A stretch of DNA of 49,540 bases, taken from assembly GCA_013166835.1 (NCBI GenBank), contig JABLTI010000010.1, forward strand, positions 1-49,540, read 5' to 3'. Positions 1 through 49,540 of the stretch are shown piece after piece. A program made the translations under genes and the position numbers. A model generated the notes under the pieces. It had not been told where the DNA came from. It saw only the letters and a list, made by a program, of their open reading frames with translations, and did not search any database. This DNA is from Promethearchaeati archaeon. Its GTDB lineage: Archaea > Asgardarchaeota > Heimdallarchaeia > JABLTI01. The first letter of the stretch is position 1; each line of letters opens with the position of its first letter.

Positions 1-37
1 AGTATTGATTTAAATACTCGGTCGTTTCATCTGTATG

Positions 38-68
38 TAGTAAACTACTATAATATAGTATATTACTA
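38..68. promoter_or_regulatory. Tandem TAGTA-N3-TACTA palindromes upstream of the AbrB-like gene
   Basis: Two copies of the palindrome TAGTA-N3-TACTA lie at 38-50 (TAGTAAACTACTA) and 56-68 (TAGTATATTACTA), with centres 18 bp apart. They run into a TATA-like stretch (about 65-73) some 50 nt before the ATG at 117. Such an arrangement is typical of an operator for a dimeric regulator, and self-regulation by the AbrB-like product is the simplest inference. The repeats are seen directly; the function is not proven. Confidence 0.5.
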
Positions 69-116
69 TATTTCCATCTTATTGGGTGATTAGTGGTTTT
101 TTTAGGGTGCCGGTAG

Positions 117-482
117 ATGAATAAAGAACAGATTATACGTTCGACTATCAACTTACTCATTACTGAGAATCACAACCTTCTTTACTTCAACATTCCTAAA
201 GAAATTGTTCAAAAATTAGCCTTAACTGAAAACGATCTCTTGGAGTACGATGTTCGCGAGAACCAATTTTTCTTCCGAAAAAAGGGTTCACAATATTTAC
301 CTAAAGAAAATCAACTTAAAATTTTCTCAGGATTGCTGGTTGAACGTAATATTACACGAAATAATACGGTCCTTAGAACAAACTTACCCAAAGAAGTTGC
401 CCAACCTTTGGCTATCCAAAAGGGTGACAATGTTTTGATAACTTCTGATGGGAAAGTAATTGTTGGTCATAAAAAAACTTGA
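117..482 (+). CDS. SpoVT/AbrB-like regulator with two swapped-hairpin domains
   Basis: The 121-residue protein holds two similar units of the AbrB/SpoVT (MazE-like) swapped-hairpin type. The first is at about residues 20-57 (core NIPKEIVQKLALTENDLLEY) and the second at about 83-119 (core NLPKEVAQPLAIQKGDNV). Each has the family pattern of a strand, a PKE helix start and a hydrophobic L-x-x-x-D-x-hairpin. Proteins of this family usually bind DNA as dimers and regulate transcription; a tandem copy could act as a covalent dimer. The gene ends 24 nt before the Cache-TPR-vWA gene and is probably its operon leader. Palindromes at 38-68 lie in its promoter. No toxin-like partner is adjacent, so an antitoxin role is less likely. 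Confidence 0.75.
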   Translation: MNKEQIIRSTINLLITENHNLLYFNIPKEIVQKLALTENDLLEYDVRENQFFFRKKGSQYLPKENQLKIFSGLLVERNITRNNTVLRTNLPKEVAQPLAIQKGDNVLITSDGKVIVGHKKT

Positions 483-493
483 ATGAAAAATAC

Positions 494-498
494 AGGAG
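494..498 (+). promoter_or_regulatory. Ribosome binding site fixing a TTG start at 507
   Basis: AGGAG at 494-498 lies 8 nt before TTG at 507. The first in-frame ATG (528) has no such site at a suitable distance and would remove the basic residues before the first membrane helix, so the TTG is preferred. Confidence 0.6.
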
Positions 499-506
499 AA
501 TGAAGA

Positions 507-3218
507 TTGCGTATAAGAGAAAGAATAATGGTGACTTTTATCGTTTTACTTATTGTCCCCCCCGTAGTAATGATCACTGTTTCAAGTGTTCGTATTAGCA
601 GGGTTTCACGGGATAATACAAACGATTCTTCTGATGCATTACTTACTGAAGAAAAAGAACATCTTTTAAGATTGTCTTCAGATGAGTCACAAAAAATCAA
701 TGAGCTGTTCGATCAAATCGTTGCAGAAGTCACGATGTTGGACAGTTATGCAGAGGATTTGTTCAATAACAAGATTCCGATAACTCCTTACCAATCATAT
801 TGGTGGGATAATGAATCCGAGTTTCTTGAAACAGGAAGAGTAATTCCTGGCCTTCACTACGAACCAGATTATGATTCTTTTATTTCATATGATAACAGCT
901 GTTATTATTTACCTCGAACTTATATTACCAATAATTTAAGTGGAGACCCATTTAACTGGGATACAGACTTACAGTATCTTCTTGACACATCCTCAAACTT
1001 AGACATTGCATTCAAAAACATGCATGAAGCAAATCCAAATTACGTTTGGATTTATATGGCTTTCACACATCCCTCTTATTCATTGTTCAGGAACTATCCA
1101 TTTGATAGTATGGCCTGGACACAGGATTTAGATGAAGATGATATAATAAATCCCCCAGAAGAGGATTGGGATCCCCGTGGTGAAGATTTCTATACAATTC
1201 CCGCGGCAATTAGTAATACTAGTTCAACTACAGCATTTATTGCTCCATATTTTGATCCAGTTGGGTTACTCATATCCGCCGGGAGACCAGTATATTTTGA
1301 CAATGGTACACTCATAGGAATTGTTAGTGTTGATATAACAGTAGCGACAATGCAAGAAAGCATTTTGAATTTAGACGTAAGCGAAAATGGATATGCTTTC
1401 TTAATTGACAGCGAAGGTTCATCGATAACTCATCCTGGATTAGTGGATGATTTCGTTCCTATTTTGGATTTAGAAATGGCTGATTCAACAGCTAGCGAAC
1501 AAGCTGCTTTTCAATTAATTATTAATGATATGAAGAGTGGTGGAAGCGGTCAAGAAGAGTTTACAAAGGACGAAGGAGACACATGGTATATTTCTTATGA
1601 TTCAATTGACGCTGCTGGTTATTCTCTAGCACTTGTTGTTCCTGAAGATGATATCCTTGCTCCAGTAATTCAATTACGTGAAGATATCATGGGCAGAAGT
1701 ACAAACAACATACTCATTTCAGTTGCTTTGCTAGTACTCGCTTTAGTACTCATTATATTTGTTTCAGTAAGCGTCTCAAGAGCAACAGTTGAACCAATTC
1801 AAGATTTCATAAACTTCTCAAAAAGAGTAGGGTCAGGAGATCTTTCGAGGGATCTAGATGAAGATGTTGCTATACCGAGAGAAATCATGGGACTGCATGA
1901 AGCGCTGGATGGATTACTGACGGCTTTACGGTTTGGGAATACGGATTACTATGAGGGAAATCTGGATTTGGCGTTCAATAACTACTTGAAAGCTCTGAAA
2001 CTGTTTGAGACAACCCAAGACCAAATGGGTATGGGCGTTTGCTTAAATAACATAGGCAATGTCTACAGGGAATGGGGCGATCTTGTCCAAGCAAGAGATT
2101 TCTATGCAAAAGCAATAGCTGTTGCTGAAAATCTTGATGACAAAGTAGGAAAGGCTTCTAGGTACAATAATTATGGACTTGTTCTTCTTGATAGTGGAGA
2201 ACTAGACGAAGCTCAGAAGTACATTGAACGAGCTCTCAAACTCAATGAGGAAATAAACAATACTCGAGGTCGAGTGTTATGTTTGAATAACCTTGGTTTA
2301 ATTCACTTTAAACTCGGGTCTGTTAAACTAGCCTTTGGTTATTATCAAGATGCAATGAAGCTTGCAAAATCAGAGGATTTTGTGAGAGGAGTTGCTCATA
2401 GTTTGCTTAACTTGGCTATGTTTTATCTTGAACAATTCGATGTTCATAGTGCGAAAACACACATGAATCAAGCTTTGGAAAGCGCCAGAACTGTGAATGA
2501 TGTTCTTCTTGAAGAAGAAATCCTTGAACGACTTAAACTTGTTGAGCGTGATCTTGGAGATGATGCCAGTCAAGCTGAAATCAAACAAGCTTTAGAAGTT
2601 ATTCGAGGAACAGCCACCCCACAAAAGAGCGTATTATACGTTTTAGATTACAGTGGTTCAATGAGTGGTTCCCGAAATAGAGCTTCAGTTCGTGGTTCGA
2701 TTGATTTGTTTAAGACTGCAATTAAGGATAAAGACACTGTAGGGATCATTACTTTCCATACAACTAGTCGTATGATTCTTCAACCTATTCCAGTAAGAAA
2801 TAATCGAACTAAAATTCAAGAAACCATTAAACGATTGACAAGACCAAATGGCAATACTGCCTTATGGGATGCCGTTGCAGATGCTATCGATTCTCTCGAA
2901 AACATTGGTGGCACTCAAAGATGGTTAGTTCTACTTACTGATGGTGAAGACAATTCTAGTCGACGAACAGCTAATGAGATTAATAAGAAGATTAGCAAAT
3001 TAAAATCCGCTTTGAATCTAGTCGTCATAAGTGTTGGTGATATCGGAACAGATGAGGCAATCCTCATGGAGCTATGTGATAGAACAAATGGAACCTTCAT
3101 AAAAATCACAGATTCTCGAAGTGTTCATAAAGAAATCGAAAAGGCCTTCAAAACTGTTGGTCAATTGATGAGTCAGGCTCAAGTCTCTGTAGAGGGGCTG
3201 GTCTTGGATGATATGTGA
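507..3218 (+). CDS. Membrane sensor: dCache - HAMP-like - TPR - von Willebrand factor A
   Basis: This 903-residue protein has a membrane helix at about residues 8-27, a large extracytoplasmic Cache-type sensor region (about 35-390) and a second helix (about 399-423). A HAMP-like linker (about 424-480), four or five TPR units (about 480-690) and a vWA domain (about 706-890) follow. The MIDAS metal site is complete: DYSGS at 714-718 (D714, S716, S718), T784 in NTALWDA and D812 in LTDGED. The likely role is to sense a small ligand outside the cell and pass the signal to cytoplasmic protein-binding modules rather than to a kinase or MCP domain. The TTG start is supported by AGGAG. The next gene, 12 nt downstream, encodes a related Cache protein, so the two may form a complex. 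The domain order is seen in the sequence; ligand and partner are unknown. Confidence 0.8.
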   Translation: MRIRERIMVTFIVLLIVPPVVMITVSSVRISRVSRDNTNDSSDALLTEEKEHLLRLSSDESQKINELFDQIVAEVTMLDSYAEDLFNNKIPITPYQSYWWDNESEFLETGRVIPGLHYEPDYDSFISYDNSCYYLPRTYITNNLSGDPFNWDTDLQYLLDTSSNLDIAFKNMHEANPNYVWIYMAFTHPSYSLFRNYPFDSMAWTQDLDEDDIINPPEEDWDPRGEDFYTIPAAISNTSSTTAFIAPYFDPVGLLISAGRPVYFDNGTLIGIVSVDITVATMQESILNLDVSENGYAFLIDSEGSSITHPGLVDDFVPILDLEMADSTASEQAAFQLIINDMKSGGSGQEEFTKDEGDTWYISYDSIDAAGYSLALVVPEDDILAPVIQLREDIMGRSTNNILISVALLVLALVLIIFVSVSVSRATVEPIQDFINFSKRVGSGDLSRDLDEDVAIPREIMGLHEALDGLLTALRFGNTDYYEGNLDLAFNNYLKALKLFETTQDQMGMGVCLNNIGNVYREWGDLVQARDFYAKAIAVAENLDDKVGKASRYNNYGLVLLDSGELDEAQKYIERALKLNEEINNTRGRVLCLNNLGLIHFKLGSVKLAFGYYQDAMKLAKSEDFVRGVAHSLLNLAMFYLEQFDVHSAKTHMNQALESARTVNDVLLEEEILERLKLVERDLGDDASQAEIKQALEVIRGTATPQKSVLYVLDYSGSMSGSRNRASVRGSIDLFKTAIKDKDTVGIITFHTTSRMILQPIPVRNNRTKIQETIKRLTRPNGNTALWDAVADAIDSLENIGGTQRWLVLLTDGEDNSSRRTANEINKKISKLKSALNLVVISVGDIGTDEAILMELCDRTNGTFIKITDSRSVHKEIEKAFKTVGQLMSQAQVSVEGLVLDDM

Positions 3219-3230
3219 GGTGATTACAAA

Positions 3231-4718
3231 ATGGCACTACGCGATTTTATTAGAAAAAGAAGTATCCGATTCAACATTATGGTTAGTTTTGTACTTCTCT
3301 CTTTAATCTTCATAGGTGGAATTGGTGGACTTTCATATCTACTCTTCCAAAGAGCAGGAGAGCAAACAATAGTGGACAGTCGAAATGCTCTTGTTGATCA
3401 AATCAAAGAAAATATTGACATCACTGCTGACAAGAACTCACAAATCATAAATGAAAAGCTCTCAAGTGCAGAAGCTATGGTTCAATATCAAGCATCTGAA
3501 TTAGAATATCTCTTCTCCGGGAATAACCGATACGGTGACCGGGATGTTTACTATGATTATGTCTTCGAATATAATCAATCATATGCGCCTACAGATTTGT
3601 ATAACGACATACCTTACGGTGTGAACCTTAGCTGGGATTACTCGAGTTATTACTTAGAAGGATCAAATTCAACACACTATCAACCAAAAGCAGGAATACA
3701 AAATATTACTCTCGAAACAGTAGCATCTATGGATTATGTCTTCCAATATATCCATGACAATGCTCCGGAATTCAGATGGCTGTATATAGCATTTGAATTG
3801 AAAGATGTTGATAATACAGACTTGTTCATCAATTATCCAGGAAGCATACTAATGGAAGATGACATCTTACGAAACAATCAGTCTGAATGGTATGAAGCTC
3901 ATACTGAAGATTGGTACATGGATGTTTATGATGGAAACGGCTCTATAGTCTTTACAGAACCCTATACAGACGAATTTGATGGTGTACCACTTATCACAAT
4001 TGGACGATTAGCTAAATTCGACAATGGAACTGATCTAGCTGTTATTTGTGGTGATATTTCCATCGATGACATGGTTGACAAAATCATCAATGTGCAAGTC
4101 TTAGATACAGGATATGCATCTTTAATCACATCTAGTGGATTGGTTGTTGCACATCCAGATCCATTATCTATACCCGATTTAGCAAATCCTGATTTCAAAC
4201 ATATCTCAGAGATTGAAAAGAACCTTGATAGTTCCTCTGCATTAAGCCTTGCTGATATAGACGAAATAACCTCTGGAGATTCTGGTATTCTTGAGTATAC
4301 TCGAGATGGCCAAGAACGATACTTAGCTTATCAACCAGTGGGCAAAGGTGATTACATTAGTATAATCATTGTTCCGGTTGAAGAAGCTCTAGAGGGTATT
4401 GAACCTGTAGAAGCTCGAATGAACGAGGCAATCAGAACTAACTTGAACACTATCTGGATAATTGTTGGTGCAAGTTTTGCAATTGGTATTACTGTAGGAT
4501 TAATCCTTACAGCATACATAACAAGACCTTTCACACATCTCATCAAAGTAGCTCAATCATTATCTACAAGACGTGCGCGGAAAGACATCATGGAAGGAAT
4601 CATGTTAAACATAGATCCAGAATTACTGCAAAGCGAAGACGAACTCGGTGAGCTGACGCGAGCTTTCAAAGGAATGATAGATTCCGTTCAACAAGCAGAG
4701 CGGGAGAAAGATGATTAA
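3231..4718 (+). CDS. Cache-HAMP membrane protein without an output domain
   Basis: This 495-residue protein has a first membrane helix at about 15-38, a Cache-like extracytoplasmic region (about 45-395), a second helix (about 406-430) and a HAMP-like segment (about 430-490). It stops there, with no kinase, methyl-accepting, cyclase or vWA domain. Its sensor region resembles that of the upstream gene (shared pieces include a WLYIAF/WIYMAF-type segment and ...FDNGT...). This suggests a duplication followed by loss of the output half. The 12 nt gap indicates co-transcription. It may heterodimerise with the vWA protein or act as a decoy or co-receptor; both ideas are inference. A terminator hairpin overlaps its end. 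Confidence 0.75.
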   Translation: MALRDFIRKRSIRFNIMVSFVLLSLIFIGGIGGLSYLLFQRAGEQTIVDSRNALVDQIKENIDITADKNSQIINEKLSSAEAMVQYQASELEYLFSGNNRYGDRDVYYDYVFEYNQSYAPTDLYNDIPYGVNLSWDYSSYYLEGSNSTHYQPKAGIQNITLETVASMDYVFQYIHDNAPEFRWLYIAFELKDVDNTDLFINYPGSILMEDDILRNNQSEWYEAHTEDWYMDVYDGNGSIVFTEPYTDEFDGVPLITIGRLAKFDNGTDLAVICGDISIDDMVDKIINVQVLDTGYASLITSSGLVVAHPDPLSIPDLANPDFKHISEIEKNLDSSSALSLADIDEITSGDSGILEYTRDGQERYLAYQPVGKGDYISIIIVPVEEALEGIEPVEARMNEAIRTNLNTIWIIVGASFAIGITVGLILTAYITRPFTHLIKVAQSLSTRRARKDIMEGIMLNIDPELLQSEDELGELTRAFKGMIDSVQQAEREKDD

Positions 4719-4742
4719 TCTTCTCCCATTTTTTATCTTTTT
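4702..4742 (+). terminator. Intrinsic terminator spanning the stop codon of the Cache-HAMP gene
   Basis: GGGAGAA (4702-4708) pairs with TTCTCCC (4721-4727). GAT/ATC pairs add three base pairs beyond a bulged A. The TAA stop (4716-4718) lies in the loop and inner stem, and T-rich sequence (ATTTTTTATCTTTTTT) follows. Confidence 0.65.
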
Positions 4743-4756
4743 TAGGAGAAAGTCAA

Positions 4757-6553
4757 ATGAAATGGAAACTAGATGATAGTAAACTAGTATATGGCGTAGG
4801 TAGTAAAGATCTATACTATCTTGATATAAACAAAGAAGGAAAACTTGAACTTGTATTAGAAGGTCAAAGAATCAGTTTTGAGAAAATTATTGACACGTTT
4901 AAAGAAAAAACGAAATATGATGAAGCTTCCTTCGCAATTAGAATCCCCCAATTGATTTCATGTCAGATTAAGAAACTGATTTTAGCATTTGCTGAAGCTA
5001 GAGAGAAGTATAATTATCAAAGTAAATATTATCCAATTTACCCGATTAAAGTTAATCATTCTAAATTTATTATTGATACAGTTATCAAAACTCATCCTAC
5101 TTATGGATTTGAATCAGGAACGAAATCTGAATTCATACTTTTACTTCAAGCATTGAAAGATGAGAAGCATCGTTTGATTATGTGTAACGGTGCCAAGGAT
5201 CGAGAGTATTTGCAATCAATAAAAGAAGCAATTACTGATGGTTTTAAAGTTTGTATTTCGATTGAATCAGAACAAGAAATGCTAGATACTCTTGATGTTT
5301 TACCTCAAGAGAATTATCGGCTTGCTCTTAGAATAAAACCTTATGTGACTTTACATGGTCATTGGGGAGCTTCTAGTGGGAGGAATTCCAAATTTGGTTT
5401 AGCAATTGGTGAATTACATGATGTTATTGATGTTTTGAAGGAGAAGAAAGCAACTCATTTGCTAACTATGTTACATTCACATCCTGGTTCTCAAATTACA
5501 GATTTGGCAGGATTTGAAAGATTCGCTACTTTTGTTGCTCAATTTTACAAACTCCTCCATGAACGTGGATTCACAAATTTGAAGACAATCAATTTTGGCG
5601 GGGGTTTACCTATTGATTATGATAATCGCCTTGATGAAGATTTTATGCAAAAATATGCTGAAATTTTTGTCAAAGTGCTTTCAAAGAAATTACCTAAATT
5701 ACAGCCTACTATAATGACTGAATCTGGAAGAGCAATCACAGCTTTATCCACAATTATTATAGTAAAAACCATAGATAAATATTCAGCGTATCCCAAGACG
5801 TATTGGAATAAAACATTTCTTTCTCACTTTTACAAAGAAATAGAAGAATACCAAGATGTTAAATCAGCAAATGATGCTCTCAAGAAATGGACCTCTTGGG
5901 AAAAAAGGAAACCTCCACTGCTTTTTCTTGAAGAACTAAATGATTATGAGTTCGTTGCTCTTGAATTAAAGAGATTACTCCGTAAAAAATATTTTAGTTT
6001 TGATGATTTTGAAAAACATTTAGAGAAATCAGCAGCAAAAGCATTGTTGAAACCGGAATACTCTGTTCAAGGCAATTTTTCAGTTTTCAATTCTATAGGA
6101 GATCTTGTATTAGTCAAACAGTATTTTCCAGTTATTCCAATTAGTAGTCTACATGTGCAACCAGAAACAATTGTACGTTTATTTGATATTACATGTGATT
6201 CCGATGGAGAAGTAGCAATTTATCATCCACCAATTAGTGAGAAGAAACTAGCTACTGAGGATGATTATCAACTTACTTTTACAGAACCATTTGAACTTGG
6301 AGGATTTCCTGTTGGAGATTTAAAAGAACTAAAAGATAGTTATCTTATCATCCCTCTTGCTGGGGCTTACCAAGATATTGTTGAGTTTGATCACAACCTA
6401 CTTGGAGATCTACCAGATGTTTTAGTTGCTTTAGATGGAGCATGGTTAATTGAACTACTTAATGGAGCACAATCAATCAGTAGCATTCTAGCTGATGTTG
6501 GTTTTGATTGTGATGTTGATGATGATCCCTATTATGATAATGGTTCGAAGTGA
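4757..6553 (+). CDS. speA: Biosynthetic arginine decarboxylase, PLP fold-III (SpeA type)
   Basis: The 598-residue protein resembles bacterial SpeA, which converts arginine to agmatine in polyamine synthesis, and is slightly shorter than the usual 630-660. Visible motifs are the PLP lysine in YPIKVN (K98), HSHPGSQI, INFGGGLPIDYD, ESGRAIT, the catalytic cysteine in DITCDSDG (C480) and the C-terminal GAYQ with HNLLGD. These are hallmarks of SpeA rather than of diaminopimelate or ornithine decarboxylase. AGGAG at 4744-4748 lies 8 nt before the ATG. Many archaea use a pyruvoyl-dependent enzyme instead, so this form may derive from bacteria. No agmatinase gene is nearby. Confidence 0.88.
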   Translation: MKWKLDDSKLVYGVGSKDLYYLDINKEGKLELVLEGQRISFEKIIDTFKEKTKYDEASFAIRIPQLISCQIKKLILAFAEAREKYNYQSKYYPIYPIKVNHSKFIIDTVIKTHPTYGFESGTKSEFILLLQALKDEKHRLIMCNGAKDREYLQSIKEAITDGFKVCISIESEQEMLDTLDVLPQENYRLALRIKPYVTLHGHWGASSGRNSKFGLAIGELHDVIDVLKEKKATHLLTMLHSHPGSQITDLAGFERFATFVAQFYKLLHERGFTNLKTINFGGGLPIDYDNRLDEDFMQKYAEIFVKVLSKKLPKLQPTIMTESGRAITALSTIIIVKTIDKYSAYPKTYWNKTFLSHFYKEIEEYQDVKSANDALKKWTSWEKRKPPLLFLEELNDYEFVALELKRLLRKKYFSFDDFEKHLEKSAAKALLKPEYSVQGNFSVFNSIGDLVLVKQYFPVIPISSLHVQPETIVRLFDITCDSDGEVAIYHPPISEKKLATEDDYQLTFTEPFELGGFPVGDLKELKDSYLIIPLAGAYQDIVEFDHNLLGDLPDVLVALDGAWLIELLNGAQSISSILADVGFDCDVDDDPYYDNGSK

Positions 6554-6595
6554 AAAATAACTAGTATTTTCTCACTTCTTCTCTTTTATTTTTTC
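6547..6595 (+). terminator. Terminator hairpin holding both convergent stop codons
   Basis: GAAGTGA (6547-6553) pairs with TCACTTC (6572-6578). AAAATA/TATTTT pairs extend the stem around an ACTAG loop, leaving one bulged C. The TGA stop of speA (6551-6553) and the TGA stop of the opposite PEBP gene (6572-6574) form opposite arms. A T-rich tract (CTCTTTTATTTTTT) follows on the plus strand only. Confidence 0.65.
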
Positions 6596-7057
6596 ATAAA
6601 GACCAATAAGCTCAGTTTCCTCAATTATGTGGTCTTCCATTAATTTGATAACTTTCTTCTTTCCACTTTTCCTATCTAGTGGGAGTTTCTCATCTAAAGC
6701 GTATAATTTGAAAATGTATCTATGCTTTCCCCAAGGGGGGCAAGGACCCATATACTTGTTTTGGAATGCTCCGTTTCTCCCAACAACAGCCTTTTCTAAT
6801 TTACTTCCTTCAGCTATAGTTTTGGTGTCGGGATCCAAATGACAAATGACCCAATGAGTAAAGATCATTTTTGGGATTGGGACATCCGGATCAGTCATAA
6901 TAAGCACAAGACTTACTGCATTATTCGGAACACCTGAGATTTTAAGAGGAGGAGAAATATTTTCACCTTGGCAAGTATTTTTTTTCGGCATATCACCATT
7001 ATGTTTGAATGCAGGACTTGTTAATTTTAGTTTTCCCAGCTTTATCACCAAACACAT
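6572..7057 (-). CDS. YbhB/YbcL-type phosphatidylethanolamine-binding (PEBP) protein
   Basis: The 161-residue protein has the PEBP signature in order: TSPAF near the N-terminus, NISPPLKISGVP, MTDPDVP (the ligand-site DPD), FTHWVICHL, and the late GPCPPWGKHRYIFKLYALDE block. Bacterial and archaeal members (YbhB/YbcL) are small soluble proteins of the Raf-kinase-inhibitor family that bind phosphate or carboxylate groups; their cellular role is mostly unknown. There is no signal peptide. It is convergent with speA and divergent from the second PLP decarboxylase. The family call is firm; the function is not. Confidence 0.85.
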   Translation of the reverse strand: MCLVIKLGKLKLTSPAFKHNGDMPKKNTCQGENISPPLKISGVPNNAVSLVLIMTDPDVPIPKMIFTHWVICHLDPDTKTIAEGSKLEKAVVGRNGAFQNKYMGPCPPWGKHRYIFKLYALDEKLPLDRKSGKKKVIKLMEDHIIEETELIGLYEKIKEKK

Positions 7058-7160
7058 TTTTTGTTTTCTTATTGATTAATTCTTTGGAAAATCCTAAAAA
7101 CAGTTAATGAGCAGTTGTTAAATCATAATAGCATATATAATTACAAAAAAAAACAAACTG

Positions 7161-8606
7161 GTGTTTGAGGAAATGAATCACAATAATATTTTGTTTAGAA
7201 GAGATAGAGATACTATTCTATTTGATGATGTAAACCTAAGAAACATTGAAACCAAATTTGGTACTCCAACTTATCTATTTAGTGCTGATCAAATTCGAAG
7301 AAATATCAAATTTCTTAGGGAAAAAATGCTAGAATATAATCCTCAAACCTCAATTGCATATTCAATGAAGAACAATATCATACCAGAAATCTGCACTATA
7401 ATTGCTGATGAAGTAGATTATTTTGAAACAACATCTATGCTCGAACAGAAGATTGTAGAAAAAATTATTCTTGAGAAGAAAAAAAATATTCATATTGTTT
7501 CTACTAATATTTACAAACCAGATGGATTAATAAAAGAGGTAATAGAGTATCCAAATATTTCTTCATCAGAAATTAATTCAGCGAAATGTCACAGTTTTCT
7601 TGCAATTGATTCATATCACGATCTTAAAAACATAGTAAAAGCTGCCCAAAGGCTAGGAGTAAAACCTAAAGTTTTGATAAGAGTTAATCCAGGTATTAAG
7701 ATGGACATTGAGGAAACTATCTTTGCTTCTGCTAATATTTCAGCAAAATGTGCAGTAGTGATATCAAACATAAAACCTATAATAAAGGCAAGTAATGATC
7801 CAACAATCAAGATTTGGTTACCAGAAAGGCAATTTAAACCTGAATTTGATACAGCAGAACGTTTAGTAAAGGAAGCCAATGAAAGCGAACATTTGGATCT
7901 GGTTGGTTTACATTGTCATCTTGGCAGTCAAATTACTAATATAGAATATTTTGATCGATTTTTTGAGGTAGTCACACGATTCTTCAAAATAATGAATGAA
8001 GAAATCAATGATAAAATGAAAATCCTTGATTTAGGAGGAGGATATCCTGTAGATTATGCTCATTGTGAGTGTGTTCCTACTATTGAGGATATTTCTAAGA
8101 GTTTATCCAAAAATATCAAAAATTCTGGTATAAATCCTGAGATTATTATTGAGAGTGGTCGTTTTATTACAGCAAATTCTGGTCTCTTATTATCGAAAAT
8201 TACCATTACAAAAGAAAATTCTGATGGTCATAAAATTGCGGTTCTTGACTTATCGACTTATAGTGATTTGCTAGATGTTTTAACAGCACAATGGAGTTAC
8301 AATTATTCGTTAATTAATGAACTACCAGATTCTGATCAAAAAGCCACTTGGAGATTAGTTGGAGGTACTAATGATACATTAGACCAATTGACTCCAAGGA
8401 TAGTCAAATGTAGTAATTGCAAAGAACAGATAATAGAAAAGAAAGAAATAACTTTTCCACGAGAGTTAGTAATTGGGGATATAATTGCAGTAAAATCAGT
8501 CGGAGCATATACAACATGTTTCAATTCTAATTATTGTGGAAGATCAAAACCACTAATTGTTTTAAAGGATTCAACGAGTAAACAACAAATACTAAGGATT
8601 AGATAG
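7161..8606 (+). CDS. Fold-III PLP decarboxylase-like protein (DAP/ornithine decarboxylase family), Cys replaced by Asn
   Basis: The 481-residue protein has the alanine-racemase-like barrel and C-terminal beta domain of the LysA/ODC family. Seen are the PLP lysine in AYSMKNN (K70), GLHCHLGSQI, LDLGGGYPVDY, the phosphate-binding IIESGRF and a late SVGAYT. In ODC- and LysA-type enzymes the second subunit gives a catalytic Cys in a CDSxD or CESxD motif; here the matching stretch is GGTNDTLD, with Asn at about residue 404. Substrate is therefore uncertain: diaminopimelate, ornithine, a carboxy-polyamine or a non-decarboxylating reaction. A TATA-like CATATATAA at about 7132-7140 fits a leaderless mRNA starting near GTG 7161 or ATG 7173; both starts are possible. 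A CxxC pair (about residue 419) lies in an insert near the C-terminus. Confidence 0.72.
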   Translation: MFEEMNHNNILFRRDRDTILFDDVNLRNIETKFGTPTYLFSADQIRRNIKFLREKMLEYNPQTSIAYSMKNNIIPEICTIIADEVDYFETTSMLEQKIVEKIILEKKKNIHIVSTNIYKPDGLIKEVIEYPNISSSEINSAKCHSFLAIDSYHDLKNIVKAAQRLGVKPKVLIRVNPGIKMDIEETIFASANISAKCAVVISNIKPIIKASNDPTIKIWLPERQFKPEFDTAERLVKEANESEHLDLVGLHCHLGSQITNIEYFDRFFEVVTRFFKIMNEEINDKMKILDLGGGYPVDYAHCECVPTIEDISKSLSKNIKNSGINPEIIIESGRFITANSGLLLSKITITKENSDGHKIAVLDLSTYSDLLDVLTAQWSYNYSLINELPDSDQKATWRLVGGTNDTLDQLTPRIVKCSNCKEQIIEKKEITFPRELVIGDIIAVKSVGAYTTCFNSNYCGRSKPLIVLKDSTSKQQILRIR

Positions 8607-8683
8607 AAAATCAGATTTCTTGATATTTTTATATAGACAATTATTCTCTTTTACTACAAGAATAACTCAAGGGTGCACTTACT

Positions 8684-9040
8684 ATGTATAGAGACAGAAG
8701 AACTCTGAACTTAACAATTCTAATAATTGCTGTTGTTATTGTAACTGTAATTGCTATATCAATCATCTCAGTGAACGCAGTTACTGGTAGTTGGGGGATA
8801 TTTGAGATATTGGCAGCAATAGGTGGAGCATTACTTATTATTGGTGGAATTGGAGTTTATACGAGTTATGCAGGTGGTTTTACAGTCTCAAGTATTAGAT
8901 TGCATGCTCAAGCTCCTGAGGTTGCGAGAGCTGAAATGGATTATGCTAGAAAGAGAAGAAAAAATATTCCATGGATCAGTTTAATAATAGTACTTGTTGG
9001 GGTAATCCTTCTAACTATAGGACTTTCAAGAATTTGGTGA
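8684..9040 (+). CDS. Small membrane protein, three predicted helices
   Basis: The 118-residue protein is not recognised. Hydrophobic stretches at about residues 8-30, 37-60 and 95-116 predict three membrane helices, with a basic cytoplasmic-type loop (YARKRRKNIPW) before the last. A GGGTG ribosome binding site lies shortly before the ATG. It stands alone between a decarboxylase-like gene and a methyltransferase on the same strand, and the context gives no clear function. Confidence 0.6.
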   Translation: MYRDRRTLNLTILIIAVVIVTVIAISIISVNAVTGSWGIFEILAAIGGALLIIGGIGVYTSYAGGFTVSSIRLHAQAPEVARAEMDYARKRRKNIPWISLIIVLVGVILLTIGLSRIW

Positions 9041-9105
9041 TTTTCTTTTTGGAAACAAACTTTTTATGTTTAACATTTTGAAACAAGAATGGATTGTGAG
9101 AGTAC

Positions 9106-9924
9106 ATGAATAAGAAATATTTCGATGCAAACAAAGAACTCTGGGATGAGTATTCAAAGCTACATTACGGAACAGAATCAGATGGATATAATGTAGAAGC
9201 ATTCGTGAAAGGAAAAACAACACTAAAACCATATGAATTAGAAGAAATGGGTGATGTGAAAGGAAAAACTTTGTTACATTTACAATGCCATTTTGGACTT
9301 GACACACTTTCATGGGCTAGAGAGGGAGCTATTGTAACTGGGATTGATTTCTCAAGTGAAGGAATAAAACTAGCAAAATTGCTTGCTAAAAGGGCTAATC
9401 TAAAAGGCGACTTCATTGAAACAAATCTCTATGATTTACCAAAAGTTCTCTCAAAGAAATTTGATATTGTTTATACTTCAATTGGAGTGCTTTGGTGGTT
9501 AAATGATTTAAAAGAATGGGGAAAAATCATAGCTAATTTTCTAAAACCAGGAGGGATCTTTTATATTGCTGAGATTCATCCATTCTCATCTGTTTTTGAT
9601 GATGAAACAAAAGATATCAAAGACCTACAAGTCTACTATAATTATTTTCATGACCCAAAGCCTTTGGAATTTACTGTTGATGGTTCTTATGCTTCGGGAG
9701 AAGAGAAGATGGAACCTAAGAAAGAGTATGGGTGGAATCACAGCATGTCGGAAATTATTAATTCCTTGATTGAAGCTGGTCTGACTATAGAATTTCTGAA
9801 TGAATATCCTTTCACAGTTTGGAAGCAATTACCATTTATGGAATGTGGCTCTGATGGTTATTATCGTTTAAAAGATCAAAAAGCGGAGATCCCTCTTCTG
9901 TTTACTTTGAAAGCTACAAAATAA
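9106..9924 (+). CDS. Class I SAM-dependent methyltransferase
   Basis: The 272-residue protein has the Rossmann methyltransferase core. Motif I reads GKTLLHLQCHFGLDTL (about 48-63), the acidic end of strand 2 is GIDFS (about 80-84), and FDIVYTSIGVLWWL and LKPGGIFYIAE mark motifs IV and V. An HLQCHFG motif in place of the usual DxGxGxG is typical of a subgroup of small-molecule methyltransferases. The substrate cannot be told. It is followed by a GGGG/CCCC hairpin and a T run, so it is probably monocistronic. Confidence 0.8.
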   Translation: MNKKYFDANKELWDEYSKLHYGTESDGYNVEAFVKGKTTLKPYELEEMGDVKGKTLLHLQCHFGLDTLSWAREGAIVTGIDFSSEGIKLAKLLAKRANLKGDFIETNLYDLPKVLSKKFDIVYTSIGVLWWLNDLKEWGKIIANFLKPGGIFYIAEIHPFSSVFDDETKDIKDLQVYYNYFHDPKPLEFTVDGSYASGEEKMEPKKEYGWNHSMSEIINSLIEAGLTIEFLNEYPFTVWKQLPFMECGSDGYYRLKDQKAEIPLLFTLKATK

Positions 9925-9930
9925 TTTATC

Positions 9931-9963
9931 TGGGGTTAATTTCATCCCCAAAAACTTTTTATT
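9931..9963 (+). terminator. Probable terminator after the methyltransferase gene
   Basis: TGGGG (9931-9935) pairs with CCCCA (9946-9950) across a 10-nt loop, followed by AAAAACTTTTTATTT. The stem is short but GC-rich against an AT-rich background. Confidence 0.45.
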
Positions 9964-10041
9964 TAGCTAGATTATTTTCTAAAGTTTGTAGCAAAGTACT
10001 GATAGATTAAACTCCTAGCTAATAATATGTGGATATTACAA

Positions 10042-10057
10042 TCGTATCTATATACGA
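10042..10057. promoter_or_regulatory. Palindrome TCGTAT-N4-ATACGA over a TATA-like box
   Basis: Perfect 6-bp arms (10042-10047 and 10052-10057) are separated by CTAT. The centre reads CTATATAC and could itself be the TATA box, about 55-60 nt before the TTG start of the small gene at 10110. A repressor bound here would block TATA-binding protein; that is inference. Confidence 0.4.
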
Positions 10058-10109
10058 AATGCATATTGTTACTGGGTTAAATATCGATTAAGTTATAGGA
10101 GCGCGCATA

Positions 10110-10313
10110 TTGTCGAGTAGGAAAAATAGAGATGAGTTCAATAAAGAGATAGTTGATACACTGCAGAAAATAGTTCATCCAAAGCGATTAAATAGAATTT
10201 ACGATCGAGTTATTAATTTTCAAAAATCTCAGCAACACCTTGAACATCAGAAGTACGTTTTAGGAGTAATTCAAGAATATATTAAGGAAATTGATGGTTT
10301 TCTGCAAGAATAG
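10110..10313 (+). CDS. Small helical protein of unknown function (67 aa)
   Basis: The start is TTG, supported by AGGAG at 10097-10101 with 8 nt spacing. The 67-residue product is charged and predicted to be almost all helix, with no cysteine, membrane segment or signal peptide; the hydrophobic pattern fits a helical hairpin or coiled coil. The family is not recognised. A palindrome overlapping the likely TATA box suggests that it is regulated. It is convergent with the flavin-reductase-like gene, only 15 nt apart. Confidence 0.55.
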   Translation: MSSRKNRDEFNKEIVDTLQKIVHPKRLNRIYDRVINFQKSQQHLEHQKYVLGVIQEYIKEIDGFLQE

Positions 10314-10328
10314 ATTCTGTGAGGACAT

Positions 10329-10751
10329 TTATTTCCATTCGAATCTATACCGTTTTCTATTGCTTAAAACACGCACTTCAGTGATTTCTAGTTTTATTAA
10401 ACCGAAATTTGGATCTGCTGGTTCTGTAAAGTAATCCTTAAAGAAAGATATTGCTTTTGAGAGTTTTTCTTTGGTTTTCAAGTCCTCAATAACATATGCT
10501 TTTCCTGTTGCTCTTATCATTCCTTTCAGTTTTTCTCGATCATTGAATGAAAATTCAAAGTTTGCATTTTCTTTTACTTGATCCATTTTTTCTTCATAAG
10601 ATCTACTTGTTAACCAGAATTCGTTATCACAATAAATAAGAGCCATTGGTCGAACTCTTGGTTGATTTTTTTCCACAGTAGAAAAGAAAACTAACGGCTT
10701 TTGTAAAAGGTGCTTTCTCACATCTTCAAATGTAAATTCTTGTTCAGTCAT
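10329..10751 (-). CDS. Pyridoxamine 5'-phosphate oxidase-like (split beta-barrel) protein
   Basis: From ATG 10751 the product has 140 residues and the FMN-binding split-barrel fold of the PNPOx/general stress protein family. Visible are an N-terminal helix, LVFFSTVEKNQPRVRPM (the flavin-facing ..TxxxxxPRVRPM segment), LIYCDNEFWLTSRS, and a later GKAYVIED strand. Members bind FMN, F420 or heme; which one is used here cannot be told. The open frame continues to 10811, but a TATA-like TTAATTATAT (10784-10793, minus strand) points to a transcript start near 10760, so the shorter start is preferred. Confidence 0.75.
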   Translation of the reverse strand: MTEQEFTFEDVRKHLLQKPLVFFSTVEKNQPRVRPMALIYCDNEFWLTSRSYEEKMDQVKENANFEFSFNDREKLKGMIRATGKAYVIEDLKTKEKLSKAISFFKDYFTEPADPNFGLIKLEITEVRVLSNRKRYRFEWK

Positions 10752-10811
10752 TTCTATCCCACAAACATTTGCTAAGTGTGTGATATAATTAAAATTAATA
10801 AGAATATACAA

Positions 10812-11060
10812 AAATCTAGATTAAATGTTTGATTCAGGGCAATTGATTTATTTCCTAAAGTAATTAATTCACTTTTTCTAAGTTTTTAATTAAGAATTTC
10901 TTTAAGTCATTTTAACCTTAGAGTACTTGTTGTTCACTTTCAACAATATAAGAACACTAGAAAATCCTTCATAAAATTAGTAGAATAGAATCATATCGAA
11001 CATACACTCCAGACTTCGTAAAAAATCTATAAAATGAGATTTATCTGGTGGATGGGAATG
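10812..11060. other. Intergenic stretch, no gene seen
   Basis: This AT-rich stretch lies between the 5' side of the PNPOx-like gene and the 3' end of the epimerase gene. I see no credible ORF, tRNA-like fold or strong repeat here. Confidence 0.5.
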
Positions 11061-11084
11061 GAGAAGGACCCCCTCGTCCTTCTC
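11061..11084 (-). terminator. Perfect 9-bp hairpin directly after the epimerase stop codon
   Basis: GAGAAGGAC (11061-11069) and GTCCTTCTC (11076-11084) form a perfect stem with a CCCCTC loop. On the minus strand it begins at the base after the TAA stop (11085-11087). No long T run follows, so it may be a 3' end or stability element rather than a strict intrinsic terminator. Confidence 0.45.
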
Positions 11085-12158
11085 TTATTTGCCTGTTTTG
11101 CTTGGAATTGTATCGATTGGTTTAGTTTGGACACTTTTTGCTTTTGCCTTTTTGGTTTGTTTTGTGGTTTTCATATACTGTTTAACAGTTTTCAAATAAG
11201 CTCTATAATGAGGAGATAATCTGAGTAATTGATATCGTATTGCTGGTCTGAATATTCTTATGAAGATTTTTGCAAACGAATACCTTTTCTTTGTTTCTAG
11301 TACGTAATCAACATAGGAGTATCTTTGATATTTCAGAATTCTTTGGCTTTCGATTGTGTCCATATATCCACAGTGAAACGGTTCTTCACTGAATGCTTCT
11401 TCTGGTAAACTACCTATGCCCATTGCTTCTAACAAACGACCAACATATTCTGAATATGGAAGACGACAGCTTTCTCCTCCAGCAATATGCAAGATTTTAC
11501 CCCAAACTTCGGTGCTCTCTGAAGCATTTGCCATAGCTAAACCAGTGTCTTTTGTATGACACATTTCAATAGGGGTATCCAAAGGGACCTCATACATAAG
11601 TGGATCAATGCCTTGATCCATTGGTGGAATTGCTGCAAACCTAAAAATAGTCCAATTTAATCCCGATTCTCTTATCATTTTCTCACATCTAACCTTCATC
11701 CTTGCATATTCATCATGAGGACTAGGATTGAATTCGTCAGTGACTTTTATGACATAGTCACAGCCTTTATGTCTCACATCACCATATGTTGCGACAGAAG
11801 AACTAAAAATCAGTTTTGCTTTTCTTGGCATTTTCTTTATTGCATTAATGATGTTTCTTGTTCCACCAACATTTACGGGTTCAGCTAATTCGGGTCTTTC
11901 ATTAGCTAATGGGGGAATTATTGCTGCTAAATGAATTACAACATCAATTCCTTCTATAGCATCTACAACTTGTAAAGGATTTCTCAAATCTCCCCAAACA
12001 ATTTCTAACTTGTTACTAAACTTCTTGAACTTTCTTGCAGTGCGTTTATTCCTTCTTGTTGGAACATCAAAACATCTTACAATATGATCTCTTTTAACTA
12101 ATTCAGATAATGTACTTGAACCAACATTACCAAACGCGCCTGTGAGTAGTATTTTCAC
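11085..12158 (-). CDS. NAD(P)-dependent epimerase/dehydratase (extended SDR) with a Lys-rich tail
   Basis: The 357-residue protein has the extended short-chain dehydrogenase fold. Seen are the nucleotide-binding GAFGNVG near the N-terminus, WGDLRNP, VIHLAAIIPP, a Ser in IFSSSVATYGD and the catalytic pair in DEYARMK (YxxxK). This family usually acts on nucleotide sugars or related carbonyl compounds; the substrate is not evident. The last about 30 residues are a Lys/Thr-rich tail (MKTTKQTKKAKAKS), unusual for the family and possibly for nucleic acid or membrane contact. The start is GTG at 12158. It is flanked by a 400-nt non-coding gap. Confidence 0.83.
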   Translation of the reverse strand: MKILLTGAFGNVGSSTLSELVKRDHIVRCFDVPTRRNKRTARKFKKFSNKLEIVWGDLRNPLQVVDAIEGIDVVIHLAAIIPPLANERPELAEPVNVGGTRNIINAIKKMPRKAKLIFSSSVATYGDVRHKGCDYVIKVTDEFNPSPHDEYARMKVRCEKMIRESGLNWTIFRFAAIPPMDQGIDPLMYEVPLDTPIEMCHTKDTGLAMANASESTEVWGKILHIAGGESCRLPYSEYVGRLLEAMGIGSLPEEAFSEEPFHCGYMDTIESQRILKYQRYSYVDYVLETKKRYSFAKIFIRIFRPAIRYQLLRLSPHYRAYLKTVKQYMKTTKQTKKAKAKSVQTKPIDTIPSKTGK

Positions 12159-12559
12159 TTTTCATTTTTCTCCAATGCTTTTTTGATTCATTTTGAATCT
12201 CAGCACTATCTCACGTTTGTTCCTGTTTCTTCCGCAATGATCGGCGCTTGCAAACCAGATCAGGTCATTTCTGACAGTTGTTTTACGCTACCAGTATTGC
12301 TTGCCATTATAGAAAGAATCGGTACTTTATCCGATGTTATTATTTTTTAGCGGAATTCGATCGTTGGTAATGAGTAATTTGTAGAGGTTACTCGCAGAGG
12401 GTAAGTCCTGTCAAGTAAGACCTCTAACTATTTATTCTCTTGATGATATTTAAAGCTTTACAAACATGTAATAATTCTGTTGACAACGATTAGAAGGTTA
12501 ATTTCTTATCGAAAGAACATATTTATTGCTAAGAATACTGCAGTTAACTGGGTATTGTT
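12159..12559. other. 401-nt intergenic region with an imperfect stem
   Basis: No credible gene is seen. Part of it is less AT-rich than the surroundings. TAGAGGT (12382-12388) pairs with ACCTCTA (12420-12426), and TTACT/AGTAA can extend the stem past a two-nt bulge, leaving a loop of about 20 nt. A small structured RNA or leader is possible but unproven. The right end carries a TATA-like CATATTTATT (about 12518-12527) serving the MBL-fold gene at 12560. Confidence 0.35.
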
Positions 12560-13456
12560 ATGAAAATTACTGAAGTAGGCAAAAGAGGTATTGTTTTTAC
12601 ATTTGATGACCTCACGACAGAAGAGATGGAAGCACCAACAAATGTCTTTGTGATTATTGGTGAAAAGTATGTTTTCATCTGTGATACTTTTCTTGGACCA
12701 GGATCAATGGTAGGGGTCAAGGAGTATCTAAAGAAATATTCTGATAAAACTATCATTATTTTTAACTCCCACTACGATTGGGATCATCATTGGGGCAACT
12801 GTGCTTTTCCGGATGTAAGAATTTACTCTCATCATTTGACTCGAGATAAGATACTAGAGGAAGGAGAAAAGGGCCTTGAGACTTACAAGAAGTTTCAAAG
12901 AGGAGTGATTACAATTACTCCACCAAATACAGTATTCTATAATGCAATGTCTTTCATTGATGAAAAAGTGGACATTTTTCATTCTCCAGGACATACCGAG
13001 GATTCTAGTTCTTGCTTCGATTTAGAAAGCAATGTTTTGTTCGTAGGAGATAATGTTGAAGACCCTATTCCATACATTCGCTCAGATCTTGACGGTGTTG
13101 CTGAATATGTTGAAACGTTGGAATTATATTACATGCTTGAATTTGATAAACTCATACCAGGTCATGGTCCAATAGCAGATAAGAAGCTGTTAAAACAAAA
13201 TCTAGATTATCTCAAGCATTTTCCAGAGTTAGAGAAACCAATTGATGTGAAGAAATTAGGCAAACCATACTATCACATTCATTTGCATAATTTATCGACT
13301 TTAGCAGAAGAATTGAGTAAGAAAGAACAATATGAAGATGCTATAAAGTATTATCAACAAGTTGTCGAACATGGCAAGAAGTTTGAATTAATAAAGGCCG
13401 ATAGCATTAAAAGAGTCAAAGGAAAAATTGAAGAAATAAAGAAGGCAATGTCTTAG
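12560..13456 (+). CDS. Metallo-beta-lactamase-fold hydrolase with a C-terminal TPR-like helix pair
   Basis: The 298-residue protein carries MBL-fold metal ligands: HYDWDH (H71, D73, D75, H76), H145 in HSPGHTEDS, D164 in VGDNVED and H202 in LIPGHGP. The usual second His of HxHxDH is Asp here, as in some MBL subgroups. Residues about 245-298 form two helices of TPR type (ALAEELSKKEQYEDAIKYY-like pattern), perhaps for protein contact or dimerisation. Substrate unknown; a thioester or lactone hydrolase is a family-based guess. Its end overlaps the convergent TrmO-like gene by 4 nt. Confidence 0.82.
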   Translation: MKITEVGKRGIVFTFDDLTTEEMEAPTNVFVIIGEKYVFICDTFLGPGSMVGVKEYLKKYSDKTIIIFNSHYDWDHHWGNCAFPDVRIYSHHLTRDKILEEGEKGLETYKKFQRGVITITPPNTVFYNAMSFIDEKVDIFHSPGHTEDSSSCFDLESNVLFVGDNVEDPIPYIRSDLDGVAEYVETLELYYMLEFDKLIPGHGPIADKKLLKQNLDYLKHFPELEKPIDVKKLGKPYYHIHLHNLSTLAEELSKKEQYEDAIKYYQQVVEHGKKFELIKADSIKRVKGKIEEIKKAMS

Positions 13457-13947
13457 TCTTCTTTAGTAAATCTGCTATCGGATTTGGTTTTTTCATATTC
13501 TCGTTTTTCATACCAACCACTTTTGGCATTTCGAAAACAATCGAATTCCTGGAAATACGGTTTTACATCGAGTAAGGGAGTTTCATCAAGCATATCAACT
13601 CCTTTCACTTCTAATTTTACTTCATTCTTAAATGAAACAATATCTATTAATTCTACAACTGATATACCAATAGGATTCGGTCTATTTGGTGCGCGAACAG
13701 CGAATAAACCCATTATCTCTTCGCTTAGAAATGGTTTTACGAGTAATTCGAAATCTTTGCTTTTGTGGAAATGATAAATTAGAATTATATGAGAGAAATC
13801 CACAATTCCTTTGAGACCATTCATATATTTAAGCGGTAATACTACGGATCCTTCAGCTTCAGAGAATTTAGATTGAATAGGCATTCCTTCAACCGTCTTG
13901 AAAGGTGTCCTAATAACGCCAATTGGTTTGTAAACAATATCTTTCAT
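13453..13947 (-). CDS. trmO: TrmO-like (TsaA/YaeB family) tRNA methyltransferase
   Basis: The 164-residue protein matches the TsaA-like beta-barrel family: KPIGVIRTPF at the start, IQSKFSEAEGSVVL, the FSHIILIYHFHKS segment, and the signature RAPNRPNPIGIS followed by DMLDETPLLDVKPY. E. coli TrmO uses SAM to N6-methylate t6A37 of certain tRNAs; archaeal homologues probably do similar work, which is inferred from the family. The two convergent stop codons share 4 nt with the MBL gene, leaving no room for a terminator between them. Confidence 0.83.
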   Translation of the reverse strand: MKDIVYKPIGVIRTPFKTVEGMPIQSKFSEAEGSVVLPLKYMNGLKGIVDFSHIILIYHFHKSKDFELLVKPFLSEEIMGLFAVRAPNRPNPIGISVVELIDIVSFKNEVKLEVKGVDMLDETPLLDVKPYFQEFDCFRNAKSGWYEKREYEKTKSDSRFTKED

Positions 13948-14020
13948 TTTTATCCCTACAAATTCTACTATTACTACATAGAATACCCAGTATTTGGATA
14001 TTTTTAATATTCATGTATGA

Positions 14021-14030
14021 AATATATAAT
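14021..14030 (+). promoter_or_regulatory. TATA-like box for the gene at 14057
   Basis: AATATATAAT lies about 30 nt before the ATG. A transcript starting some 25 nt downstream would have almost no leader. Confidence 0.4.
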
Positions 14031-14056
14031 AATTATCAAGAATAACTTATCGGGGA

Positions 14057-14662
14057 ATGCAATTGAAGAGAGAAATGCTAGTAATTTCGTTGACAAGCAT
14101 CTTAATTTTATCTTTGACAATAACTCTTCAAAGCCTTGTTATTTTTGAGCTTGGTAAAAAAAGTGGATTAGTGTTTGCTGATGAAGATGTTATCATAACA
14201 GTAAATGAAACCATTGCGAGTTTTTATGCAAGATATGCTGTAAAGAATTATGATGAAGTAACCAACTATTGGATTGCTTTACCTTTTGCATTAAAACCTT
14301 GGGATGTAAATTTAACAATTAATAATATCCCTTCTGATTTTTACTGGACGGTTTCTTATGTGGATTCTGAACCTTTACCTTTCGAAGCTATTAGATTTAA
14401 AGTACAAATTGAGAAAAACCAGAAATTGGATATAGAAGTTAATTATTTCAGGAATTTTGAGATTGTTGAAGAAAATAGTACAGAATATGGCTTGTTCAAG
14501 TATATAGTGGGATCAACAAAGAGTTGGAGTCAACCACTGGATTTTGCTTATTTTGAATTCTGGCAGGTAAAAAACTCAATAGAAACACTACTCGAAACAA
14601 GAGATTATTATAACTGGATGCCAGAAGAAACGTTTCTTTATTTTTACTTTAATATCATTTAA
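14057..14662 (+). CDS. Exported or membrane-anchored protein of unknown function (201 aa)
   Basis: An N-terminal hydrophobic segment (about residues 8-33, basic before it) acts as signal peptide or anchor. The rest is beta-rich and aromatic, with several N-glycosylation-type sites (NET, NLT, NST). The family is not recognised. It precedes an LVIVD-like surface protein by 62 nt, so a shared role at the cell surface is plausible. The C-terminus ends abruptly in an aromatic strand (FLYFYFNII), so a truncated copy of a longer protein is possible; I found no frameshift that restores it. Confidence 0.55.
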   Translation: MQLKREMLVISLTSILILSLTITLQSLVIFELGKKSGLVFADEDVIITVNETIASFYARYAVKNYDEVTNYWIALPFALKPWDVNLTINNIPSDFYWTVSYVDSEPLPFEAIRFKVQIEKNQKLDIEVNYFRNFEIVEENSTEYGLFKYIVGSTKSWSQPLDFAYFEFWQVKNSIETLLETRDYYNWMPEETFLYFYFNII

Positions 14663-14724
14663 GAGATAATACCTTAATGTAAAAAAAAGGCAATATAAAT
14701 GGGGTTGCTTGGAGATAAAGAATA

Positions 14725-15990
14725 ATGTCCAAGAAGGTTTATTCTGTACTAGTAATTGGAATTATCATTACATCTTTCTTAGTTTTATCAAATGAGAAGA
14801 TTAATTCAAAAGCATTTGTCGATGAAAATAATGAGACAGAAATATCCCCACAAAATATTATGTTTCCCATCTACAGATACTATGATGTAGCAGTTGGAAA
14901 AACATATGGTACAAGTTATACATTTCTTCTACTAATTAGTGGAATTGAGGTTTGGCCCGAAGGAACATTTTATTGTGAAAATACTTACATAGGAAATGAA
15001 ACTTACAATAAATTACTTTTTAATAATTCATTTCTCTATATTCTGACTCTAAGCGGATTTCAAATTCTTAATTTTAGTGATTCATTTCATATGCAATTAC
15101 AATCCGATTATAATGTAAATTCAACTAAAACTGTATTATCTAATAGCTTCTTCTTAAATGGAACTTATCTTTATTTAACATATTTAGAAACTGTTACTAG
15201 GGAATTCTATCTCGAAGTAATTAATGTTGAAAATAAAACAAATCCAATATTAGAAACAAAGTATAAAATAGAGGAAAAAATGGGTGACTTCTATTCAATA
15301 TCAGTACAAAATCAGTATGTATATTTATTATATGAGCATGGACTTTTTTTCTACAATTTTGAGAATTTTTCAAACCCACTTTACATTTCTTATTTTAATA
15401 TGAGTATAAGTGGTATTAGTAATCCTTTCTATTCTATAACATTCAAAGATAATTATACCTTAATTGGTTCACAAAATGGCTTAGTTATTTTAGATTTAAG
15501 CAATATCTCAGATGTTACACTGCATAGACATTTTACAGATGAGAAATTTTATTATATAAATGAAATTTTCTTGGGAGAAGAATATGTCTTTATAACAACA
15601 TCATATGGAAAAAATATAATAGCAATAGATATGGATAATTTTCAAGATTTTGAGATTCTCTCAGTATTTACACCTAAGGTACCATTTGCTAGAAGTGTAT
15701 ATTCATTTTTTAAAATAGTAGAGAGTGATCTCTCTAGCAATATGATTCATGCTATTAGAACTGCAGATTATGCTGAAAGGTGCTATTATGAAATATCATT
15801 TAAAAATCCAAATAAACCAGAACAGTTGTTCCCAGGGGGGTACCTGTTTTTTGATTCTGATATTAATGAATTAATTCTAAAATCCTGTTTGATAACAGGA
15901 TTACCAATTACAGTAGCTTTAATTTTGATAACAGTTTTTATGCGCAGAAAAATCAGGAAGTTAGGAAAACAAATTTCTGAATCAAACTAA
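14725..15990 (+). CDS. Surface protein with degenerate LVIVD-type repeats and C-terminal anchor
   Basis: This 421-residue protein has a signal peptide (about residues 5-22), a beta-rich ectodomain and a C-terminal membrane helix (about 390-410) followed by basic residues (RRKIRKLGK). Repeating units of the kind Y-x-Y-L-hydrophobic...hydrophobic-LDLSNISDVT resemble the LVIVD repeat (beta-propeller-like) seen more clearly in the genes at 35586 and 38326. It probably sits on the outside of the cytoplasmic membrane. Many NxT/NxS sequons fit archaeal N-glycosylation. Ligand or adhesion role unknown. Confidence 0.6.
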   Translation: MSKKVYSVLVIGIIITSFLVLSNEKINSKAFVDENNETEISPQNIMFPIYRYYDVAVGKTYGTSYTFLLLISGIEVWPEGTFYCENTYIGNETYNKLLFNNSFLYILTLSGFQILNFSDSFHMQLQSDYNVNSTKTVLSNSFFLNGTYLYLTYLETVTREFYLEVINVENKTNPILETKYKIEEKMGDFYSISVQNQYVYLLYEHGLFFYNFENFSNPLYISYFNMSISGISNPFYSITFKDNYTLIGSQNGLVILDLSNISDVTLHRHFTDEKFYYINEIFLGEEYVFITTSYGKNIIAIDMDNFQDFEILSVFTPKVPFARSVYSFFKIVESDLSSNMIHAIRTADYAERCYYEISFKNPNKPEQLFPGGYLFFDSDINELILKSCLITGLPITVALILITVFMRRKIRKLGKQISESN

Positions 15991-16045
15991 AAATCCATTA
16001 GAAATCTCAAATTTTCTCTCAACTTTACTGTTCAAAAGGACAAGA

Positions 16046-16055
16046 ATTATTTATA
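16046..16055 (+). promoter_or_regulatory. TATA-like box for the MFS gene (leaderless)
   Basis: ATTATTTATA is centred about 27 nt before the ATG at 16078, and there is no ribosome binding site. Both points fit a leaderless mRNA. Confidence 0.45.
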
Positions 16056-16077
16056 GGGAAAATTACATCATTCTGCT

Positions 16078-17880
16078 ATGAACCAGCAAAGGTTTCCATA
16101 CGGCAAATCTACTTTGATTAGTATTGGCTATATGACAAACAACCTTACATGGTCAGTATATAATGCATTTGTTCCGCTTTTTCTAATCTCCAATTTTTGT
16201 GTTCTCTTAGGAGAAAATGCAAAAGTAATAAACACATTAGTAGGATTAGTAATGATTTTAGATAATATTGCTGCCGTTCTCATTCAACCATATATTGGGG
16301 CTAGATCAGATAGAACATGGGTTAAGAATCTAGGTCGAAGAATGCCATTTGTTATAATTGGAATCCCTTTAGCTGCGTTTTTCTTTGGATTTATTGGTTC
16401 ATTTTGGTCAACACTATGGGTTCTGCTTATAGCAGTTACTGGATTTAACATAAGCATGGCCTTTTACAAATCCCCGGTTATGAGTTTAATGCCAGACACG
16501 CTTCCTCGAGAATATCGTAGTCAAGGTTCGGGTGTTCTTAATGTTGTGGGAAGTATTGGAAGTATATCAGGACTAGTAATTGTTTCAACTCTAATAAAAG
16601 CGGGAAGAACTCCTCTTGCATTTTGGTTATTATCTATTTTAATGATAGTTTGCTTGGCAATTCTTTATTTCAACATCAAAGAGAAAAAAGATGTTGAGAT
16701 TGAGGAACGTGAAGAAAGACTTGGTATTTTTTCATCTTTTAAAACACTATTCAAGGAGAAAAATAAAGTTCTTATTCTTTTGCTTTTTTCAATGTTCTTT
16801 CATACTGCGGGATATAATGTTGTTGAGACGTTTATTTCACCATATATTCAATATGTTCTGAATCCCGATAGCTATTCTGAGGTAGGAAAAGTCTGTGACA
16901 TAGTAGTAGAGGGTGCTACGGGAGGGTATATCCTCGCAGCGTTTGTTGCTTTTTCTGTTCTTATGGCTTTGCCTGCAGGATTAGTTGGTAGAAGAATAGG
17001 AGCTTTAAATGCCTGTTTATTAGGACTTATGGGATTTATTGTTGCAGTCATTCCAATTACCATTATTAGTGTAACAAGTTTAGATGCCTTAAGAGACATT
17101 CTAACTTTTAGTACATCATCAACATCCCAATTTGGACCAGTAACAATAGTTTATATCGGATTAGTTATTTTGCTAGCTTTTAGTTGGTTAACGCTTTCCA
17201 TTAATTCAATTGTTGTTGTTTGGAATTTCGCTCCAAGAAATAAAACCGCAACATATACAAGTTATTACTACGCTTTTCATCATCTGGCTGCAATAGTTAG
17301 TCCATTCCTAGCTGGTGGGATTTTTGATTTATTTCAGTTATATTTTAAAAGAAAAGGATGGAACGTTCCTGGCATTCGAGTACTCTTTATTTACGTCTCT
17401 TTTTGTTTTGTTATAGCATTAATTCTGTTATCAATAGTAAAGGTTCTTCGAACAAAAGAACTACGTGAAATAAAAGACACAGATGAATACGTCTTAAAAA
17501 GATTCGAAGAGAAAGAATATCCATTACTATTCTTACCAATGCTTCTTTTTGGTGTAGGTCTTCGACAAGAAAAGGCTTTGATCGACTTAAGGAAAGAGCA
17601 GAATCGAGAACGTCGAGAACTAAAACGTGAAATAAGAAAGCTAAAGAGATTGCGTAGAAAATTAAAATCAGATGTTATTTTAGGTGATTATCAAGATATA
17701 GATGAGGAACATCGATTAGCTATTATTGAGCATCTAGAATCAGGAAAAGAACTAAGAAGAGAACATCGAGAAAAGAGAAAAGAATTGAGAGATGAAATCA
17801 TTAAAGAGAAAATTAAGAAAAAATTAGAAGAAGAAAGTGATCAATCAGAGTCTAAGAAAACAAAAAAAGATGATAAATAA
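16078..17880 (+). CDS. MFS transporter of the GPH/SLC45-like type with a basic coiled-coil tail
   Basis: The 600-residue protein has about twelve membrane helices. The motif A-like loop GARSDRTWVKNLGRRMPF (between helices 2 and 3) is typical of the glycoside/cation symporter and SLC45 branch, which carries sugars. Residues about 500-600 form a highly charged cytoplasmic tail rich in Arg, Lys and Glu, likely a long coiled coil; this is unusual for the family and may mediate oligomer or cytoskeletal contact. The substrate is not known; sugar or disaccharide uptake is a family guess. It stands alone and is convergent with the methyltransferase gene. Confidence 0.8.
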   Translation: MNQQRFPYGKSTLISIGYMTNNLTWSVYNAFVPLFLISNFCVLLGENAKVINTLVGLVMILDNIAAVLIQPYIGARSDRTWVKNLGRRMPFVIIGIPLAAFFFGFIGSFWSTLWVLLIAVTGFNISMAFYKSPVMSLMPDTLPREYRSQGSGVLNVVGSIGSISGLVIVSTLIKAGRTPLAFWLLSILMIVCLAILYFNIKEKKDVEIEEREERLGIFSSFKTLFKEKNKVLILLLFSMFFHTAGYNVVETFISPYIQYVLNPDSYSEVGKVCDIVVEGATGGYILAAFVAFSVLMALPAGLVGRRIGALNACLLGLMGFIVAVIPITIISVTSLDALRDILTFSTSSTSQFGPVTIVYIGLVILLAFSWLTLSINSIVVVWNFAPRNKTATYTSYYYAFHHLAAIVSPFLAGGIFDLFQLYFKRKGWNVPGIRVLFIYVSFCFVIALILLSIVKVLRTKELREIKDTDEYVLKRFEEKEYPLLFLPMLLFGVGLRQEKALIDLRKEQNRERRELKREIRKLKRLRRKLKSDVILGDYQDIDEEHRLAIIEHLESGKELRREHREKRKELRDEIIKEKIKKKLEEESDQSESKKTKKDDK

Positions 17881-17889
17881 GAATTTTAG

Positions 17890-18672
17890 TTATTTACGTC
17901 CTATACAGAATAAAATAGATGCTGGAGCAGATCCATATTTCAGTATATTTTGTTTAATAATTTCTTTTCTTTCCAATATCCTTTCAAACTCAGAAGATTC
18001 TTTTAATTGGACAATATCTTCTTCAATTTCCTTTATTGCAAAATTAATTAAATCTTCATTTAATGGATCTTCACATTGTTGATTATCTGAACAGAAAAAG
18101 CATTTAACATATCGTGATGATTCATATACTTTGAATTCTCGTAAATTTAATTCCTCAATTATTCCCATAATTGTCTTTTTAGTGTAAGTTTTTTGGTGAT
18201 AAATACCCAACACATTATCAATTTCAGCTCCTAAAGTATGTGAGTCAATGTCAGTTTTTTGAGCTTCAGTTTGATCCCCATCACAAAACATTTCTTGAAT
18301 AATGAAGTAGCCACCTGGTTTCAAAACTCGTTTCATTTCAGCTAAAACCTCATTCATGTTTTCTAAATGATGAAGAGAATTTGCTAAACTAACAAAATCG
18401 AATTTATTATCATCAAATTTTAATTTTTCAGCATTCATTAGATGAATCTTGATAGATTTTCCCGCAAGATTTTTCTTTGCTTTTTTTATTTCTTTTTTGT
18501 TTGAATCAATTCCAGTAAAAGACTCATAATCCTTTAATGCATCAATTAACATTGCAATGAAATCACCATCACCAGAAGCTACATCTAAAACATTGCCACC
18601 TGAAATGGTTTTCATTATTTTAGCAATTTCAACTGCTCCAGATTTTAATAGATTTGAAGGAACTACTCCCAT
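17890..18672 (-). CDS. Class I SAM-dependent methyltransferase (UbiE-like)
   Basis: The 260-residue protein shows motif I VLDVASGDGDF, GIDSN at strand 2, MNAEKLKFDDNKFDFV, the LANSLHHLENM segment and LKPGGYFIIQE, all typical of UbiE/COQ5-like enzymes. A later CFFCSDNQQC stretch adds three Cys that could bind a metal; this is not a usual feature. The substrate cannot be named from sequence. It is convergent with the MFS gene with only 9 nt between stops, and divergent from the ABC operon. Confidence 0.8.
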   Translation of the reverse strand: MGVVPSNLLKSGAVEIAKIMKTISGGNVLDVASGDGDFIAMLIDALKDYESFTGIDSNKKEIKKAKKNLAGKSIKIHLMNAEKLKFDDNKFDFVSLANSLHHLENMNEVLAEMKRVLKPGGYFIIQEMFCDGDQTEAQKTDIDSHTLGAEIDNVLGIYHQKTYTKKTIMGIIEELNLREFKVYESSRYVKCFFCSDNQQCEDPLNEDLINFAIKEIEEDIVQLKESSEFERILERKEIIKQNILKYGSAPASILFCIGRK

Positions 18673-18898
18673 CTTGAAACCTCATAGATCATTATCTAGA
18701 TATGAAATAAAAAACTTAATACAAATCTATTAAATTAATTTTGAAATTTAATTATTTTATTAAGCTATTGTCAAGATTTTGATGATGTTACTGAGAGAGA
18801 AAAAAATCAATAAGAATTACTACCTTTAAATAACTAGTTGTAAAAAGTATCATAGATGTTATTTTGATGTTTGAGTATTGTTGGGTGCTGAAACAGAG

Positions 18899-19852
18899 AT
18901 GTCCGATGTAGAGTTTGCAATTGTTATTGAGAATTTAGTGAAGAAATATGATGACTTGATTGCTGTTAATGATGTTTCTTTTAAAATTAAAATGGGAGAA
19001 ATTTTTGCTTTCTTAGGACCTAATGGTGCGGGGAAAACTACGACTGTAGAAATCCTAGAAGGGATAAGGAAGAAAACAAGTGGGAAAGCATATGTTCTTG
19101 GCAAAGATATTGATAAGCGGAAGGAAATGGATAGTCTTAGAAAAATAATTGGTACACTACCTCAAGAATTTAGCACTCATGATAATCTAACTGTGACAGA
19201 AAATCTGAAATTTTGGAGTCGAATGTATCCAAAAAATTTACCGATTGAACAGCTTATAGCTCTTGTAAAATTAGAAGATAAAGCAAAAACTAGATGTAAA
19301 AATCTCTCCGGGGGATTAAAAAGACGTTTGGGAATAGCAATTTCCTTAGTTAATGATCCTGTTCTGGTCTTTTTAGATGAACCAACCACAGGTCTTGATC
19401 CTCGCGCTAGACGAGAAACCTGGGAAGTTATTGAGGATTTAAAGAAGCAAGGTAAAACAGTCTTTCTTACGACCCATTATATGGAAGAAGCACATGTATT
19501 GGCTGATACTGTAGCAATCATACACAAAGGAAAGATTATGGATATTGGCACTCCAACACAATTAATAGATAGACATGGTGGAGAAAACAAAATTGTTGTT
19601 CGTTGTAATGATCAGGAGACTCGAGACAAAATCCATGATTTATTGTTTACTTATGGTCCATTAGAGAATGAAGATGGAGATATTGTAATTTCTGCTAAAA
19701 AAGGCATCTTATCAAAGGTTGTTGACCTTCTAGATGAAAACAAAGTGAATTATACTGATATAGTTACACAGAGACCAACTTTAGAAGATGTGTTTCTTAG
19801 CCTCACTGGTGAGGTTCTTGTTGTAGACGAAAAAATTAGTGAGAATGCCTAA
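18899..19852 (+). CDS. ABC transporter ATPase subunit (ABC-2 exporter type)
   Basis: All ATPase motifs are present: Walker A GPNGAGKTT, Q-loop LPQEF, signature LSGGLKRR, Walker B LVFLDEP, D-loop GLDPRA and switch His in TTHYMEE. The C-terminal region (after about residue 230) is of the drug or lipid exporter type. Start: ATG 18899 gives MSDVEF and is preferred; an in-frame TTG at 18878 is possible. It is followed after 12 nt by two ABC-2 permeases, so it probably energises a heterodimeric exporter of unknown substrate. Confidence 0.9.
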   Translation: MSDVEFAIVIENLVKKYDDLIAVNDVSFKIKMGEIFAFLGPNGAGKTTTVEILEGIRKKTSGKAYVLGKDIDKRKEMDSLRKIIGTLPQEFSTHDNLTVTENLKFWSRMYPKNLPIEQLIALVKLEDKAKTRCKNLSGGLKRRLGIAISLVNDPVLVFLDEPTTGLDPRARRETWEVIEDLKKQGKTVFLTTHYMEEAHVLADTVAIIHKGKIMDIGTPTQLIDRHGGENKIVVRCNDQETRDKIHDLLFTYGPLENEDGDIVISAKKGILSKVVDLLDENKVNYTDIVTQRPTLEDVFLSLTGEVLVVDEKISENA

Positions 19853-19864
19853 GGAGAATAAGAA

Positions 19865-21070
19865 ATGAGTGAAGAAACATTTGGTAAAAGAATTATTCTA
19901 AGCACTCGTCGAATATGGGGTATTCTATCAACTACGGCTATGGATTGGACAAGATCTGGCCCTGCACTCTTTTTCACTTTCATTTATCCGATTGTTATGA
20001 TTCTATTATTTGGATACATCTTCGGTGCTGGAACTGATGATAGTTTGTATGCTTTGAATTATCTAAATGATGATGTCTACCAAATTGGCGATCAAGTTTA
20101 TTCACACAATCCTGCGAGTGTATTACTTGAGAATCTGGGATTAGATAATGAGACGTTAGGCAATGCGCTTAATCTTAGACTGGTAGAAGCTGAGTTTAAC
20201 AGTACAACACTCCCATCAGAGTGGATGAAATCAAATGATATCCCATATTTATTCTTTATACCATCTGGTTGGTCTGCAGCAGTCAACGAATCAAAAATTA
20301 ATGCGACAGCACTTGCAGCTAACATTGAATACTATTATGATCCTTCCCATGTAAGCTCATTTGAAGTGCAAAGCATACTTGGAAATGTTCTTCAAGAAAT
20401 GAATTTGCAAGAATTTGGCATACCAACTATGCTAGGTGTGGAAGTAACAACAACTCCAGAAAGAGAAGGCTTGGATTACATTGATTTTTATGTACCTGGA
20501 ATCATAATGGTTACTATTTCAACCTCAGGAATGATGGGATTAGTAAGCATATCAACTTCTGAAAGGTTATCTGGTTATACGTTTAAGTTGGCAGCTTCCC
20601 CAATTAAAAAATGGGAATGGGCAACAGGTCACTTGTTATGGCAAGCAATAATGGGAATTATTGTAGCTATTCTAACAGTTCTAACAGGTTGGATTGCTTT
20701 TGACTTCAATATGAAAACAATTCATCCTCTGATGATCCCAATATTGATTTTTGGTTCAATGACTTTTGGTGGTATTGCTTTAATTATAGCTCGGTTTGTA
20801 AAACGACCAGAAGCAGCAATGGCAGCCACTATGTCATACGTCTTTCCACAGATGTTTCTTTCAGGAGCAATATTTCCATTAGAATCTTTACCAAAGTATA
20901 TGCAGATAATTGCACAGACATTCCCATTGTATTATATTAGTGAAGCTTTAAGATCAACAATGCTTGAGTCAACCTTCAATAACGTCTGGTTGCCTTTTGG
21001 AATAACAATTGCTATGGGCGTTGTTTTCTTTGTAGTTGGTTCTATCATTACAGTTTGGAGAAAAGATTGA
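19865..21070 (+). CDS. ABC-2 type permease, first of two
   Basis: The 401-residue protein has one helix at about 35-55, a long extracytoplasmic loop (about 56-200) and a cluster of five or six helices in the C-terminal half with the ABC-2 pattern (PIKKWEWATGHLLW, then LSGAIFPLESLPKYMQ). A GGAG site precedes the ATG. It lies 12 nt from both the ATPase and the second permease. Similar pairs export drugs, lipids or peptides; the substrate here is unknown. Confidence 0.87.
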   Translation: MSEETFGKRIILSTRRIWGILSTTAMDWTRSGPALFFTFIYPIVMILLFGYIFGAGTDDSLYALNYLNDDVYQIGDQVYSHNPASVLLENLGLDNETLGNALNLRLVEAEFNSTTLPSEWMKSNDIPYLFFIPSGWSAAVNESKINATALAANIEYYYDPSHVSSFEVQSILGNVLQEMNLQEFGIPTMLGVEVTTTPEREGLDYIDFYVPGIIMVTISTSGMMGLVSISTSERLSGYTFKLAASPIKKWEWATGHLLWQAIMGIIVAILTVLTGWIAFDFNMKTIHPLMIPILIFGSMTFGGIALIIARFVKRPEAAMAATMSYVFPQMFLSGAIFPLESLPKYMQIIAQTFPLYYISEALRSTMLESTFNNVWLPFGITIAMGVVFFVVGSIITVWRKD

Positions 21071-21082
21071 GGAGGAAGACTT

Positions 21083-22327
21083 ATGGAAGAACCAAAGAAA
21101 AAACCACGAAAACAAAATGCTATTGCTCTAGAAATACGCTTATCATTTCGACGAATAGGAGCATATATTTCAGCAGCTTTAAGAGATTTTAGCAGATCAC
21201 CTTTAACAATATTCTTTACAGTTGCTTACCCACTCATTCTAATTTTGTTATTTGGAGCGATTTTTGGTGATGAAGGTGTTGTGGGAGCATCCTACAATCT
21301 TTATCTTCAAAGCGGAACTGATGAGGGATTTCAAATTTCTCCAACTGAACATCTAAATTTTACAGATGATTTCACTAATATTATCCAAGAAATAAAGAGA
21401 AATGACAGTGAGCTTCTCTTTCAAGTTCACAATATTCCACTTAAGGATGAAAATAGCAATACGATTAACGCGGGTCAATATCTTGAAGAAGTTGAAGGAT
21501 ATATTGCGTTAGTTATTCCAAGTAATTTTACTCAAGAATTATTGTTTAATCCTCCTACTAATTTAACAATAATAATTGATGAAAACTCACAACAAGCCGG
21601 CATAGCTTATGAGATTCTTAGTAGTGTTGTCTATCATTTCAATTTAGGAATTGCAGGTTATAATGAAACTAAGATTGGCATGAGTATAACAGATATTTAT
21701 TTGGAAGAACAAATTGAATACTTCGAATTCTTGATACCTGGTGTAATTGGGATAGCTATAATGAATAATGGAATAATGGGTACAATTAATCGTTATTCAT
21801 ATTTTGAACGGAAAGGATTCTTTAGAAAATTATCAACATCACCCATGAAAAAGAGAGATGTTGTTATTGGCGAAGCAAGTTGGATTTTCATTCAAGGATT
21901 AATTTCAATTATAATTATCTTACTTGTCGGTTGGCTTGCTTTCAAAATTGCTGATCGGGATTTCAGGTGGATTATTGATATTCTAGATTGGAAGATACTT
22001 CCAATAACCTTGTCTGCAGTTTTGAATTTTACTGGTTTAGGAATGATTGGAGCCAGACTAACTAAAACTGCTGGTGCAGCATCTGCAGCTGGGAACTTCC
22101 TTTCAATTCCAATGATGTTTCTCAGTGGGGCATTTTTCGAAGTAGCTCATATACCAGTAATTAATGTTATATCCAAAATGCTACCTCTAACCTATATTGT
22201 AGATGCATTACGTGCTTCATTGATTACAAACAATATCAATTTAGCTTGGATTAATATCGGAATTAGCTTTGCATTTGGTATTGTAATCTTCATTATAGGC
22301 ATCTTTGTTACGAAATTAAAAGAATAA
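21083..22327 (+). CDS. ABC-2 type permease, second of two
   Basis: The 414-residue protein is built like its neighbour: a cytoplasmic N-terminus with Lys/Arg (EEPKKKPRKQ), one helix at about 45-65, a long external loop (about 66-215) and a C-terminal helix bundle containing LSGAFFEVAHIPVIN. GAGGAGG lies just before the ATG. Together with 19865-21070 it probably forms the heterodimeric membrane part of the exporter. Confidence 0.87.
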   Translation: MEEPKKKPRKQNAIALEIRLSFRRIGAYISAALRDFSRSPLTIFFTVAYPLILILLFGAIFGDEGVVGASYNLYLQSGTDEGFQISPTEHLNFTDDFTNIIQEIKRNDSELLFQVHNIPLKDENSNTINAGQYLEEVEGYIALVIPSNFTQELLFNPPTNLTIIIDENSQQAGIAYEILSSVVYHFNLGIAGYNETKIGMSITDIYLEEQIEYFEFLIPGVIGIAIMNNGIMGTINRYSYFERKGFFRKLSTSPMKKRDVVIGEASWIFIQGLISIIIILLVGWLAFKIADRDFRWIIDILDWKILPITLSAVLNFTGLGMIGARLTKTAGAASAAGNFLSIPMMFLSGAFFEVAHIPVINVISKMLPLTYIVDALRASLITNNINLAWINIGISFAFGIVIFIIGIFVTKLKE

Positions 22328-22540
22328 TTAATAATTCACGAATATTAGGTAATTATATTAATTATTTAATATTCATCTAATTTTTTAACAATTCATCTAA
22401 TAAGCTGGTAGTTTTCTCTAGATAAAAATCCCTTAGGATTCACGGTTTTTTTCAGCTAAACTTGCCTAAAGAACGCGACTTTTATATTACGAAAGTAAGA
22501 ACATATTGAAATCGATTTTTATCAATGGTGGTAGGAAAAA
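22328..22540. promoter_or_regulatory. Promoter region of the longin/GTPase/7TM operon with an 11-bp direct repeat
   Basis: ATTCATCTAAT occurs at 22371-22381 and again at 22391-22401, exactly 20 bp apart, that is two helical turns. A TATA-like TTTATATTA (22481-22489) lies about 55 nt before the ATG at 22541, and GGTGGTAGG precedes that ATG. A weak AATCC/GGATT hairpin followed by a T run (22427-22452) may end the ABC operon. Confidence 0.45.
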
Positions 22541-23035
22541 ATGAAGCCGGTAAGTTTATGCTTAGTTCAAATGGGTGACAAGGGTCTTGAGTTAGTCAAG
22601 GCACATCCCAATGTATTACCAAAACAAGTTCTCAATGAAATCACTTACAAATCGATGCCAATGGGCGCTAAACCAGGCGAGTTCTCTTCTGCAACAGTAG
22701 GCGACCTATATTACTCAAGTTATGTTTTCTCTTTACCAAGAGAAGACTCTCGAGATAATATTGCAGCCATAATTGCAGTTTTTAATAACATGAAATACAA
22801 CATCGAAGGAATTCGCAAAGTATTTTCATTCATCATTAAAGAACTCGACACTAATAAACTCTTGAAAACTGATATTGTTGAAGAAATTATGCCAAACCTG
22901 TACAAAGGATTCGATAGTGGGCATATTAAAATCAAAATCAGTTCAATTGCAACTATAGACATTGACTTTGCAGAAAAAGAAGAACCAGAAGAAAAAGATT
23001 GTACAAATGATCTTGAAGACGATCTTTGGCGATAA
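22541..23035 (+). CDS. Longin-like (possible roadblock/longin superfamily) partner of the GTPase
   Basis: The 164-residue protein starts with a short strand (PVSLCLVQMG), followed by two further strands (GDLYYSSYVFSLP and AAIIAVFNN) and a long helix pair (about 88-125). This order resembles the longin fold that Asgard archaea use with small GTPases. The C-terminus is acidic (EKEEPEEKDCTNDLEDD), perhaps a flexible tail. It is followed 18 nt later by an Arf/Rag-like GTPase. In eukaryotes, longin and roadblock proteins act as platforms or regulators of Rag and Arf GTPases, so a GTPase regulator or effector is likely. The fold is my reading of the pattern; a profile or structure search would decide. 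Confidence 0.55.
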   Translation: MKPVSLCLVQMGDKGLELVKAHPNVLPKQVLNEITYKSMPMGAKPGEFSSATVGDLYYSSYVFSLPREDSRDNIAAIIAVFNNMKYNIEGIRKVFSFIIKELDTNKLLKTDIVEEIMPNLYKGFDSGHIKIKISSIATIDIDFAEKEEPEEKDCTNDLEDDLWR

Positions 23036-23038
23036 CAC

Positions 23039-23044
23039 AGGAGA
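23039..23044 (+). promoter_or_regulatory. Ribosome binding site for the TTG start of the GTPase gene
   Basis: AGGAGA at 23039-23044 lies 9 nt before TTG 23054. The TTG start keeps the N-terminal MSFLRNLFRRRM segment, which may be an amphipathic helix as in Arf proteins. Confidence 0.55.
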
Positions 23045-23053
23045 ATAATTAAC

Positions 23054-23590
23054 TTGTCATTCCTAAGAAATCTATTTAGACGACGAATGAGAGAAATTGA
23101 CATTACTGTTTGTGGTCTAGCAAATGCAGGTAAAACGACAATTGTAAAGTATTTAGAAACTGGTAGATTCGTAGAGACACAACCAACTATGGGAATCAAT
23201 CGTGGAGAGACGATCCAATTCGAAAAACTTGAAATTAATATCTTTGATTTGGGTGGACAGGAAGATTTTCAGGTTTTATGGCCTGAAGTAAATGAGAAAT
23301 CGGATGGAGTTGTTTTTGTTGTAGATAAAAATGATATTATGAATTTTAACACTGCAAAAGAGACATTTCATAATATTATTGACACTCAAATTAACAAAGA
23401 TGTAGTGGTTCTAATACTATTACATAAATGCGATGTTCTGAACGGAATGGAACGAAATCGCTTCATCAAAGAATTTGGCTTATTAGAATTGCCTTACAAA
23501 TGGGCTTGTTATGAGACATCTGCTAAAACTGGCGAAAATATCTTCGAAAGTTTCAGATGGTTTTTTGAACAATTAAAGGAAGAGGTGTAA
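23054..23590 (+). CDS. Arf/Rag-like small GTPase
   Basis: The 178-residue protein has all G motifs: G1 GLANAGKTT (21-29), G2 Thr in QPTMGIN (T45), G3 FDLGGQED (65-71), G4 HKCD (124-127) and G5 ETSAK (154-158). G1-G3 follow Arf/Sar (GLxxAGKT, PTxGxN, DLGGQ), including Gln69. G4 has His in place of Asn, as in eukaryotic Rag/Gtr GTPases (HKxD). The first 12 residues (MSFLRNLFRRRM) could form a membrane-binding amphipathic helix. The gene lies between a longin-like gene and a seven-helix membrane protein, 4 nt from the latter. Likely a membrane-associated GTP switch. Confidence 0.9.
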   Translation: MSFLRNLFRRRMREIDITVCGLANAGKTTIVKYLETGRFVETQPTMGINRGETIQFEKLEINIFDLGGQEDFQVLWPEVNEKSDGVVFVVDKNDIMNFNTAKETFHNIIDTQINKDVVVLILLHKCDVLNGMERNRFIKEFGLLELPYKWACYETSAKTGENIFESFRWFFEQLKEEV

Positions 23591-23594
23591 AAAA

Positions 23595-24437
23595 ATGGTA
23601 GCACTAATACAACCCGGATTAACTTGGACCTATATAGTATTTTCATGGTTAACAACAGGTCTTACTATGGGACTTGTTATAGCATTATTCAATAACTTCT
23701 TACGTAAGAAAACAACTGGAACGCTAATTCTTTTTACAGCGTATTTCATCATAGGTGCAGCTGCAATTTTAGGTGCACTTGTTTATACATTACAAGCAGC
23801 TGATTTAAATGAGATTGTACCAAGATCATTGCAAACTATTACAACCTTAGCACCGCAAATAGGATTAGTTTTGATCTATATTTTTTCATGTAGACATATC
23901 TTAAAAGATAATGAAGTTGTTAAAGCACTAACCATTATGATCGTTTCATTCATCCTAGGCCTTGTTTTCAATATATACCTCTTTGGAATTCTTGAGATTA
24001 CAAGTCCTATAAATTCTGATTTCCTTTGGGCAATCTCAACAAATAATCCAACTGCAGATCTTGAAAACATCTCAGTAAGTATTTTAGCTGTCTTCTTAGT
24101 TGTAATACAAATTTACATAAATGCCCGAATTTTCATTAGAGCCTTTGTTTTATCAAGAAGAACTGACAAAGAAATCCGAAAAAGAGGTTTGCTTTTGATT
24201 GCCTGGGGTCTAGTTATATACTTACTAGGTGGATTAGTTATTTCATTAGAAATTGCTGTTCCTTGGGCGAATGCCGCGATTCCTTTAGTTTTCTGGATGC
24301 TCAGAAAAATAATGTTTCTTACATCATATGTACTCCTTTACCTTGGCTGGATTATGCCTGATTGGTTTAGACGGCGCATACGTGGTAAAACTTGGTTTGA
24401 AATGCGATACAAAGAAATTAGCAGATTTGTACAATAA
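23595..24437 (+). CDS. Seven-helix integral membrane protein linked to the GTPase
   Basis: The 280-residue protein has seven hydrophobic segments, at about residues 8-33, 38-65, 77-101, 106-133, 156-184, 199-227 and 230-260. A very short N-terminus and a basic C-terminal tail (RRRIRGKTWFEMRYKE) complete it. No known family motif is recognised; the helix count alone does not make it a GPCR homologue. Its GAGGTG ribosome site lies in the last codons of the GTPase gene, so translation is coupled. The context suggests a membrane anchor, receptor or regulator for the GTPase and its longin-like partner. A strong terminator follows. Confidence 0.75.
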   Translation: MVALIQPGLTWTYIVFSWLTTGLTMGLVIALFNNFLRKKTTGTLILFTAYFIIGAAAILGALVYTLQAADLNEIVPRSLQTITTLAPQIGLVLIYIFSCRHILKDNEVVKALTIMIVSFILGLVFNIYLFGILEITSPINSDFLWAISTNNPTADLENISVSILAVFLVVIQIYINARIFIRAFVLSRRTDKEIRKRGLLLIAWGLVIYLLGGLVISLEIAVPWANAAIPLVFWMLRKIMFLTSYVLLYLGWIMPDWFRRRIRGKTWFEMRYKEISRFVQ

Positions 24438-24445
24438 AAAATAGA

Positions 24446-24495
24446 ATTCTCAGTTCTTTTTTAATCTGAGAATCTCTAGAATTTTTTTTTCTTTT
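24446..24495 (+). terminator. Intrinsic terminator of the longin/GTPase/7TM operon
   Basis: ATTCTCAG (24446-24453) pairs with CTGAGAAT (24466-24473); ATTTTTTTTTCTTTT follows from 24481. Confidence 0.7.
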
Positions 24496-24731
24496 CTAAT
24501 AATCAAAATTTTTTCTTGTCTTGTACTCTGCATGTAAAAGTAATTAGCTTTTTATATTTTAATTTTCAACTTTGTTACGATGACTTTATATAGGAAATTG
24601 TCTGATACCTTTTCGCTCGGAAATTAACTCTTTTGAGCAGTTTTGAGTGTTGACCTAGAACTCGGTTTTTGAGTTTCAAGTATAAAAAATGAATTTGAAT
24701 TTAAGCAACCAGCAAACGGTTGTGAGATAAT

Positions 24732-24836
24732 ATGGTGATTGAAGTGAATAAACGAAAAGTCAATCTAAAATTTGAAGTAAAAAAAGTGCTTGAACGACCG
24801 GGAATGGAAATTCCATCAAGAATGAACTTAAAATAA
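24732..24836 (+). CDS. Possible basic micropeptide (34 aa)
   Basis: An ATG at 24732 opens a 34-codon frame for a Lys/Arg-rich, mostly charged peptide (MVIEVNKRKVNLKFEVKK...). A TATA-like TATAAAAAA lies at about 24681, and a CAACC/GGTTG hairpin just before the start might affect translation. There is no clear ribosome binding site. It stands in a 700-nt stretch without other genes and is followed by a second frame of the same length. It could be spurious. Confidence 0.3.
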   Translation: MVIEVNKRKVNLKFEVKKVLERPGMEIPSRMNLK

Positions 24837-24859
24837 GAAAATAAAACGGAGCTAATAAA

Positions 24860-24964
24860 ATGAATCAAAGAAAAAATTTAGTTAAAAAGAATATTCGCAG
24901 AGAGATTGAGAAAGCGCAAATAGAAGGTGCTCTAATCAATTATAGATTTAACATTAATAGATAA
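24860..24964 (+). CDS. Possible basic micropeptide (34 aa), second of a pair
   Basis: An ATG at 24860 with CGGAG 9 nt upstream (24847-24851) opens 34 codons for a basic peptide (MNQRKNLVKKNIRREIEKAQ...). The start half is rich in Lys and Arg and helix-prone. The identical length to the frame before it and the ribosome site favour a real pair, but neither has a recognised family. Confidence 0.35.
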   Translation: MNQRKNLVKKNIRREIEKAQIEGALINYRFNINR

Positions 24965-25138
24965 AACAGCTTTAAACAGCTCAAAACTTTGTTATGATTA
25001 ATGAAAAATTGATCATCAATCACCGCTGTAAATGCTTCGGCTCGAGTAAGAATGCTGATGGCTATTAAGGAATCATCAGAGATCAAGATATGGTGCCTGC
25101 TCTGCAGGTATCAAAACTTGATAATAAAAAAAAAGAGT
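24965..25138. other. Non-coding stretch able to form several stems
   Basis: CTGATG (25055-25060) can pair with CATCAG (25074-25079), CCTGC (25096-25100) with GCAGG (25104-25108), and ATCAAG (25082-25087) with CTTGAT (25117-25122). An alternative TATCAA/TTGATA stem (25109-25114/25118-25123) competes with the last pairing. This could be a structured RNA or only 3' flank; the strand is undecided. Confidence 0.3.
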
Positions 25139-25158
25139 GTTAATGGTTACCCATTAAC
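25126..25158 (-). terminator. Intrinsic terminator overlapping the HAAS-like gene's stop codon
   Basis: On the minus strand GTTAATGG pairs with CCATTAAC (plus coordinates 25139-25146 and 25151-25158, loop of 4), followed by TCTTTTTTTTTATT. The TAA stop (25154-25156) lies inside the stem. Confidence 0.75.
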
Positions 25159-26452
25159 GATAAACTTCTACTTCTCTTATTGGAAAGCCTTCAGCTTCTA
25201 ATCTTCCTATTCTAGTCAATTCAGATAGGATACTAATTGCATTTATAGCTACGGTGACATAGATGATTATTTGTAGTACGAGGAATGTTGTATCTTGAGT
25301 CCACCACCACCAATCAACATTGTTGACTAGCCAATTGATTAATTTCAATACTTCTTGATGGAATCCATCGTATTCAAAGATTGTTCGTATTAATGAAAGC
25401 CACAATGGGATGTAGGCTGCTTTTGGAAGAACGCTGAGAAACATTAAACCTTGCTGTAGTCGTAAGAGTCTACCAACTAATGCTTGTAGGAATCTGATTA
25501 TTCCTATTGCTAGTGAGATTCCACCAAGAATTACTAACCAATATCTTAGTGGTGAGGTACCCATGAAATCAAACAATGGTAGGAAAGGTAACACTACAAG
25601 AGCAGTTCCAAAAACCATTCCAGTAATGCCTTCAGACAAGTAATTTCGTCCTAAATCACGTTTGTATTTCACAACTCTTTCAGGTCTTGTTTGTCTTTCT
25701 TCTTTGATTACTCTTGGTTCTTTGATTATGATCGTTTCTTTAACAATCTGTGGTTTTTCAGTTTTTACTACAACCATGGGAGCAGCTATAGGTAATATTG
25801 TTTCAGTTGAAGTTGGTTCTGAGACGGTTTTAACCGCAGCATCTGGTTTTATTTGAGTTGCGTCTATTGTTTCCTTTGGTCTGGTTTCAAAAAACCTTCG
25901 GACTGTTGATGGTAATCTTGATGTAAATCGACTAAAGTCATCTGGGAGATATCCTTCCTTTGACAAGTAAACGAATTGTAAAGTAATGAGAATCAAAGCA
26001 ATTGCAAAACTAACTGCGATTCCTTGAAAGAAGCCACCAAAAACTTCTCGAGCGGTTGTAGCTCCAATAATACTAAATAACATACCTATAAAATTAAAAC
26101 CTACTAATACAGCACCTACAATAATTAGGATCTTAGTATATAATGGGAATAACTCTTCAGTAATGAAGTATTTTGGTTTTCCACGTCGTTTGTATTCACC
26201 TGCAATCTTGCCGGGTGAACCCATTTGTTCTATTACTAATTCTATTTGTTCTTCTGAAGGTTCTCCACCTTCGGCTAGTTCTGTTGCACGGTCCCAAATA
26301 TGAGTCTCTAATTCCTCTAAAATATCAGCAATATTATCTTTTTCATCTTTTAACCAAAACGGTAATTTCCTTTCAACTTCATCAAGAAAAGTCTTAATCA
26401 ATTCTTGGCGTCTATCAGAATCATTATCGTAATTGTTATTTTCGTTACTCAT
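25154..26452 (-). CDS. HAAS-domain membrane protein paired with PadR regulator
   Basis: The 432-residue protein begins with a helical region (about 12-95, LIKTFLDEVERKLPFW... EEQIELVIEQMGSPGKIAGEY) that matches the HAAS/DUF1700-type domain. In many prokaryotes this domain is encoded next to a PadR regulator. Two membrane helices follow (about 104-133 and 137-165), then a charged linker (about 166-270), then four further helices in the C-terminal third. Start codons are 4 nt apart from the PadR stop, so the two are co-translated. It may sense the membrane or cell envelope state; that is a family-based inference. A terminator overlaps the stop. Confidence 0.75.
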   Translation of the reverse strand: MSNENNNYDNDSDRRQELIKTFLDEVERKLPFWLKDEKDNIADILEELETHIWDRATELAEGGEPSEEQIELVIEQMGSPGKIAGEYKRRGKPKYFITEELFPLYTKILIIVGAVLVGFNFIGMLFSIIGATTAREVFGGFFQGIAVSFAIALILITLQFVYLSKEGYLPDDFSRFTSRLPSTVRRFFETRPKETIDATQIKPDAAVKTVSEPTSTETILPIAAPMVVVKTEKPQIVKETIIIKEPRVIKEERQTRPERVVKYKRDLGRNYLSEGITGMVFGTALVVLPFLPLFDFMGTSPLRYWLVILGGISLAIGIIRFLQALVGRLLRLQQGLMFLSVLPKAAYIPLWLSLIRTIFEYDGFHQEVLKLINWLVNNVDWWWWTQDTTFLVLQIIIYVTVAINAISILSELTRIGRLEAEGFPIREVEVYR

Positions 26453-26455
26453 TTT

Positions 26456-26986
26456 TTACTCACCTTGTGCTTTTATTTCTTCAATATATAACCCACATAC
26501 TTCACAGAATTTTGCGAAATCATCAAGCTTGATCTTGTTTGCACAATTTGGACAATACATGAACCTATCTTCAGGTAACACGATCTGGTAGTCCATTAAG
26601 GGGGACATCGCTTCTAATAATTTAGCGAAAAAACCAGACATATGATTTAGCAATTTTATTCCTTCCTCTGTGAGAATATAGTATTTTCTTGGGCGACCAC
26701 CGAGCTCCTTTTTATCTGAGGATAGCACTCCATCTTTCTCCATTTTTCTTAATAATGGATACAATGTTCCTTCTTCAATTATCATGACATTTTGTGTTTC
26801 TTCTTCTAGTTCCTTTAAAAGTTGGTATCCGTAGATTCCATCTCTTGGATAACGTTTGATTATTTGTAACACCGCTACTGTTGAAATCCCACGTAGAAGC
26901 TCTGACTCAAAGCTTTCCACATAGGTTCTGAAGTGATCAGTTCCGATGAGTGCTTCCGGATGAAATGTTTTTACTTTTTTTAACAC
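26456..26986 (-). CDS. PadR-family transcriptional regulator with C-terminal zinc ribbon
   Basis: The 176-residue protein has the PadR winged helix (about 32-112): LLRGISTVAVLQIIKR, YGYQLLKELEEE, EEGTLYPLLRKMEKDGVL and GRPRKYYILTEEG. A short helix follows, then a zinc ribbon with C145-x2-C148 and C161-x2-C164. The GTG start at 26986 is preceded by GGTGA. A palindrome ATACTAT-N7-ATAGTAT lies at its promoter (27043-27063), in line with PadR autoregulation. It is co-translated with the HAAS-like membrane protein. Confidence 0.85.
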   Translation of the reverse strand: MLKKVKTFHPEALIGTDHFRTYVESFESELLRGISTVAVLQIIKRYPRDGIYGYQLLKELEEETQNVMIIEEGTLYPLLRKMEKDGVLSSDKKELGGRPRKYYILTEEGIKLLNHMSGFFAKLLEAMSPLMDYQIVLPEDRFMYCPNCANKIKLDDFAKFCEVCGLYIEEIKAQGE

Positions 26987-27042
26987 TCGTTATCACCATT
27001 TTTTGTGTTTTTTTGTAGTATTCTCGGAACACTATCCGAGTA

Positions 27043-27063
27043 ATACTATAATACACATAGTAT
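27043..27063. promoter_or_regulatory. Candidate PadR operator ATACTAT-N7-ATAGTAT
   Basis: Perfect 7-bp arms (27043-27049, 27057-27063) lie just downstream of a minus-strand TATA-like box (27069-27077), covering the expected transcript start (about 27046) of the PadR-HAAS operon. PadR sites are commonly palindromes of this kind. Binding by this protein is inferred from position. Confidence 0.55.
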
Positions 27064-27068
27064 ATCTC

Positions 27069-27077
27069 ATATATAAA
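27069..27077 (-). promoter_or_regulatory. TATA-like box of the PadR-HAAS operon
   Basis: TTTATATAT on the minus strand, about 85 nt before the GTG start. The candidate operator lies directly downstream. Confidence 0.5.
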
Positions 27078-27111
27078 GCTAGCTTTTAGCACGGAAAAAG
27101 CATACGAGAAA

Positions 27112-27120
27112 AGTTTTAAT
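27112..27120 (+). promoter_or_regulatory. TATA-like box for the Mre11/SbcD-like gene (leaderless)
   Basis: AGTTTTAAT is centred 28 nt before the ATG at 27144, with no ribosome binding site, as expected for a leaderless mRNA. Confidence 0.35.
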
Positions 27121-27143
27121 GAAAAAACTAAGCAAGAAATAGT

Positions 27144-28157
27144 ATGCGCTTTCTGGCTATTGCGGATACACACCTAGGATACGAGACTGGGAAAACATCA
27201 CAAGCAAGGAAATTCGTATATGAGCGAATGTTTGGGGTGTTTGAAGAGATAGTACAAATAGCAAAAAGAGAGAAGGTTGATTATATTCTACATGGGGGGG
27301 ATATTTTTAATCGAAGCAAACCAAGAAAGAAAGTAGTAGCAAAAGCATATAAAATCATAGAGCAAATACTTGCAGAAGATATTGGTTTTATTATTGCACC
27401 AGGGAATCATGAAAGATCCATTTTACCGGATACACTACTAAGATTTCATCCAAAAAGTCATTTCTTCTCCGACTTTGCAGTGATAGATTTAGGAGACTGT
27501 GCTCTAATTGGTTTTCCTTATTCAAACAACATTTCGAAGTTGATTGATGATAAACTAACTCAAGTTTTAAAAGAATTTGAAGGAAAACCTTGCTTAATCT
27601 TGTGTCACCAATTATTTGATGGGGCAGAATTTGGTCCACATAAATTTAGATTTAATATTAATCATGGAGCAATTGATCCTTTGTTGTTTCCTGAAAGTAT
27701 AAAATTAATCGTTTCCGGTCATATTCATCGAGCTCAATCATTAATGAATGGTTTTGTTGTTTATCCAGGATCAACTGGACGAACTAGTTTTATTGAAATA
27801 ATTGAACCTAAAGGGCATTTACTAATCGACTTAGATGAAAAGCATTTACATGTTGAATTTAAGGAAATAGCATCAATACCAATGAATGTTATCGAGAAGA
27901 ATCTTATGAACGAGGAATTTAATATCAATGACTTAAAAGAGAAAATAGAAAGCGGTATGATTAGAACACTTATACGTTTGACAGGTCGCGCACTAACAAC
28001 TGACGAAGTAGAATCTTTGCATAATATGTTTCCATATAAACAGTATCCATTACTAACGATAAATCCCCGTTTCCCAAATCAAGTGCTAAAACCACTTTAT
28101 GAAGAAAATTTACTGCCATTTAATTCTCCGGAATTCTCAAAGAGCTTTAAGAAATAA
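27144..28157 (+). CDS. Mre11/SbcD-like calcineurin-fold nuclease
   Basis: The 337-residue protein shows the metal-binding motifs of Mre11/SbcD phosphoesterases in order: ADTHLGY (D8, H10), HGGDIFNRSKP (D53), PGNHE (N88, H89), ILCHQLF and SGHIHRAQ. The HGGDIFNRSKP stretch is nearly diagnostic for the Mre11/SbcD branch (double-strand break end processing). The C-terminal part is short compared with Mre11, and no Rad50, HerA or NurA gene is adjacent, so it may be a second, stand-alone nuclease (DNA repair exonuclease family). It has a leaderless start. Confidence 0.82.
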   Translation: MRFLAIADTHLGYETGKTSQARKFVYERMFGVFEEIVQIAKREKVDYILHGGDIFNRSKPRKKVVAKAYKIIEQILAEDIGFIIAPGNHERSILPDTLLRFHPKSHFFSDFAVIDLGDCALIGFPYSNNISKLIDDKLTQVLKEFEGKPCLILCHQLFDGAEFGPHKFRFNINHGAIDPLLFPESIKLIVSGHIHRAQSLMNGFVVYPGSTGRTSFIEIIEPKGHLLIDLDEKHLHVEFKEIASIPMNVIEKNLMNEEFNINDLKEKIESGMIRTLIRLTGRALTTDEVESLHNMFPYKQYPLLTINPRFPNQVLKPLYEENLLPFNSPEFSKSFKK

Positions 28158-28167
28158 GGTAATTTAA

Positions 28168-28205
28168 TGGTCATTTTTGCCCATTTTTCTTTTAATAAAT
28201 GACCA
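28168..28205. repeat. 9-bp inverted repeat in the gap before tldD
   Basis: TGGTCATTT (28168-28176) and AAATGACCA (28197-28205) are perfect inverted copies around a 20-nt T-rich loop. It could be a weak terminator of the nuclease gene or an operator of tldD. No strong T run follows the right arm. Confidence 0.35.
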
Positions 28206-28316
28206 ATCTAAACAGTAATGCAGATTAATCCAGGTTCGACATGATGAGAATATAATTCAAATTTAAATAAGATTAATAAAAACAACCAAACATATTGGTT
28301 AGAATCAGAAAAAAAA

Positions 28317-29753
28317 TTGAAAGATATTGATGTGAAAGGTATGAGTAGTTTTAAGGAAACAATTGAACAACTCGAGCCTGAGAAAATCATTGATAAAGCT
28401 CTTAAACTCGGTGCTTCTTACGTTGATGTTCGTTATCATCTTAATAACAATGAGCAGATACGAGTTGAAAACAAAACTCTCGAAGATTACAAATCACAAA
28501 GCTTTGGTGGTTTGGGTTTACGTGTAGTGCATAATGGGGCAGTTGGTTTTGCTTCAACAAGTGATTTGTCTAAAAATAGTATAGATAAAACTCTTCAAGA
28601 AGTGCTAAAATTAGCTAAATCATTTAAGAGCAATAAAGGTAATTTTGCAGATACAAAAACCGTGAAGCTTGATAAAAAAGTTTCAATGAAAATTGATCCA
28701 ATAGACATCTCTCCTGAGGAGAAAGTCAAATTACTTATTGAAACTAATAAGGCAGCGTTAATTAGTGATGAAATAAAGAATGTTATAACCATAATGGGTT
28801 CATCATTAGATTATAGATACTTCTTGTCATCCCATGGAACACAGACAACTGTTGAAGTGCCTTTAATTGGTATTGTTGAAATTTCTGTTGCAGCATCTAA
28901 TGGTAAAATGGAATCGATGATTCATGGACATGGTGCTTGCAGTGGTTTTGAATTTGCAAAGAAAAGAGACTGGAATGATTTCTCAGTAGATTTATCTGAA
29001 CTAGCTTTGCGTTCTGTGCAAGCAAAAGCTCCTCCTCCAGGAACTTATCCTGTTGTGGTTGATCAAAGACTCGTAGGAATTTTGGTTCATGAAGCTTTTG
29101 GACATGCTGCAGAAGCGGATTTAGTATTTACTGGAACTTCTACTCTTAAGGATCGTTTAGGAGAACAATTAGCAAGTGAACAAGTTACAGTCATCGATGA
29201 AGGAGTAGTTGACGGTGGCTTTTATATGCCTACTGATGACGAAGGTACTCCAAAAGGAAAGACTGTTATTTTAGATAAGGGTGTGCTAAAAGGCTACATG
29301 CATGATAGAAACTCAGCCCATGTATTGTCAGTAACTCCAACTGGCAATTCAAGAGCACAAGATTTTGAAAACCAACCACAAGTTCGTATGACTAATACCT
29401 ACATAGATGATGGAAAATATGAATTCGATGAATTACTCGAAGGAATAAAAGAAGGCATCTATATCAAAAATAAAGGATCAGGTGGAGGTCAAGTCGAAGT
29501 TGGAGCTGGTACATTTACTTTTAACGGAGGAGAAAGCATCATGATACGAAATGGTGAATTAGCAGAACCTGTTAGAGGCGTTGTTATCAGTGGAGCCATT
29601 CTTGATACTTTAAAGACAGTTGATGCCGTTGGTAATGATCTATCAATTTCAACTAGCTTTTTTGGCGGTTGTGGTAAGGGAGGACAAACTGCGAAATGTG
29701 GTTTCGGTGGTCCTCACATCAGAGTACAAAAAATGACAGTTGGAGGAAGATGA
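28317..29753 (+). CDS. tldD: TldD metalloprotease subunit
   Basis: The 478-residue protein has the TldD zinc site HEAFGH (H258 and H263, with E259) and the family blocks GGGLGLRVVHNGAVGFA near the N-terminus, NSRAQDFENQPQVRM, KGSGGGQVEVGAGTFTFNGG and a late DAVGNDLSI. The TldD/TldE pair cleaves unstructured peptides and matures some RiPP peptides such as microcins. The start is uncertain: TTG 28317, or ATG 28341. A TATA-like TTTAAATAA lies at 28261-28270. The partner gene follows after 3 nt. Confidence 0.9.
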   Translation: MKDIDVKGMSSFKETIEQLEPEKIIDKALKLGASYVDVRYHLNNNEQIRVENKTLEDYKSQSFGGLGLRVVHNGAVGFASTSDLSKNSIDKTLQEVLKLAKSFKSNKGNFADTKTVKLDKKVSMKIDPIDISPEEKVKLLIETNKAALISDEIKNVITIMGSSLDYRYFLSSHGTQTTVEVPLIGIVEISVAASNGKMESMIHGHGACSGFEFAKKRDWNDFSVDLSELALRSVQAKAPPPGTYPVVVDQRLVGILVHEAFGHAAEADLVFTGTSTLKDRLGEQLASEQVTVIDEGVVDGGFYMPTDDEGTPKGKTVILDKGVLKGYMHDRNSAHVLSVTPTGNSRAQDFENQPQVRMTNTYIDDGKYEFDELLEGIKEGIYIKNKGSGGGQVEVGAGTFTFNGGESIMIRNGELAEPVRGVVISGAILDTLKTVDAVGNDLSISTSFFGGCGKGGQTAKCGFGGPHIRVQKMTVGGR

Positions 29754-29756
29754 AAA

Positions 29757-31085
29757 ATGGATTTTGGTGAACTAGCAGTTAAGAAAGCATTAAAAATTGG
29801 TGCTGATGAAGCAGAAGTCTATATTCTTAAAAAGAATATTACAAAAGTCGATTTTTCTTCTGAAATTGAAATGTTCAAGAATACTGATACTCTAGGTATC
29901 GGTGTGAGAGTTGCTGTTGGAAAGAAACTAGGTCTTCATGCAACATCTATTCTTACAGAAGATGAAGTTCTTGGGGCAGTCCAAAAAGCTGTTAATATTG
30001 CAAAAGCTACCCCCGAAGATCCAAATTGGAATGGCTTTAATAAAAAATTTGGAGAAACATCTGTTACAAAGAATTATGATAAAACTCTCGAGAGTTTAGA
30101 ATATGAGGCTATCATAGATAAAATAATTGGTGGCATCAATAGGGCAACTGAAAAAGATAGAAAAGTAAAGGTTACTCGAGGAACTTTGTACTTGAATCGT
30201 GGGGAAATATCAATTACTAATAACTACAATGATTCTCTCACTTACAAAGGAACAGCAATTTCTTCATACATGATGACAAAAGCTATAGAAGGTGGCGAAA
30301 GCACTGGAGCTGAAGGTCAAGATGTACGTTTCTGGAAAGACTTAGATTATAATAAAATCGCAGACTATGCAGCAGAACAAGCTCTAAAACACCTAAAAGC
30401 AAAAACAATTGAAAGTACCAAATTGCCAGTAATTATGAAAAACAAATTCGCTTGTTTCATGTTTGGAATGATGATTGGAAGCAATGTAAATGCCGAGAAC
30501 ATTCAGAAAGGTCGTTCAACCTTTGCTCCGAAATTAAACACACAAATTGCAGATGAAAGAATAACAATAACTGACGACGGAACCATGCCTGGAGGATACA
30601 GAACACGACCATTTGATAGTGAAGGTCATCCTACCCAGAAAACAAGTTTAATTGAGAAAGGAGTTCTCAAGAATTTTCTATTTGATAATTATAGAGCAAT
30701 GAAAGCAGATACAAAATCAACAGGTAATGCTCGTAGAGATTACTTCCAGATCCCCGCTCCTTCTTTGAATAACTTCATAATAAAACCAGGAACAACAAAT
30801 TTAGAAGATATGATTAAAGATACAAAGAAAGGCTTCTTCATTGACAGAACTATTGGCGAATGGCTTTCCAGACCAACAAGTGGTGAAATGAATGCTACTG
30901 TAACACATGGATTTCTAATCGAAAATGGCGAACTTACTCAACCAGTAAACAATGTAATTGTTGCTGGTAACTTCTTCGAAATTCTCAAAGATAAAATTGA
31001 TACTATTGGTAGCGATGTTGCAAACAATGATCACACGTATAGTCCGGCAATAAAAATTTCAGAAATGACTATTGCTGGAAAATAG
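29757..31085 (+). CDS. tldE: TldE/PmbA partner of the TldD protease
   Basis: The 442-residue protein is a TldE/PmbA homologue. It shares the fold of TldD but has no HExxxH, as expected for the non-catalytic subunit. Seen are GIGVRVAVGKKLGLHAT, SGEMNATVTHGFLIENGEL and the late GSDVANNDHTYSPAIKISEMTIAGK. GGAGGA at 29743-29748 in the end of tldD gives coupled translation. A clear terminator follows. No precursor peptide or RiPP enzyme gene is adjacent, though a small precursor could be elsewhere. Confidence 0.9.
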   Translation: MDFGELAVKKALKIGADEAEVYILKKNITKVDFSSEIEMFKNTDTLGIGVRVAVGKKLGLHATSILTEDEVLGAVQKAVNIAKATPEDPNWNGFNKKFGETSVTKNYDKTLESLEYEAIIDKIIGGINRATEKDRKVKVTRGTLYLNRGEISITNNYNDSLTYKGTAISSYMMTKAIEGGESTGAEGQDVRFWKDLDYNKIADYAAEQALKHLKAKTIESTKLPVIMKNKFACFMFGMMIGSNVNAENIQKGRSTFAPKLNTQIADERITITDDGTMPGGYRTRPFDSEGHPTQKTSLIEKGVLKNFLFDNYRAMKADTKSTGNARRDYFQIPAPSLNNFIIKPGTTNLEDMIKDTKKGFFIDRTIGEWLSRPTSGEMNATVTHGFLIENGELTQPVNNVIVAGNFFEILKDKIDTIGSDVANNDHTYSPAIKISEMTIAGK

Positions 31086-31096
31086 TTAATCATCTT

Positions 31097-31128
31097 AGTC
31101 CCATTTGGGACTTTTTCCTTTATTTTTT
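31097..31128 (+). terminator. Intrinsic terminator after tldE
   Basis: AGTCCC (31097-31102) pairs with GGGACT (31107-31112) around ATTT, followed by TTTTTCCTTTATTTTTT. Confidence 0.7.
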
Positions 31129-31193
31129 CAATAAATACTAGTCTTACAAAAAAATAAAAACCATGTTGTATTATCTGGTTCTAGGTGTATAGA

Positions 31194-33353
31194 ATGTCAA
31201 CAAAACATAAACCATCTACTACTGAACTCATTACATTAGGTTTTACTACTAATGCTAAGATTTCTCCAACCGGTGATAAGGTTGCTTTTATTTCAATGAA
31301 ACCTGATTGGAATAAGAATCAGTATGAAAGATTATGTTTCATTAATGATAAAAATGAGGACAAAACTTACCAATTAACAAGATCTGGTTCTGTAAGTCAA
31401 ATCGAATGGATCAATAATGATTCGATAGCAATTTTAAAGCATGAAGCAAATGAGAAAGAAAGCGGGAATCAAATTTATATTTTTGATAATTTAATTGGCG
31501 AACCATGGAAAGTTACCAATCACAAAAATGGCATAAAAAATTTCAAACTATTCGCTCAAGGATTACTTTACTTAGCAAAAAACCCAGATAAACATGAGAA
31601 AAAAGATCGCAAGAATAAATTCGGATCCTATGTTTATTTTGAACATGAGAAAAGCGCAAGTGCATTGTATTTTGTTGACTTAGAAAAAATGTTTGTATAT
31701 CAGAAGGAAAAGAAAAACAAAACAGAGGATGAAACGAAAGATCTAGTAAAACCAATTATTGAATTAAGCAAATTATTAGAAGAACCACTTTCAATATTGA
31801 ATTACATCCCTTCAAAACAAAATGATGCTATTTTTTTGAATTGTAGACTTCGTGATGATTTGGTCTATATTTCCGAGACAAGTAATTATTGTATAAAGAT
31901 TGATCCAAAAAAAGCAATTGATATATATCTTTCCAAAAAGAAGGAAAAGAAAGACAAGAACAAAAAAGACAAAGAGGAAGATAAGAAAGAAGAGGAAGAT
32001 TTGTCTTATCTTGGTGAGATCCAGAAGTATGCGTTTCCAAAAGAAACATATGTGATAGATAGTTCACCAAAAGGAACTAAATTACTTATTAGTATGAATG
32101 AAAGAGATAATATGTTCTATACCCAAGGAGATTACTGGATTCTTGATTTAGCAAAATGGGAGGATTTAGTAGAATCCGAGGAAATTGCTGATAAATTTGT
32201 AAAAATTACGAGTGAGCTAGATCGCATTCCATTTGGTGGTAAATGGGTGAGTGATGGCATCGTATTTTCTTACGCAGATGGTACAAAATCAAAAATCGCA
32301 AAGACTACAGAGACAGGAAAAATCACTGTATTGGATTTAGAGGGATATATCCACAAAATGTATAGCGGATTCGATATCTCTCAAAGTGGTTATTTGTGTT
32401 TTTTAGGGAACACAGCTAAGAAAATAACTGAATTATTTGTTACAGGAAAATCAATTAAGTCAAGTAATTTAGAGCTCAAGCAAATAACAAATCACAATGA
32501 TGAAGTAAAAACATGGGATTTTGGAACAATAGAGACAATCAGATGGAAAAGCAAAGATGGAACAGAAATTGAGGGTGTTCTTAGAAAACCATCGAATTTT
32601 GACCCTAAAAAGAAATATCCACTTGCTTTTATTATTCATGGAGGACCACAATCATTTGATCCTGAGAGTCTTTTAGAGTATAGTGAAGTTCTTTACTATC
32701 CATCCGTACAATTTGCTAATAAGGGGATTCTTACCCTGAAAGTAAATTATAGGGGTTCAATTGGAAAAGGACAAGCTTTTCTTGAATTGAATAAGGATAA
32801 TCTTGGTGTCGGAGATCTTTGGGATCTTGAAAGCGCTATTGATTATTTAGATAAAAAGGGCATAATTGATACAAGTAAAATTGGATGCATGGGTTGGAGC
32901 CAAGGAGGTTATATCTCAGCCTTTATTGGCCTTCATTCAAAACGTTTTACAGCAGTTTCTGTCGGTGCTGGTATTGCTGATTGGTATACTTATCACATTT
33001 GCAACGACATTCCTCAATTCACTACTCACTATTTGTCTGGTTCTCCTTTCCGTGATAGAGAGCTTTATGAGAAAACAGCACCAATTAGTAAAATCAAAGA
33101 AGCCCAAACACCAATGCTAATTCAACATGGTGAAGTCGATCTTAGGGTTCCTGTTGCTAATGCAAAAGAGCTTTATCGAGGATTAAAGGAAATGAATGTT
33201 CATGTTGAATTATTTATTTATTCTGGAATGGGTCATCCAATAACTAAACCTCGAGAGAATCGAGCCATTGTACATCAGAATTTGAATTGGTTTAGTCACT
33301 ATCTTATAGGTGAAGAGTTAGATTTATTGGATGAGAAAGAAGAAGAAAATTAA
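31194..33353 (+). CDS. Prolyl oligopeptidase family (S9) serine peptidase
   Basis: From ATG 31194 the protein has 719 residues: an N-terminal beta-propeller (to about residue 440) and a C-terminal alpha/beta hydrolase. The catalytic Ser is in GWSQGG (about 569), Asp in HGEVDLRVP and His in GMGHPI; IHGGPQSF is the oxyanion strand. The domain order resembles acylaminoacyl-peptidase and dipeptidyl peptidase types. A very Lys/Glu-rich insert (about residues 240-262, KKKEKKDKNKKDKEEDKK) interrupts the propeller; a loop exposed to solvent or to nucleic acid is possible. AGGTG at 31183-31187 supports this start over GTG 31185. No signal peptide. Confidence 0.88.
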   Translation: MSTKHKPSTTELITLGFTTNAKISPTGDKVAFISMKPDWNKNQYERLCFINDKNEDKTYQLTRSGSVSQIEWINNDSIAILKHEANEKESGNQIYIFDNLIGEPWKVTNHKNGIKNFKLFAQGLLYLAKNPDKHEKKDRKNKFGSYVYFEHEKSASALYFVDLEKMFVYQKEKKNKTEDETKDLVKPIIELSKLLEEPLSILNYIPSKQNDAIFLNCRLRDDLVYISETSNYCIKIDPKKAIDIYLSKKKEKKDKNKKDKEEDKKEEEDLSYLGEIQKYAFPKETYVIDSSPKGTKLLISMNERDNMFYTQGDYWILDLAKWEDLVESEEIADKFVKITSELDRIPFGGKWVSDGIVFSYADGTKSKIAKTTETGKITVLDLEGYIHKMYSGFDISQSGYLCFLGNTAKKITELFVTGKSIKSSNLELKQITNHNDEVKTWDFGTIETIRWKSKDGTEIEGVLRKPSNFDPKKKYPLAFIIHGGPQSFDPESLLEYSEVLYYPSVQFANKGILTLKVNYRGSIGKGQAFLELNKDNLGVGDLWDLESAIDYLDKKGIIDTSKIGCMGWSQGGYISAFIGLHSKRFTAVSVGAGIADWYTYHICNDIPQFTTHYLSGSPFRDRELYEKTAPISKIKEAQTPMLIQHGEVDLRVPVANAKELYRGLKEMNVHVELFIYSGMGHPITKPRENRAIVHQNLNWFSHYLIGEELDLLDEKEEEN

Positions 33354-33370
33354 TTTCTTCTTTTCATTTC
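33341..33370 (+). terminator. Hairpin with the stop codon in its loop, after the S9 peptidase
   Basis: AGAAGAAA (33341-33348) pairs with TTTCTTCT (33354-33361). The TAA stop (33351-33353) is in the 5-nt loop and T-rich sequence follows. The stem is AT-rich, so it is a weaker case. Confidence 0.4.
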
Positions 33371-34279
33371 TTAAAAGCTAAATAACCACTTCAGACCATC
33401 ATTAAAACTTGGTTCAACAACACTTCTATGATGTTTGTTTTCATATAATTGAAAATCAAAATGCATGTCGGTATAATTTCTCTCTAATAATCGTGATTTT
33501 AATCGTTCATAACTTTCTACCAAGATAGTTAATTCATCTCCACCAACACTAATTCGTATATTAATTGCCAGGGAACCATTGGTTTTCTCAAAGAGAGCAT
33601 ATTCTTGATTCAAAAGATATTCATTATGGTAAAAGGTTGTGGGACTGACAATTAAGAAATTTTTAAACAATGAGATATTATTTAGTTCAGATTCAAAGAG
33701 TGAGAAAAGTGAGAAATATGATCCATACGAGTGACCAATGATTGTTCGACCATATGTAATATTAGTTTTAAAATCAACAGCTACTTTTGGTATCAATTCA
33801 TCCTTAATGAAAGAATAAAATTTCAATCCTCCTCCTGAATTCATCACAAACCAAGGATCTGCAGGATAAAGATAATCTCTTTCTCGATAATTCTTGGTAG
33901 GATAACCAATCGCAACTAAAATTGCTTCAGGCATATCTCCAGCGTCAGCATATCTAGAAATAATACCTTTTACTCCACCATCACTTATTCTCCAATGTGA
34001 TCCATCAAAATACCAATCTCCATCTAGCAAATAAATAACTGGATATCTTTTCGAGTCGCTCGGATTGTAATTACTTGGTAGTGCGACATAAATTTGGTAG
34101 TTATCATCGACATTATGAGAATAAAACAAACCGGGAATATTTTGTTCTTTGTTTGGATTGCTTCTGAGAACAACTTGCATAAAAGTAAATGAGCTTGTAA
34201 GTATGAAAACAGCGCCAACAAGTACTACAGCTAGTTTCAAACCGTTAATTATTCTGGTTGAACCTTTCATCATTCTCAA
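33371..34279 (-). CDS. Esterase D-like / enterobactin-esterase-like alpha/beta hydrolase, membrane-anchored
   Basis: The 302-residue protein has an N-terminal hydrophobic segment (about 14-38) as signal or anchor, then the Esterase_D fold: YPVIYLLDGDWYF, the nucleophile elbow GHSYGS (S184) and a late His in ENKHHRSVVE. This fold includes esterases that cleave siderophores such as enterobactin (IroE, Fes) and similar cyclic or amide esters. The substrate here is not known. It probably acts outside the cytoplasm. Convergent with the S9 peptidase gene. Confidence 0.8.
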   Translation of the reverse strand: MRMMKGSTRIINGLKLAVVLVGAVFILTSSFTFMQVVLRSNPNKEQNIPGLFYSHNVDDNYQIYVALPSNYNPSDSKRYPVIYLLDGDWYFDGSHWRISDGGVKGIISRYADAGDMPEAILVAIGYPTKNYRERDYLYPADPWFVMNSGGGLKFYSFIKDELIPKVAVDFKTNITYGRTIIGHSYGSYFSLFSLFESELNNISLFKNFLIVSPTTFYHNEYLLNQEYALFEKTNGSLAINIRISVGGDELTILVESYERLKSRLLERNYTDMHFDFQLYENKHHRSVVEPSFNDGLKWLFSF

Positions 34280-34418
34280 CTATAATTATAACATATGTCT
34301 AGTAAATATGTGTTTATCCCATAATTACAGATTTAATTGAAGATGTGGTTTAATAGTCAAAAAAAATCAGACTAAAACTTTTTGAAGACTATTTCATAAA
34401 TATAGAAGGCGATAGTCA

Positions 34419-35489
34419 ATGGAAATTAAAGTTTCTTTATTACCAGAAGAAAAAAGAGGTTCTGTGCCGGAGGATGAAAGCCAATTAGGTTTTGGTAAGA
34501 TTTTTACAGATCATATGTATACGACTTTCTTTAAGGATGGCAATTGGCGAGAATCTTGTATCGAACCATTTGGACCTTTTGTGTTATCACCAGCAGCACT
34601 TGTGTTGCATTATGGTCAAGAGATTTTTGAAGGCATGAAAGCATTCCGTCAAACAACTAAAAAAGATGTTTCTCTTTTTCGTCCAGAGAAAAATGCTGAA
34701 CGAATGAAAGATTCAGCAAAACGCATCTCTATGGCGCCCTTACCTGAAGATCAATTTCTTGATGCACTTCACAAATTAATAAACATTGAAAGAAAATGGG
34801 TGCCACACAATCCCGGAACTTCATTATACATTAGACCTACTATGATTGCTACTGAATCACTTTTAGGACATCGTAAATCAAATGAATACCTTTTTTATAT
34901 TATTTTAAGTCCAGTAGGACCATATTTCAAAGAAGGATTCAAGCCAATAAAGATCTATGTAGAACCTAAATTTGTTCGAGCAGTAAAGGGAGGTGTAGGT
35001 GAAGCAAAGACAGGAGGAAATTATGCTGCTACTCTTCTTGCTATGGATAAGGCATATGAGGTTGGCTGCAGTCAGGTGATGTGGTTGGATGCCTCAGAAC
35101 ACAAATATATCGAAGAAGTTGGAACAATGAACCAATTTTTTGTTCTTGATGATGTTGTTTATACTGCCCCAATTGCAGGTACAATCCTAAAAGGAGTAAC
35201 ACGAGAGAGTGTTATTACTTTAGCGAAAGATAAGGGATACAAAGTAAAAGAGGAATTCCTCTCAATAGATACTGTGACTGAAGCTATTGATAGCGGGAAT
35301 CTAACTGAAGCTTTTGGAGCTGGTACTGCAGCATCAATTGCACCTGTAGGAGAACTCCATTACAAGGATAAGAAGTATTTAATAAATAACTACGAGGTTG
35401 GACCAGTTTCTAAAGATCTTTATGAAACATTAATAGGCATTCAGTATGGGCGAATTGAAGACCCTTACGGATGGAACGTGGTAATATAA
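34419..35489 (+). CDS. ilvE: Branched-chain amino acid aminotransferase
   Basis: The 356-residue protein is a fold-IV PLP aminotransferase of the BCAT type. Visible are GQEIFEGMKAFRQ, LFRPEKNAERM, YIRPTMIATE, the PLP lysine in EAKTGGNYAA (K197), EEVGTMNQFFV and GVTRESVI. It is of the long IlvE/BCAT form shared by many bacteria and eukaryotes. It transfers the amino group between Leu, Ile or Val and 2-oxoglutarate. A TATA-like CATAAATATA (about 34393-34402) precedes the ATG by about 25 nt. No other branched-chain genes are near. Confidence 0.9.
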   Translation: MEIKVSLLPEEKRGSVPEDESQLGFGKIFTDHMYTTFFKDGNWRESCIEPFGPFVLSPAALVLHYGQEIFEGMKAFRQTTKKDVSLFRPEKNAERMKDSAKRISMAPLPEDQFLDALHKLINIERKWVPHNPGTSLYIRPTMIATESLLGHRKSNEYLFYIILSPVGPYFKEGFKPIKIYVEPKFVRAVKGGVGEAKTGGNYAATLLAMDKAYEVGCSQVMWLDASEHKYIEEVGTMNQFFVLDDVVYTAPIAGTILKGVTRESVITLAKDKGYKVKEEFLSIDTVTEAIDSGNLTEAFGAGTAASIAPVGELHYKDKKYLINNYEVGPVSKDLYETLIGIQYGRIEDPYGWNVVI

Positions 35490-35585
35490 TAGGTATAAAT
35501 AATCAGATTACTAAGAAACTAAATAGAATGGGATTTGTTAAATTCTATATTCCTTTTCAGTTTATATGAAAAGGTGGGTAGGAAA

Positions 35586-38333
35586 ATGGAAGTTGGTGCT
35601 TCATTTAATCGAATTCACAAAATAAGAAAACAGAGTATAGTATATCTTATTCTTCTAGTAATAGTAATCCCAGTATTTACTCACAAACAGGAATTTACTA
35701 CAGATTCAATTCCTAATACTAAAGATGAAAGACTTTATGAAACAGCTCAGTCTAGCGTTTTGGCTAATTTTTCAATCATCAACAACGATTTCAATATTTT
35801 TTATAAGGACATAATCATTAAAGACGATTTAGCGATTATTAATAATAAATTCTCAATCATAATCTACAATATTACTAAACCTGAAGAACCAAAAAAATTG
35901 AGTGAATCAATCAAATGTATTAGTGAAATTTTGAAGATGGAAGTTGATGGGGATACTTTATTTATTGGATTTAATTTTGATCTATCTACTAGTTATATGA
36001 CGAAAATACAAGTGTATAATATTTCTGATCCTACTATAATAGAACCAACAGGTTGCTTTCTTTACTATAATTTTCAGGATTTTGTAATAGAAGATGGTTT
36101 TGGTTATATTGCAACAATTAGGAATAGAATGTTAATCATTAATGTTCAAGATCCAACAAATATGCATATTGTTGGGGAACTTGGTGGTTTCTCAAGTATT
36201 TCCTATAATATAGATGTCGAGGGTAATTGTTCAATCCTGTATGCAAATGAATACTTTGATCCGGTTTTGTTCGTCGATGTTTCTGATAAGGAAAATCCTA
36301 TACTTGCTTATATCGGACTAAATTATTATGAAATTGTAGATGCGAAAATCTATGATGATACATTGTTTCTACTGTCATCTAGTAGTTTTATTTCAGTAAA
36401 TATATCAGACATTTATTCACCACAATATTTAGTATCATATAGTATTATGTACACAAGCACATTTTACAATAATGAGGGATACGTTTACATAGAAGATAAT
36501 TTTCGAATTTTAATACTCGACGTACGTGATCCAAGTGACTTTGATTTTATTGCATATTATAATTTTAATGATCTGAATGCACCATATGTGAGCTCTATGG
36601 ATTTTTTTGAAAACTACACACTTTTTACCTGTGGTACTGGAGGAATTTCAGTTTATAATACTACGGGATTCACAAGTTTCTCTAAGATTTATCAATCAGG
36701 TTTAGATGGGGGAAAAGAAATAGAGTATGAAAATGGTCTATGCTACATTCTAGAAAATAATAGACTAGATGTGATTAATGCTAGTAATCTTTCCAATCTT
36801 ACAGTAATTAGTTCTTATGAAGTAGATTATACAACAGATATGCAAATTGATAATAATCGAGCATATATTCTTACAGTTGATCGTATTGAGATTCTTAATA
36901 TTTCTAATCCCATGAATATAACCAAATTAGGAGAAATAAATGTAGATAATCCTATGGCCTTTAGTGTTCACAATGATTTTGTAGCTGTTGTTGGTAATTC
37001 TCTTTATCTTTTTGATGTTACACTCCCTCATGCAGCTTCTTTACTAGATTCAATATTTGTTACCACGGCATATATTAATGCATTAGAAATGACAAATGAA
37101 ACAATAATGATGACAGATTTTGGAGATGTTATAATTCTTTTTGACTATAGTAATCCATTCAACATTCAACTTATAAATACAGTTCATACCTTTAGTTACT
37201 ATAGTATTGAGAGATTCTTCTTATATGAGAATTATTTATTCGGAGTTTCTTCCTACGAAGAAGTGATAGTAGTATTGAATATCACAGATATACCAACAGC
37301 ATCATATTTTCTTATTGAGGATTTCAATTATGATATCAATGATATCTTTGTTGAAAATGATTTGATGTATGTTGCGTCTAGTTTTTCTGCTGCAACGGTT
37401 TACAATATAAGCAATTTACATAATATTGTCCTCTTTAGTGAAATCGATTTGTTATCGCAACCAATCCTAGAAACTGGATATAGATTAGATGTAGAAAACA
37501 ATACAATTTTCCTATTAAACGAAGAAGGAGCTTTACAGATTGTAGGATTGGATTCTGATGATGATTATTTGGCAAATTATCTAGAAGAGAAAACATACTT
37601 TACAACAACGGGTTCACAGGATAGTGACAGTGATTTTATATTTGATGGTTATGAAATCCATCATGGTTTGAATCCACTTAATGCAGGTGATGCCAGTGAA
37701 GATTTCGATAATGATAATTTAACAAATCTCGAAGAATTCCAATATTTCTCTAATCCTAAACTAAGTGACAGCGATTTTGATTGCGTTTTAGATGAAAAAG
37801 AAATCACTATCTACAATACAAACATTACATCTCCTGATACGGATTTTGATTTATTAATTGATGGTTTTGAAATATATGTGTCATTAACAGACCCATTGGG
37901 AAACGATTCGGATGCAGATCTCCTTTTAGATGGAGAAGAAGTGTTAATCTATTCCACTGATCCTCAAAAAAACGATACAGATTCTGATAGTATGGATGAT
38001 TATTTCGAAATTTATTATAGTTTAAATCCACTTGATCCTTCTGATAGATATTTAGATCTTGATATGGATGGTTTGCTTAATTTTGAAGAATATCAATATA
38101 ATACAAGACCTGACTGCGCGGATTCTGATTTTGATTTTTACTCTGATCTTGAGGAAATTGAAAATGGAACAGATCCATTAGATCCTTCTGATTTTCCGGA
38201 TTATCCGAAAATATTTACAACATCATTTGCAGGATATGAAGAATTATCAGTTTTTATTTCAACAATTTTTGTGTTAGGTTTTATTACGATAATTATTCGT
38301 TTAAGAAGAAATAGAGGTGCAAGAATTGATTAA
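35586..38333 (+). CDS. Large surface protein: LVIVD-type propeller with Ca-binding aspartate-rich repeats
   Basis: From ATG 35586 the 915-residue protein has a signal peptide and many repeats of LVIVD type (pattern ...hydrophobic-L-x-ISNPMN... Y/F... ), likely a beta-propeller. From about residue 660 there are aspartate-rich repeats similar to thrombospondin type-3/EF-hand loops (DSDDD, DSDSDF, DNDN, DSDAD, DTDSDS, DLDMDG). A C-terminal membrane helix (about 888-908) and a basic end (RLRRNRG) complete it. It probably spans out from the cytoplasmic membrane and binds Ca2+. The upstream open frame to TTG 35535 adds 17 residues, but GGTGGGTAGG just before 35586 supports this start. It overlaps the next gene by 8 nt. 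Confidence 0.75.
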   Translation: MEVGASFNRIHKIRKQSIVYLILLVIVIPVFTHKQEFTTDSIPNTKDERLYETAQSSVLANFSIINNDFNIFYKDIIIKDDLAIINNKFSIIIYNITKPEEPKKLSESIKCISEILKMEVDGDTLFIGFNFDLSTSYMTKIQVYNISDPTIIEPTGCFLYYNFQDFVIEDGFGYIATIRNRMLIINVQDPTNMHIVGELGGFSSISYNIDVEGNCSILYANEYFDPVLFVDVSDKENPILAYIGLNYYEIVDAKIYDDTLFLLSSSSFISVNISDIYSPQYLVSYSIMYTSTFYNNEGYVYIEDNFRILILDVRDPSDFDFIAYYNFNDLNAPYVSSMDFFENYTLFTCGTGGISVYNTTGFTSFSKIYQSGLDGGKEIEYENGLCYILENNRLDVINASNLSNLTVISSYEVDYTTDMQIDNNRAYILTVDRIEILNISNPMNITKLGEINVDNPMAFSVHNDFVAVVGNSLYLFDVTLPHAASLLDSIFVTTAYINALEMTNETIMMTDFGDVIILFDYSNPFNIQLINTVHTFSYYSIERFFLYENYLFGVSSYEEVIVVLNITDIPTASYFLIEDFNYDINDIFVENDLMYVASSFSAATVYNISNLHNIVLFSEIDLLSQPILETGYRLDVENNTIFLLNEEGALQIVGLDSDDDYLANYLEEKTYFTTTGSQDSDSDFIFDGYEIHHGLNPLNAGDASEDFDNDNLTNLEEFQYFSNPKLSDSDFDCVLDEKEITIYNTNITSPDTDFDLLIDGFEIYVSLTDPLGNDSDADLLLDGEEVLIYSTDPQKNDTDSDSMDDYFEIYYSLNPLDPSDRYLDLDMDGLLNFEEYQYNTRPDCADSDFDFYSDLEEIENGTDPLDPSDFPDYPKIFTTSFAGYEELSVFISTIFVLGFITIIIRLRRNRGARID

Positions 38334-40488
38334 GAAACAGAGATTTATTATGAATTTAGTGTTCATTATTATTATTTTTATACAATTATTTAGCTTTTCT
38401 AATTCTTCAAGCGGATTACTCATTAGTGAACCAGTTAATGGATTACAAACTAATTCTGTAGATGAATCTCTTATAGAGACTGACATTTGCTCAGAATTAG
38501 CTCAATGGGATAATATCTATGGAGAACCAAATGACATTTTTGTTCAGGAAACTCTCATGAGCAAAATTGCATATATTGCTCTTGGTTACGCAGGATTAGT
38601 AATGTATGACATCTCAAATCCCACAAATCCCAAGTTTTTAGGACAATATGTAGACCAAGAAGGAGATGGAATTGACGAAGTAATTGTCATAGGGAAATTT
38701 GCTTTTGTTGTTGGTGGGGCATATGGTTTAAAAGTCATTGATCTAAGTTCTCCAAAGAATCCTAAATTTATTCTAGATTATTCCGAAGTTGAATATCTTT
38801 CTAACATTGAAGTGCATGGAGACTACATATTTGGAAGCCAATGGTGGGAGTTTCTCCAAGTAATTGATATTAGTAATCCAAAAAATCCTCATCTCGTCAA
38901 TAGTTACACAAAAATTCATGAAAGCGCTATCAGTAAAATTAGAATAAACAATAATTTACTGTATTTAGTTGGTTCTCAAGGTATAGAAATTCTAGATATA
39001 AGTAATCCTCAAAAACCATTATATGAAACATTTTGGGAATTCGATGTTGATGTTTATAGCTTTGATATATATGGATTAACCGCAATTATTTCAGATAATT
39101 CTGATGTATTGTTTTATAACATTGGCAATCCATCGAATATTACTTTGATTACTAGATATAGTGATATCCGTTGTCATTCTAAATGCATACTAGTAGATGA
39201 AAATTATGTTTTCAGTTTTGGCTATCCTGGTTTCATTTGTTTTGATATTGAGAATCCGAATAGCATAGTTAAAGTAAATGAATTCATAAGAGAAGCTGGT
39301 TACGTTTCTTATGGATTAAAACACGATGAATTCATCTATTTGTACGATTTGTATATGGGAATAGAAATTGTTTACATTGGAGACCTTACCATCACCCCTC
39401 TGAGTGCAGGTAAAATTATTACTAATGGGTATACGTTGGATACTATTGTTCAAGGAAATTTGGCATATGTTTCAAATTTTTGGGGTGGTTTAGATATACT
39501 TGATATTGATAATCCTACAAATCCCAAATTGATTTCAAGATATACTGGGAGTTTTAGTTTTTTTTCAAGTATGTATCTTGAAAATTCCAAATTATATCTA
39601 GCAAATTATGCTACAAATACTCTTGAGATTTTAGATGTCTCAGATCCCACAGCTCCGAAACGTATAAGTTCATTCTATAATGTATTGAATATCTTCTGGT
39701 TAGAATCAGAAATGATTGTCAAAGAGGATATTGCTTTTATTTTAATAATTAATGATTTGTATCCAATACTGGATGGAGCTATTCATATTGTTAATTGTAC
39801 AAATCCAGCTAATGTATCTATAATCTATAGTTTAAATAATCATAATGCTACTCTTACCGATTTTTATCTGGTGGAAAATCACCTTTTCTTAGCTACATCC
39901 ACTGGTTTACTTATATATGAAATAAATAACAATTACAGTCTGACATTTATTTCAGAGTACTCAGAGATTTCCTCTTCTATAGCTGGTGTTTTTGTAGAAA
40001 ATAATACTGTCTACTTGGCCGCTAAAGATTATGGTCTTATAATTTTAGATGTAAGTGATATAGAAAATCCAAATTTAATTAGAAGTTATGATACAGATCA
40101 TAATTCTGGTTATGAATTTGGTGGTTACGATGTCTTTGTTGAGAATAATATTATTTATTTAGCGGATTACAGTGATGGTTTACTAGTCTTCGATGGTACA
40201 AATATCCAAAATCCTTTCATAATTGGTAGATATAAACGGTTCGACTACCATCCATTATATGGTTATAATATGCTTCAAACAGTTTTATTCAAAGATGTCT
40301 TTGTAAGTAATTATGTTGTCTATCTTTCCAGCGGTTATTCAGGATTACTTATTGTACATCACGATGATTTACCTACTCATTGGATGAGTACTCAGAATAT
40401 TATTATCATCTCAATTACTACTACTGTTCCATTTCTTTTTGGTGGGTTAATTGCTTTTATAATTTTGCGAATAAGGAAGCGAAGATAA
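38326..40488 (+). CDS. LVIVD-repeat surface protein with C-terminal membrane anchor
   Basis: From TTG 38326 the 720-residue protein has a signal peptide (about 9-27), then about a dozen LVIVD repeats. Clear examples are GGLDILDIDNPTNPKLI, LEILDVSDPTAPKRI and LIILDVSDIENPNLI. A C-terminal helix (about 690-710) and RKRR end follow. GAGGTG at 38314-38319 supports TTG 38326, giving an 8-nt overlap with the previous gene and coupled translation; GTG 38317 is an alternative. Unlike its neighbour it lacks the aspartate-rich domain. LVIVD proteins are extracellular beta-propellers of unknown ligand; the genes at 14725, 35586 and 38326 are likely paralogues. Confidence 0.78.
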   Translation: MIKKQRFIMNLVFIIIIFIQLFSFSNSSSGLLISEPVNGLQTNSVDESLIETDICSELAQWDNIYGEPNDIFVQETLMSKIAYIALGYAGLVMYDISNPTNPKFLGQYVDQEGDGIDEVIVIGKFAFVVGGAYGLKVIDLSSPKNPKFILDYSEVEYLSNIEVHGDYIFGSQWWEFLQVIDISNPKNPHLVNSYTKIHESAISKIRINNNLLYLVGSQGIEILDISNPQKPLYETFWEFDVDVYSFDIYGLTAIISDNSDVLFYNIGNPSNITLITRYSDIRCHSKCILVDENYVFSFGYPGFICFDIENPNSIVKVNEFIREAGYVSYGLKHDEFIYLYDLYMGIEIVYIGDLTITPLSAGKIITNGYTLDTIVQGNLAYVSNFWGGLDILDIDNPTNPKLISRYTGSFSFFSSMYLENSKLYLANYATNTLEILDVSDPTAPKRISSFYNVLNIFWLESEMIVKEDIAFILIINDLYPILDGAIHIVNCTNPANVSIIYSLNNHNATLTDFYLVENHLFLATSTGLLIYEINNNYSLTFISEYSEISSSIAGVFVENNTVYLAAKDYGLIILDVSDIENPNLIRSYDTDHNSGYEFGGYDVFVENNIIYLADYSDGLLVFDGTNIQNPFIIGRYKRFDYHPLYGYNMLQTVLFKDVFVSNYVVYLSSGYSGLLIVHHDDLPTHWMSTQNIIIISITTTVPFLFGGLIAFIILRIRKRR

Positions 40489-40571
40489 GAAATTTATTCC
40501 ACCATCTTTTCTCACTTTCTATAGCATTTCAGTTATTAAATCAAGTATTCTGTATAGATATGGTGTAAGGA

Positions 40572-40913
40572 ATGAATGAAAAGAAAACAAGTACAATTGA
40601 TTTTTCTAAAATCTATGATTTGAATAAAATCGTTGATTATCAAGAGGGATCTGTTGTTAGTAGACAATTAATAAAACAAAAAACCGGTAATGTTACACTT
40701 TTTGCCTTCGCAGAAGGTGAGGGATTAAGTGAGCATACAGCTCCATTTGATGCTCTTGTTTACATTATTGATGGAGAAGCTAAAATTACCATCGATAAAG
40801 AGGTCTTTCACTCAAAAGCTGGTGAAGTATTAGTTATGCCTGCTGATATACCTCATGCATTGTATGCAACTAAGCAATTTAAGATGTTGCTTGTCATGAT
40901 TAGGACTATTTGA
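40572..40913 (+). CDS. Cupin-domain protein
   Basis: The 113-residue single-domain protein has cupin motif 1 (GLSEHTAPFDALVYIIDGE) and motif 2 (KAGEVLVMPADIPHALYA). One His is visible in each motif (SEHTAP, IPHALY) that could bind a metal. Small cupins of this type act as isomerases, oxygenases or ligand-binding proteins; none can be chosen here. A GGTG site precedes the ATG. The aldo/keto reductase gene starts 17 nt after its stop, so a shared sugar-aldehyde role is possible. Confidence 0.8.
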   Translation: MNEKKTSTIDFSKIYDLNKIVDYQEGSVVSRQLIKQKTGNVTLFAFAEGEGLSEHTAPFDALVYIIDGEAKITIDKEVFHSKAGEVLVMPADIPHALYATKQFKMLLVMIRTI

Positions 40914-40930
40914 GTAAAGGTGATATAAAA

Positions 40931-41734
40931 ATGACAAAACTTAAGCTCCCTAAAATTGGTTTAGGAACAATGCTTGGGAACTCGAAAAAATCAAAAGAAG
41001 GTTTTATCAAAGGTTTTGAAATTGGTTTCCGATTACTTGATACTGCTCAAATGTACTTAAATGAGAGAGTCGTTGGTGAGGCAATCAAAGAATCCGGAAT
41101 TCCACGAGATGAATTCATAGTCGCAACTAAATTATTCATTAATAATCTTAGACCTAGAAAAGTTTTCAAAAGTACTGAAAGAAGTCTGAAACGACTTGGT
41201 CTTGATACAATTGATATGTTGTATATTCATTGGCCCTTTAGATTTCATAAAATAGGTGGTGATACACTAAAGGCAATGAGTAAACTTGTAGATCAAGGAA
41301 AAATACGTTCTATAGCTGTTTCTAATTTTACTTCTCAACATGTGGATGAGGCAATTTCTATTTGTGAAAAACCGATTATTGCTAATCAAGTCGAAATGCA
41401 TCCTTGGTTACAACAAAAGGAATTAGTTGCTCATCACAAAAAGAAAGGTGTGTATGTTGTCCCATATTTTCCACTTATGCATGGAAGATTCTGTGATGTT
41501 CCTGAACTTATGGAATTAGGAAAGAAACATGATGTAAGTGCTGCTCAAATCTCACTTGCTTGGTTAATTAAGAAAGGAACTGTACCAATACCAAAAAGCA
41601 TTAATCCAGTTCATTTAAAGGCAAATTGGGAATCACAAAACATTAAGCTTAGCTCAGAAGATATCAAATTAATAGATTCAATTGAGAAAGAAAAACGATT
41701 TCTTAGTCCACCATTAATTGCACCGAAATGGTAG
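40931..41734 (+). CDS. Aldo/keto reductase
   Basis: From ATG 40931 the protein has 267 residues and the AKR (beta/alpha)8 barrel. The catalytic tetrad is visible: Asp in LLDTAQMY (D37), Tyr in the same motif (Y42), Lys in ATKL (K67) and His in IHWP (H100). PIPKS and VSNF match NADPH-binding parts. The open frame starts 21 nt earlier at a TTG overlapping the cupin stop, but AAAGGTGAT (40916-40924) supports ATG 40931. Substrate unknown. Confidence 0.88.
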   Translation: MTKLKLPKIGLGTMLGNSKKSKEGFIKGFEIGFRLLDTAQMYLNERVVGEAIKESGIPRDEFIVATKLFINNLRPRKVFKSTERSLKRLGLDTIDMLYIHWPFRFHKIGGDTLKAMSKLVDQGKIRSIAVSNFTSQHVDEAISICEKPIIANQVEMHPWLQQKELVAHHKKKGVYVVPYFPLMHGRFCDVPELMELGKKHDVSAAQISLAWLIKKGTVPIPKSINPVHLKANWESQNIKLSSEDIKLIDSIEKEKRFLSPPLIAPKW

Positions 41735-41742
41735 ATAAATTT

Positions 41743-41767
41743 GGAAATGTGATTAAATCACATTTTC
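41743..41767. terminator. Bidirectional hairpin between the convergent AKR and HEAT genes
   Basis: AAATGTGAT (41745-41753) pairs with ATCACATTT (41757-41765) around TAA, with two more pairs at the base. TCTCTTTCTT follows on the plus strand; the minus strand has only weak T content. Confidence 0.55.
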
Positions 41768-41773
41768 TCTTTC

Positions 41774-42391
41774 TTATCCTGCAACAATTTGTTTTCTGTT
41801 TGCTTTTTCAATTGCTTCTAAAGCTTCTATTGCTCGTAGTTTTAACCGATCATCTTTAGATTCTTTGAGTATTTTTTGTATGTCCTTTGTAGCTTTTTTA
41901 TCTCCAATACGTCCTAATGATGTAACTGCGTGATATCTTATGAATCGGTCTTCGTCTTTTCGTAACATGGTCAACAGTATTTTCAAAGAACTTGGATCGC
42001 CTATTATTCCCAATGCTTTCGCAGCTTCAGAACGAACTAGGGGATCATCCTTCTTCTTTAAAACCTCCAAAAGAGGTGGTACTGCATTAGTATCACCAAT
42101 TTGACCTAGGGCGATTGTTGCTTGGTAACGAACACTTTCATGTTCATTATCGAGTGATTCCACAAGTACGTCTATTGCTTTCTTGCTACCGATTTTTCCG
42201 AGGGTCTTACAAACTCCTTCTTTGACTAATCTGTGAGAATTCTTCCTCAGAAGCGATATAAGAAAATTAATGATGTCTGCTTCTCCTGCAGTTGATAAAG
42301 CATTAATAGCTCTACTTCTTGTTTCGAGATTACTACTTTCAAGTTCATTTACTAGTAATTCGGCATCTTGTAAACTCGGCACTATATCCAC
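41774..42391 (-). CDS. HEAT-repeat protein (PBS-lyase-like)
   Basis: The 205-residue protein consists of about six helical repeats of about 31 residues. The recurrent pattern is ...VRYQATIALGQIGDTNAVPPLLEVL..., for example KALGIIGDPSSLKILL and SLGRIGDKKATKDI. HEAT repeats form a curved scaffold for protein contacts; the PBS-lyase-like subtype is common in prokaryotes. The partner is not known. The start is GTG 42391. Divergent from the methyltransferase gene. Confidence 0.8.
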   Translation of the reverse strand: MDIVPSLQDAELLVNELESSNLETRSRAINALSTAGEADIINFLISLLRKNSHRLVKEGVCKTLGKIGSKKAIDVLVESLDNEHESVRYQATIALGQIGDTNAVPPLLEVLKKKDDPLVRSEAAKALGIIGDPSSLKILLTMLRKDEDRFIRYHAVTSLGRIGDKKATKDIQKILKESKDDRLKLRAIEALEAIEKANRKQIVAG

Positions 42392-42574
42392 AACTCAGAG
42401 ACCTTTTTCGGCGTTCAGAAGGAACACCATTCACCATTCTTATTTTCGCAACTAATCATTTATTATTGTTTCGCCGGGAAAATTCGGAAGCTATATATTC
42501 GAAAACTCAGTTATGAATACGTAGACTAGTAATTATGATGGAATTAATCGTAAAAGTTAATTGGTTGGATAAGA

Positions 42575-44302
42575 ATGAAGATGGATTTTGCAGATTTTCT
42601 TAATAATCTCAAGAAAACCAAGACTACTAGAGAAGCTAATTCCCTCATCAAATCAGTATCCCAAATTGACAATCTCTTGACTTCTTTGAAAGATAAAACA
42701 GAATTCATCAACTACCTTGTAAAAACAGAGACAATAACAGAGTTGGAATTGAAATCTAAAACGAAGGAATGGGGAGATATACAAACTCCAAATAGATTAG
42801 TTGAAAAAGTGTATCAAATTTTAGTGGATGCAAATATTGACCCAGATATTATTATAGAACCAACTTCTGGTACGGGTAGTTTTATTCTAAATGCTCCAAG
42901 ATTCTTCAGGAATCTAAAACTAATTTATGGAGTTGAGATCCAAAAGCAGCATATCTGGTGCTCTGCATTCAAGATTATTAGAAAAATGTTAGATCAAAAA
43001 AAACATAGTTATACAATTCGATTAATTCATGATGACATTTTCAAACATGAATTCGATCAGGATATTTTGAATTCAAATCAGTCAACAATTCTAATTGTAG
43101 GGAATCCACCCTGGATTACTATTTCAGAATTATCATCATTGAATTCTAACAATTTACCTTTGAAATCTAACATAAAGGGATTCAAAGGATTTGATGCACT
43201 TACAGGAAAAAGTAATTTTGATATTACTGAAACAATAATTATCAAATTGATTAAGCTTTTTTCTAATAGCAAAGGAAAAATTGCATTCTTGTGTAAGAAT
43301 ACAGTGGTTAGAAATATCCTCAAAGAGACAAATAATTCAAATCTAAAGATCTCAAATATTCGAGCTCTTAATTTCAGAGCCAAAGAGTACTTTGGGAAAA
43401 TATGTAATGCTTCATTATTTGTTGCAGATTTTACACAAAACAAAAACGATACTTTTTGCTCGATAGCTGATCTTGAAGAACCAGATAAAATCATTAGAAA
43501 ATTTGGTTGGTTCAAAGATCATTTTGTCTCAGATATTGAGAAATACAAGTTGTACTCTCAATTTGAGGGACAATTTCCTTTTAACTGGCGTCAAGGCATA
43601 AAACATGATTGTGCTTCTATCTTGGAATTACAGTTAGCAAGTGATGGAAAACTCATCAACAAAAGTAATGAAGTTGTGGATGTAGAAGATGAATTAGTAT
43701 ATCCCTTATTAAAAGGGTCATCACTACGGAAGCTTTATGCTCGAGATATCTCTAGAAGATTAATCCTGACACAAACGAAATTATCAGAGGATACCAACAA
43801 AATCAAAGAGATGTATCCTAAAACATGGCAATATCTAATGAAAAATAAAAAAGCATTTTCTAAAAGGAAATCCAGAGTATTTCAAGGAAAACCAGCTTTT
43901 TCTATTTTTGGAGTTGGAGATTACGTCTTCTCACCATACAAAGTTGCTTTAGCTGGTTTCTATAAAAAACCCATATTCACATTCGTTGCACCTAAAAATG
44001 GAAAACCTGTTTTATTCGATGATACTTGTTATTATTTGAGTTTCCAAAATTATTCTGAAGCATTATTCACTTGTACTGTACTAAATACTAATACAATCAT
44101 TGATTTTCTTAAGTCAATTGTTTTCATTGATTCAAAAAGACCTTTCACAAAAGAAGTTCTAATGAGGATTAACTTTGCCCATTTAGTTAAGAAAACCACT
44201 TTTACATTAATCGAAGAAATATGGAATTTAAACAACTTCACTCCAGACAATAAAATAACAGAAAATGATTATAAGAAATTCCAAATGACTTTCCAAAAAT
44301 AA
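42575..44302 (+). CDS. Adenine-N6 DNA methyltransferase (type II/IIG-like), apparently solitary
   Basis: The 575-residue protein has N6-adenine methyltransferase motif I EPTSGTGSF (about residues 98-106), GVEIQ for motif II and motif IV NPPW (about 179-182), the catalytic motif of amino-methyltransferases. The part after about residue 330 would be the DNA-specificity region. No nuclease motif (PD-ExK or HNH) is seen in it, and neither neighbour (HEAT, GT2) is a restriction enzyme. It may be an orphan regulator-type enzyme, a remnant of a restriction system or a BREX/type IIG-like fragment. The target sequence cannot be predicted. Confidence 0.78.
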   Translation: MKMDFADFLNNLKKTKTTREANSLIKSVSQIDNLLTSLKDKTEFINYLVKTETITELELKSKTKEWGDIQTPNRLVEKVYQILVDANIDPDIIIEPTSGTGSFILNAPRFFRNLKLIYGVEIQKQHIWCSAFKIIRKMLDQKKHSYTIRLIHDDIFKHEFDQDILNSNQSTILIVGNPPWITISELSSLNSNNLPLKSNIKGFKGFDALTGKSNFDITETIIIKLIKLFSNSKGKIAFLCKNTVVRNILKETNNSNLKISNIRALNFRAKEYFGKICNASLFVADFTQNKNDTFCSIADLEEPDKIIRKFGWFKDHFVSDIEKYKLYSQFEGQFPFNWRQGIKHDCASILELQLASDGKLINKSNEVVDVEDELVYPLLKGSSLRKLYARDISRRLILTQTKLSEDTNKIKEMYPKTWQYLMKNKKAFSKRKSRVFQGKPAFSIFGVGDYVFSPYKVALAGFYKKPIFTFVAPKNGKPVLFDDTCYYLSFQNYSEALFTCTVLNTNTIIDFLKSIVFIDSKRPFTKEVLMRINFAHLVKKTTFTLIEEIWNLNNFTPDNKITENDYKKFQMTFQK

Positions 44303-44312
44303 TGTGAGAAAA

Positions 44313-45575
44313 CTAAGTTGTTTGTTTTCTTGTAAAAAATCCCTTAATTTTCGCCCATAAGGATTTCTTAATATCTTTCTCTTTTAATTCCAGCTGCTCT
44401 TCTTCATTGTTGTTTAAACCTGCTCGAAGATTCGGTTTATAGATGCGTCCTTTCCATGTTGTGGTTTTTCTAAAAACTAGTTCAATAGCAGAAGAGAGCA
44501 AGGTAATGAGAAACATCAGCATCATAATGGGAAAGAACACATAGATAATCCAATGGTGTCTACCTTTGTTTCGCAAATAAATAGCAAACAAAACTAAGAG
44601 TAAAAGATGAGAAATTATTGTCAAGATTAATGGTAGATAACCTGTCCAATAAACTGCAGACAAAGTTATTGCAACTGGTGTCAAAAGTCCCCAGAAGATG
44701 AATGTTAATGAGGCAATCATTCTTCGTGGAGGTGTAAGTTTTACACCCGCATAAAGACACTTTTTAAATCCAGTCCAACAATGTCGTATAGATTCTGGAT
44801 ACATTGAAGCATAAACTAGTCTATTTCCTTCCATATAGTATAAAGCTTGTAAGTCCTTTTTGACTAAACGTGCGAAAGCATAATCCTCGATTATTGAATT
44901 TTTCAGTCGTTCATGACCACCAATTTTTTCATATGCATCCCTTGTCCACATCATGTATATTCCTACAGCAACGAAGGAATATCTCTTCTTTGGATTATTT
45001 ACCCTACCAATACCACCTGACACGAGTCGAGAAATAAAGAAATTAATTGGAACAATGCTTTCCCACCACTTTACCACATTGTGATAGGGATTAAGACTTA
45101 GCAAGCCTGCTTTTTTCTCTAGTAACATACTTACAGTTATTCTTAGTGAATCAGGTTTGTGCTCTGTATCTGCATCTGTGAATAGAAGAATCTCACCATT
45201 TGCTTTTTTATATCCAAGATGACAACCCCTGTTTTTCCCAATCCATCCCTCAGGAACTTTGTTCTCAATTACGATTTGATCAGCAAAAGGCTTGGCTAAT
45301 TCGACAGTGCGATCTTGAGAACCACCATCTGATAGGATAATCTCGAAATTCGAATAGTTTTGAGCTCGAAGCGATTTTAAGCATTTAACTATATTATTCT
45401 CTTCATTAAAAGTTGGAACAATAATACTTACAAAAGGTTCTTTTGGAAGAGATTTCAGAAAAGAGTCACTGATAATATCTTTCTTTTGTATACTGGCTGA
45501 TATGTAATACAATAGTGCGATTATAACTAAAGCTAGGTAAATCATGCCTAATATGAACAGCCATAGATTCTGCAA
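44313..45575 (-). CDS. GT2 family glycosyltransferase, membrane-bound (CrtQ/CruC-like)
   Basis: The 420-residue protein has an N-terminal helix (about 5-27), the GT-A fold with VSIIVPTFNEENNI and the metal-binding LLFTDADTE, and an acidic base candidate in IIEDYAFA. Three or four helices occupy the C-terminal third, followed by a basic tail. The layout matches glucosyltransferases of the CrtQ/CruC group (carotenoid or lipid sugar transfer) and dolichol-type enzymes. Substrate inferred only by family. Flanked by the solitary DNA methyltransferase and the DapA-Fae gene. Confidence 0.83.
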   Translation of the reverse strand: MQNLWLFILGMIYLALVIIALLYYISASIQKKDIISDSFLKSLPKEPFVSIIVPTFNEENNIVKCLKSLRAQNYSNFEIILSDGGSQDRTVELAKPFADQIVIENKVPEGWIGKNRGCHLGYKKANGEILLFTDADTEHKPDSLRITVSMLLEKKAGLLSLNPYHNVVKWWESIVPINFFISRLVSGGIGRVNNPKKRYSFVAVGIYMMWTRDAYEKIGGHERLKNSIIEDYAFARLVKKDLQALYYMEGNRLVYASMYPESIRHCWTGFKKCLYAGVKLTPPRRMIASLTFIFWGLLTPVAITLSAVYWTGYLPLILTIISHLLLLVLFAIYLRNKGRHHWIIYVFFPIMMLMFLITLLSSAIELVFRKTTTWKGRIYKPNLRAGLNNNEEEQLELKEKDIKKSLWAKIKGFFTRKQTT

Positions 45576-45669
45576 TTTATCTATCTCCTATCGACAGAAT
45601 AGTTAGCAACATATTCTCTCTAATGAAATGGTTCCTTATATAATTTCTCGAACACCTTAAGAACTGAGT

Positions 45670-45710
45670 AAGAAAAAGGAAAAAATAGAATGAACACTAA
45701 GGTTCATTCT
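45670..45710 (-). terminator. Intrinsic terminator of the DapA-Fae operon, stop codon in its loop
   Basis: On the minus strand AGAATGAAC pairs with GTTCATTCT (plus 45687-45695 and 45702-45710), 9 perfect pairs. The TAG stop (45697-45699) is in the 6-nt loop, and ATTTTTTCCTTTTTCTT follows. Confidence 0.75.
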
Positions 45711-47103
45711 TTAATGGATGTCGAGTTGGTGTCTCAAAAAGATAGTCAAGATCAGGTCGATTCTCAATTGCTTTCCTAATTGCCATAACTGTTGCTTTTC
45801 GATTGTTTACAAAGACTCTGTTCCTAGAAACAGCTGTTGGGTGGACAAAAACAGAGGCAATAATAACCAAATCATTGACATACTTCTCAGGAATGAATCC
45901 ATCTTGCACACACGTTGTCACAGCTTTCGCTACACCAGCTTGTACTGGACCAAAAACCATAGATGCTTGTCTCAAGTTTCTAATGAAAACTTTGGGAACA
46001 AGTAGAGTATCTGGTTTCACTGCTTCGTTTGTTTCATGTAATGCTAAAAGCGGTTCATGCCCCTCTATTGTTGAGGGATCATCTTTTACAAGTGCAAGAG
46101 CTCTAGCAAATGCTGCACCAACTGGACCATCTTTTGGACCGATTAAAAGATCAACATGAGCCATTTCTGGCCGATCGCCACCAAAGAATCCTTCACCAAC
46201 AAGTAGTTTCTTTTGCAGAATAGTTTCAGCTGTGACATCAATTTGTCCGAATCTTTCCTCGATTTTCTTTGGATCTTCTGGTAAAGCAATAATTGGTTTT
46301 ACTTCGATCTTTCCTAATCTTTCTAGTTCAAGTCTTAATTCAGATCGTAACTCATGACTAATGCTTCCACCAATTTCAAGAGGTAATCGTGGTTTCCGAA
46401 CCTTTACTCCCATCATATTGAGTGCTTCTTTAGTTCCTGCTCCACCAGTTTTCACAATAATTCGAGTTATTTTGTGGATTTCCATCTCTGCCTTTCGTGC
46501 TTCATCTAGTTTTCCAGCTTCAACTAATTTCTTGATCTTCACCCAATAATCTCCAATGAAATTAGCAGATGCTAAGATACAACCATCAACACCAGCAGCA
46601 AGCGCTGGAAAAACAATTTCATCCCAGCCACAAAGAATCTTGAATTCAGGAGCTACAGGTTTTACTCTCTCGAGTATTTCCATTAAATAAGCCATATTTC
46701 CCCAAGAACATTTCATTCCGACGATATTCTCATGTTCTACTGCCAAGTCTTCTACTACCATTCTTGGGAGGACAACATCTGTGAGTGCAGGTAATTGATA
46801 TAAAAGAATTGGAAAATCAACTTTATCTGCGATTTCTGAATAATGTTTGAATAACCCTCGTTGTGTTGGTTTCATATAGTATGGAGTTACAATAAGTCCT
46901 GCATCAGCACCAACATCCATCGCATGTTTAGTCATTGCTATCGTTCGTTTTGTACCACTTGTTCCAGTTCCTGCCATAACATCTACTTTTCCATTAGCTT
47001 CTTCAACTGCGATTTCAATAATTTTCTTTTGTTCATCCCAGAATAATGATGAAAATTCACCAGTGGATCCAGCTGGAACTATTCCTCTAAATTTTTTTGC
47101 CAT
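45697..47103 (-). CDS. Fusion of DapA-family aldolase and formaldehyde-activating enzyme (Fae)
   Basis: The 468-residue protein has two clear parts. Residues 1 to about 255 are a DapA/NAL-type class I aldolase: AGSTGEFSSL, DVMAGTGTSGTKRTI, LIVTPYYMKPTQ, LLYQLPALTD (Y102) and the Schiff-base lysine in GMKCSWG (K131). It lacks about 35 N-terminal residues (first strand and helix of the barrel), and the DHDPS arginine after YxxP is not seen (YQLPALTD). After a linker of about 45 residues, residues 301-447 match Fae, which condenses formaldehyde with tetrahydromethanopterin: FFGGDRPEMAHVDLLIG with the catalytic His (H316), GPVGAAFARALA, EGHEPLLALHE, PDTLLVPKV and VFGPVQAGVAKAV. Archaeal Fae is usually fused to hexulose-phosphate synthase; this pairing is unusual. 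The partner gene lies 14 nt upstream. Confidence 0.85.
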   Translation of the reverse strand: MAKKFRGIVPAGSTGEFSSLFWDEQKKIIEIAVEEANGKVDVMAGTGTSGTKRTIAMTKHAMDVGADAGLIVTPYYMKPTQRGLFKHYSEIADKVDFPILLYQLPALTDVVLPRMVVEDLAVEHENIVGMKCSWGNMAYLMEILERVKPVAPEFKILCGWDEIVFPALAAGVDGCILASANFIGDYWVKIKKLVEAGKLDEARKAEMEIHKITRIIVKTGGAGTKEALNMMGVKVRKPRLPLEIGGSISHELRSELRLELERLGKIEVKPIIALPEDPKKIEERFGQIDVTAETILQKKLLVGEGFFGGDRPEMAHVDLLIGPKDGPVGAAFARALALVKDDPSTIEGHEPLLALHETNEAVKPDTLLVPKVFIRNLRQASMVFGPVQAGVAKAVTTCVQDGFIPEKYVNDLVIIASVFVHPTAVSRNRVFVNNRKATVMAIRKAIENRPDLDYLFETPTRHPLKNEP

Positions 47104-47117
47104 AGAAATTTCAACTC

Positions 47118-48398
47118 TTATTTGTGTAATTTCCTTGCTGGAATAACTGATAATCCATTCTTTGTCAAGGCATCAGCTGTAAAGTTTACAGCATCATGTT
47201 TGTCCAAAAAGTTAAGTGTCATACCATCCCAGTCGCCAGAGTCAATCACTTCTTGCTTATCTCGGAAGTAATCCAAAATATCTGATTGATGCTCTCGAGT
47301 TTCTTCGACAGCTTGTTTTCCACCCTCATGCTTAGCGCTAACGTTTTTCACTGTTTTAGCTAATTCAATTAGCTCATCAGTACGATCATATGGTTGTCTT
47401 ACAATACTCTTCCATGTTTCTGTGATATGATGTTCAAATCGAATAATGTCTTCAAAACCCCAATCTTTTCTGAACTCAGCTGCAAGTTCCATAGTTTCAT
47501 TGTTCACTGAATTCGAAAGATTAAAGCCAATTAATGGTGTGCTTCCGTCTTCTCGACTAAGGAGTTTAGCGGTCATTATGGTCCATAAACAAGCATATGG
47601 ATTATCATTCCCCATAAAAACAGAGATTTTGAATTCCATATCTACACCTAGTTTATGAAGCATATATCCAAGAATTACTGTTCCCGGATTGATATTGAGA
47701 ACTTGTTTTACACCATATTTTGTATAATAGTAAAGGAATTCATCAATCCATTTGAGAGCAAAATCATTTGGTTGTCCAACTCCACCAAAATAACCTGTTA
47801 TTGTTGCTGGTCCGCCAAGATGAACATTGGCTGGGGCACCATCTGCTCCAGGGGAAGTTCCTTTAGTGTCAAGAGTTTCAACGTAAGAAGCACCAATTAA
47901 CTGCATAGCAGCAGCTATTCCGAGTATATCGCCATCTTCTTCTTGTTCTTTCATTTTCCTAACTCTAATGTATCTTCCTGGCATCAAATCTTGTTTTTCA
48001 ATTGCTCGTTTCGCTTCCGCGATAAAGAATGGGAAATACTGACAAGCACTAATTTCAAGTGTTACAGCTAATGATTCATCGAATTTTACCTTATCAGCAT
48101 CTGCTCCAAGGATTTTCTTTCGATAATCAGCAATGCTAATGAAAGCGTCATTATCTCGCTGTTCAACTAACCAATTAAGATCCTTAACGTATTCAGGTTT
48201 CTTCTTTTCCAATCTAGCTAGAAGATTGTCTATTTTTCCAGCTTCAATTGCTTTCTTGTTTATTTCATCCACTCCGCCGTATTTTTCCACGATGGCAAGC
48301 AGATTATCTATCACAGGATTATTTTCTTTCACGAAAAAATCATTGATAGCTTTGAGCTTATCCTCTGATATTAGTAATTTCTTCTTAATATCGGTCAA
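47118..48398 (-). CDS. Unrecognised 426-residue protein, operon partner of DapA-Fae
   Basis: I do not recognise this family. The N-terminal about 110 residues are helical. From about residue 110 alternating strands and helices with G/H-rich turns (HLGGPATITGYFGG, LNINPGTVILGYML, NDNPYACLW, IRFEHHITETW) suggest an alpha/beta barrel enzyme. Paired His and Asn/Asp residues could form an active site, but no cofactor motif (B12 DxHxxG, FeS CxxxCxxC, Rossmann GxGxxG) is seen. The TTG start at 48398 has AGGGTG 7 nt upstream. The 14-nt gap to the downstream DapA-Fae gene indicates a common function, perhaps in forming or using the aldolase substrate. Confidence 0.65.
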   Translation of the reverse strand: MTDIKKKLLISEDKLKAINDFFVKENNPVIDNLLAIVEKYGGVDEINKKAIEAGKIDNLLARLEKKKPEYVKDLNWLVEQRDNDAFISIADYRKKILGADADKVKFDESLAVTLEISACQYFPFFIAEAKRAIEKQDLMPGRYIRVRKMKEQEEDGDILGIAAAMQLIGASYVETLDTKGTSPGADGAPANVHLGGPATITGYFGGVGQPNDFALKWIDEFLYYYTKYGVKQVLNINPGTVILGYMLHKLGVDMEFKISVFMGNDNPYACLWTIMTAKLLSREDGSTPLIGFNLSNSVNNETMELAAEFRKDWGFEDIIRFEHHITETWKSIVRQPYDRTDELIELAKTVKNVSAKHEGGKQAVEETREHQSDILDYFRDKQEVIDSGDWDGMTLNFLDKHDAVNFTADALTKNGLSVIPARKLHK

Positions 48399-48507
48399 TA
48401 TTTACACCCTAAAAATTCTGATTGTTTGCAAAGATAGTTCTTTTTACTTCCTTTAAATTTTCCTCTAAAAAAGAGAATTAAGAAATCAAGGAAGTTATGA
48501 ATAATAG

Positions 48508-49540
48508 TTATTCTACAACTTTTTCCGGGCAAACAATCTCATACTTGTCCTCAGAAAATTCTCCGGGTATTTTTGCTTTGATGAATGCCATATCAAAAAT
48601 TTCTTGGAAATCAATACTATAGTCTTCTTCTACTGCATATGATCTTAACCAAACATGGTCATCTAATTTTGGCATTACAATCTTATCTATGAGTTCTTCT
48701 TTGCGTGATTTATTTTTGTCAAATAATTCTCCAATTTTCTGATTAATTCTTCTGTATCCAAAGAAGAAGTTGCTTGCTAATGGTTGAGTCATTAATTCGC
48801 TTTTAATCTTCATTTTGAATTCTTTAAACTCATCTTCCTCAACAGGGTTAATTTGTTGTTGATTTGGAGGAACATACACAGTTGTATAAATTCTTGTGTT
48901 CCAATCCTCACTTATCCTTTCAAGGTCATAGACAATTTTTCTCTTTTTCCAGAAAAAGTATGGTCTTGTAGTCCCTCCATAGCGCCCATTCTCCAAATAA
49001 CTAGTTCCCATCCAATTTGATCTCTGATAGATATGATCGTGTCCACAGAAAACCATATCGACGCCATATTTTCTGAAAAGTGGGGTCAAAAAAGATTGTA
49101 CTTTCTCATCATTACCCCAATTAAATCCTCTACCCCAGAAACCCAGACTCATAATTGCTGAATGCAAGAATACAAAACAGAATTGCGGAACCTTCTCACC
49201 ATTATTCACGCTTTCGCGCCATTGTCTAAGATCATTTAGTAACCAATGCCATTGCTCTGAATTACATACTAGTTCATATTTTCCCCAACCTAAACCATTG
49301 CTATCTAGAAAAATCGCATGAACATTCCCTTGATCTATTGAGTACCAGTGTCCGGGTAGACAGCCATTTTTTGATACGGGATTTGTAATATATTTATGCC
49401 AATATCGGCAATCTTCTTCTAACCCACCTATCATGTTTCCTTTTCTCTTTCCTCCACAATAATAATCATGATTACCTATACTTGTAAGTAGAGGTACATG
49501 ATTCCATAAAACAGAACATCTTTTGAATAAATCTGCCCAG
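48508..49540 (-). CDS. Metallophosphoesterase (purple acid phosphatase-like), 5' end outside the window
   Basis: The frame continues past the first Met at 49434 to the window edge, so the gene is partial. The extension includes SIGNHDYYCGGKRKG, the GNHD metal motif, and confirms the frame. Further motifs are NVHAIFLDS, FCFVFLHSA and the late FCGHDHIYQRS (GHxH-like). These resemble the calcineurin-like acid phosphatases that act outside or inside the cell on phosphate esters. The remaining metal ligands (DxH) lie outside the window. Whether a signal peptide exists cannot be seen. A weak GAATAA-TAG-TTATTC hairpin overlaps the stop. Confidence 0.82.
   Translation of the reverse strand, partial: WADLFKRCSVLWNHVPLLTSIGNHDYYCGGKRKGNMIGGLEEDCRYWHKYITNPVSKNGCLPGHWYSIDQGNVHAIFLDSNGLGWGKYELVCNSEQWHWLLNDLRQWRESVNNGEKVPQFCFVFLHSAIMSLGFWGRGFNWGNDEKVQSFLTPLFRKYGVDMVFCGHDHIYQRSNWMGTSYLENGRYGGTTRPYFFWKKRKIVYDLERISEDWNTRIYTTVYVPPNQQQINPVEEDEFKEFKMKIKSELMTQPLASNFFFGYRRINQKIGELFDKNKSRKEELIDKIVMPKLDDHVWLRSYAVEEDYSIDFQEIFDMAFIKAKIPGEFSEDKYEIVCPEKVVE

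Follow-up and report, generated by a model that had tools for sequence, protein, structure and literature searches.

A DapA-type aldolase joined to Fae in Asgard archaea, with a possible role in homoserine formation

Within the window (the whole 49,540-nucleotide stretch of DNA analyzed here), a single open frame on the minus strand encodes a protein of 468 aa in which both PF00701 and PF08714 were detected by Pfam search. The features of this locus are as follows.

47118..48398, minus strand: orphan gene of 426 aa that belongs to no known family, separated by a 14-bp gap from the fusion, which it directly precedes
45697..47103, minus strand: DapA–Fae fusion gene, 468 aa here and 504–511 aa in close relatives
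46336..47091, minus strand: DapA-family (PF00701) aldolase domain, residues 5–256, without the first ~35 profile positions
47085..47088, minus strand: junction of the 111-bp in-frame gap versus relatives (37 residues missing), from comparison with the relatives
47056..47070, minus strand: GSTGE motif, residues 12–16
46798..46800, minus strand: Tyr102 of YxxP (Tyr139 in the full-length relative L004)
46711..46713, minus strand: Schiff-base Lys131 (Lys168 in L004)
45724..46200, minus strand: Fae (PF08714) domain, residues 302–460
46156..46158, minus strand: His316 of the Fae AHxDL motif (His353 in L004)

The initial annotation had read this gene as a DapA-type aldolase fused to formaldehyde-activating enzyme (Fae), and the profile searches bear this out. 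The aldolase half matched PF00701 with E = 2.8e-61 (207 bits, cut-off 22) and the Fae half matched PF08714 with E = 1e-48 (165.8 bits, cut-off 27), while in NCBIfam the protein reached 162.5 bits to TIGR03126 (Fae; cut-off 118). The Schiff-base lysine, the tyrosine of YxxP and the GSTGE motif were all present as described. The DHDPS arginine after YxxP, which had likewise been noted as missing, is replaced by Leu in the window copy (YQLPALTD) and is found in 0 of 31 aligned fusions. No equivalog name for the aldolase half was reached in NCBIfam: the NanA, KDG aldolase and HpaI-NOT-DapA models require 281 to 397 bits and gave 78 to 156, and TIGR00674 (4-hydroxy-tetrahydrodipicolinate synthase, DapA) gave 180.5 bits against an equivalog cut-off of 206, with the window copy being N-terminally short. 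A DHDPS (lysine) function was rejected on the basis of the arginine missing from all aligned fusions and the TIGR00674 score below cut-off. NF009833 (Fae–Hps) scored 130 bits, below its cut-off of 274, with the Fae part alone matched and without the Hps domain. The fusion shares the barrel, the Schiff-base Lys, the Tyr of YxxP and G(S/T)TGE with the DHDPS/NAL superfamily (PF00701: DapA, NanA, KDG aldolase and YagE), whose members use pyruvate as the nucleophile; it differs from them in reaching no equivalog cut-off, in lacking the DHDPS Arg and in being joined to Fae.

The barrel is incomplete in the window copy, as its PF00701 match begins at profile position 36. Six close relatives in GTDB genomes (Candidatus Heimdallarchaeota), 86–97% identical, encode the longer proteins of 504–511 aa; it is through these relatives that the window's family, and this family alone, is tied to Heimdallarchaeota. 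The relatives contain 37 extra residues between MAKKFR and GIVPAGSTGE (PGGVSPALVTPFTKKDEVDEEAYRKLIRFVIDDLGVT in L004), and alignment of the window DNA with theirs revealed a clean 111-bp in-frame gap where these residues stand. Judging by the rest of the family, the start of the barrel lies in the missing segment. In a phylum-wide search with a fusion profile, the match in the window genome started at profile position 35 and those in the other genus members at positions 1–3; the window genome was the only one of its genus with a late start, and other N-terminally short matches were contig-end cuts or fragments. A search of the window's own assembly found no second fusion copy. Because 37 residues present in the full-length relatives are missing, the window copy is either an assembly error or a damaged gene, and it is probably non-functional if the 111-bp deletion is real. 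In both cases, the family rather than the window copy is what matters.

A search for Fae across 228 Asgard genomes showed that many of them encode another Fae, in frames about 500 aa long. The loci around these long-frame matches were extracted and then checked with Fae and DapA profiles, which identified DapA–Fae in nearly all long frames, the exception being a 570-aa frame without DapA (L051). Using a profile of 31 fusions, with the Asgard genomes as the search scope, PF00701 and PF08714 were found in one protein in 101 of 228 genomes (a minority represented by contig-end fragments) and in 25 of 62 genera. Close relatives keep the two halves fused; the separately encoded halves that, according to the initial annotation, would have refuted its reading did not appear. 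None of the plasmid records covered 80% of the fusion query, and in the literature library searched no paper mentioned fusion together with both Fae and dihydrodipicolinate synthase.

In most fusion genomes, Fae–Hps is the first Fae, and the window genome also encodes a normal Fae–Hps (520 bits to PRK13307). Like the fusion, Fae–Hps (PRK13307, NF009833) joins Fae to a formaldehyde-handling aldolase in H4MPT archaea, an arrangement thought to avoid free formaldehyde (PMC5241800). The fusion differs in that its aldolase is a Schiff-base DapA-type barrel located N-terminal to Fae and in that a branch separates its Fae domain from that of Fae–Hps. A tree of Fae domains, M. extorquens Fae included, placed 44 fusion rows on one side of one branch (SH-aLRT 94) and 33 Fae–Hps rows on one side of another (SH-aLRT 97), which is compatible with the fusion having arisen once.

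Active-site residues were compared among the 31 aligned fusions. The Tyr of YxxP and GxDE are invariant (31/31 each) and the Schiff-base Lys is kept in 30/31, so its absence from an alignment, the other result that the initial annotation had named as refuting, was not encountered. The Fae His of AHxDL is kept in 26/31 and is lost only in upstream members of tandem pairs. Such pairs, consisting of two DapA–Fae genes, occur at L082, L083, L084, L085, L086 and L089 (families f28 and f9), and the Fae losses are complementary between the copies in all five aligned pairs. The upstream copy has lost the His and the C-terminal tail and kept EPNxxVRP and RQA, while the downstream copy has kept the His and the tail and lost EPN; in L082, the Schiff-base Lys is missing from the downstream copy as well. 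Fae forms oligomers whose active sites lie between subunits, and with this arrangement the complementary losses would fit an obligate heteromer. In f28 (L082, L083, L084, L085 and L089), two long genes of about 816 and 570–890 aa as called lie upstream of the tandem pair, and the two that were scanned had no Pfam match. Structure predictions, made from alignments of 6–7 close sequences only, gave a mean pLDDT of 46.7 for a full-length relative and 35.8 for the 426-aa orphan, both too low for structural conclusions.

The 426-aa orphan is found directly upstream of the fusion in families f1, f18 and f19, and its family (A2) is highly conserved and present in 126 of 228 Asgard genomes. It also occurs in three families of the same class that lack Fae (f2, f3 and f6), in which the next gene encodes a class I/II aminotransferase. 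At eight of the loci read in these three families, the aminotransferase is followed by homoserine dehydrogenase (HSD) and aldehyde:ferredoxin oxidoreductase (AFOR); the one HSD of the orphan loci that was scanned matched PRK06270 with 425 bits, above the cut-off of 373. In f28, genes for threonine synthase and for the S component of an ECF transporter are found near the orphan. A different orphan (A3 family, about 315 aa) adjoins the fusion in f8, f9, f11 and f23 (L039, L040, L045, L046 and L086), and in f8 and f23 the fusion is near a glycerate-kinase-type gene and phosphoglycerate mutase. Searches of Pfam, NCBIfam and PDB, profile searches included, returned nothing credible as a relative of either orphan family, and hhalign gave no convincing relation between A2 and A3 (probability 4%).

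We propose, with a probability of roughly 45%, that the fusion is a bifunctional enzyme of H4MPT-using Asgards that makes 4-hydroxy-2-oxobutyrate (HOB), and then homoserine, standing in for HSD. The Fae domain would exchange formaldehyde with methylene-H4MPT, and the DapA domain would form a Schiff base with pyruvate on the conserved Lys and add formaldehyde to it to give HOB. Transamination of HOB would yield homoserine, for threonine and perhaps methionine, and it is through this step that the fusion would stand in for HSD. We infer the substrate, the direction of the reaction, the passing of formaldehyde inside the protein and the acting aminotransferase.

The homoserine hypothesis was formed after the aminotransferase and HSD neighborhood had been seen and before HSD and the fusion were counted. 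A fusion that supplies HOB for homoserine would be expected to take the place of HSD. Among the 228 genomes, 20 contained both the fusion and HSD (PF00742), 81 the fusion only, 81 HSD only and 46 neither; the two are therefore largely mutually exclusive (odds ratio 0.14, p = 2e-11), although these counts treat related genomes as separate, so that the p-values overstate the number of independent events behind the exclusion. Among genomes with a completeness of at least 90%, the corresponding numbers were 14, 44, 32 and 7 (odds ratio 0.07), and at the genus level they were 8, 17, 30 and 4 (p = 1.7e-5). Restricting the comparison to Mch-positive genomes gave an odds ratio of 0.17 (p = 1e-6). Family f18 is split, with one genome having the fusion only and three HSD only. 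Family f19 comprises 15 genomes with both, 23 with the fusion only, 15 with HSD only and 12 with neither, and exclusion within it reaches significance in near-complete genomes (p = 0.009) but not across all f19 genomes (p = 0.22). As a control, aspartate-semialdehyde dehydrogenase (ASD, TIGR00978) showed no overall association with the fusion (odds ratio 1.04). Among Mch-positive genomes, those with the fusion had ASD less often (odds ratio 0.33); the HSD signal may thus partly reflect loss of the aspartate branch as a whole.

Of the 101 fusion genomes, 97 contain Mch, which marks C1 chemistry on H4MPT. In the window genome, whose assembly is about 85% complete, HSD and ASD were undetected, and threonine synthase is present (PRK08197, 557 bits, cut-off 303). 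The threonine synthase model TIGR00260 had no match at 1e-40 in some near-complete fusion-only genomes, a cut too strict to prove absence. Taken together, the exclusion of HSD, the homoserine and threonine neighbors and the near-complete co-occurrence with Mch lend the HOB idea partial independent genomic support. Counting against it are the 20 genomes carrying both the fusion and HSD, the GxDE motif, which is common to sugar-acid aldolases, and the kinase and mutase neighbors in f8 and f23.

Conversion of pyruvate and formaldehyde to HOB and homoserine works in E. coli with promiscuous enzymes, and HOB was called non-native there (PMC8879981). The synthetic homoserine cycle of E. coli, comprising a HOB aldolase and a HOB aminotransferase, resembles our proposal in leading from pyruvate and formaldehyde via HOB and homoserine to threonine (PMC8879981). 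That cycle is engineered, relies on promiscuous enzymes (RhmA as the aldolase) and uses free formaldehyde (PMC8879981), whereas the proposed Asgard route would be natural and would use a Schiff-base aldolase and H4MPT-bound formaldehyde. Somewhat more doubtful than the enzymatic role itself is the broader claim that a natural formaldehyde-dependent route, from methylene-H4MPT and pyruvate via HOB to homoserine on one fused enzyme, replaces HSD and the preceding steps in a large part of the Asgards, with the complementary Fae decay in one lineage's tandem pair suggesting an obligate heteromer. If true, this would be the natural counterpart of a reaction regarded until now as synthetic and an unrecognized homoserine/threonine route from a one-carbon unit in the Asgards, the closest archaeal kin of eukaryotes. 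It would also explain the absence of HSD from many Asgard genomes and make a fused formaldehyde-condensing aldolase available for study.

The same chemistry could run catabolically, which we consider unlikely. The aldolase would then cleave HOB that transamination had formed from homoserine, releasing pyruvate and formaldehyde; Fae would capture the toxic formaldehyde as methylene-H4MPT, feeding C1 metabolism. Aldol reactions of this type are reversible, which counts in favor of this direction. So does the presence of Fae–Hps in the fusion genomes, as well as the parallel with Fae–Hps itself, whose fused Fae is thought to capture the formaldehyde released by Hps (PMC5241800). However, one would not expect an enzyme that degrades homoserine to be mutually exclusive with HSD, and the window genome has no detectable HSD or ASD with which to make homoserine.

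We give still less credence to HOB being a shared metabolite that is made directly by the fusion or, in Fae-less relatives, from homoserine by HSD and the adjacent aminotransferase, and is consumed by the orphan enzyme. The orphan lies directly upstream of either the fusion or the aminotransferase and HSD cluster, so both could supply its substrate, but many HSD genomes lack the orphan, it has no recognizable enzyme family, and in f28 its neighbor is threonine synthase and not the fusion. The poorest candidate is a sugar-acid aldolase (2-keto-3-deoxy acid type) with an accessory Fae, acting on an aldehyde larger than formaldehyde and fused for co-expression or scaffolding: the conserved GxDE, the YNIP...TG motif that many copies have in common with other DapA-fold aldolases and the f8/f23 neighbors are consistent with it, but no score reaches the equivalog cut-off of KDG aldolase, NanA or HpaI-NOT-DapA, the catalytic His of Fae is retained in the fusion, which is nearly confined to genomes with Mch, and the exclusion with HSD would be left unexplained.

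In G087 (f18), a genome without a detected fusion, a stand-alone divergent DapA-like protein of 348 aa (L111:4278–5321, PF00701 E = 4e-15) is encoded directly upstream of the 426-aa orphan. In G122 (f19), the Fae half of the fusion at L088 is preceded by a stretch of N instead of a DapA half, owing to a deletion, to masking or to a gap in the scaffold; the orphan was not found in this genome. G000 and its genus (f1) have two Mch matches per genome, with four in G000 and one in most other Asgards. At L102–L105, L115, L116, L120 and L121 (f3 and f6), HSD adjoins AFOR in lineages with almost no ASD; as a speculation, the AFOR of f3 and f6 might supply the semialdehyde from aspartate.
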